A stretch of 53,759 bases of DNA from Methanobrevibacter sp. (lineage in GTDB: Archaea > Methanobacteriota > Methanobacteria > Methanobacteriales > Methanobacteriaceae), in contig NZ_JAFQQZ010000023.1 in assembly GCF_017410345.1 (NCBI RefSeq), forward strand, positions 1 to 53,759, in the 5' to 3' direction. A program made the position numbers and the translations under genes. The first letter of the stretch is position 1, and each line of letters opens with the position of its first letter. The notes under the pieces are model-generated. The model ran no database searches. It saw only the letters and a list, made by a program, of their open reading frames with translations, and was not told the origin of the DNA. Below, one piece after another: positions 1 to 53,759 of the stretch.

Positions 1-894
1 ATTATATGAATTTTTCATTATTTTATTAATGATTTATTGATTAATTTTTTCTATTTTCATGATATCAATCTTCTATTATTCCATGATTTTTTAGAGAGTG
101 AGAGATGCATTTCAAATGAAAGCGATTTGAAGGTCTTGAAAGAATCGACGGGTCTATTTCAATTGTATTCACTTGAAATATTTGTCTCTTTGTTTTATCA
201 AAAAATAATCCATAATTCTTCTTCTTTCATGATTTAAAGCTCAAATATTAATTTTTGATTTTTTCACCAAAAAATTTTACACTTGAAACATATCCCTTAA
301 TTTTATTTTTTCACAAATTTTCCTTTCACTTGAAATGGTACTCTCTGTCTTTTTTTAACTATTTTTAATAAATAATTAACTTTTAAATCGGAATTCTGTT
401 CCTAAATTCCTATTAGATTATAATTATTTTGTAATTTTTCAATTTGATGATAAAATTTATTTTATTTTGAAAAAATTTAGCAGATTCGTTATTTTATTAT
501 AATTGAAATGAAAAATTAACTTTATTTTGAAATATACCATTATTTCAACTGTAAAAATTAATTTCAATCAATATTATCTCTTATTTTACACTTGAAATTT
601 ATCTTATTTTATAAATTTTTTCATTGTTTGAATTTTTTAGAAATGTTCTTTAATTTTGAAATAATAAAAAACTTTAAATATATAATCTGATAAAGAATAA
701 TAATACAGTTGAAATTTTACTATTGAAAATGAAAATTTCTATTTTTTTAATACTATTTAATTTTATTTTTCTAAATTTTTTTCGTAGTTTAGACATTAAC
801 GATTAATTTTATTAAAAAGGGGTTATTAAGGTTCAGACACATAAACACAAACAATTCTGGATCTTTTAAAACACATTATTTATGAGATGATTAG
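1..894. other. oriC: Probable chromosomal replication origin (ORB-box region)
   Basis: This non-coding stretch of very high AT content lies directly upstream of orc1/cdc6. It holds repeated copies of a 13-base box that matches, from memory, the Orc1/Cdc6 binding repeat of Methanothermobacter (TTTACACTTGAAA). Exact copies are at 276-288 and 585-597. Close variants are at 168-178 and 324-335 (TTCACTTGAAA core), 543-555 (minus orientation, TTTCAACTGTAAA), 702-714 (TACAGTTGAAA core) and 716-728 (TATTGAAA end). A back-to-back pair lies at 157-178. The AT-rich stretch 600-800 could serve as the unwinding element. Box clustering plus adjacency to orc1 is the argument; no replication data are available here. 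Confidence 0.8.
543..597. repeat. Oppositely oriented ORB box pair
   Basis: A minus-oriented box (543-555) and an exact plus-oriented box (585-597) face each other across about 29 bases. Inverted ORB pairs are the usual arrangement for Orc1/Cdc6 loading on either side of the unwinding element. This is the cleanest pair in the region. Confidence 0.65.
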
Positions 895-2064
895 ATGAGT
901 GACAATATTTTCGAGGGACTTGACGAATATTTACCTATGGATGATAAGATTTTCAAGGATAAGAAACCTTTGGATCATCGTTTTTTACCTGATAATTTAC
1001 CTCATAGGAAAGAACAGATTACAGCAATTGCCAGGTATTGGGTAGAGGCGTTGAAAGGCACCACCCCATCAAACATAACAATCTATGGAAAGACAGGAAC
1101 CGGTAAGACAGCAGCTGCAAAGTTTGCTAAAGAGCAATTGATCGATGCGGCAAGGGAGAAGCCTGTTTCCATTAAGGTCGAATATGTTCGATGCACAGAC
1201 TTCAATACGGAATATCAGGTGCTCACCTACTTATGCCAGAAGTTAGGAAGGGACGTGCCAAGCCGTGGATGGACCAAAGGTGAGATTGTAAATGCCTTTA
1301 GGGATATCCTGAAAAGAAACGTTTATGGCAGAAACCTCATTTTGATTGTCATTTTGGACGAGATTGACATTCTCCTTGAAAAGGATGGAGACGGATTGCT
1401 GTATACTCTTACAAGAACCGACAATATTGCCATCCTCTCAATCAGTAATTACCTCAATTTCAAGCAATTCATCAAGCCAAGGGTTTCAAGCAGCTTAATG
1501 GATAAGGAGATTGTTTTCCCACCTTACGATGCGGAACAGTTGGCTGATATCTTACAGGAAAGATCCAATCTTGCATTTTTCGAAGACACCCTTGAAGATA
1601 GCGTAATTCCATTGTGCTCAGCTATGGCTGCAAAAGAGGAAGGGGATGCAAGATATGCCCTTGACCTATTGGAAAGTGCAGGAGACATCGCTATTGACAA
1701 AGGTTCCGAAAAGGTTTTAGGGGAATATGTCCGTGAAGCTAAGGATGTCATTGAGTACAATAAGGTAAAGGATGTCATTGTCACTCTCCCTACACAACAG
1801 CAAAGGGTACTTGCAGCCATTCTAAAGTTGACCCAAGACGGAGAGGAGATCACTTCAGGCAAACTCTTCGAATCCTATAAGGAAATTTCAAAGGGAGATG
1901 CAGTAACCTATAGAAGAATCTTTGACTTTGTAAATGAGTTGGAGATGTTAGGTATCATTTCCACAAACACTGTATCAAAGGGAAGAGCTAAGGGAAGAAC
2001 CAATATCATCAATCTTCAAATTGATACAGACTTGCTTGAAGAGAATTTGTACAGCGTACTCTGA
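895..2064 (+). CDS. cdc6: Orc1/Cdc6 replication initiator
   Basis: AAA+ initiator that binds origin boxes and loads the MCM helicase. Walker A is GKTGTGKT at residues 65-72, Walker B is VILDEID with D155/E156, and a sensor-1 type Asn follows near residue 183. Residues from about 300 to the end fit the winged-helix DNA-binding domain. At 389 residues it has the normal family length. It is monocistronic, read away from the ORB-box spacer, which is the classical archaeal origin-initiator arrangement. The ATG at 895 is preceded only by a weak GAGATGATT-like ribosome site. A convergent gene follows after a T-rich spacer of about 50 bases. Function is confident; whether the chromosome carries a second orc1 cannot be seen. 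Confidence 0.96.
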
Positions 2065-2112
2065 TTCTCTTTCTTTTCTTTTTTCATTTTTTTTTCTTAT
2101 TTTATTTTTTAT

Positions 2113-3195
2113 TTATTTATATCCTATTTTTAATATGAATCTTACATCCTGAACCTTGAAGTAATCATAATTCAACTCATCATTTGACATTAGATCATCT
2201 GTCATATTCTTTGGAATGGCCACCAGAACAGTTCTAAAGTCATTTATTCTATTTTTTTCTAGATTGAAATGTATGGAGTATATTTCATCTGAGGAATTTT
2301 CCATATCTTCTAAAAAGAAGGAATTCAAACCAATCACCTCCTGGTTCAATAGCTTTTCATCCTCATTTGTCCTGTTCAAGCTTTCCAATATCCAATTAGT
2401 GCCGCTGTTTTTTATCGATTCATCACTTATCAAACAGTAATCATAATCCTCCAACGAGTTCCTATAGACTCTGAAATTCTTGCACAGCCAAATGGATTGT
2501 ACATCATTACTATGGTTTTCCAGATTTGGATTGGTATCATGATTGCAAAGATTTTCCCTATCATAATCCTCACCTGACAGCTCAAGATCATTGAAATCAT
2601 AGACCACAAAATTGGAATAGAAATCACATTTAACTTTTCTCTCTACAGTCACTATGTTATTATCATTGACATTATCATCACTATCTTCAAGATCATTTCC
2701 CATTAGAATAGGCCTTATTTTGCTGTTTAAAGGGTAAATTGACATTGAACTCCTATAGCTACCATTCAAGAGATTTACATCGACCAATGAATCATAATTG
2801 TTTTTCACCTTCATCAGCTTATGGTATGAAATTGCATTTGACATTATCATTTCATCACTTGCACTTTCATCGTAAAACTCACCATTATCTATCTTCTTGT
2901 TCTTTTTGGCAAGTCCAGGAATGATATTTTGCGATACAATGCCACTATTCAATCCCTCATCATCTTCCCAGTTCTCCGGATTTCCAGGATTGCTCAAGAG
3001 ATAATCAGTTGTTTCGACAGCAATCTTTTCAAGTGAGGAAAACTCCTCCTCATCAAGGATTCTTTCATTCAAATCATCGCTCAGATTAGCTATAATACCT
3101 ATTATGAAAACAAGCAACAGGATTGAAAGCAGAAGCTCGGTTGAGTATAGGAGGCCGCATTTATCCCTGATTAAATCATTCAATTCATCAATCAT
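2113..3195 (-). CDS. Membrane-anchored pilin-like surface protein
   Basis: Not assigned to a named family. A short N-terminus (RDKCGLLYSTE) leads into one strong hydrophobic helix (about residues 16-38), resembling pseudopilin-type N-termini of methanogen surface proteins. Next comes the pattern TTDYLLSNPGNPENWE, then a conserved-looking GLA...ISYHKL segment and an acidic, Asn-rich ectodomain. The open frame extends to 3219, but the ATG at 3195 follows GGTGTTGAA and starts just downstream of the previous stop at 3209, so I chose it. It is probably co-transcribed with the upstream gene (13-base gap). I infer a secreted, single-pass protein, possibly a minor pilin or assembly factor. No archaellum or pilus ATPase gene is present in the window. 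Confidence 0.7.
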   Translation of the reverse strand: MIDELNDLIRDKCGLLYSTELLLSILLLVFIIGIIANLSDDLNERILDEEEFSSLEKIAVETTDYLLSNPGNPENWEDDEGLNSGIVSQNIIPGLAKKNKKIDNGEFYDESASDEMIMSNAISYHKLMKVKNNYDSLVDVNLLNGSYRSSMSIYPLNSKIRPILMGNDLEDSDDNVNDNNIVTVERKVKCDFYSNFVVYDFNDLELSGEDYDRENLCNHDTNPNLENHSNDVQSIWLCKNFRVYRNSLEDYDYCLISDESIKNSGTNWILESLNRTNEDEKLLNQEVIGLNSFFLEDMENSSDEIYSIHFNLEKNRINDFRTVLVAIPKNMTDDLMSNDELNYDYFKVQDVRFILKIGYK

Positions 3196-3208
3196 TTCAA
3201 CACCAAAA

Positions 3209-4234
3209 TTAATAGTCACTCATTCCATACTTGACCTTATGGCCATGTGGATCAAGATATAATATTTCATAAACGCATCCACCACCAGCACTCTCATTAT
3301 TGTAGATGACCTCAACTCCAGGATAGATATCATCACTGAATATTACATGGTCGCTTCCGCAAGCTGACACAAGCCCAGTTTCGTTTGTCCTTTGAGGATT
3401 TATGAAGGTTTCAAAGCCATAGTGCTCACATCCGCTTCTACCTTCGAGCCTGCATAGATAGCAAGCTCCATCTCTGCTTTCATGATAGTATCCATTGTCC
3501 CTGCAGTTTTTCATCACCTTGCCTCCATCATCTCCATGGTGTCTGTAAGGGTCATAAGGACATTTTCTTATGATGAACGGGGAGCTCGCATTGATATAGA
3601 AGGAATGGTTTTCAACACCATTGCCTCTTAAAAATTCAGATAGGGAATCTCCATAGTGATAAGATCTCTCATCATGACTGATTCCATAATAGTCTTTACA
3701 ATAAAGAAGAGGAACAGGATCCTTTAGACCGATGCAATCCACATCAGATGAAATGACATTTTCAAACGAATAGTCCCCCTTTGTACTTGAAATATATGTT
3801 TTGAATTTGTAAGAGAATGGATTTGATGTATTTTCAATAGCTATTAGGGATGAATTGATTTGAACATTAAAATTATCATAATACTCCTGATTTTTTATAG
3901 ACAGCTTCTCATCAACGATTTCCTTCAAGTCACCCTTTGAATCCAAACACGACCTTTCGTTCCTTATGACTTCTTCACTAAGTTCCTCCAAAGCTTCACG
4001 CTCAACAAGGGGAAGATTTCTCACATAATCATTCATAATGTATTGAAAATTTTCAGATGAAGTGATTTCCCTGTTTTCATTTCCATGATCAATTGCAATG
4101 TTCAGGACGACAATTGATAAGATCAAGAAACCGATTAAAAGCAAGCCGCTTATCATGATTGAAAAGTTTCCCTTCTCATCATTAAATAAATTTTTATTCT
4201 CATAATCTTTCTTTTTTTTAACTTTAAACTTCAT
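3209..4234 (-). CDS. Cysteine-rich membrane-anchored pseudopilin-like protein
   Basis: A lysine-rich cytoplasmic start is followed by DEKGNFSIMISG and a hydrophobic helix at about residues 27-48, a TadE/pseudopilin-like layout. The ectodomain carries several N-glycosylation sequons (for example NSS, NAS, NET, NES). Its C-terminal half is rich in cysteines (KCPYD, CYLC, GCEHY, ACGS, GGCVY), which suggests disulfides or metal binding outside the cell. It is the first gene of a two-gene minus-strand operon with the other pilin-like protein. A TTTAAATATT promoter element lies about 30 bases upstream. Function is unknown; the shared layout of the pair suggests partners in one extracellular structure. 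Confidence 0.65.
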   Translation of the reverse strand: MKFKVKKKKDYENKNLFNDEKGNFSIMISGLLLIGFLILSIVVLNIAIDHGNENREITSSENFQYIMNDYVRNLPLVEREALEELSEEVIRNERSCLDSKGDLKEIVDEKLSIKNQEYYDNFNVQINSSLIAIENTSNPFSYKFKTYISSTKGDYSFENVISSDVDCIGLKDPVPLLYCKDYYGISHDERSYHYGDSLSEFLRGNGVENHSFYINASSPFIIRKCPYDPYRHHGDDGGKVMKNCRDNGYYHESRDGACYLCRLEGRSGCEHYGFETFINPQRTNETGLVSACGSDHVIFSDDIYPGVEVIYNNESAGGGCVYEILYLDPHGHKVKYGMSDY

Positions 4235-4575
4235 TAATAGCCTTATTATTAAAAATAATATTTAAATCTTACTCAATTTTAATTTTAATATTTTAAAATC
4301 ATTATAATATGATAAAAAGAGTGTAAATTACTTTTTGATTATAATTTTATATAATGATTATAATCTGATAAAATTTTAAAACTTCATTCGGTAAAGAATG
4401 GCCCTATAAACTTAAAACTTATTATAGATGAATTATAAATAAAATAATGTTATAAATAAAATGAAATATTTATTAACTAAAAAATTTATAAATAAATAAA
4501 AACTAAAGTAAAAAATCAAAAAATTATTTAATTTTTTAATCATTTTTATTATGCTTATTATTTAGGAGGAATTTA
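4235..4575. other. Divergent AT-rich intergenic region
   Basis: This 341-base spacer separates the minus-strand pilin-like operon from the plus-strand DUF35 gene. It holds a TATA-like element near 4258-4267 for the minus strand and several TTTATAAATAAA stretches at 4480-4500 for the plus strand. The plus gene has a strong AGGAGGAATTT ribosome site. I see no RNA gene or open frame of note. Confidence 0.5.
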
Positions 4576-4974
4576 ATGTCTGATACTGTAAGAACCTGGC
4601 GTCATATCCAACAAAGATATAACCTTGTTGGATCCAAATGTACCACTTGCGGTCAAGTGTTTTTCCCACAAAGGGTAATCTGTCCCGACTGCAGAAGAAA
4701 AGGAAACATTGAGGATATTCAATTTTCAGGAAAAGGAAAGATATTTACCTATTCCGTAATCAGAACACCAACTTCTGACTTCAAGAAAATAGCTCCTTAC
4801 GCTGTAGCTATCATCGAACTTGAAGAAGGTGCAAAGGTTACCGCTCAAATCGTTGACGCTGACGTTGATGATATTCAAATCGGAGACCCCGTAGAAATGG
4901 TCTTTAGAAAAATCCGTGAAGATGGCCCTGATGGTGTTATTTCATATGGATTCAAGTTTAAAATTGTAAAATAA
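4576..4974 (+). CDS. Zn-ribbon/OB-fold DUF35 protein (thiolase-HMG-CoA synthase partner)
   Basis: The N-terminal rubredoxin-like zinc ribbon has CTTC and CPDC knuckles (residues about 21-39), followed by a roughly 80-residue OB-fold. In methanogens this DUF35 protein scaffolds acetoacetyl-CoA thiolase and HMG-CoA synthase and channels the intermediate at the start of the archaeal mevalonate pathway. Length (132 residues) is typical. A perfect AGGAGGA ribosome site precedes the ATG. In many archaea this gene is in an operon with thiolase and HMG-CoA synthase; here neither neighbour is present, so it appears detached or the partners lie elsewhere. The window also carries a UbiD of the later mevalonate pathway at 21.9 kb. 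Confidence 0.85.
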   Translation: MSDTVRTWRHIQQRYNLVGSKCTTCGQVFFPQRVICPDCRRKGNIEDIQFSGKGKIFTYSVIRTPTSDFKKIAPYAVAIIELEEGAKVTAQIVDADVDDIQIGDPVEMVFRKIREDGPDGVISYGFKFKIVK

Positions 4975-4984
4975 ATTTATTTTT

Positions 4985-5014
4985 AAAATAGCTTTTTAGC
5001 TATTTTATTTTTTA
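4985..5014 (+). terminator. Hairpin terminator after DUF35 gene
   Basis: A perfect 9-base stem (AAAATAGCT / AGCTATTTT) with a TTTT loop at 4985-5006 is followed by a T-rich run, ten bases past the stop. Close relatives of the same hairpin occur at 35875 and 36663. Confidence 0.7.
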
Positions 5015-5122
5015 TAAACCCTGAGTAATACTTTTTTTAATATTTTTATTAAAAGTTATTACTTTTTAGTTTTTATGATTATTGATTTTAAGATTATTGA
5101 TTATTAAATTATATGTGATATT

Positions 5123-6133
5123 ATGAGTTATGAAGATACTGCTGTATTGTTATTAAGCCATGGGAGTACTCTTCCCTATGCAGAAGAAGTGTTTAAAGAT
5201 ATATGTGCTAAATTTAAGGCAAAAACAGGATTTGATGCTGAAGTAGGCTATATGAAAGTGGCTAAACCAAACTTGCCACAGGCAATTGAAATTTTAAAAG
5301 AGCGCAATCCTAATTTAAAGCGAATTATAGCTACTCCAGTATTTTTAGCTGCTGGAATTCATACAAACATAGACATCCCAATCATTCTTGGCCTTGAACC
5401 TAAAGAGGTGGATCCAAGACAGCCTGACGGCAATTATCCGGAAGGCCATTATTTGGTAGGCCTTGAAGATGTTGATTTTGATGGAGAACTCAAATTAATC
5501 GACCCAATAGGCCCTAATCCAAGGCTTTTGGAAATCATAAATAATAAGGTATCTGCAGCTCTTGAAGATTCCGAGCTTGGCGATGATGCAAAAACAGGAG
5601 TCTTATTGGTGGTACATGGAAGCAGATTGAATTACAGTAAGGAATTCATTACAGACCTTTTTGGCCAGTTTGAAGCTCAATGTGATTATCCATGCGACTT
5701 TGGGTTCATGGAACTTGTAGAGCCTAACATCCCTACTTCAATAAACAAGCTTGTAAGTGAAAACGAAGTGGACAGATTGGTTGTTGTTCCTATATTCATT
5801 GCACCTGGAGCACACACTACAAGAGACATTCCAACTATTTTAGGCCTTATTGAAGATGATGGTACCGGTCATCACCATCACCATCACGACCACGGACATA
5901 GTCATTCCCATAGCCACGACCATGAGCATACTCATGACCATGAACACACACACGATCATGACCATGATTACGAACACAGCCATAGCCATAGTCACGGACA
6001 TCATCACCATCATCATGACCATGGCGATGTAAAGATGGATTTTGAAGGGGAAATATTGTATCCTGATCCAATCTGTGATGATGATGTTTTGATTGAAATA
6101 TTGGAAATAATGGTTAAAGATGCATTAGAATAA
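5123..6133 (+). CDS. Two-domain CbiX/CfbA-type sirohydrochlorin metallochelatase with His-rich insert
   Basis: Class II chelatase that inserts Ni2+ or Co2+ into sirohydrochlorin, feeding coenzyme F430 or cobamide synthesis. Two CbiX repeats are visible. Domain 1 has LLSHGS near residue 10 and GIHTNIDIP; domain 2 has VVHGS near residue 165 and GAHTTRDIP. Both keep the two metal-site histidines. Typical archaeal CfbA is a short, one-domain homodimer, so this is a tandem fusion. A 51-residue stretch (residues 250-300, bases 5870-6022) contains 30 histidines mixed with Asp, Ser, Thr and Gly, inserted before the final helix. It probably binds or stores metal. A CfbB-type gene at 51.5 kb makes the nickel role attractive, but cobalt cannot be excluded. 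Confidence 0.85.
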   Translation: MSYEDTAVLLLSHGSTLPYAEEVFKDICAKFKAKTGFDAEVGYMKVAKPNLPQAIEILKERNPNLKRIIATPVFLAAGIHTNIDIPIILGLEPKEVDPRQPDGNYPEGHYLVGLEDVDFDGELKLIDPIGPNPRLLEIINNKVSAALEDSELGDDAKTGVLLVVHGSRLNYSKEFITDLFGQFEAQCDYPCDFGFMELVEPNIPTSINKLVSENEVDRLVVVPIFIAPGAHTTRDIPTILGLIEDDGTGHHHHHHDHGHSHSHSHDHEHTHDHEHTHDHDHDYEHSHSHSHGHHHHHHDHGDVKMDFEGEILYPDPICDDDVLIEILEIMVKDALE

Positions 6134-6300
6134 TATTATTCTAATTTCTTTAATTTTTTTTATCAGTTTTTAATTTGTTCGTATATTAACCAATATATTT
6201 TTATTTTTTAGCTATTTTTCCTTATTTTTTTAAATTTTAGTAAAATTATTATCTTATCATTTTAAAATATAATATTAAGAATTGAATTTAGAGGTATTTT

Positions 6301-6765
6301 ATGCATCAAAAGTTTATGGATGAAGCAATTAAAGAGGCCGAAATATCATTATCTGAAGGGGGAATACCAATAGGTGCAGTATTGGTAAAGGATGATGAAA
6401 TAATATCCAGAGGCCATAATAGGCTTATTCAAAATGATTCAGTAATTCTCCATGGGGAGATGGATGCTATTGAAAATGCAAAGGGCCTCAATTATGAAGA
6501 TTATAGGAAATGCACTCTTTACACTACATTGTCTCCTTGCCCTATGTGCTCAGGAGCAGTGATTCTTTACAACATTCCAAAAGTTGTTATAGGGGAAAAC
6601 ACTACCCTTATGGGAGCCGAGGACTTCTTGAAAGACAATGGTGTTGAAATTATAGTGCTTAATGATTCAAAATGCAAAGAGCTATTTGAAAAGTTCGCAG
6701 AGGAAAACCCTGGAGTTTGGCAGAAGGAACTTGCTAAGGTAGGAAACACTACCGAGTTAAAGTAA
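6301..6765 (+). CDS. Cytosine deaminase (yeast Fcy1-like)
   Basis: Zinc-dependent deaminase converting cytosine to uracil in pyrimidine salvage. Zinc site and catalytic residues are H51-x-E53 (HGEMDA) and C80PMC83. The C-terminal half (LYTTLSPC, GAVILYNIP, VGEN, then LFEKF..ENP..W) follows the fungal cytosine deaminase pattern more closely than tRNA adenosine deaminase TadA. It has 154 residues, normal for the family. GAGGT sits before the ATG. A GNAT gene follows after 14 bases, so the two are probably co-transcribed. Substrate is inferred from motif likeness; a related nucleobase such as guanine or creatinine remains possible. Confidence 0.82.
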   Translation: MHQKFMDEAIKEAEISLSEGGIPIGAVLVKDDEIISRGHNRLIQNDSVILHGEMDAIENAKGLNYEDYRKCTLYTTLSPCPMCSGAVILYNIPKVVIGENTTLMGAEDFLKDNGVEIIVLNDSKCKELFEKFAEENPGVWQKELAKVGNTTELK

Positions 6766-6779
6766 TATGAGGTGAAGAT

Positions 6780-7247
6780 ATGGAATCCATTATTACAAAT
6801 GAAAAGGATGAAAGATTCATTGAGCTTACAAAGGAATTGGACAATGAATATTTCCAGCTTCATGGTGATGAAGTATTGAAATATCAGGAATATAACGATT
6901 TAAAGGACCCTCATATTGTAATCCTTGCTTTAAATTGGGGAAGACCAATAGCTTGTGCAAGCTTTAGGCTATTTGATAAAGACACTATTGAAATCAAAAG
7001 GGTTTATGTTAAAAAGAGATACAGAAGAAAAGGAATAGCATACAAGCTTGTTAAACAGCTTGAAAAATTAGCAATGGAAGAGAATTTCAAGTACTCAGTC
7101 ATTGAAACAGGAAGAGAAAATACCGCAGCCATTAACCTATATAAGAAGCTGGACTATGAAGTAATAGACAGTTTCGGCCAGTTTGAAGGGGACGATTTGT
7201 GCATTTGCATGAAAAAACAGTTTAAAAGCCTTATACAAGCTTTTTGA
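6780..7247 (+). CDS. GNAT-family N-acetyltransferase
   Basis: Acetyl-CoA dependent acetyltransferase. Motif A is visible as IEIKRVYVKKRYRRKGIA (residues about 68-85, the R-x-x-R/K-x-G-I/A pyrophosphate loop), followed by ENTAAINLYKKLDYEV, the usual motif B. Substrate is unknown. It starts at an ATG with AGGTGAAGAT, 14 bases after the deaminase stop. The last codons (IQAF then stop) are made by the start of a repeat element (7236-7279) that recurs near 43.05 kb, so the C-terminus looks shaped by insertion of that element. Confidence 0.85.
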   Translation: MESIITNEKDERFIELTKELDNEYFQLHGDEVLKYQEYNDLKDPHIVILALNWGRPIACASFRLFDKDTIEIKRVYVKKRYRRKGIAYKLVKQLEKLAMEENFKYSVIETGRENTAAINLYKKLDYEVIDSFGQFEGDDLCICMKKQFKSLIQAF

Positions 7248-7279
7248 CCTTCGGCCAAGAACCTTGACCAAAACTCTTT
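7236..7279 (+). repeat. 3'-end hairpin repeat element, copy 1
   Basis: The stretch runs CAAGCTTTTTGACC...GGCCAAGAACC...GACCAAAACTCTTT. It matches the reverse complement of 43029-43073 along most of its length. Relative to the upstream gene, both copies have the same orientation, and both sit at the 3' end of a gene. The stem is imperfect here (TTGACC/GGCCAA) while the second copy is perfect. It may act as a transcription terminator or RNA-stability element. Confidence 0.7.
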
Positions 7280-7381
7280 CCAATGAAATCAACTAATGTT
7301 TTTTTAATTTTTTTTACTCTTTTTCCTTTTTTAATTCAATAAATAAAAATTTTTTATACTAAAAAAATCAAATATTTTCAT

Positions 7382-8494
7382 ATGAAATCAAGCCAAATGA
7401 AAGTCTCCCAACTCGGTGAAAAGCAATTGATAGAAAGAATCATTCAGAAATCAAAATCATGCTCTATCTATAAGCCTTCTGATTTTAATGATTTTGACAT
7501 CAAGACATCAATAGGAGACGATTCTGCACTTACAAATGTCAACATAGATAGCAATAGCTATTTGGTCTCATCATCTGACATGCTGATTCAATCCAGCCAC
7601 TTCCCAAAGGCCATGACTCATTTTCAAATGGGATACAAGTCAGTTGTAGTCAATGTAAGCGATCTTGCAAGCATGGGTGCAGACAATATCGGATTTTTAT
7701 TGAATCTAGCTATTCCAAAGGACACATTGCTAGATGACTTTGACGAATTAATCTGTGGAGTTATACAGGCTTGTGACAATTACAATATCCCATTAATCGG
7801 TGGCGATACCAATGAGGCAAATGAAATCATAATCTCTGGAACAGCCATTGGTAAGGTAGATAAGGAAAGGGCATTGATGAAATATGGCTTTGAAACAGGA
7901 GATTTGCTTTGCATAAGCGGGGAATTGGCATATGCTGCACTTGGATTTGAACTCTTAAAAATTATGGAAGAAAACCCTAAGAGCAAAGAAATCATTGATA
8001 AGATCAAATCAATTGATTCAACAATCATTGATTTAGCTATTCTAAAGGCATTGAAGCCAGAGGCAAAATATGAAGAAGGCCATATTCTAAGAGATTACAA
8101 CACTAACAATAATAGAATCACAGCTACCGACATTACAGATGGATTGGCAAGTGAATTATATGAGATAATTAGTTCTGATAAAAAGTATCATCAATTAAAT
8201 AAAGAAGGTCAGTATACAAAAGGAATAAGAATCTATGAAGACAAGCTTCCAGTAGAAGATGAATTCAAGGAAATAGCCAATATTTTAGGCATAGATTATT
8301 TAGATTTATTCCTGCATGTTGGAGAAGACTTTGAACTTTTATTCACAATTAACAAGGAATTGGAAGAGGAATTGTCAAGCGATATGAATTATTATATAAT
8401 TGGAGAGATTACAGAGGGCAATACAGTTGAAATAGTACTCTCAAATGGTGATATTCAAAAAATAAGCTCAAGAGGTTACGAACATCTTAAATAA
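7382..8494 (+). CDS. thiL: Thiamine-monophosphate kinase ThiL
   Basis: ATP-dependent kinase converting thiamine phosphate to thiamine diphosphate. Visible family signatures are GEKQLIERI at the N-terminus, SIGDDSA, SSDMLIQSSHFP, the GYKSVVVNVSDLASMGA segment, GGDTN, and the C-terminal GEDFELLF. The AIR-synthase/PurM-like fold is evident from the order. Length 370 is slightly longer than bacterial ThiL because of a loop near residues 215-245. A second ATG at 7400 is possible, since no ribosome site precedes either; TTTTTATACT about 30 bases upstream suggests a nearly leaderless transcript. Monocistronic or weakly linked to the next gene (56-base gap). Confidence 0.93.
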   Translation: MKSSQMKVSQLGEKQLIERIIQKSKSCSIYKPSDFNDFDIKTSIGDDSALTNVNIDSNSYLVSSSDMLIQSSHFPKAMTHFQMGYKSVVVNVSDLASMGADNIGFLLNLAIPKDTLLDDFDELICGVIQACDNYNIPLIGGDTNEANEIIISGTAIGKVDKERALMKYGFETGDLLCISGELAYAALGFELLKIMEENPKSKEIIDKIKSIDSTIIDLAILKALKPEAKYEEGHILRDYNTNNNRITATDITDGLASELYEIISSDKKYHQLNKEGQYTKGIRIYEDKLPVEDEFKEIANILGIDYLDLFLHVGEDFELLFTINKELEEELSSDMNYYIIGEITEGNTVEIVLSNGDIQKISSRGYEHLK

Positions 8495-8550
8495 ACAACA
8501 TAATCTATTTTTCATTAAACAATATTAAGGCCATTTTTTCAGGTGTTTTT

Positions 8551-9609
8551 ATGTTGCATGAATCAATGTTTTATACTAAATTATATGAAGATAATATCAA
8601 TGTTCTTAGTCCGGATTTGCAAAACAGAAAATTAGTTCAATGTAATCTATGTGGAAAATCTTGCAAAATAGCAAATAATGATTATGGATTCTGCAATACT
8701 CAAAAAAACATTGATGGAAAGTTATATTCATTAAATTACCCAAAAATGGCCTCATATCACATAGACCCAATAGAAAAAAAGCCTCTGTATCACTTTTTGC
8801 CTGGTTCATCCACTTACTCAATAGGTGGTTTTGGGTGTAATTTATCATGTTTGAACTGTCAGAACTATATGTTATCAATGAATTCTTTCAATGAATTCAA
8901 CTCAACTAAAATACTGCCAGAAACCATCGTTAAAAATGCCATTAATGACAATTGCCTATCGATTTCTTGGACCTATAATGAACCTACACTATACTTTGAC
9001 TTTGCCCGTGAAACTTCCTTGATTGCACATGAGAAAAATCTTAAAAATGTTTATGTTTCGAATGGGTATATGAGTGAGGAGTCATTGGCTGAGACATTGA
9101 AATTCATTGATGCATTCAATATAGATTTAAAGTTTTTCGATGATAGGCTATACAAAGAAATTTGCGGTGGAAAATTGGATATTGTGCTTGACAATTTGAA
9201 AGCCATTTATGACGGGAAGAAAAAGTACGATACTCATTTGGAAATAACCACTCTTCTAATAAATGACTTGAATACAGATGAAGATCATATTAAATCAATT
9301 TGCAATTTTGCAATGGAAGAATTAGGTCCAGAAGTGCCGATTCACTTTTCAAGGTTTTTCCCAATGCATAAAATGAATGATAAAAGCCCGACAAACATTG
9401 AGTATCTATTGAGAGCAAAGGAAATAGCTATTGACATGGGAATGGAATATGTCTATTTGGGAAACATGCCAAGCGATAACAATACCTATTGCCCCAATTG
9501 CGGAGAGCTTTTGATTGGAAGGGAAAGATATTGCAACACCAATAAAAACAGAATAAAGGATGGACATTGCATAAATTGCGGCCATAAGATCAATATTATT
9601 TTTGAATAA
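8551..9609 (+). CDS. amrS: AmmeMemoRadiSam-system radical SAM protein AmrS
   Basis: Radical SAM enzyme of the three-gene Amm system (partners AmmeMemo and AMMECR1 are not in the window). An N-terminal cysteine set (CNLCGKSC, GFCNT) is followed by the cluster motif GCNLSCLNC (CxxxCxxC) and NEPTLYFDFA. A C-terminal zinc-ribbon-like tail has CPNC ... CNT ... CINC. The length (352) and HFSRFFPMHKM motif fit the family. It starts at ATG 8551 with GGTGTTTTT upstream. The natural substrate of this family is not well settled; a protein-modification or redox role is often suggested. Confidence 0.88.
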   Translation: MLHESMFYTKLYEDNINVLSPDLQNRKLVQCNLCGKSCKIANNDYGFCNTQKNIDGKLYSLNYPKMASYHIDPIEKKPLYHFLPGSSTYSIGGFGCNLSCLNCQNYMLSMNSFNEFNSTKILPETIVKNAINDNCLSISWTYNEPTLYFDFARETSLIAHEKNLKNVYVSNGYMSEESLAETLKFIDAFNIDLKFFDDRLYKEICGGKLDIVLDNLKAIYDGKKKYDTHLEITTLLINDLNTDEDHIKSICNFAMEELGPEVPIHFSRFFPMHKMNDKSPTNIEYLLRAKEIAIDMGMEYVYLGNMPSDNNTYCPNCGELLIGRERYCNTNKNRIKDGHCINCGHKINIIFE

Positions 9610-9779
9610 GAGAGGGCTCAAACCTTTGCCATCAATTTTAGTTCTTTTTTTAATTGTTGGTTTTGTTCCTGGCCAATAGATTAAAACTCTTTTTGGGCTG
9701 GTGTATCATTGATTTTTGTACTAACGGCTTCTCCGGTTAGGGAAAGTCTTTAAGACCGGTTGTCAGTGCATCCACCATT
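9610..9779. other. Convergent spacer with GC-richer segment
   Basis: This 170-base spacer lies between converging amrS and a TagF-like gene. Bases 9690-9775 are clearly richer in GC than neighbouring spacers and hold short inverted repeats (CCGGT 9733-9737 with ACCGG 9755-9759; CTAAC with GTTAG at 9721-9740). Segments near 9616-9650 and 9670-9695 look like decayed copies of the 3'-end repeat (GGCTCAAA..CCTTTG; GGCCAA..AAAACTCTTT). It could be terminator sequence, a decayed element or a small RNA; nothing decides. Confidence 0.35.
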
Positions 9780-10991
9780 TCAAGTTCTGATTAGATCAAT
9801 GATATATTTTGAAGCGGTTCCCTTGTCGAATTCGTTATATTTGTTTTGGAACCTGTCGTATTTTTCACCATATTCCGCTTCATATTCTTCAATGTTCAAA
9901 TTTTTGATTTCATTGACAAGGTCGGCTGTATTTTCAATCAAAGGTCCTGGAACCTCTTCTAGCATATCAAAATAGAAATCCCTTAAGCTGTCTTTGTAGA
10001 ACTTCAAGTCATATGTAAAGAACAGCATTGGCCTTCTAAGGATTGCATAATCAAACATTACTGATGAGTAATCTGTAATCATGATGTCTGAAACAAGGTA
10101 CAATTCCTGGATATCCCATTGTGCATCACATTCAATTACAAAACCGCCGTATTTGCTCCAGTCAATGTTTTCCTTAACCAAATAATGGAATTTAACGATT
10201 AAAACATAATCATCACCTAATTCCTTATGCATTTGGTCAAAGTCCATTTCGGTTGCAAATTTATATTCCCCTTTTTGATAGTATTCATTATCCCTCCAGG
10301 TTGGAGCATAAAGAATTACCTTTTTATCCTTTGGAATATTGAATTTGGCTTTTAGCTTATCAATGTATTCATCATTGTTGTTATTTACCAAAATGTCATT
10401 GCGGGGGTATCCGATTTCAAGCATTTCTCCATTGAAGGCAAAAGCCCTTCTGAATATTTCGCTTGAATAACTATTTTGAGATATCAGATATTGCCAAGCT
10501 GCACTGTTTTTTGTAAAGTCCTCATGATATTTTTCAATGTCCTGGTCTCCACTCATATTGAGGTAATCCATATCCAAACCTAATTTTTTAAGTGGTGTGC
10601 CATGCCAGGTTTGAATGTATTTTGTTTTTTTGTTTTTCTTAAGATAATAGAGATGTCTGGAATCGAATATCCAAGCTCCGCTTACAAGGGCATAGTATAA
10701 AAATTTGAAATAGGACCTTTTTACTTTAATCGCATTGCCTGGTATTGTGTGTTCCTTTGGCTTCATGAAAACCCACACGCATTTGAATTCTTCATCCAAT
10801 CCCTGATTCATTATTTCCTCATAAACGTATCTTGGATTTCCAGTATAATTACGGCCATTGCTTGACTCAAAGAGGATAACATTATCTTTAGGACTAAGCA
10901 CATAAGTTCCAATGTAGTATAAAGTTCTTGCAGTGTACTTTGCAGTAAGCAGTATAATGATTTTTATAGTGTCTATGATTGATTTAGCCAT
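9780..10991 (-). CDS. CDP-glycerol:glycerophosphate glycerophosphotransferase (TagB/TagF-like)
   Basis: GT-B fold enzyme that transfers glycerol phosphate from CDP-glycerol to an acceptor, as in teichoic acid synthesis. Family motifs are clear: WHGTPLKKLG, GYPRNDIL, ILYAPTWRDNEYY, ITDYSSVMFDYAILRRPMLFF and EVPGP. A hydrophobic N-terminal stretch (IIDTIKIIILLTAKYTARTLYYIG) may bind the membrane. 403 residues is about one catalytic domain. The start has GGGGATAAA ahead of ATG. It is the last gene of the minus-strand surface-polymer block. Polymerase and single-transfer (primase) roles cannot be told apart from sequence; ribitol phosphate is an alternative donor. Confidence 0.9.
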   Translation of the reverse strand: MAKSIIDTIKIIILLTAKYTARTLYYIGTYVLSPKDNVILFESSNGRNYTGNPRYVYEEIMNQGLDEEFKCVWVFMKPKEHTIPGNAIKVKRSYFKFLYYALVSGAWIFDSRHLYYLKKNKKTKYIQTWHGTPLKKLGLDMDYLNMSGDQDIEKYHEDFTKNSAAWQYLISQNSYSSEIFRRAFAFNGEMLEIGYPRNDILVNNNNDEYIDKLKAKFNIPKDKKVILYAPTWRDNEYYQKGEYKFATEMDFDQMHKELGDDYVLIVKFHYLVKENIDWSKYGGFVIECDAQWDIQELYLVSDIMITDYSSVMFDYAILRRPMLFFTYDLKFYKDSLRDFYFDMLEEVPGPLIENTADLVNEIKNLNIEEYEAEYGEKYDRFQNKYNEFDKGTASKYIIDLIRT

Positions 10992-11017
10992 TTTATCCCC
11001 TTTTTTCTAGCGTTTTT

Positions 11018-11794
11018 TTAATTTTTATTTCCCTCTAATTTTTCAACAAGTATGTGAGCATTTTCCCAATCGGTATGGTCATCTATTTCAGTCCATTCCA
11101 ATCCATTTGTCATTACGAAATCAATAGTAGTTATAATGCTCAATTCCTTATAAGCAAAATCGTAGTAATTTTGAGGATCTTCCTCAATTAATCCTTCCAG
11201 AATTCTATTGAATTCTGCAACGTCATCTCTTTTTACCTTGGACACGCCTATGAATTCACCAGTGGATGATGGAATGTCCAATCCTTTTCCAATTGAATGG
11301 ATTTTACCGTTAGCTATTGTTTTTTCATCATTAAATGATTCATCATCAATTATAAGTTTAAATGATTCTTCGTTAAGTTCCTTAAAGTTATCAATTATCA
11401 TTCCTGTATTGTTGGAAGCAACCAAGTTTGAAATTATTTTAGGATCCACTACATTGTCTCCATTCACTAAAACAAAATCATCCAAATCATTTTCTTCAAT
11501 GAATTTGCTTGCAAGATAAGTTGATACAGAAGTGTTTGTAACGTCATATTTTTCATTTACAAGGGTCTTTATTTCTATATCATATTTTTCAGCTATTTCA
11601 GGACATAAATCAATTACTTTTTCTTTATTGTATCCTACGACCACTATAAATTTGCTTATATCTGCATTAATGCAGTTTTTAATCATTCTCTCAAGCAAAG
11701 TCACATCATTAATTTTTAATAAAGCCTTAGGAATGTCTTTGGTAAGGGGCATCAGCCTTGTACCCATTCCTGCAGCCAATATTACTCCAATCAT
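11018..11794 (-). CDS. LicC-like CTP-dependent nucleotidyltransferase
   Basis: Sugar-nucleotidyltransferase fold. The N-terminal signature GVILAAGMGTRLMPLT with downstream KALLKI is the nucleotide-binding loop, and VNGDNVV is the metal-binding aspartate. Closest in layout are LicC (CTP:phosphocholine) and PntC-type (2-aminoethylphosphonate) cytidylyltransferases, which supply CDP-activated head groups to LicD-type transferases; two LicD homologues lie upstream in the same block. The open frame can extend to a TTG at 11809, but the ATG at 11794 follows GGATGGTAAA and begins right at the conserved core. The choline kinase LicA and phosphonate enzyme PepM are absent here, so the activated group is undetermined. 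Confidence 0.8.
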   Translation of the reverse strand: MIGVILAAGMGTRLMPLTKDIPKALLKINDVTLLERMIKNCINADISKFIVVVGYNKEKVIDLCPEIAEKYDIEIKTLVNEKYDVTNTSVSTYLASKFIEENDLDDFVLVNGDNVVDPKIISNLVASNNTGMIIDNFKELNEESFKLIIDDESFNDEKTIANGKIHSIGKGLDIPSSTGEFIGVSKVKRDDVAEFNRILEGLIEEDPQNYYDFAYKELSIITTIDFVMTNGLEWTEIDDHTDWENAHILVEKLEGNKN

Positions 11795-11981
11795 TTTACC
11801 ATCCTGCAAATTAAATTTATTTTCATTCTTTAATTAAGACAATTGATAATTTTTTTTATTTTTTAGATTATTTTTTTTATTTTATTTTAATTGTGTTAAT
11901 CTTATTTTTTTTATTTTTTAATTAGGCTTTTTTTATTTATTCTTTTTATTTTTAATCGTGATAATCATATTTTTTTGATTA

Positions 11982-14042
11982 TTAAATCATTTTTTTAATT
12001 TTATCAGCTGTCTTTACAGCCACTCTTGATTTATATTTCTCTATTCTTCTTTTTAATTTTTTATTTTCCTTTTCAATTTCCTTTTTGCTTAGCTTAAGTT
12101 CCTTTTTTTGCTTAATAAGAGTTTTATTTTCCTTGTTTAATTTTTTATTTTCATTCTTTAGTTTTTTATTTTCATTCTTTAGTTTTTTATTTTTGTCTTT
12201 TAATTCAATGATTTCATCATAGTATTCTGCTAGCTTATCTTCAGGTATAAAAACATCGTCTTCAATCAGTATTTTATTTCTGGCATTTTTAAACAATATT
12301 TTTCTATGGCCATTATAGAATTCGAATTTCTTTTCCAGCTGGAAAGATTTGAATTTCTTTGAAGTCAGCAATTCCCATTTTTTAACGGCTTGATTGAAAA
12401 TGTCTTCATATGGGATGATAAAGCTTATATCATATTCTCCAATGTAAAATTTGAAGTCTTCAATTTTTACAGGATATTTGACTCTATCAAAGCTTAACAG
12501 GTTTTCTATATAAACGTTATCTATTATTTCATTGGATGCTCCATTAAATTCAAAGGAATTATCCTTAAATGCAATGTATTTTATTTTAATTAAGACATCA
12601 CCTGTTTCTCTTGAATCAATAACAAATACCTTGTTCTTTCCAATGCCTATTTGAATGTCAAAATCATCAAATTCCAGAATTTCCCTTTTCGGATTTCTTA
12701 AATAGCCTTCCTTTTCAAATTCATCACAGATGTATTTAACTTTGATTTTTCCATGATTCTTATCCTTGACAAGAGCAATTGGAAGTATGATTTGATTGTT
12801 TTCATTTAAATCCAAGGAATATTCATTGTTTTCATTATCTATGAATTTTGCTTTGTTTTGATGAGGGTAATCTCCCATGTATTTGATTCTTTCACTGAAT
12901 TCTATGAAAAGATTTTCCTCGTCATAGGTAATTTCTTCCTTGTTAACAATAAGCTCCTCTTCTCTTGCATCCTTTATGAAATCAATATATTTGAAGTATT
13001 TTTCATCCAGATCTTCTGGTATATGTGGATTGTTCATTAATTCATTATAGTATGGTGAAAAATGGACTAATCCTTCGATATCCTCTTCTTCAACCATTTT
13101 ATAAATGACTCTTTGGAATGAATTCAATCTATCCTTTACATCCTCTGGGATTATGTCAATTAGTTCGTTGGTCTTTTCTATAAGTTCGGGGTAATAGTTT
13201 TCATCGTATTGATGGAAATTTCTATAGAATGCATTTAAATCATGATATAGCCATTTGAAATACAATTCCTTTTTTGTCTTTTCACTAAAATCGGATTGGT
13301 TCAGTATCTCTTTTGCCAGATGCAGATTCTTTAGCCTATCCTTAAAGTTCTTAACCTTAAAGCGCAGTTGAGTAATGGACAGGTTAGTGTTTTCTCTGAT
13401 TCTCCAATAATAGAAAGTGTCCTTGGAAACGGATATCTTATCTGTAAGGGTGTATGCCCTCAATGCAAAAGGACCATCTTCATATCCTTCCCTTTTTCCA
13501 TAAAATCTCAAGTTGTTTTTTTCAATGAATTCCCTTTTATAAAGCTTATTCCATACCACTATATCCCATAAAAGCTCAGGGTATTCTTCTATCTCAACCC
13601 TATCCAAATCCCTGTCAATATTTTTAAAGCTTTTTTTAAAGTATAGGCTGTCAGTGATGTTATATCGTCTAAGCCTTGCACTGAATGAAGTAACGATATC
13701 TGAATCATTCCTTTTTGCAAGTTCATATAACCTTTCACATCCGTCAGGAACTATATAGTCATCCGAATCGAAGAATTGGATATACTCTCCTTTAGCCAGA
13801 TCCAAACCGCAGTTTCTTGTTGTTGGAATCCCCTGATTCTCATTATGGATTGCATGGAAGTTTTCATAATCCAATGCATATCTTTCTATAATGTATCTTG
13901 AATTATCGCTGCTGCCATCATCAATCATAAATATTTCCATGTTTCCTATGAATGTCTGGTTCAGCAGAGAGTTCAATGATTCTTCAAGGTATTCCTCTAC
14001 ATTGTAAATAGGCACAATCACTGAGATTTTAGGATTTTCCAT
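11982..14042 (-). CDS. GT2 glycosyltransferase with C-terminal coiled coil
   Basis: Inverting GT-A transferase. Residues 1-300 carry VIVPIYNVEEYLEESLNSLL, MIDDGSSDNS and the DxD-type FFDSDDY. A middle region of beta-rich sequence (about 370-600) resembles the accessory domains of TarS/TarP-like teichoic acid glycosyltransferases. Residues from about 610 form a lysine-rich coiled coil with a heptapeptide repeat (KKLKNEN three times, encoded by 21-base DNA repeats near 12143-12195). The coiled coil suggests trimerisation or scaffolding at the membrane. It lies between LicD-like and LicC-like genes, 25 bases after the former, and probably glycosylates the polymer. Sugar and acceptor are unknown. 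Confidence 0.85.
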   Translation of the reverse strand: MENPKISVIVPIYNVEEYLEESLNSLLNQTFIGNMEIFMIDDGSSDNSRYIIERYALDYENFHAIHNENQGIPTTRNCGLDLAKGEYIQFFDSDDYIVPDGCERLYELAKRNDSDIVTSFSARLRRYNITDSLYFKKSFKNIDRDLDRVEIEEYPELLWDIVVWNKLYKREFIEKNNLRFYGKREGYEDGPFALRAYTLTDKISVSKDTFYYWRIRENTNLSITQLRFKVKNFKDRLKNLHLAKEILNQSDFSEKTKKELYFKWLYHDLNAFYRNFHQYDENYYPELIEKTNELIDIIPEDVKDRLNSFQRVIYKMVEEEDIEGLVHFSPYYNELMNNPHIPEDLDEKYFKYIDFIKDAREEELIVNKEEITYDEENLFIEFSERIKYMGDYPHQNKAKFIDNENNEYSLDLNENNQIILPIALVKDKNHGKIKVKYICDEFEKEGYLRNPKREILEFDDFDIQIGIGKNKVFVIDSRETGDVLIKIKYIAFKDNSFEFNGASNEIIDNVYIENLLSFDRVKYPVKIEDFKFYIGEYDISFIIPYEDIFNQAVKKWELLTSKKFKSFQLEKKFEFYNGHRKILFKNARNKILIEDDVFIPEDKLAEYYDEIIELKDKNKKLKNENKKLKNENKKLNKENKTLIKQKKELKLSKKEIEKENKKLKRRIEKYKSRVAVKTADKIKKMI

Positions 14043-14067
14043 TTTATCACGATTTTCCTTTTTAAAA

Positions 14068-15294
14068 TTATTCTATGAATATATCTTTCTTTTGCAGTTT
14101 TTTCATGTTCTTAAGTAATCCTGGCCTATTGCTGATTTCCAGGAATTCTTCAATGAATGCATCTGTTTTTGGATCGATTGAAAATGTCATCCCTAACTTT
14201 GAATATTTTCTCAATGTTTTGATGACAGGCCTTAATTCCTGATATACTTCTTCGAACTGTTCCTCATCTTCCAAGTCCATTGCCATCAATCGGTCAATGT
14301 TGTCTTTGAAATATCCTCGATATTCAATTTGCTTCTTTGTCATTTGAACTAGTTTCCAAACATTTGCAACAGTTCGCTTTTCCTTTTTGAATTTCCTTCT
14401 TTCCCATTGAATTTCTTCATGAGTTTTCCGCGCTTCAGAAAGGATGTCCTTTGTTTCTTCCATTATCTGTTCATAGCCAACTTCAGTATCAACTATTACA
14501 CGGACTCTTTGGGCTTTAGGCTTGATTATTTTTTCTCTGAAGTCTTCACCATAGGCTTCAGCAAAATATAAATCAGGGTTTTTTGGCAAGCGTAATTCAA
14601 TGCCGTCCACTTCATATTTCATGGTCTTTTTCAATAGTTCGGCAGGAATCTCCTTTTTACTGATACGAACAGTGCCATAATTTTGAATGTCTTTCCATTT
14701 ATCAATAAATGTATTGCTTTTTACCTGCTTGTAATAGCGATTTGAACCGCCGATTAATTTATAAGCCCCTCTCATTGCAGAAATACCGGTCTTGATATAC
14801 CAGAATTTTTCATTGTCAATTCTTCTATTGATAAATTTTCTGAATTTTCGCTCTTTGGACAATAATCTGTTCCATCCGACTATCTTTTCACCGTCAAGTG
14901 TTGAAGCTATGAGTATAGGGTATATGCGGATACGAATGCCATGGTGAATATTTTTATTGACATTGATCATATGAAAATCTGTTGTATTTCTATTTCCATA
15001 TACAACATAGAATGGGTTAAAGTCAGGATTGTTGAAAATCCCTTCAACATAGCGGTCTGGAGCAAATTCCTTTTCAACAATTTCGCAGAAGCGATCAATG
15101 TCTCCATGTGTCATTGCTACTGCAACCATTATTGGACCATTCTTAATGGTATGATTCAGATAAGCATTCAAGGAGTTTTTCCCTATTAAAAAATACTTTA
15201 ATCCATTTTTTGAGCAGATATTATCAATTTCCTGAAGCAATTCCAATTGCACATCCTGCTTAGTTCTCATCTTCCCCTCAAAAGTGCACGCCAT
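14068..15294 (-). CDS. Degenerate LicD-family protein
   Basis: The start (LLQEIDNICSKNGLKYFLIG) aligns by eye with the adjacent full LicD, but the catalytic segment is altered. GGTALG becomes GKNSLN, and the DDDID metal triad is reduced to GDID (D65, D67). A second half with long charged helices follows. It may be a regulatory partner of the neighbouring LicD or a diverged transferase. Translation is tightly coupled: its ATG lies one base after the stop of the upstream gene, with GAGGAG inside that gene's end. An internal ATG at residue 9 preceded by GGGGAAG is also plausible. Pseudoenzyme status is inference. Confidence 0.65.
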   Translation of the reverse strand: MACTFEGKMRTKQDVQLELLQEIDNICSKNGLKYFLIGKNSLNAYLNHTIKNGPIMVAVAMTHGDIDRFCEIVEKEFAPDRYVEGIFNNPDFNPFYVVYGNRNTTDFHMINVNKNIHHGIRIRIYPILIASTLDGEKIVGWNRLLSKERKFRKFINRRIDNEKFWYIKTGISAMRGAYKLIGGSNRYYKQVKSNTFIDKWKDIQNYGTVRISKKEIPAELLKKTMKYEVDGIELRLPKNPDLYFAEAYGEDFREKIIKPKAQRVRVIVDTEVGYEQIMEETKDILSEARKTHEEIQWERRKFKKEKRTVANVWKLVQMTKKQIEYRGYFKDNIDRLMAMDLEDEEQFEEVYQELRPVIKTLRKYSKLGMTFSIDPKTDAFIEEFLEISNRPGLLKNMKKLQKKDIFIE

Positions 15295-15295
15295 T

Positions 15296-16963
15296 CTACT
15301 CCTCCTCTGCCAAGCTCTCGATTACATCACGTTCAATGTCAATGCGGCTAATGCCTGATTCGTCCTTGACTTTTTGCCATACCAAACCGTTTCTTGTATT
15401 TTCCACGGATTTTTCATAAAGCTTCATAGCTTCATCCTTATGTCCGCATTCCAATTTTGCCTTTGCCTGTGTAGCCATTGTTTCTCCATCAAATGGATAG
15501 GTTTTCAATACTTCATCGCAAAGCGCATCTATTTTCTCATAATCTTCCATAGTTTTAGCATTGTTTTCCATTATCCATAATTTTGAACGATAGATATCTA
15601 GCAAGTCAGGGTATTGGCTTTCATGTTCATCGATTATTGACTGTACCAATCCTTCATCCTTCAAATCGTAGCGGGCAATGGACAATTCCTTGCAGACATT
15701 CATTATCTTTTCTATTTCAATCAATTCTTCGCTCATTGGCTCTTCTTTAGTTTTGCGAAGGTTTAGATATTTATTTGCATTGTAGTATTTTCCCTGTTCA
15801 ATGAAGCTTAGCATGATTGTTGCAAGATTCCTGTCGGATATTGGAATGATAATATTATATTTTCTCATATGTGGGTGAAGCTGCAATCTATTATATTCAG
15901 ACAATTCTTGAGACAATTCTCCATAGTTTTTGCTTTCCAGCAAGGAACGTAAATGATCTTCATTCTCTTCCAAATATTTTGTAACATGCCTTCCTTCAAC
16001 AAAGGCCTTTTCCTTTGCAACGAGCATTTGAACTTTTTTACGCTTATAGTATACACTGGCATTGCTGCGTTTGTTCTTTTTATATTTTTTAAATACTGAG
16101 TCACGCTTTATTCTTCCAATGTATTCATCTGTGTATATATGGAATGGAATATCAATGTCCTGCATTGCATTGTGAACTACCTGGTCTTCATAATCCGGAA
16201 CATACATCCAGCTGTCACCATAGGCAACTCTGAAAATGCGTTCCGCATTTTCTGCAACAGGGAATTCATCATCTTCAAATTTTTCAAGTCGGCCCTTTCC
16301 GTAATATTCCTTTTCATACATCAATGTATTGATTCCCCAGCGCATGCAGTATGTTTTGCATTCATCAGTTGGAAAGCGCTGCAATTTTTCCTCCAATTCC
16401 TTAAGTACCTTTTCTTCTCCTTCCTTGTCAACTCTGCGACAATATTCCTCGTATAGTTTATAGTGCTTTTCCCATTCTTCAAAGGATAAACTTTTGCAAA
16501 CTACAAAATATGGAGACAGCAATTCAGCATATACACGCAACAGGTCGATATATTCCTCCCTTTCCTTTTCATCATTTGGCATTGGATCCATAATTAGAAG
16601 TTCAATATGCTGTCCGCATGCTTTCCCAGCCAAAGCCTGTGATTTGTAAATGGCAGTTGTTGTATGATCAACATATCTTGGAATTGGGTTGCAATAGTAC
16701 TTTGTATTTTCATTGTATGCAAATGAACGACCTTCTGGTACAACATTCTCTTCACTCTCCAGGACATGTCTCAATTTATTCCAATTATCCCTTGTAATGT
16801 ATAGGTCGATGTCATCATCCCATGGCAAGAAACAATGATTTCTAACAGTGCCTAATGCAGTTCCCCCTGCCAGGAAATATTTAATGTCATACTTGTTGCA
16901 GATTTCATCAATCTCCTTTAGCAGTTGATAAAGATTTGCCTGTAAATGGTTCATTCTACTCAA
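15296..16963 (-). CDS. LicD-family phosphotransferase with helical-repeat C-terminus
   Basis: LicD/fukutin nucleotidyltransferase-fold enzyme. Such enzymes transfer phosphocholine, ribitol phosphate or glycerol phosphate from CDP-linked donors onto glycans. The core is GGTALGTVRNHCFLPWDDDIDLY (residues 33-55), with D49, D50, D51 and D53 as metal ligands; the C-terminal half (about 330-555) looks like TPR-type helical repeats. The start is probably the TTG at 16963, four bases after AGGTGA; an ATG three codons later is less well spaced. In this cluster both CDP-glycerol and a LicC-type product could be the donor. Acceptor is unknown. Confidence 0.82.
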   Translation of the reverse strand: MSRMNHLQANLYQLLKEIDEICNKYDIKYFLAGGTALGTVRNHCFLPWDDDIDLYITRDNWNKLRHVLESEENVVPEGRSFAYNENTKYYCNPIPRYVDHTTTAIYKSQALAGKACGQHIELLIMDPMPNDEKEREEYIDLLRVYAELLSPYFVVCKSLSFEEWEKHYKLYEEYCRRVDKEGEEKVLKELEEKLQRFPTDECKTYCMRWGINTLMYEKEYYGKGRLEKFEDDEFPVAENAERIFRVAYGDSWMYVPDYEDQVVHNAMQDIDIPFHIYTDEYIGRIKRDSVFKKYKKNKRSNASVYYKRKKVQMLVAKEKAFVEGRHVTKYLEENEDHLRSLLESKNYGELSQELSEYNRLQLHPHMRKYNIIIPISDRNLATIMLSFIEQGKYYNANKYLNLRKTKEEPMSEELIEIEKIMNVCKELSIARYDLKDEGLVQSIIDEHESQYPDLLDIYRSKLWIMENNAKTMEDYEKIDALCDEVLKTYPFDGETMATQAKAKLECGHKDEAMKLYEKSVENTRNGLVWQKVKDESGISRIDIERDVIESLAEEE

Positions 16964-17019
16964 AAATTCACCTTCTATAAACTTAAAACTTAATTTTTTA
17001 TAATGAAATATTTTTATAT

Positions 17020-17114
17020 CTGTTTTGTTGTCAGGATTGTTTTTTATTGTTTTTTATTGTTTTTTATAATGAGTTATTGTTTTTTTTATTGCTGTTTTGT
17101 TGTTAGGATTGTTT
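17020..17114. repeat. Direct repeat and T/G-rich simple repeats
   Basis: A 23-base sequence beginning CTGTTTTGTTGTCAGGATT occurs at 17020-17042 and again at 17092-17114 with one mismatch. Between them TTTTTTATTG-type units repeat. The array fills the spacer between the aminotransferase gene and the LicD gene, so it would lie in the transcript between them if co-transcribed. Confidence 0.7.
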
Positions 17115-17176
17115 CATTGTTTTAAATGATTGGATTGTTTGTCTCTATTTTATTGCGATTGTTTTTTAGGAGTATA

Positions 17177-18241
17177 TTATTTTTTTATTATATCTTCAAT
17201 TGCACAGATCAATTCTTTTGCATCTTCAATTGATTGATTTCCTACATGAGAAACACGGAACATTAATTTAGCATTGTCTCCTCCACTTGGATTTACGGTA
17301 AATCCATATTTATCAATCAATTCTCTGTAAACCACATCTGCATTTTTATCTGGGAATATGACTGGAGTAACGGCATTTGATAAAGGATATGAAGGATAAT
17401 CCAATCCGATTTCTCTAATTCTTTTTCTAAAGTAAAGGGCAATTTCATTTGTATCGTTAATTACATTTTCAATTCCCCTTTCCTCGAATCGCTTAACGAT
17501 TTCTTCAAGTTCTATGACAACTCTTACAGCAGGAGTGAATGGGGTCTGTCCTCTTTCTCCGTTTTTCAAATAATCCTTATAATCGAAGTAGATGGATTTT
17601 GAATCAATGCATTCCACTCTTTTGAGCATTCTTTCACTTAATGCAACAACGGACAATCCAGGAGCTAAAGACAATGCCTTTTGAGAGCTTAATATAACAG
17701 CATCTATGCCGTATTTATCCATATTCACTTCATCAGCCAAGAAAGCGCTGATGGCATCTACAACAAGCACCAAATCATTTTTCTTGCATATTTCGGAAAT
17801 CATTTGAATGCCATACAATTGGCCGATGGAAGTTTCATCCAAATTAACGAGGAAACCTGTGAATTTTTCACCATCCATCACTTCTTCAATCATGGATTTT
17901 GTCAATGTTTCCCCTTGCTCCACCTTGACAGCCTTGTATGGAATTTCATGAACATCACAGATTTGGGTGAAACGATGACCGAAGGAACCGCCGTCAATGA
18001 CTATCAGATTGTCTTCCTTTGTGAAGCAATTCATGATGGTTGCTTCCATAGCTCCTGTTCCTGAGCAGGTCAATAGAATGATCTCTCCATTTTCATTGAA
18101 CAATAATCTTTTCAATCCAGCACTTGCAGAAAGCACTATTTGTGAAAATTCATCATTTCTGAAATAAGGTACTTGCTTTCCGCCAATCTCCAATGTTTCC
18201 TCAAACATTTCAACTGGCCCTATAGTAAATAGATGACTCAT
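17177..18241 (-). CDS. Class V PLP aminotransferase
   Basis: Fold-type I aminotransferase of the serine-pyruvate/alanine-glyoxylate/PhnW group. Visible are TCSGTGAMEATIMN (cofactor phosphate loop), VVDAISAF with the PLP-ring aspartate, and SSQKALSLAPGLS containing the PLP-binding lysine. Length 354 is normal. AGGAGATT precedes the ATG. Its place among LicD, LicC-like and CDP-glycerol genes suggests it makes an amino-alcohol phosphate or aminophosphonate precursor that is later CDP-activated; amination of dihydroxyacetone phosphate to serinol phosphate is one idea. A plain central-metabolism transaminase is the alternative. Substrate is not deducible. Confidence 0.85.
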   Translation of the reverse strand: MSHLFTIGPVEMFEETLEIGGKQVPYFRNDEFSQIVLSASAGLKRLLFNENGEIILLTCSGTGAMEATIMNCFTKEDNLIVIDGGSFGHRFTQICDVHEIPYKAVKVEQGETLTKSMIEEVMDGEKFTGFLVNLDETSIGQLYGIQMISEICKKNDLVLVVDAISAFLADEVNMDKYGIDAVILSSQKALSLAPGLSVVALSERMLKRVECIDSKSIYFDYKDYLKNGERGQTPFTPAVRVVIELEEIVKRFEERGIENVINDTNEIALYFRKRIREIGLDYPSYPLSNAVTPVIFPDKNADVVYRELIDKYGFTVNPSGGDNAKLMFRVSHVGNQSIEDAKELICAIEDIIKK

Positions 18242-18259
18242 AATCCAATCTCCTAATTA

Positions 18260-18393
18260 TTTTTACATAGATAATTTTTATTATTATCCTAATCTAAACA
18301 ATCATTTTTACATAAATAATTTTTATTCTTCTCCTAAATTTTAAACAATCATTTTTAATAGAAAATTTTTATTATTCTCATATTTTAAAAATC
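18260..18393. repeat. Three imperfect tandem repeats (43-47 bases)
   Basis: Units beginning ATTTTTACATA and ending AAACAATC recur at about 18260-18303, 18304-18350 and, more diverged, 18351-18393. The 3' end of the neighbouring minus-strand gene (ATTTACATGAAGAATTTTT at 18394-18412) looks like a fourth relative, so the array may have grown from the gene end. Confidence 0.65.
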
Positions 18394-18395
18394 AT

Positions 18396-19358
18396 TTACA
18401 TGAAGAATTTTTCTTTGCAGTATTCGTATTCAATTTCCTTTTCTTCATCTAATGAATTTTTATAGAATTGAGCAGCGAAGTATAAATCGTGAATGGCTAA
18501 ACCATAGTTATAGACCAATATTCTTTCCTTATCGTTGGTTCTGCCTTCTGCTTCACCTAGCAATACATCAGTATTGTTTGCAATTGACTTGAATTCATTG
18601 AAGTATTTGAAGCCACGGATCTGTTCAATTTCATCAGTAAATACCTTATCAAAGAACAGGTCACAGTTCTGGAATCCTAAAGTCATGATAGGGATGATGG
18701 TAACTCCTTCTTTATAGCATTCATCAGCAGCGAAATCTTCTGTAGCTCTTGTTACTGCAGAGATAATCAAATCACTATCCCTTACGGTTTCTTCGTAGGT
18801 GTCGCACAATTCAAATTTTACATTTGGATATTTTGAGAAATGTTCCATGAACCTTTCTTCATGGTTGTGATATTTATATAGCTTTAAGGTGATTTCACGA
18901 TCAGTAATCTGTGACATCAAAACTTCTATGCATGCAAACATGATGTTTCCCAATCCGAACAGGCCTACTGTTTTAAAATCTTTTTTTGCATACATGATTG
19001 CTGAATGAGCAGCTGCAGCTCCTGTTCTTAATGTTGTAATGTATTCAACGTCCATAACAGCTTTTAAAATACCGGTATCTGCTTCATACAATAACAGATC
19101 ACTCATCATTACAGTACGTTTCTCTCCAGGTTTCAAGCCATGACGGCCAATCATTTTATTGCATACAAGGTTTTCTTCCTCATACATGCATGGCATGCAT
19201 GCATAGTAGTCACCATTATCTTGACCAATACGGGTTTTAGCAGGCATAACAAACTTTGCTTTGTTTTTTAATGCGAAATCAACCCATTCATAAAAGCTTT
19301 CTGCAGGCAATTTAGTACCAATCCTTTTACAAGTTTCAAAATCAAATATTTTAATCAT
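18396..19358 (-). CDS. Ornithine cyclodeaminase/mu-crystallin family dehydrogenase
   Basis: NAD(P)-binding protein of the OCD/mu-crystallin/alanine dehydrogenase family. The substrate half ends in TGILKAVMDVEYITTLRTGAAAA, and the Rossmann motif is VGLFGLGNIMF. Length 320 is typical. GGGGGA precedes the ATG. Family members make or reduce imines and cyclise amino acids; several act in siderophore or cell-surface precursor pathways. Placed between the TagD-like fusion and the aminotransferase, it likely contributes a modified amino compound for the surface polymer. True ornithine cyclodeaminase activity is not implied. Confidence 0.78.
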   Translation of the reverse strand: MIKIFDFETCKRIGTKLPAESFYEWVDFALKNKAKFVMPAKTRIGQDNGDYYACMPCMYEEENLVCNKMIGRHGLKPGEKRTVMMSDLLLYEADTGILKAVMDVEYITTLRTGAAAAHSAIMYAKKDFKTVGLFGLGNIMFACIEVLMSQITDREITLKLYKYHNHEERFMEHFSKYPNVKFELCDTYEETVRDSDLIISAVTRATEDFAADECYKEGVTIIPIMTLGFQNCDLFFDKVFTDEIEQIRGFKYFNEFKSIANNTDVLLGEAEGRTNDKERILVYNYGLAIHDLYFAAQFYKNSLDEEKEIEYEYCKEKFFM

Positions 19359-19497
19359 GGCTTTTCCCCCATCATTTCAATTTTTTTATTTAATTATTTT
19401 TTAAGATTTAATGGTTTTTTATTTGGAATTTTTAGTTTTTTCAGTTTTTTTATACAATTTGGAGTTTTTTATTTTTTTTAATTTTTTTACAGCATTA

Positions 19498-20802
19498 TTA
19501 GTTTTGAGTGTTTTTCACTTTCTCCAATATTTCAACAATCTTTATGGATTCATCTTCAAACACACCCATTGATTCAATGCGATTGTTTTTCAGCATGGTT
19601 GACATTGCCTTTATCAAATACTTGAATCCATTTCCTTCAAAGTTTGTATTGTACAATTCAGCATCGACTTCTCCTGGCTTATGGAGAGAGAAGTTCTTGC
19701 TTCTCCACCAGTTCCCTCTCATGCGTATTGTTCCCTTTGTTCCAATGATTTCCAATTGGTTGTCAACACGCACTACATTTCCTACATTGATTACAGCTCT
19801 TCCATTAGGATATACAAAGTTCATTGATGCAAATTCGATTTCATCCCCTTCCTTTGTAACCTTGAAATCTGCATTTTCATAATCCTGGCCCATGATTTTT
19901 AACATAGGCAACAGAGTCAATGCGCTTAAGTCATAAAATAAGTTTGAACGGTTCTCATCATCTTTGGATATGGAACAGTTGAAACTCAATATGTCTCCAA
20001 TCAAACCACCTTGAGTCATCCATAGCAATTGATTGAATACATAGATATGAACCATCTTGATGTTTTCCATCAATATTACATTTTTTTCCTTTGCCAGATT
20101 AATTAATTCTTCCAGTTCATTGGATTTGAATGTAGCAGGTGAATCGTAGATGACATGCTTGCCTGCATTCAAAACCTTTCTGATATAATTAAATCTCTTT
20201 TCAATAGCGCAGTGAATATAGACAATGTCTGACTGTTCAATCATTTCATTTAAGTTTTCAAATTCATTTTCCACATTGTATCTTTCTTGGAAAGCATCCA
20301 ATATCTTTTTATCATCACTAAAAACATTTTTTACCTGAAAACCATTTACCAATTTTGCTTCCTTCACCAATTCATTGTCATCTATTTCATCGGTGATAAT
20401 ACCTATATCATAATTTTCAAAGGTTTCTTCCCTAAGTTGGGTGCTTGAGATGCCTTTTGTCCTTTCAAGATATACCATATTGCAGTATCTTGACAAATGG
20501 TCAAATTTTCCAACCCAGTCATCACCGATTACAAAGGCATCAATGTCGTATTTGATTATGTCACCGATTTTTTGGCCGAGATACTCCTCAACGATGATCT
20601 CATCAACCAAGCCAGTGTTTTTCACATTTTCGATTCTTGTTGCAAGTGTGTCGTGAACGCTTAATTTTCCACGGCCAATGTCGTAATTTTCTCCAGTAAC
20701 ACCGACAATTAAATAATCTCCATATTCCTTTGCCCTTTTTAGAATATTATAGTGTCCTTTGTGAAATAAATCGAATGTTCCATATGTAATAATCTTCTTC
20801 AT
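19498..20802 (-). CDS. TagD-like glycerol-3-phosphate cytidylyltransferase fused to Gfo/Idh/MocA-like domain
   Basis: Residues 1-130 form a TagD-type cytidylyltransferase: TYGTFDLFHKGH (HxGH) at about residues 6-17, GDDWVGKFD, and RTKGISSTQLRE. It would make CDP-glycerol from glycerol 3-phosphate and CTP. Residues about 135-434 resemble a Gfo/Idh/MocA oxidoreductase, but the usual GKHVxxEKP catalytic lysine motif reads GKHVIYDSP, so redox activity is doubtful. A frame extension to a TTG at 20817 exists; the ATG at 20802 with AGAGGTTTGATT is preferred. The gene starts just after gpsA, which supplies its substrate. Fusion boundaries are estimated. Confidence 0.85.
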   Translation of the reverse strand: MKKIITYGTFDLFHKGHYNILKRAKEYGDYLIVGVTGENYDIGRGKLSVHDTLATRIENVKNTGLVDEIIVEEYLGQKIGDIIKYDIDAFVIGDDWVGKFDHLSRYCNMVYLERTKGISSTQLREETFENYDIGIITDEIDDNELVKEAKLVNGFQVKNVFSDDKKILDAFQERYNVENEFENLNEMIEQSDIVYIHCAIEKRFNYIRKVLNAGKHVIYDSPATFKSNELEELINLAKEKNVILMENIKMVHIYVFNQLLWMTQGGLIGDILSFNCSISKDDENRSNLFYDLSALTLLPMLKIMGQDYENADFKVTKEGDEIEFASMNFVYPNGRAVINVGNVVRVDNQLEIIGTKGTIRMRGNWWRSKNFSLHKPGEVDAELYNTNFEGNGFKYLIKAMSTMLKNNRIESMGVFEDESIKIVEILEKVKNTQN

Positions 20803-20813
20803 AATCAAACCTC

Positions 20814-21788
20814 TCAATCCTCAATGTTTTCCCATAATTTCTTAAAAGCAATTTTCGGAGGAATTTGTTTTATAATGACGTCATAAACAAAATCAACTAT
20901 TACACTTTCAGTATTAGTCTTTTCACAAATGTCCTTTATGGCCATAATTGAGTTCTTTCCTTCAAAAACAATTCCGCTTGCCTTTTCATCTACAATTATT
21001 CTCTGACCGTATAGCATGCCCAATGTGTGATTTCTGCTTTCGCTTGAAGTTGAAGTGAGCACAAGGTCACCGAATCCGCAGTATTCCCCAACTGTAGAGG
21101 AATCTCCACCTACACTTTCAATTATCTTTCTGGTTTCCTCAAAGCCTTTTGTCAGGACGGCATATCTTGCATTTTCATTGATGTTCATGCCTTCACAGAT
21201 TCCATTCGCTATTGCATTGATATTCTTCACAACCCCACAGATTTCAAGGCCAATCACATCGTCCAAAATCTTTACCTTAAATTGGGGGGTTGACAGGACT
21301 TCCTTGACTTTCATTGCATTCTCTTTGTTTTTTGAAGCTATATTTGAAACGGTTGCAAGATTTAAAACCATTTCAGATGCAAAGTTTGGGCCGGACAATG
21401 AGACATACCCATCATCGAAGTATTCCTCAATCAAATTTCCCATGGTTTTCAATGAAGGGTATTCAATGCCCTTTGCAGTTGATACGAGAATCGCATCACC
21501 ATCAATATGTTTTTTAAGGGCAGATAATGTGAATCTGAATGCAGAGGATGGAGTGGATATGAATATTACTTTACATTCCTTCAAGTCACTATAGTCAGTA
21601 GTGGCTATTATGTTCTCTTTCAGTTTAGTATTGGGATAATATTCGTTGTTGATATGGGTGGCATTAATGGCTTCAGCCAATTCCTCTCTTCTTAAATGCA
21701 GATATACTTCCTCTACATTTTGAGCTACTATTTGGGCTAAAGCAGTCCCTAAGCTGCCTGCCCCTATAATACCTACCTTATCCATCAT
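20814..21788 (-). CDS. gpsA: NAD(P)H-dependent glycerol-3-phosphate dehydrogenase (bacterial GpsA type)
   Basis: Reduces dihydroxyacetone phosphate to sn-glycerol 3-phosphate. The Rossmann motif GAGSLGTALAQ is at residues 8-18; the family signatures STAKGIE, SGPNFA, GVVKNINAIANGI (with the catalytic lysine) and EYCGFGDLVLT are all present. Length 324 is normal. It starts at tandem ATGs after GAGGTGAG (21788 or 21785). Archaea make lipids from sn-glycerol 1-phosphate with EgsA, so an archaeal GpsA needs another purpose; the next gene is a TagD-like enzyme that consumes this product. The pair therefore points to CDP-glycerol formation. Confidence 0.93.
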   Translation of the reverse strand: MMDKVGIIGAGSLGTALAQIVAQNVEEVYLHLRREELAEAINATHINNEYYPNTKLKENIIATTDYSDLKECKVIFISTPSSAFRFTLSALKKHIDGDAILVSTAKGIEYPSLKTMGNLIEEYFDDGYVSLSGPNFASEMVLNLATVSNIASKNKENAMKVKEVLSTPQFKVKILDDVIGLEICGVVKNINAIANGICEGMNINENARYAVLTKGFEETRKIIESVGGDSSTVGEYCGFGDLVLTSTSSESRNHTLGMLYGQRIIVDEKASGIVFEGKNSIMAIKDICEKTNTESVIVDFVYDVIIKQIPPKIAFKKLWENIED

Positions 21789-21831
21789 CTCACCTCTTTA
21801 TTCATATTGAAATATCTATTTTTTATTGTTC

Positions 21832-21935
21832 AAGGAAAGCAATTTTTCTATAAAATTCTATTCACTAAAGCTACTCTTTTATTAAGGAAAGCAATTTTTC
21901 TATAAAATTCTATTCACTAAAGCTCACTCTTTCAA
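21832..21935. repeat. 52-base tandem duplication at ubiD 3' end
   Basis: A 41-base sequence beginning AAGGAAAGCAATTTTTC is identical at 21832-21872 and 21884-21924, giving a 52-base period. The second copy includes the last codons and stop of the ubiD gene (stop at 21910), so the gene's 3' end has been duplicated into the spacer. Confidence 0.85.
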
Positions 21936-23175
21936 ATTTCTCCGGTTCTAAAATTGATTTGGTAGCATCCACACCTACTTTGGTGGTTGTTCCATCAATT
22001 TCAGAGGCTTTTGGATCCAATGAGGAACCTCTTGCCTTAGGTACAATTATTATGTCATCATCACCCTTTACACGGGTGGCTATTGCATATTCAATATCCT
22101 GCGGGTCAAAGATATCAACATCCTCATCCACCACAACAACATGCTTCAATGATGGATGTGCGGCAAGCGCTGCCATAATGATGTTCTTTCCATCCCCTTC
22201 AGTCTGCTTTTTCACTGAAACAGCTGCATGAAGCCAACAGCAGCCCCCTTCTGTAAGCACTACATTCTGTACGGTAGGAACGGTATTTTTCACTGCAGCG
22301 AATATTCTTGGCTCCTGCGGCATTCCTTGAAGCAGCTTATGTTCAAATCCTGCAGGTAAAATCGCATGATACATCGGATTTTCCTTTTTGATGTACATTT
22401 TTGAGAGCTTTATTACAGGCTCCTCCCTTACATAATCATAAGTGTCGGTCAGGTCTACAAACGGACCTTCAGGAGCAGTTTCATCAATCAATATTTTTCC
22501 TTCGAATATTATGTCCGCTTCAGGAACATTGATTCCATTTTTGCAGGTTACGAGCTCCAATTCCCCATCTTTAAATCTGTTGGCCACTTCCATCTCATCA
22601 GCATCTATCGGTATTGAAGTGGTGCATGCAAGAAGAATTGCCGGTTCCATACCAATGGCTATTGAAATGTCTAAGTCCTTTCCCATATCCTTTGCCTTTT
22701 GGAAGTAAGTGTATAGGTTCCTTGGCACGATACGAATAGCCAATTTATTTTTCTCAAGAACAAGCATTCTATGAATGGAAGCATTTTGAATGCCGGTTTC
22801 AGGATCCCTTGCAAAAACGACACCTGCAGTGATGTAGGCCCCTCCGTCACGCTTATAGTGGGTGAGGATAGGAATCTTGCCTAAATCCACCCTTTTGCTG
22901 TCGTATTCATCAGCCAGATCAATGAATTTTGTCACTGGAGTGGGATTGTTCATTCCATCAATCACCTTGTATAAAATCTCATCGACTTGACAGCCAAGGG
23001 ATTGTGCTATCTTTTCTCTTGTATTGCAGATTCCAGATACTACCGGGATGTCATATCCCTTTACATTGTTTAGCATTACAGTATCCTTAGGATATTTTCG
23101 AAGAACCTTAGCGGCTTCATATTCTGCCTCAAGTTCTTCGTCAATTTGAATCACGTTAATAATGTCTTTAGTCAT
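21910..23175 (-). CDS. UbiD-family decarboxylase (probable anhydromevalonate phosphate decarboxylase)
   Basis: Prenylated-FMN dependent decarboxylase. In methanogens this UbiD lineage is the anhydromevalonate phosphate decarboxylase of the archaeal mevalonate pathway, acting after phosphomevalonate dehydratase. Family features are [25 protein letters not shown] near the middle, [14 protein letters not shown], and [22 protein letters not shown] with the catalytic acids. About 421 residues. The frame extends to a GTG at 23184, but ATG 23175 follows AAGTGATATTT and looks better. It lies downstream of purE; the flavin prenyltransferase partner UbiX is not in the window. Physiological substrate is inferred from the lineage. 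Confidence 0.85.
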
Positions 23176-23258
23176 AAATATCACTTAATCTAATTTTCTC
23201 TTCCTTTTTTCATCTTTTAAATATTCTCAATAAGTATAATGGGAATTCATTTCCTTCA

Positions 23259-24263
23259 TCATAAATCAGCGTTTTTATATTTGATCCATTTCAAGTTCTC
23301 TTCTATTTGCTTGTCGGATATGGCAAGGATTTCTCCTGCAACTATTGCCGCATTTCTTCCATTGTCAATTCCAACGGTTCCGACAGGCACTCCCGGAGGC
23401 ATGTTTGCCATTGTGAGCAATGCATCCTGTCCGTCCAATTTTTTAGAGCATGGAACGCCAATGACAGGCTTTTCGGTCAATGCAACAACAGATCCCGCCA
23501 CAAGAGCGGACAAACCGCTTATTGCAATGAATATTTTAGCATTGTTTCTTTTGCTCATATAGGATTCAAAGTCCTTTGCATGTCTTATTGGAGAAATGTA
23601 ATCCAGCTTATATTCAATCTTCATTCTTTCAAGCAAGATGGCTACATTTTTAGCTATTTCCATATCGGAGTAGCTTCCTGCAAGTATCATCACATCTGGA
23701 GTGTCATCCAATTCCTCAAATTCCATCTTTTCATAATGCTCATCAGCCAAAAAGTCCTTTTTGAAGAATTCTCCTTCAAGGCTTTCAATAAGCTCCTTTT
23801 CACCCGCTTCAACCTTTTCCTGATATTCCACACGCAATGCAGAGATTCTTTCCGCCACTTCATTGTCATAGCTTGCGATGATTTCACCGGCAAGTATTGC
23901 AGCATTGTCCCCCCTATTTATTCCAACGGTTGTCACTGCTGTAGGGAAAGGCATTTGCACACAGGCATAGAGTGCATCGAGACCTCCGATCGCACCGTCA
24001 ACGGGAACTCCAATGACTGGCCTATGGGTGTATGCGGCTATTGCACCTGGCAGGTGAGCGGCAAGGCCTGCAATTCCTATGAAAACCTCAACACCAAGAT
24101 TAGTTGCATCCATAACAAGCCTTTTGACCTTATCATGGGTTCTATGAGCGGAAGCAACCTTTAGACTATATGGGATTTGAAGTTTTTCCAATATTTTTAT
24201 TGACTTTAGAGCTATTTCCTTATCAGAAGCACTTCCAAGAATTATCATGACTTTAGGAATCAT
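23259..24263 (-). CDS. purE: Tandem-domain PurE (N5-CAIR mutase/AIR carboxylase)
   Basis: Purine biosynthesis enzyme acting on aminoimidazole ribonucleotide. Domain 1 (residues 1-160) is intact: GSASDKEIA, SAHRTHDK and AGLAAHLPGAIAA. Domain 2 (about 188-325) keeps the fold (GSYSDMEIA, GLSALVAG, PVIGVP) but has lost the SAHR and AAHLPG residues (SPIRHA and SALVAG instead), so it is probably a structural or regulatory half. GGAGAAATAAG precedes the ATG. It heads the minus-strand block, but its link to the surface genes downstream is likely positional rather than functional. Confidence 0.9.
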   Translation of the reverse strand: MIPKVMIILGSASDKEIALKSIKILEKLQIPYSLKVASAHRTHDKVKRLVMDATNLGVEVFIGIAGLAAHLPGAIAAYTHRPVIGVPVDGAIGGLDALYACVQMPFPTAVTTVGINRGDNAAILAGEIIASYDNEVAERISALRVEYQEKVEAGEKELIESLEGEFFKKDFLADEHYEKMEFEELDDTPDVMILAGSYSDMEIAKNVAILLERMKIEYKLDYISPIRHAKDFESYMSKRNNAKIFIAISGLSALVAGSVVALTEKPVIGVPCSKKLDGQDALLTMANMPPGVPVGTVGIDNGRNAAIVAGEILAISDKQIEENLKWIKYKNADL

Positions 24264-24723
24264 CTTATTTCTCCATTAAAAAAATTAATCATTTCATTTC
24301 AATTATCATAAAAAGTTTTATATTGATAGATTTTTTTCAGTTGAAAAACCTTTTTGGCAATAGGTAATTATTTATTATTTTTCATTATATTATACTATAT
24401 ATTTCTTTGATAATATATATTTTATTAAAGGGATTTCCATTATTCTTGTGATATTGGTTTTTCAATAATTTCTTCAAAGTGTTTACAGTAATAGTTTTTT
24501 CAACGAATTTAATACCTTAAATTCAATAAAGATTAAATACTATTTAAATTAAATATAACTTTGAAAATGTAGTTTTTTTAACCTAATAAAGTCAAAAAAG
24601 TAGTATTATCACTAAATAAAACTTATTAATCTTTAAAATTAATTTGATTGATTATTAACTTAATTAAGTTTTATAAAAAAATTGAATTTAAATTTCAAAA
24701 ATCTTTAAAGATTGAGGTGTTGA
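24264..24723. other. Divergent AT-rich promoter region
   Basis: A 460-base spacer lies between the minus-strand purE block and the plus-strand glycosyltransferase genes. It holds several TATA-like runs (for example TTTAAATTAAATATAAC near 24544-24560) and AATTAAGTT-type near-palindromes at 24655-24672. The plus-strand gene has GAGGTGTTGA before its ATG. I see no RNA gene or open frame. Confidence 0.45.
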
Positions 24724-26937
24724 ATGGTCTTTTTAAGCATCATAATACCTTTTGATAAGCCAAACAGATATCTCAAGGATTGCTTGGACAGCATTGCAGA
24801 ACAGGAACTGAATGACACGGAAGTCATTTTGATAATAAATGGGATTGTAGAGGATATCAGCGAATTGCTCAGCAGCTATAATGATAAATTGAACATTTCA
24901 ATTAAGGAATTTGAAAATGAATTGGGTGTTGCTGCAGCTCGCAATGAAGGTTTAAAATTGGCTAAAGGGAGATATGTTTATTTCATCGACAGTGATGACT
25001 ATCTATACTCCAATGCTTTGGAAAAGTTAGTCGATGTTGCCCATGAAACGGATGCCGATTTCATTAATGGTGAAAGGGTAAATACAGCCTATATCAAAGA
25101 TAGATTTGAAGAGCAAAAGATTATTAGAGAGCAAGGCCAGCTTCTAAAAAAGGATGCAAGTGATTTGGAATATTCAATAAAATTGCTTGTAGGCACAAAA
25201 ACGACCCGATTGGAAATTTTATCTGTTTTACATTCCCTTATTAAAAGGGATATCATTGGAGATTTAAGCTTTGAAGAGGATAAGCGTTATCTCACCGATT
25301 ATAAATTCATACTGACTGTTTTTGAAAGGTCCAATTCATTTATTGGAGTTGAGGATGCGATATATGCGAAGAGACTAAGGGATGATCCCATCAATGCACC
25401 GTCACTTAATCAGGAAGAGAAGGAAAACAGCTTTTTAATGTATGCCAATGCCTATTATCATGTATTGGACCATCTCTCCCGATTGATTGAAGAGGCTCAT
25501 TTAGAGGGGAATCAATTTAATGAGGAAAAATATGAGATTCTTAAGGCTCGCATAACTAGAAAGCTTTTAAGATTCTACTTTAAAAAATTCTCGAGGGAAT
25601 TCCAGATTAGTGAAGATGAGGAGTGGAGAAATGAAAACTTTGATGTGATGAGTGACATCTCTCAAGACTTCAACATAGAGAATTATAGCTATTTAAAGAA
25701 GAAAGAAATTAAGGCATTGCAAAAAGGAAATAAGGCACAACTTTTAAATTATATTAAATTTAGGTCTCATAAAAAACATATCAGAAGGATATTCATTGAA
25801 CCATGGAGATTCAAGGCCTTAATCTATAGGAAAATAATTAATAAAAAGGAAATCCAACCTAAAAAACTGCTTTTTGAAAGCTTTTATGGAAAATATTACT
25901 CCGACAGTCCTAAGCACCTCTATGAATATTTATACAATAATCACAGGGATGATTTTGAGTTTGTTTGGGTATTGAATAAGGGCAATGTTGAAATTCCTGG
26001 AAATCCAAAAACAGTTAAGCGATTCAGCTTGGGCTATTATAGGCATATTGCCACAGCCGAATATTACATTTTCAATACAAGGCATCCAAGAAGGCTGGTC
26101 AAGAAGGAAGGCCAGAATTATATTTGCACTTGGCATGGAACCCCAATCAAAAGATTGGGCTTTGATCAGGGAAATCTTTATTTGGATAACCCCCGCAGTA
26201 AGCACGCTTATAGAAAGGATTCAAGTGAGTGGGATTACATGGTCTCTCCAAATTCTTTCACTACAGAGATTTACCGGTCAGCCTTTGCATATGAGGGGGA
26301 AATTATCGAGAGCGGGTATCCTCGAAACGACATTCTATACAATGCAGGAAGTGAAGAGGTCAAAAAGATTAGGGAAAGCCTAAGGATTCCTGATGATAAG
26401 AAAATAATCCTTTATGCACCTACATGGAGGGATGACGATTATTATGATACTGCAAGCGTAAGATTCAATCTGAAATTGGATTTGAACAGATTGAAAGAGG
26501 AATTCCAAGATGAGTACATTGTACTTTTAAGGCTTCACTATTTCATTGCAGACAATATTGACCTATCCGGTTGTGAGGATTTTGCATTCAATGTGAGCGA
26601 CTATGAGGACATTGCAGAATTATATTTAATCAGCGATATATTGCTTACAGATTATTCAAGCGTATTCTTTGACTTCGCCAATCTTAGAAGGCCTATTTTA
26701 TTCTATACATATGACTTGGAAAAATATGAAAATGTTTTAAGGGGATTCTACATTGATATCAATACGGAAGTTCCGGGGCCTTTGTTAAAAACCAATGATG
26801 AGGTTATTGAAGCAATTAACAATATAGAGAGCATTGAAAGGGAATACGAAGAGAAATATGATGAATTCTACAATAGGTTCTGTCATATGGATGATGGAAA
26901 GGCATCTGAACGTATTTACAATAGGATTTGGAAGTAA
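24724..26937 (+). CDS. Bifunctional GT2 glycosyltransferase / TagF-like glycerophosphotransferase
   Basis: The N-terminal GT-A domain (1-about 250) has SIIIPFDKPNRYLKDCLDSI, GVAAARNEGLKLAKG and FIDSDDY. The C-terminal TagF-like domain (about 375-737) has ICTWHGTPIKRLGFD, SGYPRNDIL, ILYAPTWRDDDYYD, LTDYSSVFFDFANLRRPILF and EVPGPLL. One chain could therefore add a sugar and a glycerol phosphate to the same surface glycan. It is a fusion of functions split elsewhere in the cluster and a paralogue of the 9780-10991 product. GAGGTGTTGA precedes the ATG. This architecture is known in methanogens by annotation; the product is uncharacterised. Confidence 0.9.
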   Translation: MVFLSIIIPFDKPNRYLKDCLDSIAEQELNDTEVILIINGIVEDISELLSSYNDKLNISIKEFENELGVAAARNEGLKLAKGRYVYFIDSDDYLYSNALEKLVDVAHETDADFINGERVNTAYIKDRFEEQKIIREQGQLLKKDASDLEYSIKLLVGTKTTRLEILSVLHSLIKRDIIGDLSFEEDKRYLTDYKFILTVFERSNSFIGVEDAIYAKRLRDDPINAPSLNQEEKENSFLMYANAYYHVLDHLSRLIEEAHLEGNQFNEEKYEILKARITRKLLRFYFKKFSREFQISEDEEWRNENFDVMSDISQDFNIENYSYLKKKEIKALQKGNKAQLLNYIKFRSHKKHIRRIFIEPWRFKALIYRKIINKKEIQPKKLLFESFYGKYYSDSPKHLYEYLYNNHRDDFEFVWVLNKGNVEIPGNPKTVKRFSLGYYRHIATAEYYIFNTRHPRRLVKKEGQNYICTWHGTPIKRLGFDQGNLYLDNPRSKHAYRKDSSEWDYMVSPNSFTTEIYRSAFAYEGEIIESGYPRNDILYNAGSEEVKKIRESLRIPDDKKIILYAPTWRDDDYYDTASVRFNLKLDLNRLKEEFQDEYIVLLRLHYFIADNIDLSGCEDFAFNVSDYEDIAELYLISDILLTDYSSVFFDFANLRRPILFYTYDLEKYENVLRGFYIDINTEVPGPLLKTNDEVIEAINNIESIEREYEEKYDEFYNRFCHMDDGKASERIYNRIWK

Positions 26938-26960
26938 TTTATAGCTTATCATTTTTTTAC

Positions 26961-27104
26961 ATGCCTATTTTTTTGAATAAACCGTGGAAAAGTGCTTGGT
27001 GTATTTATGGAGTATGCCTATTTTTTTGAATAAACCGTGGAAAAGTGCTTGGTGTATTTATGGAGTATGCCTATTTTTAGATAAATCATTTGGAAAAGTA
27101 CCTG
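26961..27104. repeat. 53-base tandem repeat, two perfect copies plus a diverged third
   Basis: The unit begins ATGCCTATTTTTTTGAATAA and ends TTTATGGAGT. Copies are at 26961-27013 and 27014-27066 (identical) and a diverged partial copy at 27067-27104. The array sits just after the GT2/TagF stop and within a 300-base spacer that otherwise holds only TATA-like sequence for the next gene. Confidence 0.92.
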
Positions 27105-27237
27105 AATTATTTTAGAATTTTATAGGACACTTAAATTTATTTATATGGATGTCTAATATTTAATTAGATTTTATATAAGTCATTGCTTTAATAATCATGA
27201 ATTAATTTTGTAATATATTAAATTTTTTGGGATATAT

Positions 27238-28374
27238 ATGGTTAAAATTTCAGTTATAGTGCCTGTTTTCAACTGTGAAGATTATATTGAGGAATCAATC
27301 GGCGGCATTCTTAATCAGACTTTCAATGACATTGAGATCATTTGTGTCGATGACGGGTCCACTGACAGTTCTTTAGGCATGTTAAATAGAATGGCGGCTG
27401 AGGATTCCAGGCTTAAGGTTTACAGTCAGGAAAATCAGGGATCAAGCATTGCAAGAAACAATGCCCTAAGCAAAGCCGGCGGAGATTATGTTTACTTTTT
27501 CGATGCCGATGATTACATTGCTGAAGATTGCTTGGAGAAAATATATTGCAATGCCATAGCCAACGATTCGGACATTGCCATCTTTTATTTTGACATATAT
27601 GAGAATGACAGTTTCCTAAGGCACTGCAGTATAGATTTGGATAAGAAATTTCCATATGTGGACCATAATAATTTCACATTTAACTATAGGGATTATATGC
27701 AATTTGCCTTTAAAGGTTCATCAGCGCCTTGGTTTAAATTATATAAGAAAGAATTTTTAGACGAACATGATTTTATAAAGTTCCCAATCAATTTGAATCA
27801 TAATGATGTGCCATTTCATATAATGACCATTTTGAATGCTTCGAAAATCTCTTTTCTTCCAGAATATCTGTATCATTATAGATTGGATAATCCAAATTCC
27901 ATTTCAAACAATCGTCAAAAAAGATATGATGACATTTTTAGCATTATTCAAATAGTTGAAGATTATTTAAGGGCCGAAGGTTTATTCGATGATTTGAAAA
28001 AGGAATTTGACTTCTTGAAGGTAAATCATATAACATACCAAATATCCGGTCGGCCTGATGAATATTTTGATTTGGCTAAAGAGGAATTGTCCGCAATGGA
28101 TTTAAGCAATGATTATCTTACAAAAAATATGTTATTTAAAGCCAATACCATTTTATATTCAAATTCTATGGAAGAGTACAATTATAAAATAGAAATCAAT
28201 AAATTGGGAAAGGAAAATGATAAATTATCCAAGGATAACAAACAGATTAAAAAGCAAAATAAAGATCTCAAGAGCCAGATTAAAAAACTTCAAAAGCAAT
28301 ATGATGAAATCTTGGATTCCAATAGCTGGAAAATGACCGAAATATTTAGAAAGATAAGGCATTGTATAAGATAG
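27238..28374 (+). CDS. GT2 glycosyltransferase with coiled-coil tail
   Basis: GT-A glycosyltransferase. VIVPVFNCEDYIEESIGGIL, CVDDGSTDSS, SSIARNNAL and the metal-binding FFDADDY lie in the first 95 residues. HNDVPFHIM and YHYRLDNPNS fit the acceptor half. Residues 320-365 form a Lys/Asn-rich coiled coil, and the last residues read SNSWKMTEIFRKIR, nearly the same tail as in the next gene. The start has only GGGATAT before ATG. A 103-base gap to the next gene's ATG suggests one operon with it. Sugar unknown; a role in the surface polymer is inferred from location. Confidence 0.87.
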   Translation: MVKISVIVPVFNCEDYIEESIGGILNQTFNDIEIICVDDGSTDSSLGMLNRMAAEDSRLKVYSQENQGSSIARNNALSKAGGDYVYFFDADDYIAEDCLEKIYCNAIANDSDIAIFYFDIYENDSFLRHCSIDLDKKFPYVDHNNFTFNYRDYMQFAFKGSSAPWFKLYKKEFLDEHDFIKFPINLNHNDVPFHIMTILNASKISFLPEYLYHYRLDNPNSISNNRQKRYDDIFSIIQIVEDYLRAEGLFDDLKKEFDFLKVNHITYQISGRPDEYFDLAKEELSAMDLSNDYLTKNMLFKANTILYSNSMEEYNYKIEINKLGKENDKLSKDNKQIKKQNKDLKSQIKKLQKQYDEILDSNSWKMTEIFRKIRHCIR

Positions 28375-28477
28375 CCGGTAAAATAAATTTAATATGAATT
28401 TCTTTAATTTACAAGCAAATAAATGATTGAATATACTTAATTTGAATTATTCAAGGAATTTTACGATTGGTGTTGTT

Positions 28478-30169
28478 ATGGGTTATGATTTTAAATTCTC
28501 TGTCATTATGCCTATTTATAATGTAGAGAAATATCTCTCTGAGGCGATTGATTCTATAATCAATCAATCCATTGGGTTTGAAGAGAATATGGAATTAGTG
28601 ATAGTGGATGATGGAAGTCCTGATAATTCCAAGGACATTGCATTGAAGTATCAGGAGAAATATCCCAATAACATCAAAGTTTTGTCCAAATTGAATGGGG
28701 GCCAGGCAAGTGCATTCAATTTAGGATTAAAGCATGTCAATGGGAAATATATTAGTTTTGTTGATAGTGATGACCACATATCTTTAAATGCTTTTGAAGA
28801 GGTTTATAATTTCTTTGAAGAGCATCATGATGAGGTTGACTTGGTTTCTATCCCAATATTCTATTTTGAAAGAAGATCCGGTCAACATATCCTAAATTAT
28901 AAATTTCATTCTGCAAGAGTCATAGATTTGGTTGAGGAACCCAATAATCCCCAATTACATATTGCCTCTTCATTTATAAAAAAAGAAGCATTGGAAGATT
29001 TGGAATTTAACACAATAATAAATCAGGGATATGACGCCTTAATGGTCAATAAAATATTATTGAATAAGAAAAAACTTGGGGTTGTCAATTCTGCTTTTTA
29101 CAATTATAGAAAAAGATTTGATAATAGTTCCATAATGGATTGCTCCAAATGCAAAAAGGAATATTTCACTCACTCATTGAAGAACTTCGATTTTAATCTT
29201 ATTAAGCATTGTTTGGAAAGAGAGGGTGACGTTCCTAAATTTATACAGTATGAAATTGCCTATAATCTCCAATGGTATAAGGGAGTTTCTGATTTTCCAG
29301 ATTACTTTACTGAAGATGAAATAGATGAATTTTGGGAAACTTTCCATGAAATTTTAACATATATAGATGAGGATGTTATCAAGGATTCTAAAATTATTAG
29401 AAAAGGATATGCCAGATCTTTTTTAATGTATTTGAAAAATGGTAAGGAATTCCATATAGATGCCACTGAAGATGAATCCAAGGTTTTCTTGAAAACCAAT
29501 AATTACATACTGAATAATCTGCATAATCATAGATTCTATATTGATCTTTTAGAGATTGAAGATGGGTTTTTAAGATTTTCAGGGACTTTTTCCAGCTTAT
29601 GTGACTTTAATAGTTTGAACATTGAAATTGTAAAAACCCTTGCCGATGGAACTGAGGAAATTTATGAGGGAAGCAATCTCCTTTCATCCGGAAATCTAAT
29701 GATAAAAAAATTTTTAGGCATAGATTGGATTTTTAAGAATTATTTTGATTTAAGAGTTCCCATATCTGATGGAGAAGAATCAAAAATCGATTTTTACATG
29801 GTTTACAATGAAGACAATAAAAAGGTGACAATGAAAAATAAGATTAAATTCAGACTTACTTGTCCATTGTCTGATGGTGTTCATCATATGGTAAAGGGCT
29901 CTCAAATTCTATCCTTTGATGATGATTCTTTTTATATCTTCCCTTATTCAAATGAGAAATTTCATGAGTTGAAGCGAGAGATGGCCTTATGCCATCAAGG
30001 GCTTTCTCTAAGAAATGAAGAGCTGAATAAAAGAAACAAGTCTTTAATTAGGAAAAATGAAAAACTTAAGGAAGAGTTAAAAGAGGCTGAAAATAGGAAT
30101 AATGAGATTTTAAATTCCAATAGCTGGAAATTGACCGAACCTTTCAGAAAACTCAAGAGAATGTTTTAA
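28478..30169 (+). CDS. GT2 glycosyltransferase, TarS-like architecture with coiled-coil tail
   Basis: GT-A domain at the N-terminus: VIMPIYNVEKYLSEAIDSI, IVDDGSPDNS, GGQASAFNLGL and FVDSDDH. Residues about 340-490 look beta-rich, like the accessory domains of teichoic acid glycosyltransferases, then a charged coiled coil ends in SNSWKLTEPFRKL. The open frame extends to a TTG at 28427, but ATG 28478 after GGTGTTGTT places the conserved GT2 start correctly, so I use it (563 residues). The tail motif is shared with the upstream enzyme and may be a docking or membrane-proximal signal. Confidence 0.87.
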   Translation: MGYDFKFSVIMPIYNVEKYLSEAIDSIINQSIGFEENMELVIVDDGSPDNSKDIALKYQEKYPNNIKVLSKLNGGQASAFNLGLKHVNGKYISFVDSDDHISLNAFEEVYNFFEEHHDEVDLVSIPIFYFERRSGQHILNYKFHSARVIDLVEEPNNPQLHIASSFIKKEALEDLEFNTIINQGYDALMVNKILLNKKKLGVVNSAFYNYRKRFDNSSIMDCSKCKKEYFTHSLKNFDFNLIKHCLEREGDVPKFIQYEIAYNLQWYKGVSDFPDYFTEDEIDEFWETFHEILTYIDEDVIKDSKIIRKGYARSFLMYLKNGKEFHIDATEDESKVFLKTNNYILNNLHNHRFYIDLLEIEDGFLRFSGTFSSLCDFNSLNIEIVKTLADGTEEIYEGSNLLSSGNLMIKKFLGIDWIFKNYFDLRVPISDGEESKIDFYMVYNEDNKKVTMKNKIKFRLTCPLSDGVHHMVKGSQILSFDDDSFYIFPYSNEKFHELKREMALCHQGLSLRNEELNKRNKSLIRKNEKLKEELKEAENRNNEILNSNSWKLTEPFRKLKRMF

Positions 30170-30211
30170 GCTTTAAATTTAATCTTTTTCATGCGTTGTT
30201 TTCCTTCCAAT

Positions 30212-30311
30212 TTTTATTTTTTCTTTGTTTTTTTTTCAATGTGACAAGTCCACTTTTTTTATATATTTTATTTTTTCTTTGTTTTTTTCAATGAAACAAA
30301 TCCCTTTTTTT
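30212..30311. repeat. 54-base imperfect tandem duplication
   Basis: Two units of TTTTATTTTTTCTTTG-T(n)-CAATG..ACAA..CC..T(7) lie at 30212-30260 and 30266-30311, a 54-base offset. They occupy the spacer between the last glycosyltransferase and the purine permease. T-rich ends of each unit could also terminate transcription. Confidence 0.7.
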
Positions 30312-30365
30312 AAATTTTTTTATCAGGTATTACAAAAATAACAAAAACTTAATAAATATTAATAA

Positions 30366-30417
30366 AAAAATATATTAACGTAGAAAACTTTATCTCATAT
30401 AGTTTTCATACGAGGTG
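30366..30417 (+). promoter_or_regulatory. Permease promoter with overlapping inverted repeat
   Basis: A TATA-like AAAATATATTA at 30367-30377 is followed by an imperfect inverted repeat, CGTAGAAAACT at 30379-30389 and AGTTTTCATACG at 30401-30412. The expected start site (about 25 bases after the TATA) falls inside the repeat, and the ribosome site GAGGTG at 30412-30417 abuts it. This fits a repressor operator at the start site or an mRNA hairpin that controls the ribosome site. Confidence 0.55.
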
Positions 30418-30421
30418 TTTT

Positions 30422-31759
30422 ATGTTAAACAAATTTTTTAAATTAGATGAAAATAATACTGATCTAAAAACTGAGTTACTTGCAGGTTTAACAACCTTCT
30501 TGGCAATGGCTTATATTTTAGGTGTAAACCCAACCATGCTTGCTGAAGGTGGAATGCCTGCAACTGGAGTATTTTTCGCAACTGCTCTTGCTTCAGGGGT
30601 CTCTTGTATCATCATGGGTCTTATTTCCAAATACCCTGTTGGTCTTGCTCCTGGTATGGGTATGAATGCATTGTTTACCTATACTATCATTTTAGGTATG
30701 GGTAACACTTGGGAAACTGCGCTTGCAGCTGTATTCGTTTCAAGCATTATCTTCTTATTGATTACCATTTCCGGTTTAAGGGAAGCTATTCTCAATGCTC
30801 TTCCATTTGACTTAAAGTTAGCAATTGGTGCTGGTATTGGTTTCTTCTTGGCATTTATCGGACTCAAAGGTGCTGGAATTATCGTGGCTGACCCTGCTAC
30901 CTTAGTAGGTATGGGATCCATCTTATCCGCTCCTGCACTTTTAGCAGTAATCGGTATCTTGCTTACCTTGATCTTATACATTAAGAAAGTGCCTGCAGCT
31001 GTATTCCTTGGTTTAGTGATAACTGCAATCTTAGGTGTAATCTTTACATTATTCGGTTTCGGTGCTGGAGACACTTTAATGCCTGCTATTCCTACAGAAT
31101 TCGTTTCATTCGCTTTTGACACTTCTGTAGTCGGTGCATTTGCAACTGGATTTACCCAATTGTTCTCTAACATCCCTAACTTGATCATGATCTTGTTCTC
31201 ATTATTGTTCGTGACTTTCTTCGATACTACTGGAACCTTGATTCCTTTAGCAAACCAATGTGGTTTCGTAGATGAGGAAGGAAACGCTGAAGGTATTGAC
31301 AAAGCTTTCCTCGGGGACGCCATCAGTGGAATCATTGGTGCTATCTTAGGTACTTCAACCTTAACCGCATACGTGGAAAGTGCAACCGGTATCGGTCTTG
31401 GTGGTAGAACCGGATTGACCGCTGTATTCACAGGTATCTTCTTCTTGCTCGCACTTATCTTTGCTCCTACTGTCTTAGCATTGTTCACTTCTTCCGTAAC
31501 TGCTGCAGCATTGGTAATTGTAGGTATCTTAATGATCGTACAATTAAAAGAAGTAGACTGGGACAACATGGTAGTTGCAGCTTCCGTATTCATGACAATC
31601 ATCATGATGCTTTTAACCTACTCCATTTCCTTAGGTATCGCATGGGGATTCGTCACTTACGCAATTGCATCCATTGCTACCGGCAAAGCAAAAGAGTTCA
31701 GTCCAATCATGTGGATTATGGTTATCATATTTGCAATATACGTATTCTTCGGACTCTAA
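30422..31759 (+). CDS. NCS2-family purine (guanine/hypoxanthine) permease
   Basis: Multi-span membrane transporter of the AzgA/PbuG branch. Signatures are ELLAGLTTFLAMAYIL, NPTMLA, KYPVGLAPGMGMNAL, VTFFDTTGTLIPLA and GTSTLTAYVESATGIGLGGRTGL. About 12-14 hydrophobic segments fill 445 residues. It would import hypoxanthine, guanine or adenine for salvage. Codons favour ATC, TTC and GGT more than those of the neighbours, which suggests high expression. It is monocistronic, with its own promoter and a strong terminator. Uracil or xanthine as substrate is less likely because those NCS2 branches differ. Confidence 0.92.
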   Translation: MLNKFFKLDENNTDLKTELLAGLTTFLAMAYILGVNPTMLAEGGMPATGVFFATALASGVSCIIMGLISKYPVGLAPGMGMNALFTYTIILGMGNTWETALAAVFVSSIIFLLITISGLREAILNALPFDLKLAIGAGIGFFLAFIGLKGAGIIVADPATLVGMGSILSAPALLAVIGILLTLILYIKKVPAAVFLGLVITAILGVIFTLFGFGAGDTLMPAIPTEFVSFAFDTSVVGAFATGFTQLFSNIPNLIMILFSLLFVTFFDTTGTLIPLANQCGFVDEEGNAEGIDKAFLGDAISGIIGAILGTSTLTAYVESATGIGLGGRTGLTAVFTGIFFLLALIFAPTVLALFTSSVTAAALVIVGILMIVQLKEVDWDNMVVAASVFMTIIMMLLTYSISLGIAWGFVTYAIASIATGKAKEFSPIMWIMVIIFAIYVFFGL

Positions 31760-31777
31760 GCGGTTGAACGAAAAAAT

Positions 31778-31814
31778 GTTATCACTTTATGTGATAACTT
31801 TTCTCTTTTTTTAT
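31778..31814 (+). terminator. Strong hairpin terminator after permease
   Basis: A perfect 8-base stem, GTTATCAC (31778-31785) and GTGATAAC (31791-31798), with a TTTAT loop, is followed by TTTTCTCTTTTTTT. Confidence 0.85.
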
Positions 31815-32032
31815 TTTTTAGAATTTATTTAACTTTTAGACTAGTTTAGCAGCTATTTTTCCTTCCATTTCTATTTCATTAAATACAAACAAAATCCTTA
31901 TTTTAATTGAAAATTCCAAATTCAATTTTAATGAAAATAAAAAAATATATACATTCTTAAAACATAATAAATATATTATACTGTTTTAAATTTCTATGAG
32001 ATTTTTTTAAAAAAGTTTTAAGAGGTGAAAAT

Positions 32033-33754
32033 GTGTCTTGGCTAGTAGTGATATTGGTGTTTTTGCTTGCTTCAATCAAAACAACTAAAGGTTCCAATAA
32101 ATCAGTTTCCATTGTCATTCCTGCATACAATGAAGAAGCTACTGTAGCTCAGGTTGTAACTGTGGCTCGAAGGCTATCCTATGTTGATGAAGTTATAGTG
32201 GTGGATGACGGATCAACTGACAGAACTGTTGAAGAGGCGGAAAATGCAGGAGCTACTGTAATAAGCCACATCATGAACGAAGGTAAGGGTTCAGCCATTA
32301 AGACAGGATTCAAGGAATCTCATGGGGATATTGTAGCTTTCATCGATGCGGATGTTTCCAATTTTACATCAGAAAAGATCGACAAGATCATCAGGCCGAT
32401 TTTGGAGGATAGGACAGACATTACCAAAACTAAGTTTGCAAGGGAAAGCGGTCGTGTGACAGAGCTTACAGCAAAGCCTCTTTTAGGATTCTTCTTCCCG
32501 GAGCTTAAGTATGAGCAGCCATTAAGCGGCCAGTTTGCAGGTAAGCGTTCCGCATTGAATAAGATAAGATTTGAAAAGGATTACGGTGTGGATGTTGGTA
32601 TCGTACTTGATGCTGATGTTCACGGAATCAAGATATTGGAAGTTGACATCGGAGAGATTTGCCATGACATGTCTCCACTTGCAGATTTGAACAAGATGGC
32701 GAATGAAGTGGTAAGAACCATCATTGACAGGGCTGTGGAATACGGCCGTGTGACAATGATGGACAAGTTGGGAAACTACATCAGAATGGCTATCATGGGA
32801 TTGTCCCTTATAATTTTAGGCCTTTTCATGATATTCTTTGTGCCATTCATGCCTGTTTTAATCTCAGTTTTCGTGGCCTTTGTAGGGATTGTACTAACAG
32901 TTCTTTATATCATAAGAATAATTAGAAGGTCCATACCTATTTTGAAGAAAAGCAATACTCGGGCATCATTGCAGTCATTTGTCAGAATGCACTTTCCTGT
33001 AATCATTTCAGGATTGATCTTGATATTGATGCTTTCCACTTTCCTTTCTGCAGCCAGTTTCGATGACGGAAAGATTTCAGTGGAGCTGACTTCAAGAAAC
33101 TTCGTTTACGCACCATCCGATCATAACCAGCAAACCATTTCAGTTAGAGGCCCATATACCATAGACAGTGCTTTGGAGAATGAGACAGATTTGTTAAGGA
33201 TTCCGGGTGATGCCTTAAGCACATTGGAAATGTCTGAAAATGATACGATGATCATAGATGGCAAATCATATGACGTAAATGGCACAAAAGAGGGAGATAG
33301 CGCAGACAGGTTCAGGCTCCCATCAAAGGTAAAGGATGAGTTGGACCTCTCTGATGGTGAAATCATACCAAACAGTCACATAGCGGAAGTTTTCCAAAAT
33401 GTTATAGTCAAGCATAACATTAGATTTAACAATTTAAGTGATGAAATGGAAGGATTCGTAGAATTCAGCATTAGTCCAAAATCTATAAATGCCACTTTCT
33501 TCAATTTGACATTGGACAATGAGTCAATTCTATCCTCAGTCGGAAACTTCAAGAATGATTCAAGCTATTCAATCTCATATGACGGCAACATCATGTGCAC
33601 ATTCGGCCCTGAGGATATAGAAAACGGCAGCATGAATTTCACTTTTGCAGAAAAAGAGGGAAGAATAGAGTTTGAGAATAGAAACAGCACCTCTCTTAGA
33701 AACTATGTCTCAAGCGATGTGGATTCATTTGTTCAGTTAAAGTCACTTAGTTAA
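32033..33754 (+). CDS. Membrane GT2 glycosyltransferase with extracytoplasmic C-terminal domain
   Basis: GT-A domain related to dolichol-phosphate mannose and glucosyl-3-phosphoglycerate synthases: VSIVIPAYNEEATVAQVV, VVDDGSTDRT, NEGKGSAIKTGF and the metal-binding FIDADVSNF. VDVGIVLDADVHGIKILEVDIGEICHD continues the domain to about residue 240. Three hydrophobic helices follow (about 250-300 and 325-345), then a roughly 220-residue domain rich in Asn-X-Ser/Thr sequons that is probably outside the cell. The start is GTG at 32033 after AGAGGTG; an ATG two bases earlier is out of frame. The outward domain is unusual and its role unknown. Confidence 0.82.
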   Translation: MSWLVVILVFLLASIKTTKGSNKSVSIVIPAYNEEATVAQVVTVARRLSYVDEVIVVDDGSTDRTVEEAENAGATVISHIMNEGKGSAIKTGFKESHGDIVAFIDADVSNFTSEKIDKIIRPILEDRTDITKTKFARESGRVTELTAKPLLGFFFPELKYEQPLSGQFAGKRSALNKIRFEKDYGVDVGIVLDADVHGIKILEVDIGEICHDMSPLADLNKMANEVVRTIIDRAVEYGRVTMMDKLGNYIRMAIMGLSLIILGLFMIFFVPFMPVLISVFVAFVGIVLTVLYIIRIIRRSIPILKKSNTRASLQSFVRMHFPVIISGLILILMLSTFLSAASFDDGKISVELTSRNFVYAPSDHNQQTISVRGPYTIDSALENETDLLRIPGDALSTLEMSENDTMIIDGKSYDVNGTKEGDSADRFRLPSKVKDELDLSDGEIIPNSHIAEVFQNVIVKHNIRFNNLSDEMEGFVEFSISPKSINATFFNLTLDNESILSSVGNFKNDSSYSISYDGNIMCTFGPEDIENGSMNFTFAEKEGRIEFENRNSTSLRNYVSSDVDSFVQLKSLS

Positions 33755-33826
33755 ATCTTTCATTTATTATTATTTTATCAATCAATATTTTCATCAAATT
33801 TATTATTTTATTTATTAGGGATTATA

Positions 33827-34207
33827 ATGGAAATTACAGGAATCGTTACAACAGGATTGGGAAAGGCGGCATATTTCTTAGGCCAGGATTTTTATAAGAA
33901 TCAATTCAGGGAAAAATTAGGATTTACCCCATTTCCCGGAACATTGAATCTGATTGTTGAAGAGGATAAGCTGGAAGACATCAGATTGATGAAAAACAGC
34001 TGCAGGAATATTATCAAGCCGGATCAGGGATTCGGTGCCGTAAGGTATATTCAAGCCCATTTGAACAATGACATTGACGGAGCCATTGTATTTCCAGACA
34101 AGACAAGTCATGATGAGAATTACTTGGAGTTCATAGCGGAAGACAAGTTAAGGGAAAAGTACAATTTCAAGGATGGGGATGAGCTTGTCTTGACAATTGA
34201 CATTTGA
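33827..34207 (+). CDS. ribK: CTP-dependent riboflavin kinase
   Basis: Archaeal RibK (DUF120) uses CTP instead of ATP to make FMN. Visible signatures are GIVTTGLGKAAYFL at the N-terminus, GFTPFPGTLNL, and the C-terminal LREKYNFKDGDELVL. At 126 residues it is the stand-alone form without the N-terminal helix-turn-helix found in some archaea. The start is ATG 33827 after AGGGATTATA. It sits 72 bases after the glycosyltransferase gene and 75 bases before the EF-hand protein gene; no functional link with either is evident. Confidence 0.92.
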   Translation: MEITGIVTTGLGKAAYFLGQDFYKNQFREKLGFTPFPGTLNLIVEEDKLEDIRLMKNSCRNIIKPDQGFGAVRYIQAHLNNDIDGAIVFPDKTSHDENYLEFIAEDKLREKYNFKDGDELVLTIDI

Positions 34208-34282
34208 TTGAAATTATTCATCATTTTTTATTTTCATTAAAATTTAAATCAAATAGTTGAATTTTTATATTGAGGGGGTAAT

Positions 34283-35095
34283 ATGAAAAAATGTTCTAAA
34301 TGTGGAAAGGAAAACGTTGATGAGGCTATTTATTGTTCTAATTGTGGATTGAAGTTGGATTCTATTTCAATATCTAAACATGCTTTTGAGGATGCTTCAA
34401 ACAATGATGACTCAAAGCAAGATCATGCAAATTTTGATGAAAGGTTTAAGCAAATGAGCGGATTCAAAAGACTTTCCATCACATGCTTCTCTTCTTTTTT
34501 AGTTGCTTTGGTAATTTACTTGATTGCCTTTGCCATACTTGGGATTCCTCTAGATTCCTATACTGAACAGACAGAAACCAGTTATGCTGATTTCAGCAAT
34601 TATGATTTGAATGGGGATGGAGGAATCAGCTTTGATGAAATTAGGGAATATGATTCAGTTTCTGGTTCATCATATGTTGTCCCTCAGAGTGAAATCCAAG
34701 CAATGTTTGAAAGTTCGGATAAAAATCATAATGGATTGCTGAAAGGTGCGGAATTCGATAATTATATTCGTAAGTTCAATGATTATATGGATGAATTGGA
34801 GAGAAAGGCAAAATCAGAACAAAGCTCTAAATCTTCATCAAGTTCCAGTGGTGGCCGCGATTACAGTTCGGGAAATTCAAAAGCCACCAACAGCCTCAAC
34901 AATCAGGAATATGATAGAAGTGAGGGATATGTATTGACTTGCCCTTATTGCGGAAGCGAATCAGTATATGAAACCGGAGGCTATTATAGGTGCGCCGAAT
35001 GTGGAAGCAATATCTATAACCCAGATGATTTGGAATTGGGATATGGGGAAGGATATATGGAGTTATTGACTCCAGTTTCGTTAACTATTAATTGA
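34283..35095 (+). CDS. Membrane protein with N-terminal zinc ribbon, EF-hand pair and C-terminal zinc ribbon
   Basis: Order of parts: zinc ribbon CSKCGKEN..YCSNCG (residues 4-22), one or two hydrophobic segments (about 66-88), two canonical EF-hand loops (D108-E119, DLNGDGGISFDE; D146-E157, DKNHNGLLKGAE), a Ser-rich linker, and a second zinc ribbon CPYCGS..YRCAECG (220-241). Both calcium loops keep ligands at positions 1, 3, 5 and 12. Calcium binding is therefore likely. Topology is uncertain; the zinc ribbons suggest the ends are cytoplasmic or bind a partner. GGGGGT precedes the ATG. A paralogue follows directly. Function unknown. Confidence 0.75.
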   Translation: MKKCSKCGKENVDEAIYCSNCGLKLDSISISKHAFEDASNNDDSKQDHANFDERFKQMSGFKRLSITCFSSFLVALVIYLIAFAILGIPLDSYTEQTETSYADFSNYDLNGDGGISFDEIREYDSVSGSSYVVPQSEIQAMFESSDKNHNGLLKGAEFDNYIRKFNDYMDELERKAKSEQSSKSSSSSSGGRDYSSGNSKATNSLNNQEYDRSEGYVLTCPYCGSESVYETGGYYRCAECGSNIYNPDDLELGYGEGYMELLTPVSLTIN

Positions 35096-35155
35096 TAAAT
35101 GAACATAGTATTTACATCTAAGAATTATAAATAACTTTGTAAAAAAGGGGATTTT

Positions 35156-35827
35156 ATGTCAGGCATAGAGGATATGATAAACACATTCAATGAAATGGGA
35201 ATTATCAAAAGAATTATTGTTGGATGCTGTGCGGTTTGGATAATCTTAATGATACTTACTCTTTTAGGCCATGCAATATTGGGCATTCCACTTGATTCAT
35301 ATACTGAGGAATCACCTACAAAATACACAGATTTTGTCCAATTGGATGCAAATGGGGATGGTGGATTGAGCTTTGATGAAGTGAAAAGATATGATCATAA
35401 TTCAGAATTCAGCCTTTCCGAGTCAGAATTATACACCATCTTCAAGCGATGCGACAAGAATGATAATGGTCTTCTTATAGGTGGAGAGTATGACTATTAT
35501 GTAATCAGTGTAAAAAGTCATCTCAGTGACTTGAAGTCACAAAAGGAAAAGGCACAAAGGGAAGCTCAAGAGAGAGCCAAAAAATCTTCAAGTTCCTCTT
35601 CAGATTCAAATCCGTTTGCATTGAGAAGTGGCAGTTCCGGTGATGGTGATGGAGCTGAAACATGTCCATACTGTGGAAGCGAGGCAATTTATCAATCTGG
35701 CAATGTCTACAAGTGTGCTGAATGTGGAGGCACGATTGGCAATCCGGATGACTTGAACTTGAATTATGAGGAAGGCTATTATGAATTGACACTGCCTTCA
35801 TTTTATTATTCTATGAATCATGGCTGA
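35156..35827 (+). CDS. EF-hand/zinc-ribbon membrane protein, paralogue without N-terminal ribbon
   Basis: Same layout as the upstream gene minus its first 55 residues. A hydrophobic segment (about 18-44) is followed by ILGIPLDSYTE, shared with the paralogue, then EF-hand loops at D64-E75 (DANGDGGLSFDE) and D100-E111 (DKNDNGLLIGGE). A charged and Ser-rich linker leads to a C-terminal zinc ribbon (CPYCGS..YKCAECGG). The pair arose by tandem duplication and is probably co-transcribed (60-base gap, GGGGATTTT before ATG). A calcium-responsive membrane role is inference. No enzyme domain is present. Confidence 0.75.
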   Translation: MSGIEDMINTFNEMGIIKRIIVGCCAVWIILMILTLLGHAILGIPLDSYTEESPTKYTDFVQLDANGDGGLSFDEVKRYDHNSEFSLSESELYTIFKRCDKNDNGLLIGGEYDYYVISVKSHLSDLKSQKEKAQREAQERAKKSSSSSSDSNPFALRSGSSGDGDGAETCPYCGSEAIYQSGNVYKCAECGGTIGNPDDLNLNYEEGYYELTLPSFYYSMNHG

Positions 35828-35874
35828 TTTATGGAATTTTTTCTATTTTTTTAATTTTTTAACTATTTTTCTTT

Positions 35875-35902
35875 AAAATAGTTTTTTAGCTATTTTTATT
35901 AG
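35875..35902. terminator. Hairpin terminator between convergent genes
   Basis: AAAATAG..AGCTATTTT at 35875-35896 forms the same hairpin as at 4985 with one G-T wobble, and a T-rich tail follows on the plus strand. The opposite gene's stop at 35909 is close, so it may serve both directions. Confidence 0.6.
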
Positions 35903-35908
35903 ATTTAT

Positions 35909-36592
35909 TCATTCATACTTTTTCAACAGCTCTCTATAATTGCCGATTTGCAACTCAAGGCTTGTTATGGTGGCATTATTGTCTTTAGCCAATTGCTTTG
36001 CAGATTCAATCATCTCTTCAATTGTCTTATCCTGCTTTTCTATTATTGAATCCTTTTGAGTGAGCAGATTGTCATAGGTTTTGCTTATTTTCTTCAATTG
36101 CAATTCCAGATTGTCACTATTGCTGCGAATTTGCTCCTTATAGTCATTGATCAATGTTCTGAGATAGTTGATTTGATCCTGCTTGTCATCGATGATAGCC
36201 ATCTTTTCATTGATTTTCTTTTCCAGATCATCCATCTCTTTCATTCTGGACTTTTCATAATTGATTTCATTTTTCAATTTCAAGTCAAGCTTTTCCTTTT
36301 CGAACTTGTATTTGATGAGGGTGTTGTTCAGCTTGCTTATCTTTTCCTGGCTTTCATCCAGCTTCTGACTGTATTCATCAATCTCAACCGCTTTCAATTC
36401 CAAGTCATTTCTGATGTCCTCAATCTTTTCATCCTTCAATGACAGTTCATATTCCAATTCCTGAATCTCTTCCTTCTTGATTTCAAGTTCCTCTTTCAGT
36501 TCTCTGATTTCAGCAATCAGCTTTTTGTTATTGGAATTGTTTTTATTTCTCTTTTTGGAATTATTATTTTTCTTTGATGAATTTTCAGTCAT
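35909..36592 (-). CDS. Cytoplasmic coiled-coil protein
   Basis: No family recognised. The first 24 residues are Lys/Asn/Ser-rich and disordered; residues 25-227 are one long, heptad-patterned coiled coil (LKEELEIKKEEIQELEYEL and so on) with no signal peptide, membrane helix or cysteines. Such proteins can be structural spacers or chromosome-associated factors; low complexity makes homology searches unreliable. GAGGATTTGAA precedes the ATG. It lies between convergent EF-hand genes and gatA with its own spacer on each side. Function unknown. Confidence 0.7.
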   Translation of the reverse strand: MTENSSKKNNNSKKRNKNNSNNKKLIAEIRELKEELEIKKEEIQELEYELSLKDEKIEDIRNDLELKAVEIDEYSQKLDESQEKISKLNNTLIKYKFEKEKLDLKLKNEINYEKSRMKEMDDLEKKINEKMAIIDDKQDQINYLRTLINDYKEQIRSNSDNLELQLKKISKTYDNLLTQKDSIIEKQDKTIEEMIESAKQLAKDNNATITSLELQIGNYRELLKKYE

Positions 36593-36639
36593 TTCAAATC
36601 CTCATTAAATTATGAAAAAAAGTAAAAAAATTAGTAAAA

Positions 36640-36680
36640 TTTAAAAAATAAAAAAAGTAGATAATAGCTAAATAGCTATT
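36640..36680 (-). terminator. Hairpin terminator after gatA
   Basis: AATAGCT (36663-36669) and AGCTATT (36674-36680) form a 7-base stem with an AAAT loop. On the minus strand a T-rich run follows at 36662-36640. The stem sequence belongs to the same AGCTATT family as the hairpins at 4985 and 35875. Confidence 0.65.
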
Positions 36681-36695
36681 AAAATAGATTTAAAC

Positions 36696-38081
36696 TTATT
36701 TTGCATATTCAAATGCAGCCATTGCCTTGACGATCTTTGCATCGTCTTGAGGTTTTGCCTGCAATTGCAATCCTACAGGAATGCCGTCCACTTCACCCGC
36801 CTTTACGCTAGCTGCAGGAATACCTGCCAAGTTGGCGATTACGGTAAGGACGTCGTATGCATACATTTCCATAGGCTCCAATTCCTCACCTAATTTGTGT
36901 GGCAATTTAGGAACGGTTGGACCTACGATCAAGTCAACCCCTTCAAGCATCTCATTGATTTCATTTCTAATGACTGTTCTTGCCTGAAGCGCTTTTTGAT
37001 AGTATTTTCCGCTGAATTCCTTTTGTGAAATGTATGAACCCATTTGGATTCTTCTAAGCACTTCAGCTCCGCATACCTCTTCGATTCTTGAACCGTATTT
37101 TCTTCCGTCATATTTTCTGGTTGCAGAGAAGAATTCCACATAGTTGATGAGGTAGTAGGTAGGAAGACAGATGTCAATGTAATTGAAACTCAATTCAACT
37201 ACTTCCGCACCCAATTCCTCTAACTTTGCAACTGATTCATCGATGATTGCATTGATCTCATCATTGGTGACTTCCTTGAACTGCTTGCAGGTAGCTATTT
37301 TCATTCCTTCAAGTGGCTTTTCGCATCCTTTCACGTTTTCTGCTATTTCAGTGAAGTTAGGAGCATCCCATTTCAAGGTGGTACACTCAGTTGGGTCGTA
37401 TCCGATGATTGTGTCAAGTGCAAGGGTGATTCCTGTGATGTCGCGGGCCATAGGACCGATTTGGTCAAGACTCATTGACAAATCAAGCAATCCTTGTCTT
37501 GAAACCGCACCATAGGTTGGCTTCATACCGAGAACTCCACAGTGGGAGGATGGGTTTCTGATTGATCCACCGGTATCTGAACCGATTGCAATGTCGCACA
37601 TTCCTGAAGCTACAGCCGCTGCGCTTCCTCCACTTGAACCTCCAGGGATTCTTCCAGGTGCAGCTGGGTTGTTTACAGCTCCATAGTATGAGGTTTCGGT
37701 TGAACTTCCTGCTGCAAACTCATCCATGTTGTTGATTCCGATGATGATTCCGTCTTCAGCCTTGATCTTCTTGACGACGGTTGCATCATAGCTTCCGATA
37801 TAGTCTTCCAAGGTCTTGGATGCAGCTGAAATTATGAAGTCTTCAACATTGATGTTTGCCTTGATACCGAATACCAATCCGGCAAGGGCTCCGACTTCCT
37901 CTCCAGCCTTGATTTTAGCGTCAATCTCTTCAGCTTTAGCAATGGCTTGCTCTTTGTTCAATTCGAGAAAAGCGTTAATGTCATCATTTTTTTCTTCAAT
38001 AACCTTAATATAAGCTTCCACATTTTCCTTTGCAGTAATTTCCTGATTTTTAATTGCATTTAATTTTTCAAGGATATTCAT
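36696..38081 (-). CDS. gatA: Aspartyl/glutamyl-tRNA amidotransferase subunit A
   Basis: Amidase subunit of GatCAB, which releases ammonia from glutamine to convert Asp-tRNA(Asn), and in some organisms Glu-tRNA(Gln), to the amide form. The Ser-cisSer-Lys triad is complete: K74 in FGIKAN, S149 in GGSSGGS and S173 in DTGGSIR. 461 residues from the ATG at 38081. The open frame runs 27 codons further, but AAAGGTGTTTCA sits before this ATG and the family begins here. gatB and gatC are not adjacent, as is common in methanogens. A stand-alone amidase is unlikely given the close match. Confidence 0.93.
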   Translation of the reverse strand: MNILEKLNAIKNQEITAKENVEAYIKVIEEKNDDINAFLELNKEQAIAKAEEIDAKIKAGEEVGALAGLVFGIKANINVEDFIISAASKTLEDYIGSYDATVVKKIKAEDGIIIGINNMDEFAAGSSTETSYYGAVNNPAAPGRIPGGSSGGSAAAVASGMCDIAIGSDTGGSIRNPSSHCGVLGMKPTYGAVSRQGLLDLSMSLDQIGPMARDITGITLALDTIIGYDPTECTTLKWDAPNFTEIAENVKGCEKPLEGMKIATCKQFKEVTNDEINAIIDESVAKLEELGAEVVELSFNYIDICLPTYYLINYVEFFSATRKYDGRKYGSRIEEVCGAEVLRRIQMGSYISQKEFSGKYYQKALQARTVIRNEINEMLEGVDLIVGPTVPKLPHKLGEELEPMEMYAYDVLTVIANLAGIPAASVKAGEVDGIPVGLQLQAKPQDDAKIVKAMAAFEYAK

Positions 38082-38269
38082 TGAAACACCTTTTTTCTTT
38101 AGAATAATTTTTAATAATTTGGTAAGTGTAATAAAACTTTTTAGACATTTTGAATTGGTCATAAAGTTTATTTTTATATAATATATTAACTTTATATTTT
38201 AAGGTTTAAATAATATTTGGTATTTGAAGTGATTTTTTTATCTATTTTTAAAAGTTTTAATTGGGGATG

Positions 38270-39208
38270 TTATTGAACATTTTCCAAATATTTCAATGCC
38301 TTTTTAGACCATTCTGCATCCATTAATAATGCTCTCCCAATCCCAATCAGGTCACAGAATCCTTCATTCAACAGATTTTCAGCATCTTTAGCTTTCTTAA
38401 CGCCACCGGTAAGAATCACAGGAACATCACATGAGTCCTTAGCTATTTTGCTGAGCTGCCTAAAGTATCCTGGCTCCTTGCTGTTTGGATTCACATATCT
38501 GCAAAGGCCTCCGCTGATGTCAATCAAATCAGCTCCAGATTTTACAAAAGATTCAACGGCTATTGGTATATCTTCAAGCTTTGATCCCCCTTCAAGATAA
38601 TCATAGGCGCCAAAGCGGATGGCTATGACATAATCCTCACCTACAGCCTCACGGACATCTGCGATTATTTCATTATGCAATCTAATGCGATTTTCGAGGG
38701 TTCCGCCATAATCATCAGTTCTTTTGTTGGTGTATGGTGAATAGAACTGGCTTAGGAAGTATCCGTGAGCGGCATGTATTTCCACACCATCGAAGCCCGC
38801 TTTCTTGCTACGTACAGCAGCCTTGACAAATGATTCCTTCACATGATCTATTTCATCAAGGGTCATTTCATTCAAATTGAGTTTATTATGAGATATTGAT
38901 TCAATGCCGGCGTGGTTCAATTGAGCTATTGCAAAGCTGCCTTTTGAATGTATGGCATCAGTCAATTTCCTAAATCCATCGATAACACTGTCATCTGCCA
39001 TTGAAAGCTGTTTAGGGCTTGCAATCCCTTCCGGTGAAACGTATTCGTGCTCCACTATTATAAGGCCTGTGCCTTCTGCCCTTTTGGCGTAGTATTCAAT
39101 CAATGCATCACTGACCTTTCCCTCATCACTCAATTCCCTTGCCATCGGAGGCATCATAATGCGATTTGGAATTGTAATGTTCTTTATTTTCAAAGCTGTG
39201 TTTAGCAT
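38270..39208 (-). CDS. NADH:flavin oxidoreductase, Old Yellow Enzyme family
   Basis: FMN-binding TIM barrel. Visible are the start KIKNITIPNRIMMPPMA, the active-site region QLNHAG, the family motif GFDGVEIHAAHGYFLSQFYSP with the substrate-binding histidines, NKRTDDYGG, and the FMN phosphate loop VILTGGVK..LIGIGRALL. At 312 residues it is the short form that lacks the C-terminal iron-sulfur and FAD domains of 2,4-dienoyl-CoA reductase. It probably reduces an alkene in an unsaturated carbonyl; physiological substrate unknown. AAGTGAAATT precedes the ATG. Monocistronic. Confidence 0.9.
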   Translation of the reverse strand: MLNTALKIKNITIPNRIMMPPMARELSDEGKVSDALIEYYAKRAEGTGLIIVEHEYVSPEGIASPKQLSMADDSVIDGFRKLTDAIHSKGSFAIAQLNHAGIESISHNKLNLNEMTLDEIDHVKESFVKAAVRSKKAGFDGVEIHAAHGYFLSQFYSPYTNKRTDDYGGTLENRIRLHNEIIADVREAVGEDYVIAIRFGAYDYLEGGSKLEDIPIAVESFVKSGADLIDISGGLCRYVNPNSKEPGYFRQLSKIAKDSCDVPVILTGGVKKAKDAENLLNEGFCDLIGIGRALLMDAEWSKKALKYLENVQ

Positions 39209-39376
39209 AATTTCACTTATTTGATTCTAATTTTAAATTTTATTTCATCAATTTATTACGAATCTTCTTATTTTTTACAGAATATTATTACAAGATTTAT
39301 ATATTAATAGTTTTAAATTATATTTAATAAAAGCTTATTTAAAAATTTTATTTAAATCAATAATTTTCCCAATGAG

Positions 39377-40183
39377 ATGATTGAAATGACCAAGAAAGCC
39401 ATTGTATTTGATAACTCCGGAACATTGATAGAAAGGTTTCGGGTCATAAAGGATGTTTCCACAGGAGAACTGATCACTCATGTCAACTCCTTAGACCTTA
39501 TAGACAGCTGCTTGAATGCGGCCCTCGTTGTTCTTCAATTCAATACAAAACGTCTCACTGGCCTCAATCCAGATACATTGATAAGCGATTTCATTTTGGA
39601 AAACAACATTGATTTTGACATCAGCTATTATTCAACAGAGGTTTCCAAGGAGGAAATAACAGCCATTTTGGAAAAGGATTCCGCTGTTATAAAGGACATT
39701 ACAGATACTTTCCCATTATTGAAGGAAAGGGTTCCAAATATGGAAATATGCAACGGTTCAGCTGTCATTATAGATATTGCAGAGGAAAGAATAGCTTATA
39801 CAATCACATCTGCAGGGCAGTTGTTCGGCGGTGTCAAGGATACAATAGCCAAGCTTCAGGATAATGATATAGATGTCTTCATTGCTTCAGGGGACAGGTC
39901 CGGAGCAATCAAGAGGCTTGCAAACATTACAGGCATACCTGAAGAGCATGCATTTGCAACAGCAAGCACCCATGGAAAAGCGGAAATTGTTGCAAATCTT
40001 CAACATGAAGGGTATAAGGTAATGATGGTTGGTGATGGCCCAAATGATATTTTGGCATTTGAGCAAGCTGATAGAGCAGTTCTAACTACAGAACAGAAAG
40101 ATGGCGATTTTCCAGACAAATTGAAAGGATATGCTGATTTTGTAATAGAAGACATTTCCGAAGTTCTTCAAATCGATTTCTAA
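39377..40183 (+). CDS. HAD-superfamily phosphatase, P-type-ATPase-like
   Basis: Soluble HAD hydrolase with the P-type ATPase catalytic layout. Motif I is DNSGT (nucleophile Asp near residue 12), motif II is IASGD, motif III lysine is in STHGKAEIV, and motif IV is MVGDGPNDILAF. The 268 residues contain an insert after motif I, as in the archaeal soluble P-type-ATPase-like phosphatases. No membrane helices, so it is not a pump. Start is ATG 39377, or ATG 39386 three codons later. It stands alone between divergent and convergent neighbours. Substrate unknown. Confidence 0.83.
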   Translation: MIEMTKKAIVFDNSGTLIERFRVIKDVSTGELITHVNSLDLIDSCLNAALVVLQFNTKRLTGLNPDTLISDFILENNIDFDISYYSTEVSKEEITAILEKDSAVIKDITDTFPLLKERVPNMEICNGSAVIIDIAEERIAYTITSAGQLFGGVKDTIAKLQDNDIDVFIASGDRSGAIKRLANITGIPEEHAFATASTHGKAEIVANLQHEGYKVMMVGDGPNDILAFEQADRAVLTTEQKDGDFPDKLKGYADFVIEDISEVLQIDF

Positions 40184-40255
40184 ACTTTTAAAAAAAGTAT
40201 AATAAAAATTTTTTCTCATTATTTTTTATATTTTTAGTCTAAAAACCTATTTTTT

Positions 40256-41011
40256 CTAATTTTCCCTTAAGAAATCCTCTATTACCTTTTTGCTTTTTAA
40301 AACATTATCGAAATTATTCAATTCAATTATTCCATGATCCACATATTTCAATAGATTCAAGTCAAGGGTTCCGTCACCGACAGCCTGGTGCTTGTCCTTT
40401 ATTCCATCATTGTCATTGATATGATTGTAAAGAATGTTAGGAATCTTGAAGAAGCTTTCCTGGTCCTCACAGGTGTTCACATGGCCCAAATCTATTGTGA
40501 TGCTGCAGCCTGTCTCATTGGTGAGGTTTTCAAGTTCATATGCACGGTTTCCAAGATAAGAGAAACGTTCAGGCATGTTTTCTATGGATATCTTTGCTTC
40601 CTTATCCTCCGCATAAGCAACCAGCTCATGGGTTGATTCGGTCAGGAATCCAAGAGCCATATCCCTTAGGAATTTTTCAGGCCTGCCTATCTTTCCAGGA
40701 TGGGCAGTCACCCCGATGGCACCTATCTCATCGGCAAGGTCAAGGCACTGTTTGGTTTGCTTTACGGATTCCCTTCGAATTCCGTCATTCAGGCTTGCAA
40801 GATTTATATCAACGTTTACAGCATGCATGTAAATGTCAAGGTCATATGAGTGGAATGCTTCAGTAATTTCCTTGTTTCCAAGTAAAAGGTCCTGTCTATA
40901 TGGGCCTTCCGCAAGCAATTCAACACTGTCAAATCCATTGTCTTCCGCTATCGAAAGCATCTCATCTACATCTTTCATGAAAAGTGAAAGAAGTGAAAAC
41001 CCTAATTTCAT
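40256..41011 (-). CDS. Xylose isomerase-like TIM-barrel / AP-endonuclease family 2 protein
   Basis: Sugar phosphate isomerase/epimerase superfamily. Visible metal-site segments are VELLAEG near the start, THPGKIG (HPG, residues about 98-105), SIENMPE (catalytic Glu), DLGHVN and HINDNDG, ending in GDGTLDL. The spacing of Glu, Asp, His and Glu ligands fits a divalent-metal barrel. GGGGATTAAA precedes the ATG. DNA repair endonuclease IV is related in fold but has a different motif set, so a sugar or cyclitol substrate is more likely. It sits alone beside a prominent hairpin at 41101. Confidence 0.82.
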   Translation of the reverse strand: MKLGFSLLSLFMKDVDEMLSIAEDNGFDSVELLAEGPYRQDLLLGNKEITEAFHSYDLDIYMHAVNVDINLASLNDGIRRESVKQTKQCLDLADEIGAIGVTAHPGKIGRPEKFLRDMALGFLTESTHELVAYAEDKEAKISIENMPERFSYLGNRAYELENLTNETGCSITIDLGHVNTCEDQESFFKIPNILYNHINDNDGIKDKHQAVGDGTLDLNLLKYVDHGIIELNNFDNVLKSKKVIEDFLREN

Positions 41012-41100
41012 TTTAATCCCCTATTTTTTTTAAATTAGTTTCTTTTAAAATTTAATTATTCTTAAATTATCCTAAATTAAAAGTTAAATTATCTTACTCA

Positions 41101-41147
41101 TTGATAGACAATGGAATCTATTTAAATAGACTCCCATTATCTATCAA
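41101..41147. repeat. 47-base nested inverted repeat (long hairpin)
   Basis: Outer arms TTGATAGACAATGG (41101-41114) and CCATTATCTATCAA (41134-41147) pair with one mismatch. Inside is a perfect 14-base palindrome, TCTATTTAAATAGA (41117-41130). No T-run follows on either strand, so it is not a standard terminator. It lies about 50 bases past the stop of the ParA partner gene. Confidence 0.85.
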
Positions 41148-41198
41148 TTCCTTTGATTTATTGATGTTATAGTAGGTAATCCTAAATTTTACAAATTT

Positions 41199-41849
41199 TT
41201 ATAAATGATTGAATAGTGTCCAGATTTCAGGATACTTTTCAGCTATTGCAGCATCTATCAGATTTGATGCCTCATTGCTTATGCTGAATTCAGGTTCGGT
41301 CTTTCTCAAGTACCTTAGCACAGCTGCAGATCTTGCTGACCATAATGTGATTCTTGGATTATTTTCCACAGTTTCGATGACTTCATCTACCAGTTTTTCC
41401 TCTTTTTCTGTAAGAAGACTACCAACTTCTTTTAAATCATCGGATGCTTCAATAATTTTGGTACTTTCTTCTGTCTCTTCATTTAAATCAACTGTAGAAT
41501 CAATATTTTTTACACTTGTTTTGGAGTTTATTTTTTCTTCATCATTTTCGCTATCCTCAGCGATTATTTCATCATCATTGAAGAAAACATTTGTGTAGTC
41601 AGAAGAGTCTTTAGGTTTTTCTTCTTCCTCCTCTTCATCAGCTGATTTTTCCAAAACCTGAATTTCATCCTCACCTTCAAATTCCTCTTCAACTTCTTCA
41701 ACCAGTTCCTCAAAAGTCTTGCTGTCTTCTTCAGCACTTTTCAATATGTCTTCTAAACTTATGCCTTCTTCTATTTCTGTCTCTTCAATATTTGGAATCA
41801 AGGAATCCAATCCTCTTCCCAATCCTGAATTCTTTTCCTTTTTAGCCAT
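41199..41849 (-). CDS. Acidic ParA-partner candidate with ParB-like N-terminal motif
   Basis: No family recognised as a whole. Residues 9-20 read GLGRGLDSLIPN, the conserved N-terminal motif that bacterial ParB/Spo0J uses to stimulate ParA/Soj ATPase. The ParB body (NP-QPR box, GERR CTP-binding motif, helix-turn-helix) is missing. A long Glu/Asp-rich disordered middle (20-150) follows, and the last 60 residues form a predicted helical domain (ITLWSARSAAVLRYLRK..). The gene starts 75 bases after parA, same strand. I infer a ParA-activating partner that uses another way to reach DNA, or none. Confidence 0.7.
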   Translation of the reverse strand: MAKKEKNSGLGRGLDSLIPNIEETEIEEGISLEDILKSAEEDSKTFEELVEEVEEEFEGEDEIQVLEKSADEEEEEEKPKDSSDYTNVFFNDDEIIAEDSENDEEKINSKTSVKNIDSTVDLNEETEESTKIIEASDDLKEVGSLLTEKEEKLVDEVIETVENNPRITLWSARSAAVLRYLRKTEPEFSISNEASNLIDAAIAEKYPEIWTLFNHL

Positions 41850-41924
41850 TTTACCAAACCCTTTCGTGTTTTCAAATAATTTATTCTAATATCGTAATCT
41901 TAATAATTGAAAATATTTCATCAT

Positions 41925-42698
41925 CTATTTTTCATCCATTTCCAACAATTCCTTTGCAAGCTTCAGGTAAGCTATTGACCCTTTGCTTTGGGGATCATAA
42001 ACTATGCAAGGCTTTCCGTAACTTGGGGCCTCTGCCAAGCGTATGTTCCTTGGAATGGTTGTGTTGAATACATATTCCTTGTCCTTGAAGTATTTCTTGA
42101 GTTCGGAATATACCTCTCTGCCTAACCTGGTTCTTGCATCATAGAGTGTTAAGAGTATGCCCTTTATTGGAGTTGGACTTCTTAGTCTTGTTTCCACAAG
42201 CTTGATTGTGTTCATGAGATCTGCCAATCCTTCAAGTGCAAAGTATTCCGCTTGAATCGGTATCAATACGCTGTCTGCAGCAATCAATGAGTTTATAGTT
42301 ATTATACCAAGTGATGGCGGCAAGTCTATAATGATGTAGTCGAAAATGCCTTTTATAGGTTCAAGAAGATTTTTAAGTGCAATGTGATAGTTTGCTTCCT
42401 TGCTCAATTCCACTTCGATTCCGCTTAAGTCAATATTGCTTGGAAGTATGAAAAGGTTTTCGATTTTTGTTGGAATTGTAGCTTTTTGAACACTGCATTC
42501 GTTTACCAAAGCTGTGTATACTGTCTTCTTGATTTCTGTCTTGTTTATTCCGAAACTTGTTGTTGCATTGGCTTGGGGATCCATATCGACTACGAGCACT
42601 GCCTTACCCATGGCAGCAAGTGATGTCGCCAGGTTCACCACAGTAGTGGTCTTTCCGCATCCGCCCTTCTGATTCATTACGGCAATTGTTTCTCCCAT
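41925..42698 (-). CDS. ParA/Soj-family chromosome-partitioning ATPase
   Basis: Deviant Walker A ATPase. KGGCGKTT is at residues 11-18 with the signature lysine, VDMDPQANAT follows (A' motif), and IIDLPPSLG is Walker B. EYFALEGL and RLAEAPSYGKP match Soj more than MinD, whose membrane helix is missing. 257 residues is the compact form without an N-terminal regulator domain. It probably positions or segregates chromosomes by cycling on DNA. AGGAGA precedes the ATG. A TTATAAC repeat cluster is upstream and the ParB-motif protein gene downstream, making a par-like locus. Confidence 0.9.
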   Translation of the reverse strand: MGETIAVMNQKGGCGKTTTVVNLATSLAAMGKAVLVVDMDPQANATTSFGINKTEIKKTVYTALVNECSVQKATIPTKIENLFILPSNIDLSGIEVELSKEANYHIALKNLLEPIKGIFDYIIIDLPPSLGIITINSLIAADSVLIPIQAEYFALEGLADLMNTIKLVETRLRSPTPIKGILLTLYDARTRLGREVYSELKKYFKDKEYVFNTTIPRNIRLAEAPSYGKPCIVYDPQSKGSIAYLKLAKELLEMDEK

Positions 42699-42756
42699 TA
42701 TATTAATTCTCCTTAGTATTTTTTCTTAAAATAAAGTGATTTTTTAATGAAAATTT

Positions 42757-42930
42757 CTAACTTATAACGAAAAAGTTAGCAATTATTTCTTATATATTAT
42801 AATTTATAACTTATAATATATAAGTTTTAAGTTATTTCTTATTACTTTTACTTTATACCTTATCATTTATAAGTTTTTATTTTTAACTTATTAGTTATAA
42901 CTTATAACTTATAACTTATTACTTATAACT
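42757..42930. repeat. TTATAAC tandem repeats and inverted repeats upstream of parA
   Basis: Five 7-base units in tandem (42895-42929): TTATAAC three times, TTATTAC, TTATAAC. Further copies of AACTTATAA and its complement are scattered at 42806-42835 and 42881-42894. CTAACTT (42757-42763) and AAGTTAG (42773-42779) form an inverted repeat close to the parA start. Together they fill the 378-base spacer between trpB2 and parA. A parA operator or centromere-like site are both possible. Confidence 0.75.
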
Positions 42931-43028
42931 AAAAAGTATTATAAAAAATGTGTGAAAAAATAGATAAAATAGATAAAAATATTAAAAAAAAAGAATAAAA
43001 AAGAGGGAGGTTTCACATTAAAGTGAAA

Positions 43029-43073
43029 AGAGTTTTGGTCAAGGTTTTTGAGCCAAAGGCTCAAAAAGCTTGG
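43029..43073 (-). repeat. 3'-end hairpin repeat element, copy 2
   Basis: Contains a perfect 10-base stem, TTTTTGAGCC (43045-43054) and GGCTCAAAAA (43058-43067), with an AAA loop, followed on the minus strand by CCTTGACCAAAACTCTTT. It begins a few bases past the trpB2 stop. The whole stretch matches the element at 7236-7279 in the same orientation relative to the upstream gene. It probably terminates or stabilises the trpB2 transcript. Confidence 0.8.
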
Positions 43074-43076
43074 ATG

Positions 43077-44378
43077 CTATTTGGAGTTTTCCATAGATCC
43101 ATCCATAAAGCTTGCGTAACCTTTGAAGTCCATTAAACCATGGCCAGAGAAGTTGACAACAATGGTTTTTTCCTCACCGGTTTCCTTACATTTCTTAGCT
43201 TCATCAATAGCTGCCTTGATTGCATGGTTTGTTTCAGGTGCTGGAATGATTCCTTCGCACATTGCAAACATCTTACCTGCTGCAAAGACATCCCTTTGAT
43301 GGGCTGTTACAGGTTTGATGTAGCCTAATTCCTTAAGCAATGACACTTGTGTGTTCATACCATGGTATCTGAGTCCGCCTGCATGTACGGAAGGAGCTAC
43401 GAAATCGTGTCCTAAAGTAAACATCTTCAATAGTGGAGTGAATCCCATATTGTCTCCAAAGTCGTATCTGTATTCCCCTTCGGTCAATGTAGGACATGCT
43501 GAAGGCTCTACAGCTATGAATTCTGTATCGCTGTTTCCTTGGATCTTGTCTTTAAGGAATGGGAACAAGGATCCGCCGAAGTTACTTCCACCACCAACAC
43601 AGGCAATCATTGTGTCAGGTTCCGCTTCAGCCTTTTCAAGCTGCAATTTGATTTCCTGACCTATGGTTGTTTGATGCAGGATAACGTGGTTCAATACGCT
43701 ACCAAGGGTGTATTTCACATTATCGTATTTCAATGCATCTTCAACAGCTTCGGAAATTGCGATTCCAAGGGAACCTGGAGTGTCTGGAGTTTCTGCAAGC
43801 ACTTTTCTACCAACTTCTGTATTAGTACTTGGAGAAGCATGAACATCCCCATCATACAATTGCATGATGGTTTTTCTGAAAGGCTTTTGATCATATGAAA
43901 CCCTTACCATATAGACGGTACAGTCGATACCCATCATGGATGCTGCAAGGGATAATGCAGTACCCCATTGACCTGCACCGGTTTCTGTGGTAATTCTTTC
44001 GACACCTTCCTTTTTAGCATAGTATGCCTGAGCTATTGCACTGTTCAGCTTGTGAGAACCCGTTGGAGAGGTGTCTTCCCGCTTATAGTAAATCTTTGCA
44101 GGGGTGTTGAGTTTCTCTTCCAATCCTCTTGCTCTGCATAAAGGAGTAGGTCTTCCTAATCTTTGGTAGAGTTCCCTTACCTCTTTTGGGATATCTATGT
44201 ATCTGTCGGTAGCGAACTCTTGATTAAGACATTCGTTTACGAATATTTTAGGCAATGTGCCTATTTGATCCTTTCCTTCACTGTTTTTAGGAGCAGGAAG
44301 TTCTACAGGTAAATCAGCGTTAATATTGTACCATTTGGTTGGTACTTCATCATTAGTTAAATCAATTCTGTATTGCAT
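43077..44378 (-). CDS. trpB: Tryptophan synthase beta chain-like protein, TrpB2 type
   Basis: PLP enzyme joining indole with serine, or possibly acting on O-phosphoserine. PLP lysine is K110 in TGSHKLNSA, with ETGAGQWG and CVGGGSNFGG (phosphate loop) following. The longer N-terminus and PTPLCRARGLEEKL identify the TrpB2 group, which does not form the standard TrpA complex. 433 residues is typical of TrpB2. GTGATATT precedes the ATG. No other trp gene is adjacent. A cluster of GTAC boxes in its promoter suggests tryptophan-responsive control by a TrpY-type repressor. Confidence 0.93.
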   Translation of the reverse strand: MQYRIDLTNDEVPTKWYNINADLPVELPAPKNSEGKDQIGTLPKIFVNECLNQEFATDRYIDIPKEVRELYQRLGRPTPLCRARGLEEKLNTPAKIYYKREDTSPTGSHKLNSAIAQAYYAKKEGVERITTETGAGQWGTALSLAASMMGIDCTVYMVRVSYDQKPFRKTIMQLYDGDVHASPSTNTEVGRKVLAETPDTPGSLGIAISEAVEDALKYDNVKYTLGSVLNHVILHQTTIGQEIKLQLEKAEAEPDTMIACVGGGSNFGGSLFPFLKDKIQGNSDTEFIAVEPSACPTLTEGEYRYDFGDNMGFTPLLKMFTLGHDFVAPSVHAGGLRYHGMNTQVSLLKELGYIKPVTAHQRDVFAAGKMFAMCEGIIPAPETNHAIKAAIDEAKKCKETGEEKTIVVNFSGHGLMDFKGYASFMDGSMENSK

Positions 44379-44465
44379 AATATCACATTTTGTTTTTTGA
44401 TAATTTTTTAGAAATCTAATTTTAGAACATTGGAATTAGATAAATTTTCTTCTTCCAAATCATTC

Positions 44466-44531
44466 TGTACTAATAGTATGTACAATGTACTATATAAAGC
44501 TTTGTAGTACAAATATGTACATCATAGTACT
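44466..44531 (-). promoter_or_regulatory. trpB2 promoter with six GTAC (TRP-box-like) sites
   Basis: On the minus strand a perfect box A, TTTATATA, lies at 44498-44491. Around it are six GTAC-core hexamers: TGTACT 44466, TGTACA 44479, TGTACT 44486, AGTACA 44506, TGTACA 44516 and AGTACT 44526 (start positions). The last three are spaced ten bases apart, one helical turn. TGTACA is the TRP box bound by TrpY in Methanothermobacter, from memory. The layout would let a repressor cover both sides of the TATA box. Confidence 0.8.
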
Positions 44532-44677
44532 TTAATATTAAGCAACTTAAGTTATTTTTTAACATATATTTTCAAGAAAAAAGAATTTTTTTAACTTTAT
44601 TTTAAAATATAACGATTTTTATCTATTTTTTCATTGTTTTATAAAAATTTAAATATTTTCAAAACAAATAGAAAACT

Positions 44678-45736
44678 ATGAAAATTTTAGCTATTGATGT
44701 AGGTACCGGTACAGAAGACATCTTGCTCTATGACAGTGAAAAGGAGATTGAAAATTCAATGAAACTGGTCATTCCTTCCCCTCATTTGACAATCGGCCAA
44801 AAGATAAGCGAATGTGAAAACGACATTTACTTTGACGGAGTCATCATGGGCGGTGGAAAGATCAAGGACAGATGTCTTGAACATATGGAAAAGGGATATA
44901 AGGTTGCTTTTGAGGATTTGGCAGCAAGAACAATACGTGACAATATCGACCAGGTAAAGTCATATGGATTTGAAGTTGTTGATGAAAACACCTTCAATAA
45001 GGATGAAAAATATAAAAATTATACTATAATATCCCTAAAGGATGTGGATGTAAATCATTTGATGGACATATTCTCCTCATTTGACTTGGACCTTGAAGTC
45101 GATGAGCTCATAGTGGCTGTTCAGGATCATGGATACAGTGAGGATATGGGTGATAGGGACTTCAGATTTGAAAAGATAAAGGAAAAGCTTCCAGAACCGC
45201 TTCCGCCGGAAGTCTTTGCAATGGAAGCTGAAGAGGTGCCAAAGTACTTTACTAGAATGCAATCAGTCATCAAGTCATTAGCTGAAGACAATCCTGAGTT
45301 CAAGCCGGTCCTCATGGATACCAAATTCGCATCAATAGCGGGAGTATGTTACGATAAGGAAGTTCTAAAGCTGAACAGCTTTGTTGTTATGGATATAGGC
45401 AACGGCCATACCACTGTAGCATCCATAGAAGATGGTGAGATACAAGGCGTTTTCGAGCACCACACAAGGGATCTCACTCCAGAAAGGCTTGAAGAGCTTG
45501 TCATAGCCCTTGCAGATGGAAGCATCACTCACGAGGACGTCCATGATGAGGGGGGACATGGCGCATTTGCATTGAACCCTATATCAAAAATAGAAAAGGT
45601 CATAGTGGCAGGTCCAAAGAGAGCTTTGATAGAAGGCACAAACCTTGACTATTACCATGCAGCTCCAGGTGGAGATGTGATGATGACTGGAACTGTCGGA
45701 CTTGTGAAGTCTATGGAGTTCTTAAGAAGAAAATAA
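44678..45736 (+). CDS. DUF1786 ASKHA-type protein
   Basis: Two segments look like the phosphate loops of actin/hexokinase-fold ATPases: AIDVGTGTEDILLYD at the start and VVMDIGNGHTTVASI near residue 230. GGG and AGPKR motifs complete the outline. This family is often labelled pyruvate formate-lyase activating enzyme-like, but no radical SAM cysteine motif is present, so that name is misleading. 352 residues. The ATG has no ribosome site and TTTAAATATTTT lies about 30 bases upstream, which suggests a leaderless transcript. Found mainly in methanogens; role unknown. Confidence 0.8.
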   Translation: MKILAIDVGTGTEDILLYDSEKEIENSMKLVIPSPHLTIGQKISECENDIYFDGVIMGGGKIKDRCLEHMEKGYKVAFEDLAARTIRDNIDQVKSYGFEVVDENTFNKDEKYKNYTIISLKDVDVNHLMDIFSSFDLDLEVDELIVAVQDHGYSEDMGDRDFRFEKIKEKLPEPLPPEVFAMEAEEVPKYFTRMQSVIKSLAEDNPEFKPVLMDTKFASIAGVCYDKEVLKLNSFVVMDIGNGHTTVASIEDGEIQGVFEHHTRDLTPERLEELVIALADGSITHEDVHDEGGHGAFALNPISKIEKVIVAGPKRALIEGTNLDYYHAAPGGDVMMTGTVGLVKSMEFLRRK

Positions 45737-46154
45737 TAATTAAAGAAATTTATTAAATTTAACATAATTTAAATAAATTTTATAATATTTTTAATTATAT
45801 ACATTAAATCTATATAATCATTAAAAAAATTAATATTTTCTCTATATTATAGATTTTTATATATATTTTCTCAATTTTTATCATTTTCCAGTTACTTTTA
45901 TCTTATTTTCATTATATTTTTTATGAAATTTCATCATTTCCCAATCACTTTTTTGTTTTTCCTTGCAACTTTTTCATTTTCTACAGACACTTTTTTAGCT
46001 GTTGATGCTGATTTTTGTAAAACTTTTCAACAAGATAGAAAAAAACTTTATAATACATTAATACTAAAATAACAATTGATAATATTGAATTACAGATTTT
46101 TTTCAAAACTTAAATAAAATTTTTTGATTTTAATTGGTTTTAAAGAGGCATGAT
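45737..46154. other. AT-rich spacer upstream of PHP gene
   Basis: About 418 bases with no convincing open frame or RNA gene. A TATA-like ACTTTATAATAC near 46034-46045 would give a roughly 90-base leader before the PHP gene. Otherwise simple T-rich sequence. Confidence 0.4.
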
Positions 46155-46820
46155 ATGAAATTTGATCCACACATCCATAGTGTTTATTCAGGGGATTCCC
46201 GTTCAGAACCTATTGATATTTTAATTCAAGCTGAAAAGAAAGGCTTGGATGCCATTGCAATCAGCGACCATAATGAAATCAAAGGCTCTAGAATTGCAAG
46301 GTCCTATGGCGGAAACATCATTGTAGTTCCTTCAATAGAGATTTCATCTGACAAAGGCCATATTTTAGGATTGGGCGTAGATGAAATCATTCCAAAGGGT
46401 TTGTCTGCTGTAGAAACCATTGACAGGATACACGATGCAGGTGGACTTGCGATTGTACCTCATCCATTTTCATATTATAGGCATGGCCTTTTCTGCAAGG
46501 TTGACAAGAACCTGATTGTAGATGGAGTTGAAACAAAGAATGCAAGGTACATTTTCGGATACTCAAATAAGCAGGCAGAGACTTTAGCCTACAATAAAAG
46601 ACTTGCGACATTGGGGGCAAGCGATTCTCATTTCCTTGAATCCGTTGGAGATGCATATACTGAAGTGAATACCAAGGGATATGATTCTGTAGATGGCATC
46701 TTAAAGGCCATTAAGCATAGGCGCTGCAAGGCAATGGGTCATGGAACCAGCAATTTCCTGGTTGCTAAGGAAGTCTTTGTAAAAAAGGTACTTAGAAGGT
46801 ATCCGAAAAGGGACGAATAA
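46155..46820 (+). CDS. PHP-domain metal-dependent phosphoesterase
   Basis: PHP fold as in polymerase III alpha and histidinol phosphatase. Metal ligands are visible: DPHIHSVYSGDS (H-x-H) at the start, ISDHNE, PSIEIS, IVPHPFS and GASDSHF. 221 residues from ATG 46155, which has GAGG six bases upstream; the open frame runs seven codons further without a ribosome site. A stand-alone phosphoesterase with unknown substrate, possibly nucleotide-related. The DUF63 gene follows after 18 bases, so the two probably share a transcript. Confidence 0.87.
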   Translation: MKFDPHIHSVYSGDSRSEPIDILIQAEKKGLDAIAISDHNEIKGSRIARSYGGNIIVVPSIEISSDKGHILGLGVDEIIPKGLSAVETIDRIHDAGGLAIVPHPFSYYRHGLFCKVDKNLIVDGVETKNARYIFGYSNKQAETLAYNKRLATLGASDSHFLESVGDAYTEVNTKGYDSVDGILKAIKHRRCKAMGHGTSNFLVAKEVFVKKVLRRYPKRDE

Positions 46821-46838
46821 AATATATTTTATGATAAT

Positions 46839-47684
46839 ATGCCTACTGCAGACACTTTTCTACCAGATATTGTACAAACCACATTTTTCTCAGGATACAC
46901 TGTTTTCAATACAGTGGTATACACACTAATTTTAGTAGTCTTTATCTTAGCTATCATAAAAATGTTCAAGAGATTGGAAATAGACCCCCTTTCAATTTTC
47001 TATTCCATCATTCCATTTGTTTTTCTAGGATCATCAACACGTGCCTTGGTGGATAATGGAATTTATCCGAAGACGGTTTTTCTAATCACTCCAGGACTAT
47101 ATGTTCTTGTAGGTTTGATAACAATATTCTCATTCTTATTCTGCATTTATCTTTATCATAAAAAGGATATTGATTATAGGCATTCATTGTTTTTCATTGG
47201 GGTAATTTTTTCATTGCCGAATATAATTTTTTTCTCCAATGTAAATTTCGCTGCAATGGCTTATGTTTTGATCACATGGTTAATCTCATCAGCAATATTC
47301 ATTGGATTTGCATTTTTAGTTTTATACATTAAGAACAATAATTTAAGATTTGATGTTTCACAATTTGCTCAAAAACTGAAAAAATATAAAATTAATTTTT
47401 CAATTGTTCTTGCCCACCTCTTTGATGCATCAACAACTTATGTTGCAGTAGAGCACTTCAATTATGCAGAACAGCATGTTTTACCAAATGCCTTAAATCA
47501 GCTGTTCGATACATATCTTACACTGTTTCCTATGAAAATTATAGTCATCGTTGCAGTATTATACATAATCGATCAATATTTCGATGACTTGACCAGAAAA
47601 AATCTATTAAAATTAACAGTATTTGTATTAGGATTAGCACCAGGTTTAAGGAATATTTTGACATTGATAATTGGCACCATATGA
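46839..47684 (+). CDS. DUF63 multi-pass membrane protein
   Basis: About seven hydrophobic helices across 281 residues. The DUF63 signatures are FLGSSTRALVDNGIYP near residue 65 and AHLFDASTTYVAVEHFNYAEQHVLPN near 190-215. The family is confined mainly to Euryarchaeota and has no known function; conserved Arg, Asp, His and Glu inside membrane segments suggest a transport or membrane-enzyme role. It starts 18 bases after the PHP gene with only ATGATAAT ahead. The pairing with a PHP phosphoesterase may hint at a shared phosphorylated lipid or nucleotide substrate, which is speculation. Confidence 0.88.
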   Translation: MPTADTFLPDIVQTTFFSGYTVFNTVVYTLILVVFILAIIKMFKRLEIDPLSIFYSIIPFVFLGSSTRALVDNGIYPKTVFLITPGLYVLVGLITIFSFLFCIYLYHKKDIDYRHSLFFIGVIFSLPNIIFFSNVNFAAMAYVLITWLISSAIFIGFAFLVLYIKNNNLRFDVSQFAQKLKKYKINFSIVLAHLFDASTTYVAVEHFNYAEQHVLPNALNQLFDTYLTLFPMKIIVIVAVLYIIDQYFDDLTRKNLLKLTVFVLGLAPGLRNILTLIIGTI

Positions 47685-47821
47685 TGATAATTTTTTAAAA
47701 AAATAAGAATAATTTCAATGTCATAATTTTTTAAAATAGGAAAAATAAAAATTTCTTAAATATTAAATTTTTTTTAAAATTTTCAAAAATAAAAAAATTA
47801 AAAAATTATAAAATTCATAAA

Positions 47822-47854
47822 AAAAGAAAAAAAATGTTTCATAATTATGAAACA
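47822..47854 (-). terminator. Perfect 20-base palindrome terminator for leuA
   Basis: TGTTTCATAATTATGAAACA at 47835-47854 is a perfect palindrome. On the minus strand it is followed by a run of Ts, 50-70 bases past the leuA stop. It lies between converging DUF63 and leuA genes and so most likely ends the leuA transcript. Confidence 0.75.
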
Positions 47855-47906
47855 GATAAAATGATTGTAAAAAAAAAAAATAAATTAAAAAAAATTGATT
47901 TTTTAA

Positions 47907-49442
47907 TCAGCTGATTTTTTCAATGGACAACAATCTATTGATTGAGTTGATGACTGCAACCACACTTGAAATGATTACGTCCTCTCTTGTAGCCCTTCCT
48001 GTTGCCCTGTGGCCCGCATTGTCTGAAATCACTACAAAGGTTTCTGCCAATGCATCTGTACCACCGCTTACCGCCTCAAGCCTGTACTCTTCAAGGCTTA
48101 TATCAACTGTTTCCTTAACCAGTGATCTGATTGCGCCGATGGCTGCGTCAACAGGTCCTACTCCAATCTGGGAAGTTTCCATGATCTTTCCTTCAATTGA
48201 AAGCTTTACGGTTGCTGTTGCAGACACTGATTCACCGGTCATCACATTGAGACCAAGCAATTTGATGTATTCCTTGTCGCTTGTGGAGAGTTCTGTGATT
48301 GCAATGGACTTCAAGTCCTCATCTGTAATGCATTTTCCCTTATCCCCAAGTGTCTTTACCTGATTGTAGATGTTTTCAAATTGCTTAGGGGTAACTTCCA
48401 GATTGAATTCCTCCAATTTGGATTTGATTCCGGCATGGCCGGTATGCTTTCCAAGTGCAATTCTTCTTTTGTGCCCTACAAGTTCAGGGGGGATAGGTTC
48501 GTAGGTGGATGAATTCTTCAATATTCCATCCACATGGATGCCAGATTCATGGGCGAATGCATTCTCTCCAACTATTGGTTTTGTTGGAGGCATCTTTATA
48601 CCAGTAATTGATTCGATGAAATTTGAAGTGTCATAAAGCTTTGTTGTATCGATGCCAATGTTTGCTCCATAAGCTATTTTAAGGCTTACAACAAGTTCTT
48701 CAAGGGAAGTGTTTCCAGCTCTTTCACCGATACCGTTTATTGTGCAGTGTGCTTGGTTAGCACCTTCCTCTATACCGATGATGGAGTTTGATACTGCAAG
48801 GCCGAAATCGTTATGGAAGTGAAGGCTTATAGGAACATTGATTTTCTTTCTAAGGATTCTTATCAAGTCCCTTGTTGTTGAAGGCACCAGGATTCCTACG
48901 GTATCTGGAACATTGACGATGTCTGCTCCAGCATCCTCAACGCTTTTATAGAATTCTATCAGATAGTTCAATTCTGTCCTTGTGGCGTCTTCTGCTGAGA
49001 ATTCCACTGTAAGGCCATGGTCCTTTGCATATTCAACTGCCTCAACAGCCTGATTTATGATTTCGGTTTTGGATTTCTTCAATTTATAGTCTCTGTGAAG
49101 TGGGGAAGTGCCTATAAACAAGTGAGCATATGACAAGTCGGAGTCAATGACTGCATCGATGTCCTTTTCCAATACTCTTGCAAGACCGCATAAGTTGGAT
49201 TTGAAACCCAAATCCGCCATTCTTTTTGCAGCTTGCCTTTCACCTTCTGATACAGTTGGAAAACCCATTTCAATTGTGTCCACTCCAAGTTCGTCAAGCT
49301 TTTGGGCAATCTTCACTTTCTCATCTACAGTTAAAGCTATGCCTGGAGCCTGCTCTCCATCTCGAAGTGTAGTGTCAAAGATTTTGATTTGATCAGGGAT
49401 TTTCAATTCTTCCTTAACGTCTTCAATGTTTATTGCATTCAT
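47907..49442 (-). CDS. leuA: 2-isopropylmalate synthase (LeuA; citramalate synthase possible)
   Basis: Condenses acetyl-CoA with 2-ketoisovalerate in leucine synthesis. Catalytic barrel motifs: FDTTLRDGEQAPG (metal Asp), EMGFPTVSEGE, SAEDATRT, ISLHFHNDFGLA (metal His) and NGIGERAGN. The C-terminal regulatory dimer domain is present (GVGPVDAAIGAIRSLV..GGTDALAET), giving 511 residues, so it is not the shorter AksA homocitrate synthase. HFHNDFGLAVSN and GFPTVSEGE favour LeuA over CimA, but methanogens carry both and the distinction is not certain. AAAGGGAAAA precedes the ATG. No other leu or ilv gene adjacent. Confidence 0.82.
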   Translation of the reverse strand: MNAINIEDVKEELKIPDQIKIFDTTLRDGEQAPGIALTVDEKVKIAQKLDELGVDTIEMGFPTVSEGERQAAKRMADLGFKSNLCGLARVLEKDIDAVIDSDLSYAHLFIGTSPLHRDYKLKKSKTEIINQAVEAVEYAKDHGLTVEFSAEDATRTELNYLIEFYKSVEDAGADIVNVPDTVGILVPSTTRDLIRILRKKINVPISLHFHNDFGLAVSNSIIGIEEGANQAHCTINGIGERAGNTSLEELVVSLKIAYGANIGIDTTKLYDTSNFIESITGIKMPPTKPIVGENAFAHESGIHVDGILKNSSTYEPIPPELVGHKRRIALGKHTGHAGIKSKLEEFNLEVTPKQFENIYNQVKTLGDKGKCITDEDLKSIAITELSTSDKEYIKLLGLNVMTGESVSATATVKLSIEGKIMETSQIGVGPVDAAIGAIRSLVKETVDISLEEYRLEAVSGGTDALAETFVVISDNAGHRATGRATREDVIISSVVAVINSINRLLSIEKIS

Positions 49443-49543
49443 TTTTCCCTTTCCTTCAATTTTTCAATTAATGGTATTAGCAAAAAATTTTAAAATTTTT
49501 TATTTGTCTATTTGATATATAGAATTTTATAGAATTAATTTTA

Positions 49544-50659
49544 TTAATAATTATCTAAAGCAGTCTGATAGTTTCCATCCAATTTAATATATGGCTCTGC
49601 TCTCTTTACAACAACCCCAATTCTTTGAAGCTCTTCCAATTTTTTAAATGGCTTGTTCTTACGGATTCTCATTATCATTCTCGCAGATTTAGGGCCTATT
49701 CCTGGAACCCTGATCAAGTGCTTATAGGAGGCATGATTTATTTCAACTGGGAATATGTTCATTTCCCTTGCAGCCAAGATCTTAGGGTCTTCTTTCAATG
49801 ACAGCTTATCGTCTTCATCAAACACAAGTTCCTTCACATCAAACTTATAATCGCTCAACAATGCATCCGCATGATAAAGCTTTGCTGTTCTCGCTGTATT
49901 GCAGGATTCCTTGTTCTCAAATTCTGTTCCCTCTACAGGTGAAAATGCACTGAAGTAGCTGCGTCTAAGATCCACTTTCTTGTATAGACTTTCCATTCTT
50001 TTAAGGATTTCAAGGTCTGTTTCATCATTCGCTCCGACAATCAGCTGTGTTGTATGGCCTGATTTTGCAAAGGTCGGATTCTTTTTGGAGATGTCATTCA
50101 TCCAATCAAGCCTTTTCAGGATGTCCTTATTGTAGTCCTTAGTGCTTGTGATTTCGCTGAGGCCGTCTTTGGTGGCGGCCTCTATGTTGAGGCTCACCCT
50201 ATTTGCCAAGCTCATGGCCCTTTTGATTGAGTCCTTTGATGCACCAGGAATGATCTTCAGGTGTATGTAATCATCATATCCATAGTCCTTTCTTAGGATT
50301 CTAGCAGTCTCTATGGTCTTTTCCATTGTGGCATCAATCGTATCCCCTATTCCTGAACTTAAAAAGAGACCATTGACATAACCGTTGTTGTAGTAGTGAA
50401 GGAATGCCCTTGAAAGCTCTTGCGGACTTAGTTCAAGACGGGTGAAATCACGTTTGCTTTGATTGATGCAGTATTTGCAATCGTTTTTGCATTTGTTTGT
50501 CATCAAAGTTTTAAAAAGAGGTATCTTGCATCCGTTGTGTCCTGTGGCATGGTAGATTCCAGGAAGATTCACTTGAGAGCTCTTGCTATGGCTAACATAA
50601 TCGCACAGGTCATATTGTGCACTGTCTGCCAAAACTTGCATTTTCTCTAATGTAGACAT
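49544..50659 (-). CDS. Radical SAM protein with helix-hairpin-helix domain (putative DNA modification/repair)
   Basis: Radical SAM cluster cysteines are C57, C61 and C64 (KCKNDCKYC), followed by GLFLSSGIGD and IHLKIIPGAS. The C-terminal helix-hairpin-helix is VPGIGPKSARMIMRI, a DNA-binding element. This order defines the family often annotated as putative DNA modification/repair radical SAM protein, usually found with a uracil-DNA-glycosylase-like partner. No such partner is next to it here. 371 residues; GAGGTAAACA precedes the ATG. The chemical reaction is unknown. Confidence 0.87.
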   Translation of the reverse strand: MSTLEKMQVLADSAQYDLCDYVSHSKSSQVNLPGIYHATGHNGCKIPLFKTLMTNKCKNDCKYCINQSKRDFTRLELSPQELSRAFLHYYNNGYVNGLFLSSGIGDTIDATMEKTIETARILRKDYGYDDYIHLKIIPGASKDSIKRAMSLANRVSLNIEAATKDGLSEITSTKDYNKDILKRLDWMNDISKKNPTFAKSGHTTQLIVGANDETDLEILKRMESLYKKVDLRRSYFSAFSPVEGTEFENKESCNTARTAKLYHADALLSDYKFDVKELVFDEDDKLSLKEDPKILAAREMNIFPVEINHASYKHLIRVPGIGPKSARMIMRIRKNKPFKKLEELQRIGVVVKRAEPYIKLDGNYQTALDNY

Positions 50660-50769
50660 TGTTTACCTCTTTTAATAAATATTCATTTAATTTACTTATT
50701 TTTCAAATAATATTATCTTTATTGTTATTTATAAATATTAACAATATGTATTATTGCCAATTTAGATAT

Positions 50770-50931
50770 TTAGACAAAGTATAATATTATGCTTATTAGA
50801 ACCAAGATTAAAGAAACGATGCTCAATATTCTGCTTTCCTTATTTCCATCCTTGTTTAGTTTGTAGTTTATGCATATCATCATTGCCACTAAGATCAATA
50901 ATATGATATTTATTATCTCTTTGATTAACAT
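50770..50931 (-). CDS. Small two-helix membrane protein
   Basis: A 53-residue protein made of two hydrophobic helices (residues about 3-20 and 36-53) joined by a charged loop (NYKLNKDGNKESR). The open frame extends to 51003, but the ATG at 50931 has AAAGGTGATAGA immediately upstream and removes an unlikely basic N-terminus. No family recognised. A second small hydrophobic frame lies upstream on the same strand (51019-51114), so the two may form a small-protein operon. Confidence 0.6.
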   Translation of the reverse strand: MLIKEIINIILLILVAMMICINYKLNKDGNKESRILSIVSLILVLISIILYFV

Positions 50932-51018
50932 TCTATCACCTTTAAAGAATCTTTTTTTAATTAGGTAAGGTTTATATATTATAGATAATAAACTTTTAAA
51001 CAAGAAAATAAGAGAGAA

Positions 51019-51114
51019 TTAATCTCCCTTATTCTTGTTGATGTACAAGTTCAACATTTGTACAATAAGACTTAAAGTACTAATGAGGATTTGTACATCT
51101 GTACTACCTATAAT
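51019..51114 (-). CDS. Possible 31-residue hydrophobic peptide with non-standard start
   Basis: A clean reading frame encodes a short peptide with a hydrophobic stretch (QILISTLSLIVQMLNLYI) and a basic-then-acidic tail NKNKGD. A near-perfect ribosome site GGGAGGTGAT lies seven bases before an ATT codon at 51114. No ATG or GTG is in frame; the nearest alternative start is TTG at 51135, without a ribosome site. The layout recalls small holin-like type I toxins of bacteria, but that is only pattern likeness. GTAC boxes overlap this frame. It could also be non-coding. Confidence 0.35.
   Translation of the reverse strand: MIGSTDVQILISTLSLIVQMLNLYINKNKGD
51042..51105. promoter_or_regulatory. GTAC-box array in small-protein locus
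   Basis: TGTACA occurs at 51042-51047, 51059-51064 and 51092-51097, AGTACT at 51076-51081 and TGTACT at 51100-51105. The first four start 17, 17 and 16 bases apart. The same box family surrounds the trpB2 TATA element at 44.5 kb. The boxes overlap a possible small coding frame, so they could lie within a leader rather than a promoter. Confidence 0.5.
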
Positions 51115-51135
51115 ATCATCACCTCCCAGTAACAA

Positions 51136-51460
51136 ATTTCAAGATTCTATTTTTTAAAAAACAAAACCTTTTTTAAACCTGTTACACTTTAATATTTATT
51201 TTTTGTGCTTATAATATTTAAATAAGAGCATTTGAAAAGTAATATTCATTATAAGTCATAAATAGTTTACCATATCTAATTTAAAGCATTTTAAACAATT
51301 TTTATTTTTTGGATAATTTCATCAAAAATTTTTTTAAAATTATTACATTTTTAACTAAAATTCTCCATTTTTATTACTTTCTATGAATTCTTTTTAAAAT
51401 TTAAAACAATTTCGTCTAAGATAAGAAAATTTTAAATAAAATATATGCTAATCTAATATT
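51136..51460. other. Divergent AT-rich promoter region
   Basis: About 325 bases between the small-protein locus and the CfbB-like gene. A minus-strand TTTAAATATTATAAG lies near 51210-51225 and a plus-strand TTTTAAATAAAATATA near 51430-51445, the latter close enough to the ATG at 51461 for a nearly leaderless transcript. Nothing else seen. Confidence 0.45.
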
Positions 51461-52936
51461 ATGAAAGTCGTACTAGCTGGAACTGGAAGTGCTGTCGGTA
51501 AAACCACTATTTCTACAGGAATCATGAAGGCACTTCAAGATGAAAACGTACAGCCATTTAAGGTAGGCCCTGATTTTATAGATCCATCTTACCATACCAT
51601 TGCAACTGGCAATGCTTCAAGGAATTTGGATTCCTTTTTCATGAATGAGTTTCAAATAATCAATTCATTTGAAAGGGCAATGAAGATATCCAAGTCAAGT
51701 ATGGGTATCATTGAAGGTGTAAGAGGGTTATATGAGGGGATTAGCCCTATCAGCGATATAGGCAATACTGCTTCAATCGCCAAGGCCTTGGATGCACCGG
51801 TTGTTTTGCTAATGGATTCAAGAAGCCTGGTGAAAAGTGCGGCAGCTGTAGTATTGGGCTTCAAGGCTCTTGACCCTGACATCCGAATTGAAGGGGTTAT
51901 CCTGAATAAGGTCAAAGGACAAAGGCATTACCTTAAGGCTAAGGAGTCTGTTGAAAAGTTGGCTAACGTTCCAGTCATAGGAGGCATTCCAAGAAATGAA
52001 GAGATTGCAGTGGAGGAAAGGCATCTTGGTTTGGTCCCTGCTCTTGAAAAGGAAAAAATCAATAGAAACATTGAACTTTGGGGAAAGATTGCTGAGGAAT
52101 ATATAGACCTGGATGCTCTTAAGGATATTATGAAGACATCCAGCAAATCTGCTGTAAGAGACAATAAAGATAAGGCCATTGAATCCATGGAAGATAATGG
52201 TCATCGCGTTGATTTGTCCATTCATGAGGATGAGTTCAATAAGGAGCATAATGAAGTGATAAATCTGGAAGTAACCAATGGATCTGCTCCAGGTAAGTTA
52301 TGGAAGACAGGGAATAAGACTCCTTTAAAGATTGGTGTTGCTTTGGATGAGATATTCACATTCTATTATAAGGAGACATTGGAATCCCTTGAGGACAATG
52401 GCGCCAAGATTGTTCCATTCAGCCCATATAAGGATGAGGAAATTCCTGATGTTGATGCTCTCTATATTGGTGGAGGATACCCAGAAGTATTCAAGAAGGA
52501 CTTGTCAGAGAATAAATCAATGTTGGAATCCATCAATAAATTTCATAAGGAGAATAGGCCTATATATGGTGAATGTGGTGGATTGATCTATTTATCAAAG
52601 TCCATTGATGGTCTTGGAATGGTTAATGCTATCCCATACGCAGCTGAAATGACTCCTAAGGTTCAGGGATTGAATTATGTTGTGGCAAGGTCAAATAGGG
52701 ACAATCTCATATCTGAAAAGGGAGATATCTTCAGAGCGCATGAGTTCCATTACACCAAGCTCAATATTGATAGTACAGATGATCTTGCATTTGATGTGCT
52801 TAGAGGCAGAGGTGTATTGAATAATATGGATGGTGTCAGTGTTAGGAACACTTTAGCTAATTATATTCACATTCATGCTTGTTCATGTCCTAACTTTGCA
52901 TATAATTTCACTAAAAATATAGCAGAGTTAGACTAA
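51461..52936 (+). CDS. cfbB: CobB/CbiA-family a,c-diamide synthase, probable CfbB
   Basis: Glutamine-dependent amidation of the a and c acetate side chains of a corphin or corrin precursor. The N-terminal dethiobiotin-synthetase-like ATPase has [11 protein letters not shown] (residues 6-16) and [10 protein letters not shown]. The C-terminal class I glutaminase has IGGGYPE, the nucleophile Cys in [10 protein letters not shown] and HEFHYT. 491 residues, with a charged linker at 225-290. In methanogens such a protein is CfbB, which amidates Ni-sirohydrochlorin in coenzyme F430 synthesis; cobyrinate diamide synthase CbiA is the alternative and cannot be excluded by motif. No other cfb gene adjacent. 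Confidence 0.85.
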
Positions 52937-53759
52937 ATTTTTATTTTTTTCTAAAAATTTTTTTATAATTAGATTTCTATTTCTACTTTTTCTATATGTT
53001 TTCCATTTTTTATTTCCATGAACTTTTTTTAAAATTTATTTTTGTATAATGTATATGATTTTTTCACTTATTTTTTTACAATATATAAAATTTTTGGATT
53101 TTTCATGATATTTTTATCTTAAAAAAGTATTACTTCAGAAATCAGGAGGAATTTTTCGAAAAAAACTTTAAAATTTAAAAATATGTTTAAATTCATTATT
53201 TTGTTTTTAAACTTGAGTTTTTTTAGTTATTTTTTCAAAAAACTTTAATAAATTATTATTTTTTTAAAATAATTATTTTAAACTATTATTTATATCAATT
53301 TTTTCAATGCTCTTTGTAACTTTTTGTAGATACAACGATAACTCAATGATATTACATGCTATATTTTTGTACATTTATGTATATGAATTCCCTCTTTTTT
53401 CAAGTTTTATTCAATTTTTATTTTTTCGGCCATGATCTTCATATTTTATAATAAAAATCATGTTAATATCATTTTGGATTCTGCAGATTTTTTGAAAATT
53501 TAATTTCAAATTTTGTAACTCAAATTTTACACTTTAAATGACACCAGCTATTTTTTTCAGATTTTTTCAAATTTTCAGATTATCTTAAAAAAGTGATAAC
53601 TCAAATTATAGCTGCAGGATTATTGATGTAATATCATTATGACTCATCTTCATTTTTTTATAATTTTTTTCAATTTTTTGAGTTACAAATTTATTTTTTT
53701 CATAGTTTTTTAAATTAAGTTTATATGCAATGAGTTAACATATATAATAATGTTAATAA
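52937..53759. other. Terminal AT-rich spacer with TAACTCAA motifs
   Basis: At least 823 bases without a credible gene. TAACTCAA occurs at 53339-53346, 53516-53523 and 53597-53604, and its complement TTGAGTTA at 53678-53685. AATGATATTACAT (53345-53357) is matched in inverted orientation at 53626-53638. TTAACAT/ATGTTAA arms at 53735-53756 form another inverted repeat. One near ORB-like box (TTTACACTTTAAA) is at 53526-53538. This looks like the long upstream region of a gene beyond the window edge. Confidence 0.4.

Follow-up and report, generated by a model that had tools for sequence, protein, structure and literature searches.

A euryarchaeal SegAB pair with a ParB-like tail and a heptad array upstream: a predicted chromosomal segregation module in Methanobrevibacter

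The Gene Pair and Its Distribution

We describe a gene pair of Methanobrevibacter sp. that we consider very probably to be a chromosomal DNA-segregation module of the euryarchaeal SegAB kind, in which SegB would assemble in rows on DNA heptads and activate ParA through its tails. The pair lies on contig NZ_JAFQQZ010000023.1 of RefSeq assembly GCF_017410345.1, of which a stretch of 53,759 nucleotides was analyzed as a whole and is referred to here as the window. Both genes are on the minus strand. The first, segA/parA (41,925–42,698), encodes a Soj-type ATPase of 257 amino acids (AAA_31, 2.4e-65) and 75 bp further downstream is a segB-type gene (41,199–41,849), whose product of 216 amino acids is made up of a ParB-like tail, an acidic linker and a SegB ribbon-helix-helix (RHH) domain. 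The pair is the euryarchaeal segAB, which is already on record in that phylum: two reports place segAB in Euryarchaeota and name Methanothermobacter thermautotrophicus (PMC5120986, PMC12284271). Membership in SegAB is known, and what goes beyond the literature searched, an earlier mention being possible, is the pairing of tail and ParA pocket together with the (TTATAA-S)n sites. The SegB homology, the conservation of tail and pocket, the arrays with their distribution and the distance to cdc6 were computed here.

Homologues of the segB-type gene were found in 49 of 61 related genomes, and within the phylum 108 of 115 genomes, covering 19 of 19 genera, have the SegB domain. In two of the seven genomes negative for the domain (G101 and G091), the upstream array runs into the end of the contig, so that segAB was probably missed by the assembly. 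The first-pass annotation of this DNA had staked its reading on co-occurrence with ParA and on conservation of the N-terminal motif among relatives. As to the former, ParA stands directly upstream of segB on the same strand at every testable locus (48 of 48 and 77 of 77, in two sets that share species). The two reading frames often overlap across the family. The family and genus names used for survey genomes (Sulfolobaceae, Thermococcus, Methanothermobacter-like, Methanothermus-like and Archaeoglobus-type) are inferred from kinship and sequence.

No bacterial-type ParB (TIGR00180) was detected elsewhere in this genome. One genome binned with the genus (G014, locus L175) carries a full bacterial-type ParB (TIGR00180, 1.4e-56), with no SegB detected; it is possibly a case of contamination, an incomplete bin or exchange.

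The C-Terminal Ribbon-Helix-Helix Domain

The C-terminus of the 216-residue protein had been taken at first for a novel helical region. Homology searches replace this description with a SegB RHH DNA-binding domain at residues 148–216 (41,202–41,408, minus strand), recovered by phmmer, profile and Foldseek. With phmmer against PDB chains, Saccharolobus solfataricus SegB was matched (7duv, E = 2e-10; 7dv2, 4.9e-8) and there was no other credible match, and a profile built from twelve relatives found SegB at E = 3e-12. From this sequence homology, the last ~65 residues are assigned as an RHH domain homologous to SegB. The structural side is less firm and counts against our explanation. When a 74-residue AlphaFold2 (AF2) model was searched against 350,542 chains with Foldseek, the four best matches were all SegB, with weak E-values (0.12–0.38), and the AF2 monomer of the C-terminus has confident helices and no beta-strand, as would be expected when an RHH fold, which needs a dimer, is modeled as a monomer.

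Other assignments were considered for this protein. Neither a ParB domain in general nor the ParB/Srx CTP-binding domain or a helix-turn-helix (HTH) gave a match in Pfam and NCBIfam even at E < 1, in keeping with the first-pass view that the body of ParB is missing, and no library family scored above its cut-off. Weak Pfam matches to DUF3298 and ParM_N were rejected, being below the cut-off and within the low-complexity linker, and histone-like profile matches (H2B, E 0.1–0.9) were rejected as chance.

The annotation had further proposed a distinct archaeal segregation system unlike SegAB of Sulfolobus. That a ParA is paired here with a ParB-type tail on a protein with neither a ParB/Srx nor an HTH body stands. 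The second half fails: homology ties the C-terminus to SegB of Sulfolobus, and euryarchaeal SegAB is already known. We give almost no credence to a novel system unrelated to SegAB: all that speaks for it is that Sulfolobus SegB is only about 30% identical, and it is already refuted by the significant SegB homology and by the placement of SegAB in Euryarchaeota (PMC5120986). The pair does differ from Sulfolobus SegAB in its tail, its type of ParA and its predicted DNA site.

The SegB domain also occurs in other settings. In several families of Thermoproteota outside Sulfolobaceae, there are small orphan SegB-RHH proteins (L190, L191, L197–L202, L204–L207, L209–L219; ORFs of about 82–135 amino acids) that have no ParB-like tail and no adjacent ParA, and these might be chromatin or regulatory proteins. 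Locus L182 (G499), which stands behind a ParA, encodes a protein with two tandem SegB RHH domains and an acidic N-terminal region that is repeated. On the Methanohalobium evestigatum plasmid NC_014254.1 (L162/L184, G156), a SegB-domain protein is found that lacks the tail motif, and no ParA was recognized within the short stretch around its gene.

The ParB-Like Tail and the Acidic Linker

The 216-residue protein begins with MAKKEKNSGLGRGLDSLIPN, of which residues 10–18 (41,796–41,822, minus strand) read LGRGLDSLI, a ParB-type ParA-binding motif identified from the sequence and its conservation in homologues. In Myxococcus xanthus ParB, residues L11, L15, L18 and I19 are needed for ParA binding and R13 for stimulation, which is abolished in the R13A variant (PMC12462528). 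LGRGLDSLI agrees with every one of these residues. This fit upholds the first-pass reading of the N-terminus as ParB/Spo0J-like, and the ParA-stimulating activity is predicted from the same residues.

In the contig survey, 76 of 76 readable homologues have the motif among roughly their first 25 residues, a number that leaves out three cut by contig ends and one masked; survey matches that seemed to be tailless were rejected, as they turned out to lie at contig ends or in masked DNA. The motif arises in 6 of 45,600 shuffled N-termini, and chance does not account for it. Its consensus is LG(R/K/M/L)GLxxLI, and it is found in eight of eight Thermococcus SegB proteins as well as in Archaeoglobus-type members. 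The basic R/K position is occupied by M or L in 12 of 113 distinct SegBs, some of them Methanothermobacter-like, LGMGLDALI being such a natural variant; given the effect of R13A in M. xanthus, this weighs against our explanation. In Sulfolobaceae SegB, the motif is absent and the N-terminus reads MSELDFLLNRKK.

Between tail and domain lies the linker (residues 21–147; 41,409–41,789, minus strand). With 39% D/E it is indeed the long acidic region that had been noted at the outset. Its pLDDT is mostly 40–50, and in the AF2 model of the full protein confidence is low over most of residues 49–143, from which the linker is probably disordered. The full-length model was rejected as a Foldseek query, because with a disordered linker the result is meaningless. 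Across the family, 9 to 234 residues separate the motif from the RHH domain, and this segment is variable in the alignment; the whole SegB of Methanothermobacter has about 100 residues. Since its length is free to vary, constraint is placed on the two ends alone, the motif and the domain.

The ParA Partner and Its Tail Pocket

Searched against the PDB, the window ParA matched ParA chain 8ray (2e-75), Helicobacter pylori Soj (7e-65) and SegA 7dut (2e-18), and it is 49% identical to the protein of M. xanthus, 47% to that of H. pylori and 24–29% to Sulfolobaceae SegA. From its length and a D-to-A change, chain 8ray is taken to be M. xanthus ParA(21–274, D60A). Both the Walker motifs and the pocket for the ParB peptide are present in the window ParA. 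Mapped on M. xanthus, the pocket consists of Y61, D90, V96, E97, L130, I132, I135, L167 and L172, the corresponding M. xanthus residues being Y81, D110, V116, E117, L150, L152, L155, L187 and L192.

In M. xanthus numbering, Y81, E117, L150 and L187 are invariant in all 112 distinct motif-bearing pairs and L192 is found in 111 of them. Seven of seven Sulfolobaceae SegA proteins have a deletion of the segment with Y81 and other residues in place of L152, L187 and L192; the window ParA retains the region that is absent there. A second SegB-domain/ParA pair in Methanobacteriales (L041, G034:C1) has neither the tail motif nor heptads, and its ParA pocket is altered (Y81 to R, E117 to Y); it is possibly the segregation pair of a mobile element. 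The pocket of a second copy in G055 (L165) is intermediate. Two points count against our explanation here: beyond Sulfolobaceae there are few pairs without the motif for comparison, and their pockets give a mixed picture; and H. pylori ParA has an incomplete pocket, differing at several positions though it works with a ParB.

These data bear on whether the LG(R/K)GLxxLI tail might be convergent and not act as in bacterial ParB, with another part of SegB activating ParA. The motif is short, it lacks the basic residue in the 12 of 113 proteins mentioned, and Sulfolobus SegB, whose N-terminus is unrelated, stimulates SegA (PMC11229316). We nevertheless hold convergence to be quite improbable, as the tail is near-invariant where the linker is otherwise free to change, and the pocket is kept throughout the partners of motif-bearing SegBs and mostly lost in the motif-less Sulfolobaceae.

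A Heptad Array Upstream of parA

Inside the ~390 bp upstream of parA, about 27 degenerate heptads, (TTATAA-S)n, stand in tandem (42,753–42,941, minus strand). The array was identified by Tandem Repeats Finder (TRF), lag-7 identity and the run of heptads, and is predicted to be a SegB centromere or operator. This 7-bp array was not mentioned in the earlier annotation of the adjoining pair. TRF reports period 7 with 20.3 copies at 42,789–42,930. The identity at lag 7 is 0.61, compared to 0.39 ± 0.03 in dinucleotide shuffles, and the array is the strongest 7-periodic spot of the window. It holds seven matches to the 20-mer core, of which 100 shuffles gave none, and a genome-wide search for three heptads, allowing up to 3 mismatches, gave 22 matches, 21 of them inside it. 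Across the family, the lag-7 z upstream of parA averages 4.9 and exceeds 3 in 87% of 62 regions, versus a mean of 0.3 and 4% above 3 for 80 intergenic regions elsewhere; of the lags from 5 to 12, only 7 is prominent upstream of parA. Heptad arrays are retained in genomes of ~45% G+C.

Other known sites were sought in the window. There is no perfect or near-perfect copy of the parS palindrome TGTTTCACGTGAAACA, and the Sulfolobus sequence TCTAGA-S-TCTAGA is absent. Three parS-like 16-mers with 3 mismatches (275–290, 12,603–12,618 and 30,416–30,431), none of them palindromic, are probably chance; 0.3 would be expected, and three were reached in 1 of 100 shuffles.

For Sulfolobus SegB, the 2025 SegB ChIP study gives the ChIP-seq motif TCTAGA-S-TCTAGA (PMC12284271). 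Its palindromic hexamers recur every 7 bp and are separated by a G or C, which is also the layout of (TTATAA-S)n, derived without reference to the Sulfolobus motif. Sulfolobaceae segAB loci have heptads of the TCTAGAS type and no runs of TATAAST.

Dispersed Sites and the Distance to cdc6

Methanobrevibacter has a single long array only, and other genera have short sites of 3–10 heptads, mostly outside ORFs or at their edges. Three Methanothermobacter-like genomes (G043, G046, G048) carry four to five sites within 48 kb of segAB, and the Methanothermus-like genome G049 has six nearly identical ones 31–94 kb from segAB, with none directly upstream of parA. SegB-bearing Thermococcus genomes have four to eight sites, clustered near segAB in four of five; for the sites of G310 and G038, clustering is not significant. 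At least four heptads are present in 36 of the 39 dispersed sites extracted. Within Thermococcaceae, sites occur in five of five genomes with SegB and in none of 14 without it, a clean presence/absence contrast within one family, among genomes that are related and so do not count as independent events. When the pattern was reversed as a control, the Methanothermobacter-like and Thermococcus genomes gave 0. One 241-kb contig (C4, L260–L265) of G124, a 98% complete genome in which no segAB was detected, carries about ten (TTATAA-S)n sites.

The window also contains an orc1/cdc6 initiator gene, the expected marker of the replication origin (895–2,064, plus strand; TIGR02928, 1.5e-117; Cdc6_C and Cdc6_lid), at a distance of about 40 kb from segAB. 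Among the Methanobacteriales examined whose genomes are complete or nearly so, cdc6-1 and segAB are 9–85 kb apart, except in G038 (310 kb) and G049 (203 kb). Sites are also near cdc6 in Methanothermobacter-like genomes, and Thermococcus segAB is not near it. This last distance counts against our explanation, as do the unclustered sites of G310 and G038, the six sites of G049 with none directly before parA, and the sites of G124.

Could another factor, whether TATA-related, a replication protein or a different RHH regulator, bind the (TTATAA-S)n sites, which would then be neighbors of segAB simply by position? TTATAA is similar to archaeal TATA elements, both the arrays and the genomes that carry them are AT-rich, and G124 has sites with no segB detected. 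We regard such a binder as very unlikely in view of the all-or-none occurrence with SegB in Thermococcaceae, the hexamer-S-hexamer architecture shared with the Sulfolobus motif determined by ChIP, the persistence of arrays at ~45% G+C and the empty reversed-pattern control.

It is likewise unlikely, though to a lesser degree, that the pair is SegAB with arrays that serve mainly as an autoregulatory operator or as chromosome-organizing sites, segregation being minor or absent in these polyploid euryarchaea. The array is in the promoter region of parA in most genomes, Methanobrevibacter has its one array there and no others, and Sulfolobus SegB organizes chromosomes too (PMC12284271). However, the dispersed clusters near segAB, and near cdc6 in Methanothermobacter-like genomes, resemble parS and not one lone operator; in G049 a promoter array is lacking and the six sites are elsewhere; and a tail matched by a pocket is typical of a ParA-activating system.

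Comparison With Known Segregation Systems

With SegAB of Saccharolobus/Sulfolobus, the pair shares the homologous RHH domain, the gene order segA-segB and an unstructured N-terminus. In front of the operon, both have hexameric palindromes that repeat at 7 bp and are parted by a G or C, here as predicted SegB sites. Unlike the pair described here, Sulfolobus SegB does not have the LGRGLDSLI motif at its N-terminus, and SegA is a short ATPase (about 220 amino acids) forming a non-sandwich dimer, in contrast to the Soj-type protein of 257 residues, and has lost most of the tail pocket that is kept here. The DNA unit is TCTAGA there and TTATAA here, in longer contiguous arrays.

Bacterial chromosomal ParABS (Soj/Spo0J/parS) is alike in the type of ParA, in the ParA-binding tail motif and, for Methanothermobacter-like genomes, in an origin-proximal location with several dispersed sites. 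It differs in that the euryarchaeal partner has an RHH domain in place of the ParB/Srx CTPase fold and the HTH, and in that perfect or near-perfect parS is missing from the window. In the plasmid system delta/omega/parS of pSM19035, the RHH ParB omega uses contiguous heptads, four or more of which are needed for ParA activation (PMC9499535), a number that nearly all the sites extracted here reach. Both systems have an RHH centromere protein (a predicted one here), an N-terminal tail (activating in omega) and contiguous 7-bp repeats, but the one described here is chromosomal, its heptad is TTATAA-S, and the likeness to omega noted here is one of layout. The AspA-ParBA system of pNOB8 is also an archaeal ParA-based segregation system; it has three proteins, with a winged-helix AspA and a ParB-fold adaptor, none of which was found here.

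A Proposed Mechanism and Its Meaning

For the module proposed here, we infer that SegB dimers would bind contiguous (TTATAA-S)n through the RHH domain, packed one dimer per heptad. In this way, SegB would be loaded in a row along the array that precedes parA; in relatives, the dispersed sites near segAB would be loaded as well. Each dimer would offer two flexible N-terminal tails with LGRGLDSLI at their ends, and the ParB-like tails clustered in this way may activate the ATPase of nucleoid-bound ParA dimers through the conserved cleft. By this action, the region of segAB and the centromere would be moved by a ratchet. Autoregulation of the operon is probably a further function of the array. 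We predict that the (TTATAA-S)n arrays are a chromosomal centromere.

It seems likely that this is a composite euryarchaeal machine, in which a bacterial chromosomal ParA and a ParB tail have been grafted on an archaeal heptad-assembling RHH protein. The arrays would be the centromeres of Methanobacteria and of SegB-bearing Thermococcales, ranging from the one long array of Methanobrevibacter to sets of four to eight parS-like sites that are dispersed in Methanothermobacter-like, Methanothermus-like and Thermococcus genomes. Genera with (TTATAA-S)n sites are culturable, and Thermococcus and Methanothermobacter are genetically tractable. Reviews describe SegB as having no sequence similarity to bacterial proteins, and one structural study suggested a different mode of partner binding in archaeal than in bacterial ParAs (PMC9178275, PMC11229316). 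As the euryarchaeal tail and pocket look bacterial, the structure-based model of ParA activation would carry over to them and would be testable with peptides. For Thermococcus sibiricus, the 2025 SegB ChIP study reports no sites near segAB and supposes other sequences (PMC12284271); the (TTATAA-S)n sites would provide explicit coordinates for those supposed in Thermococcus.
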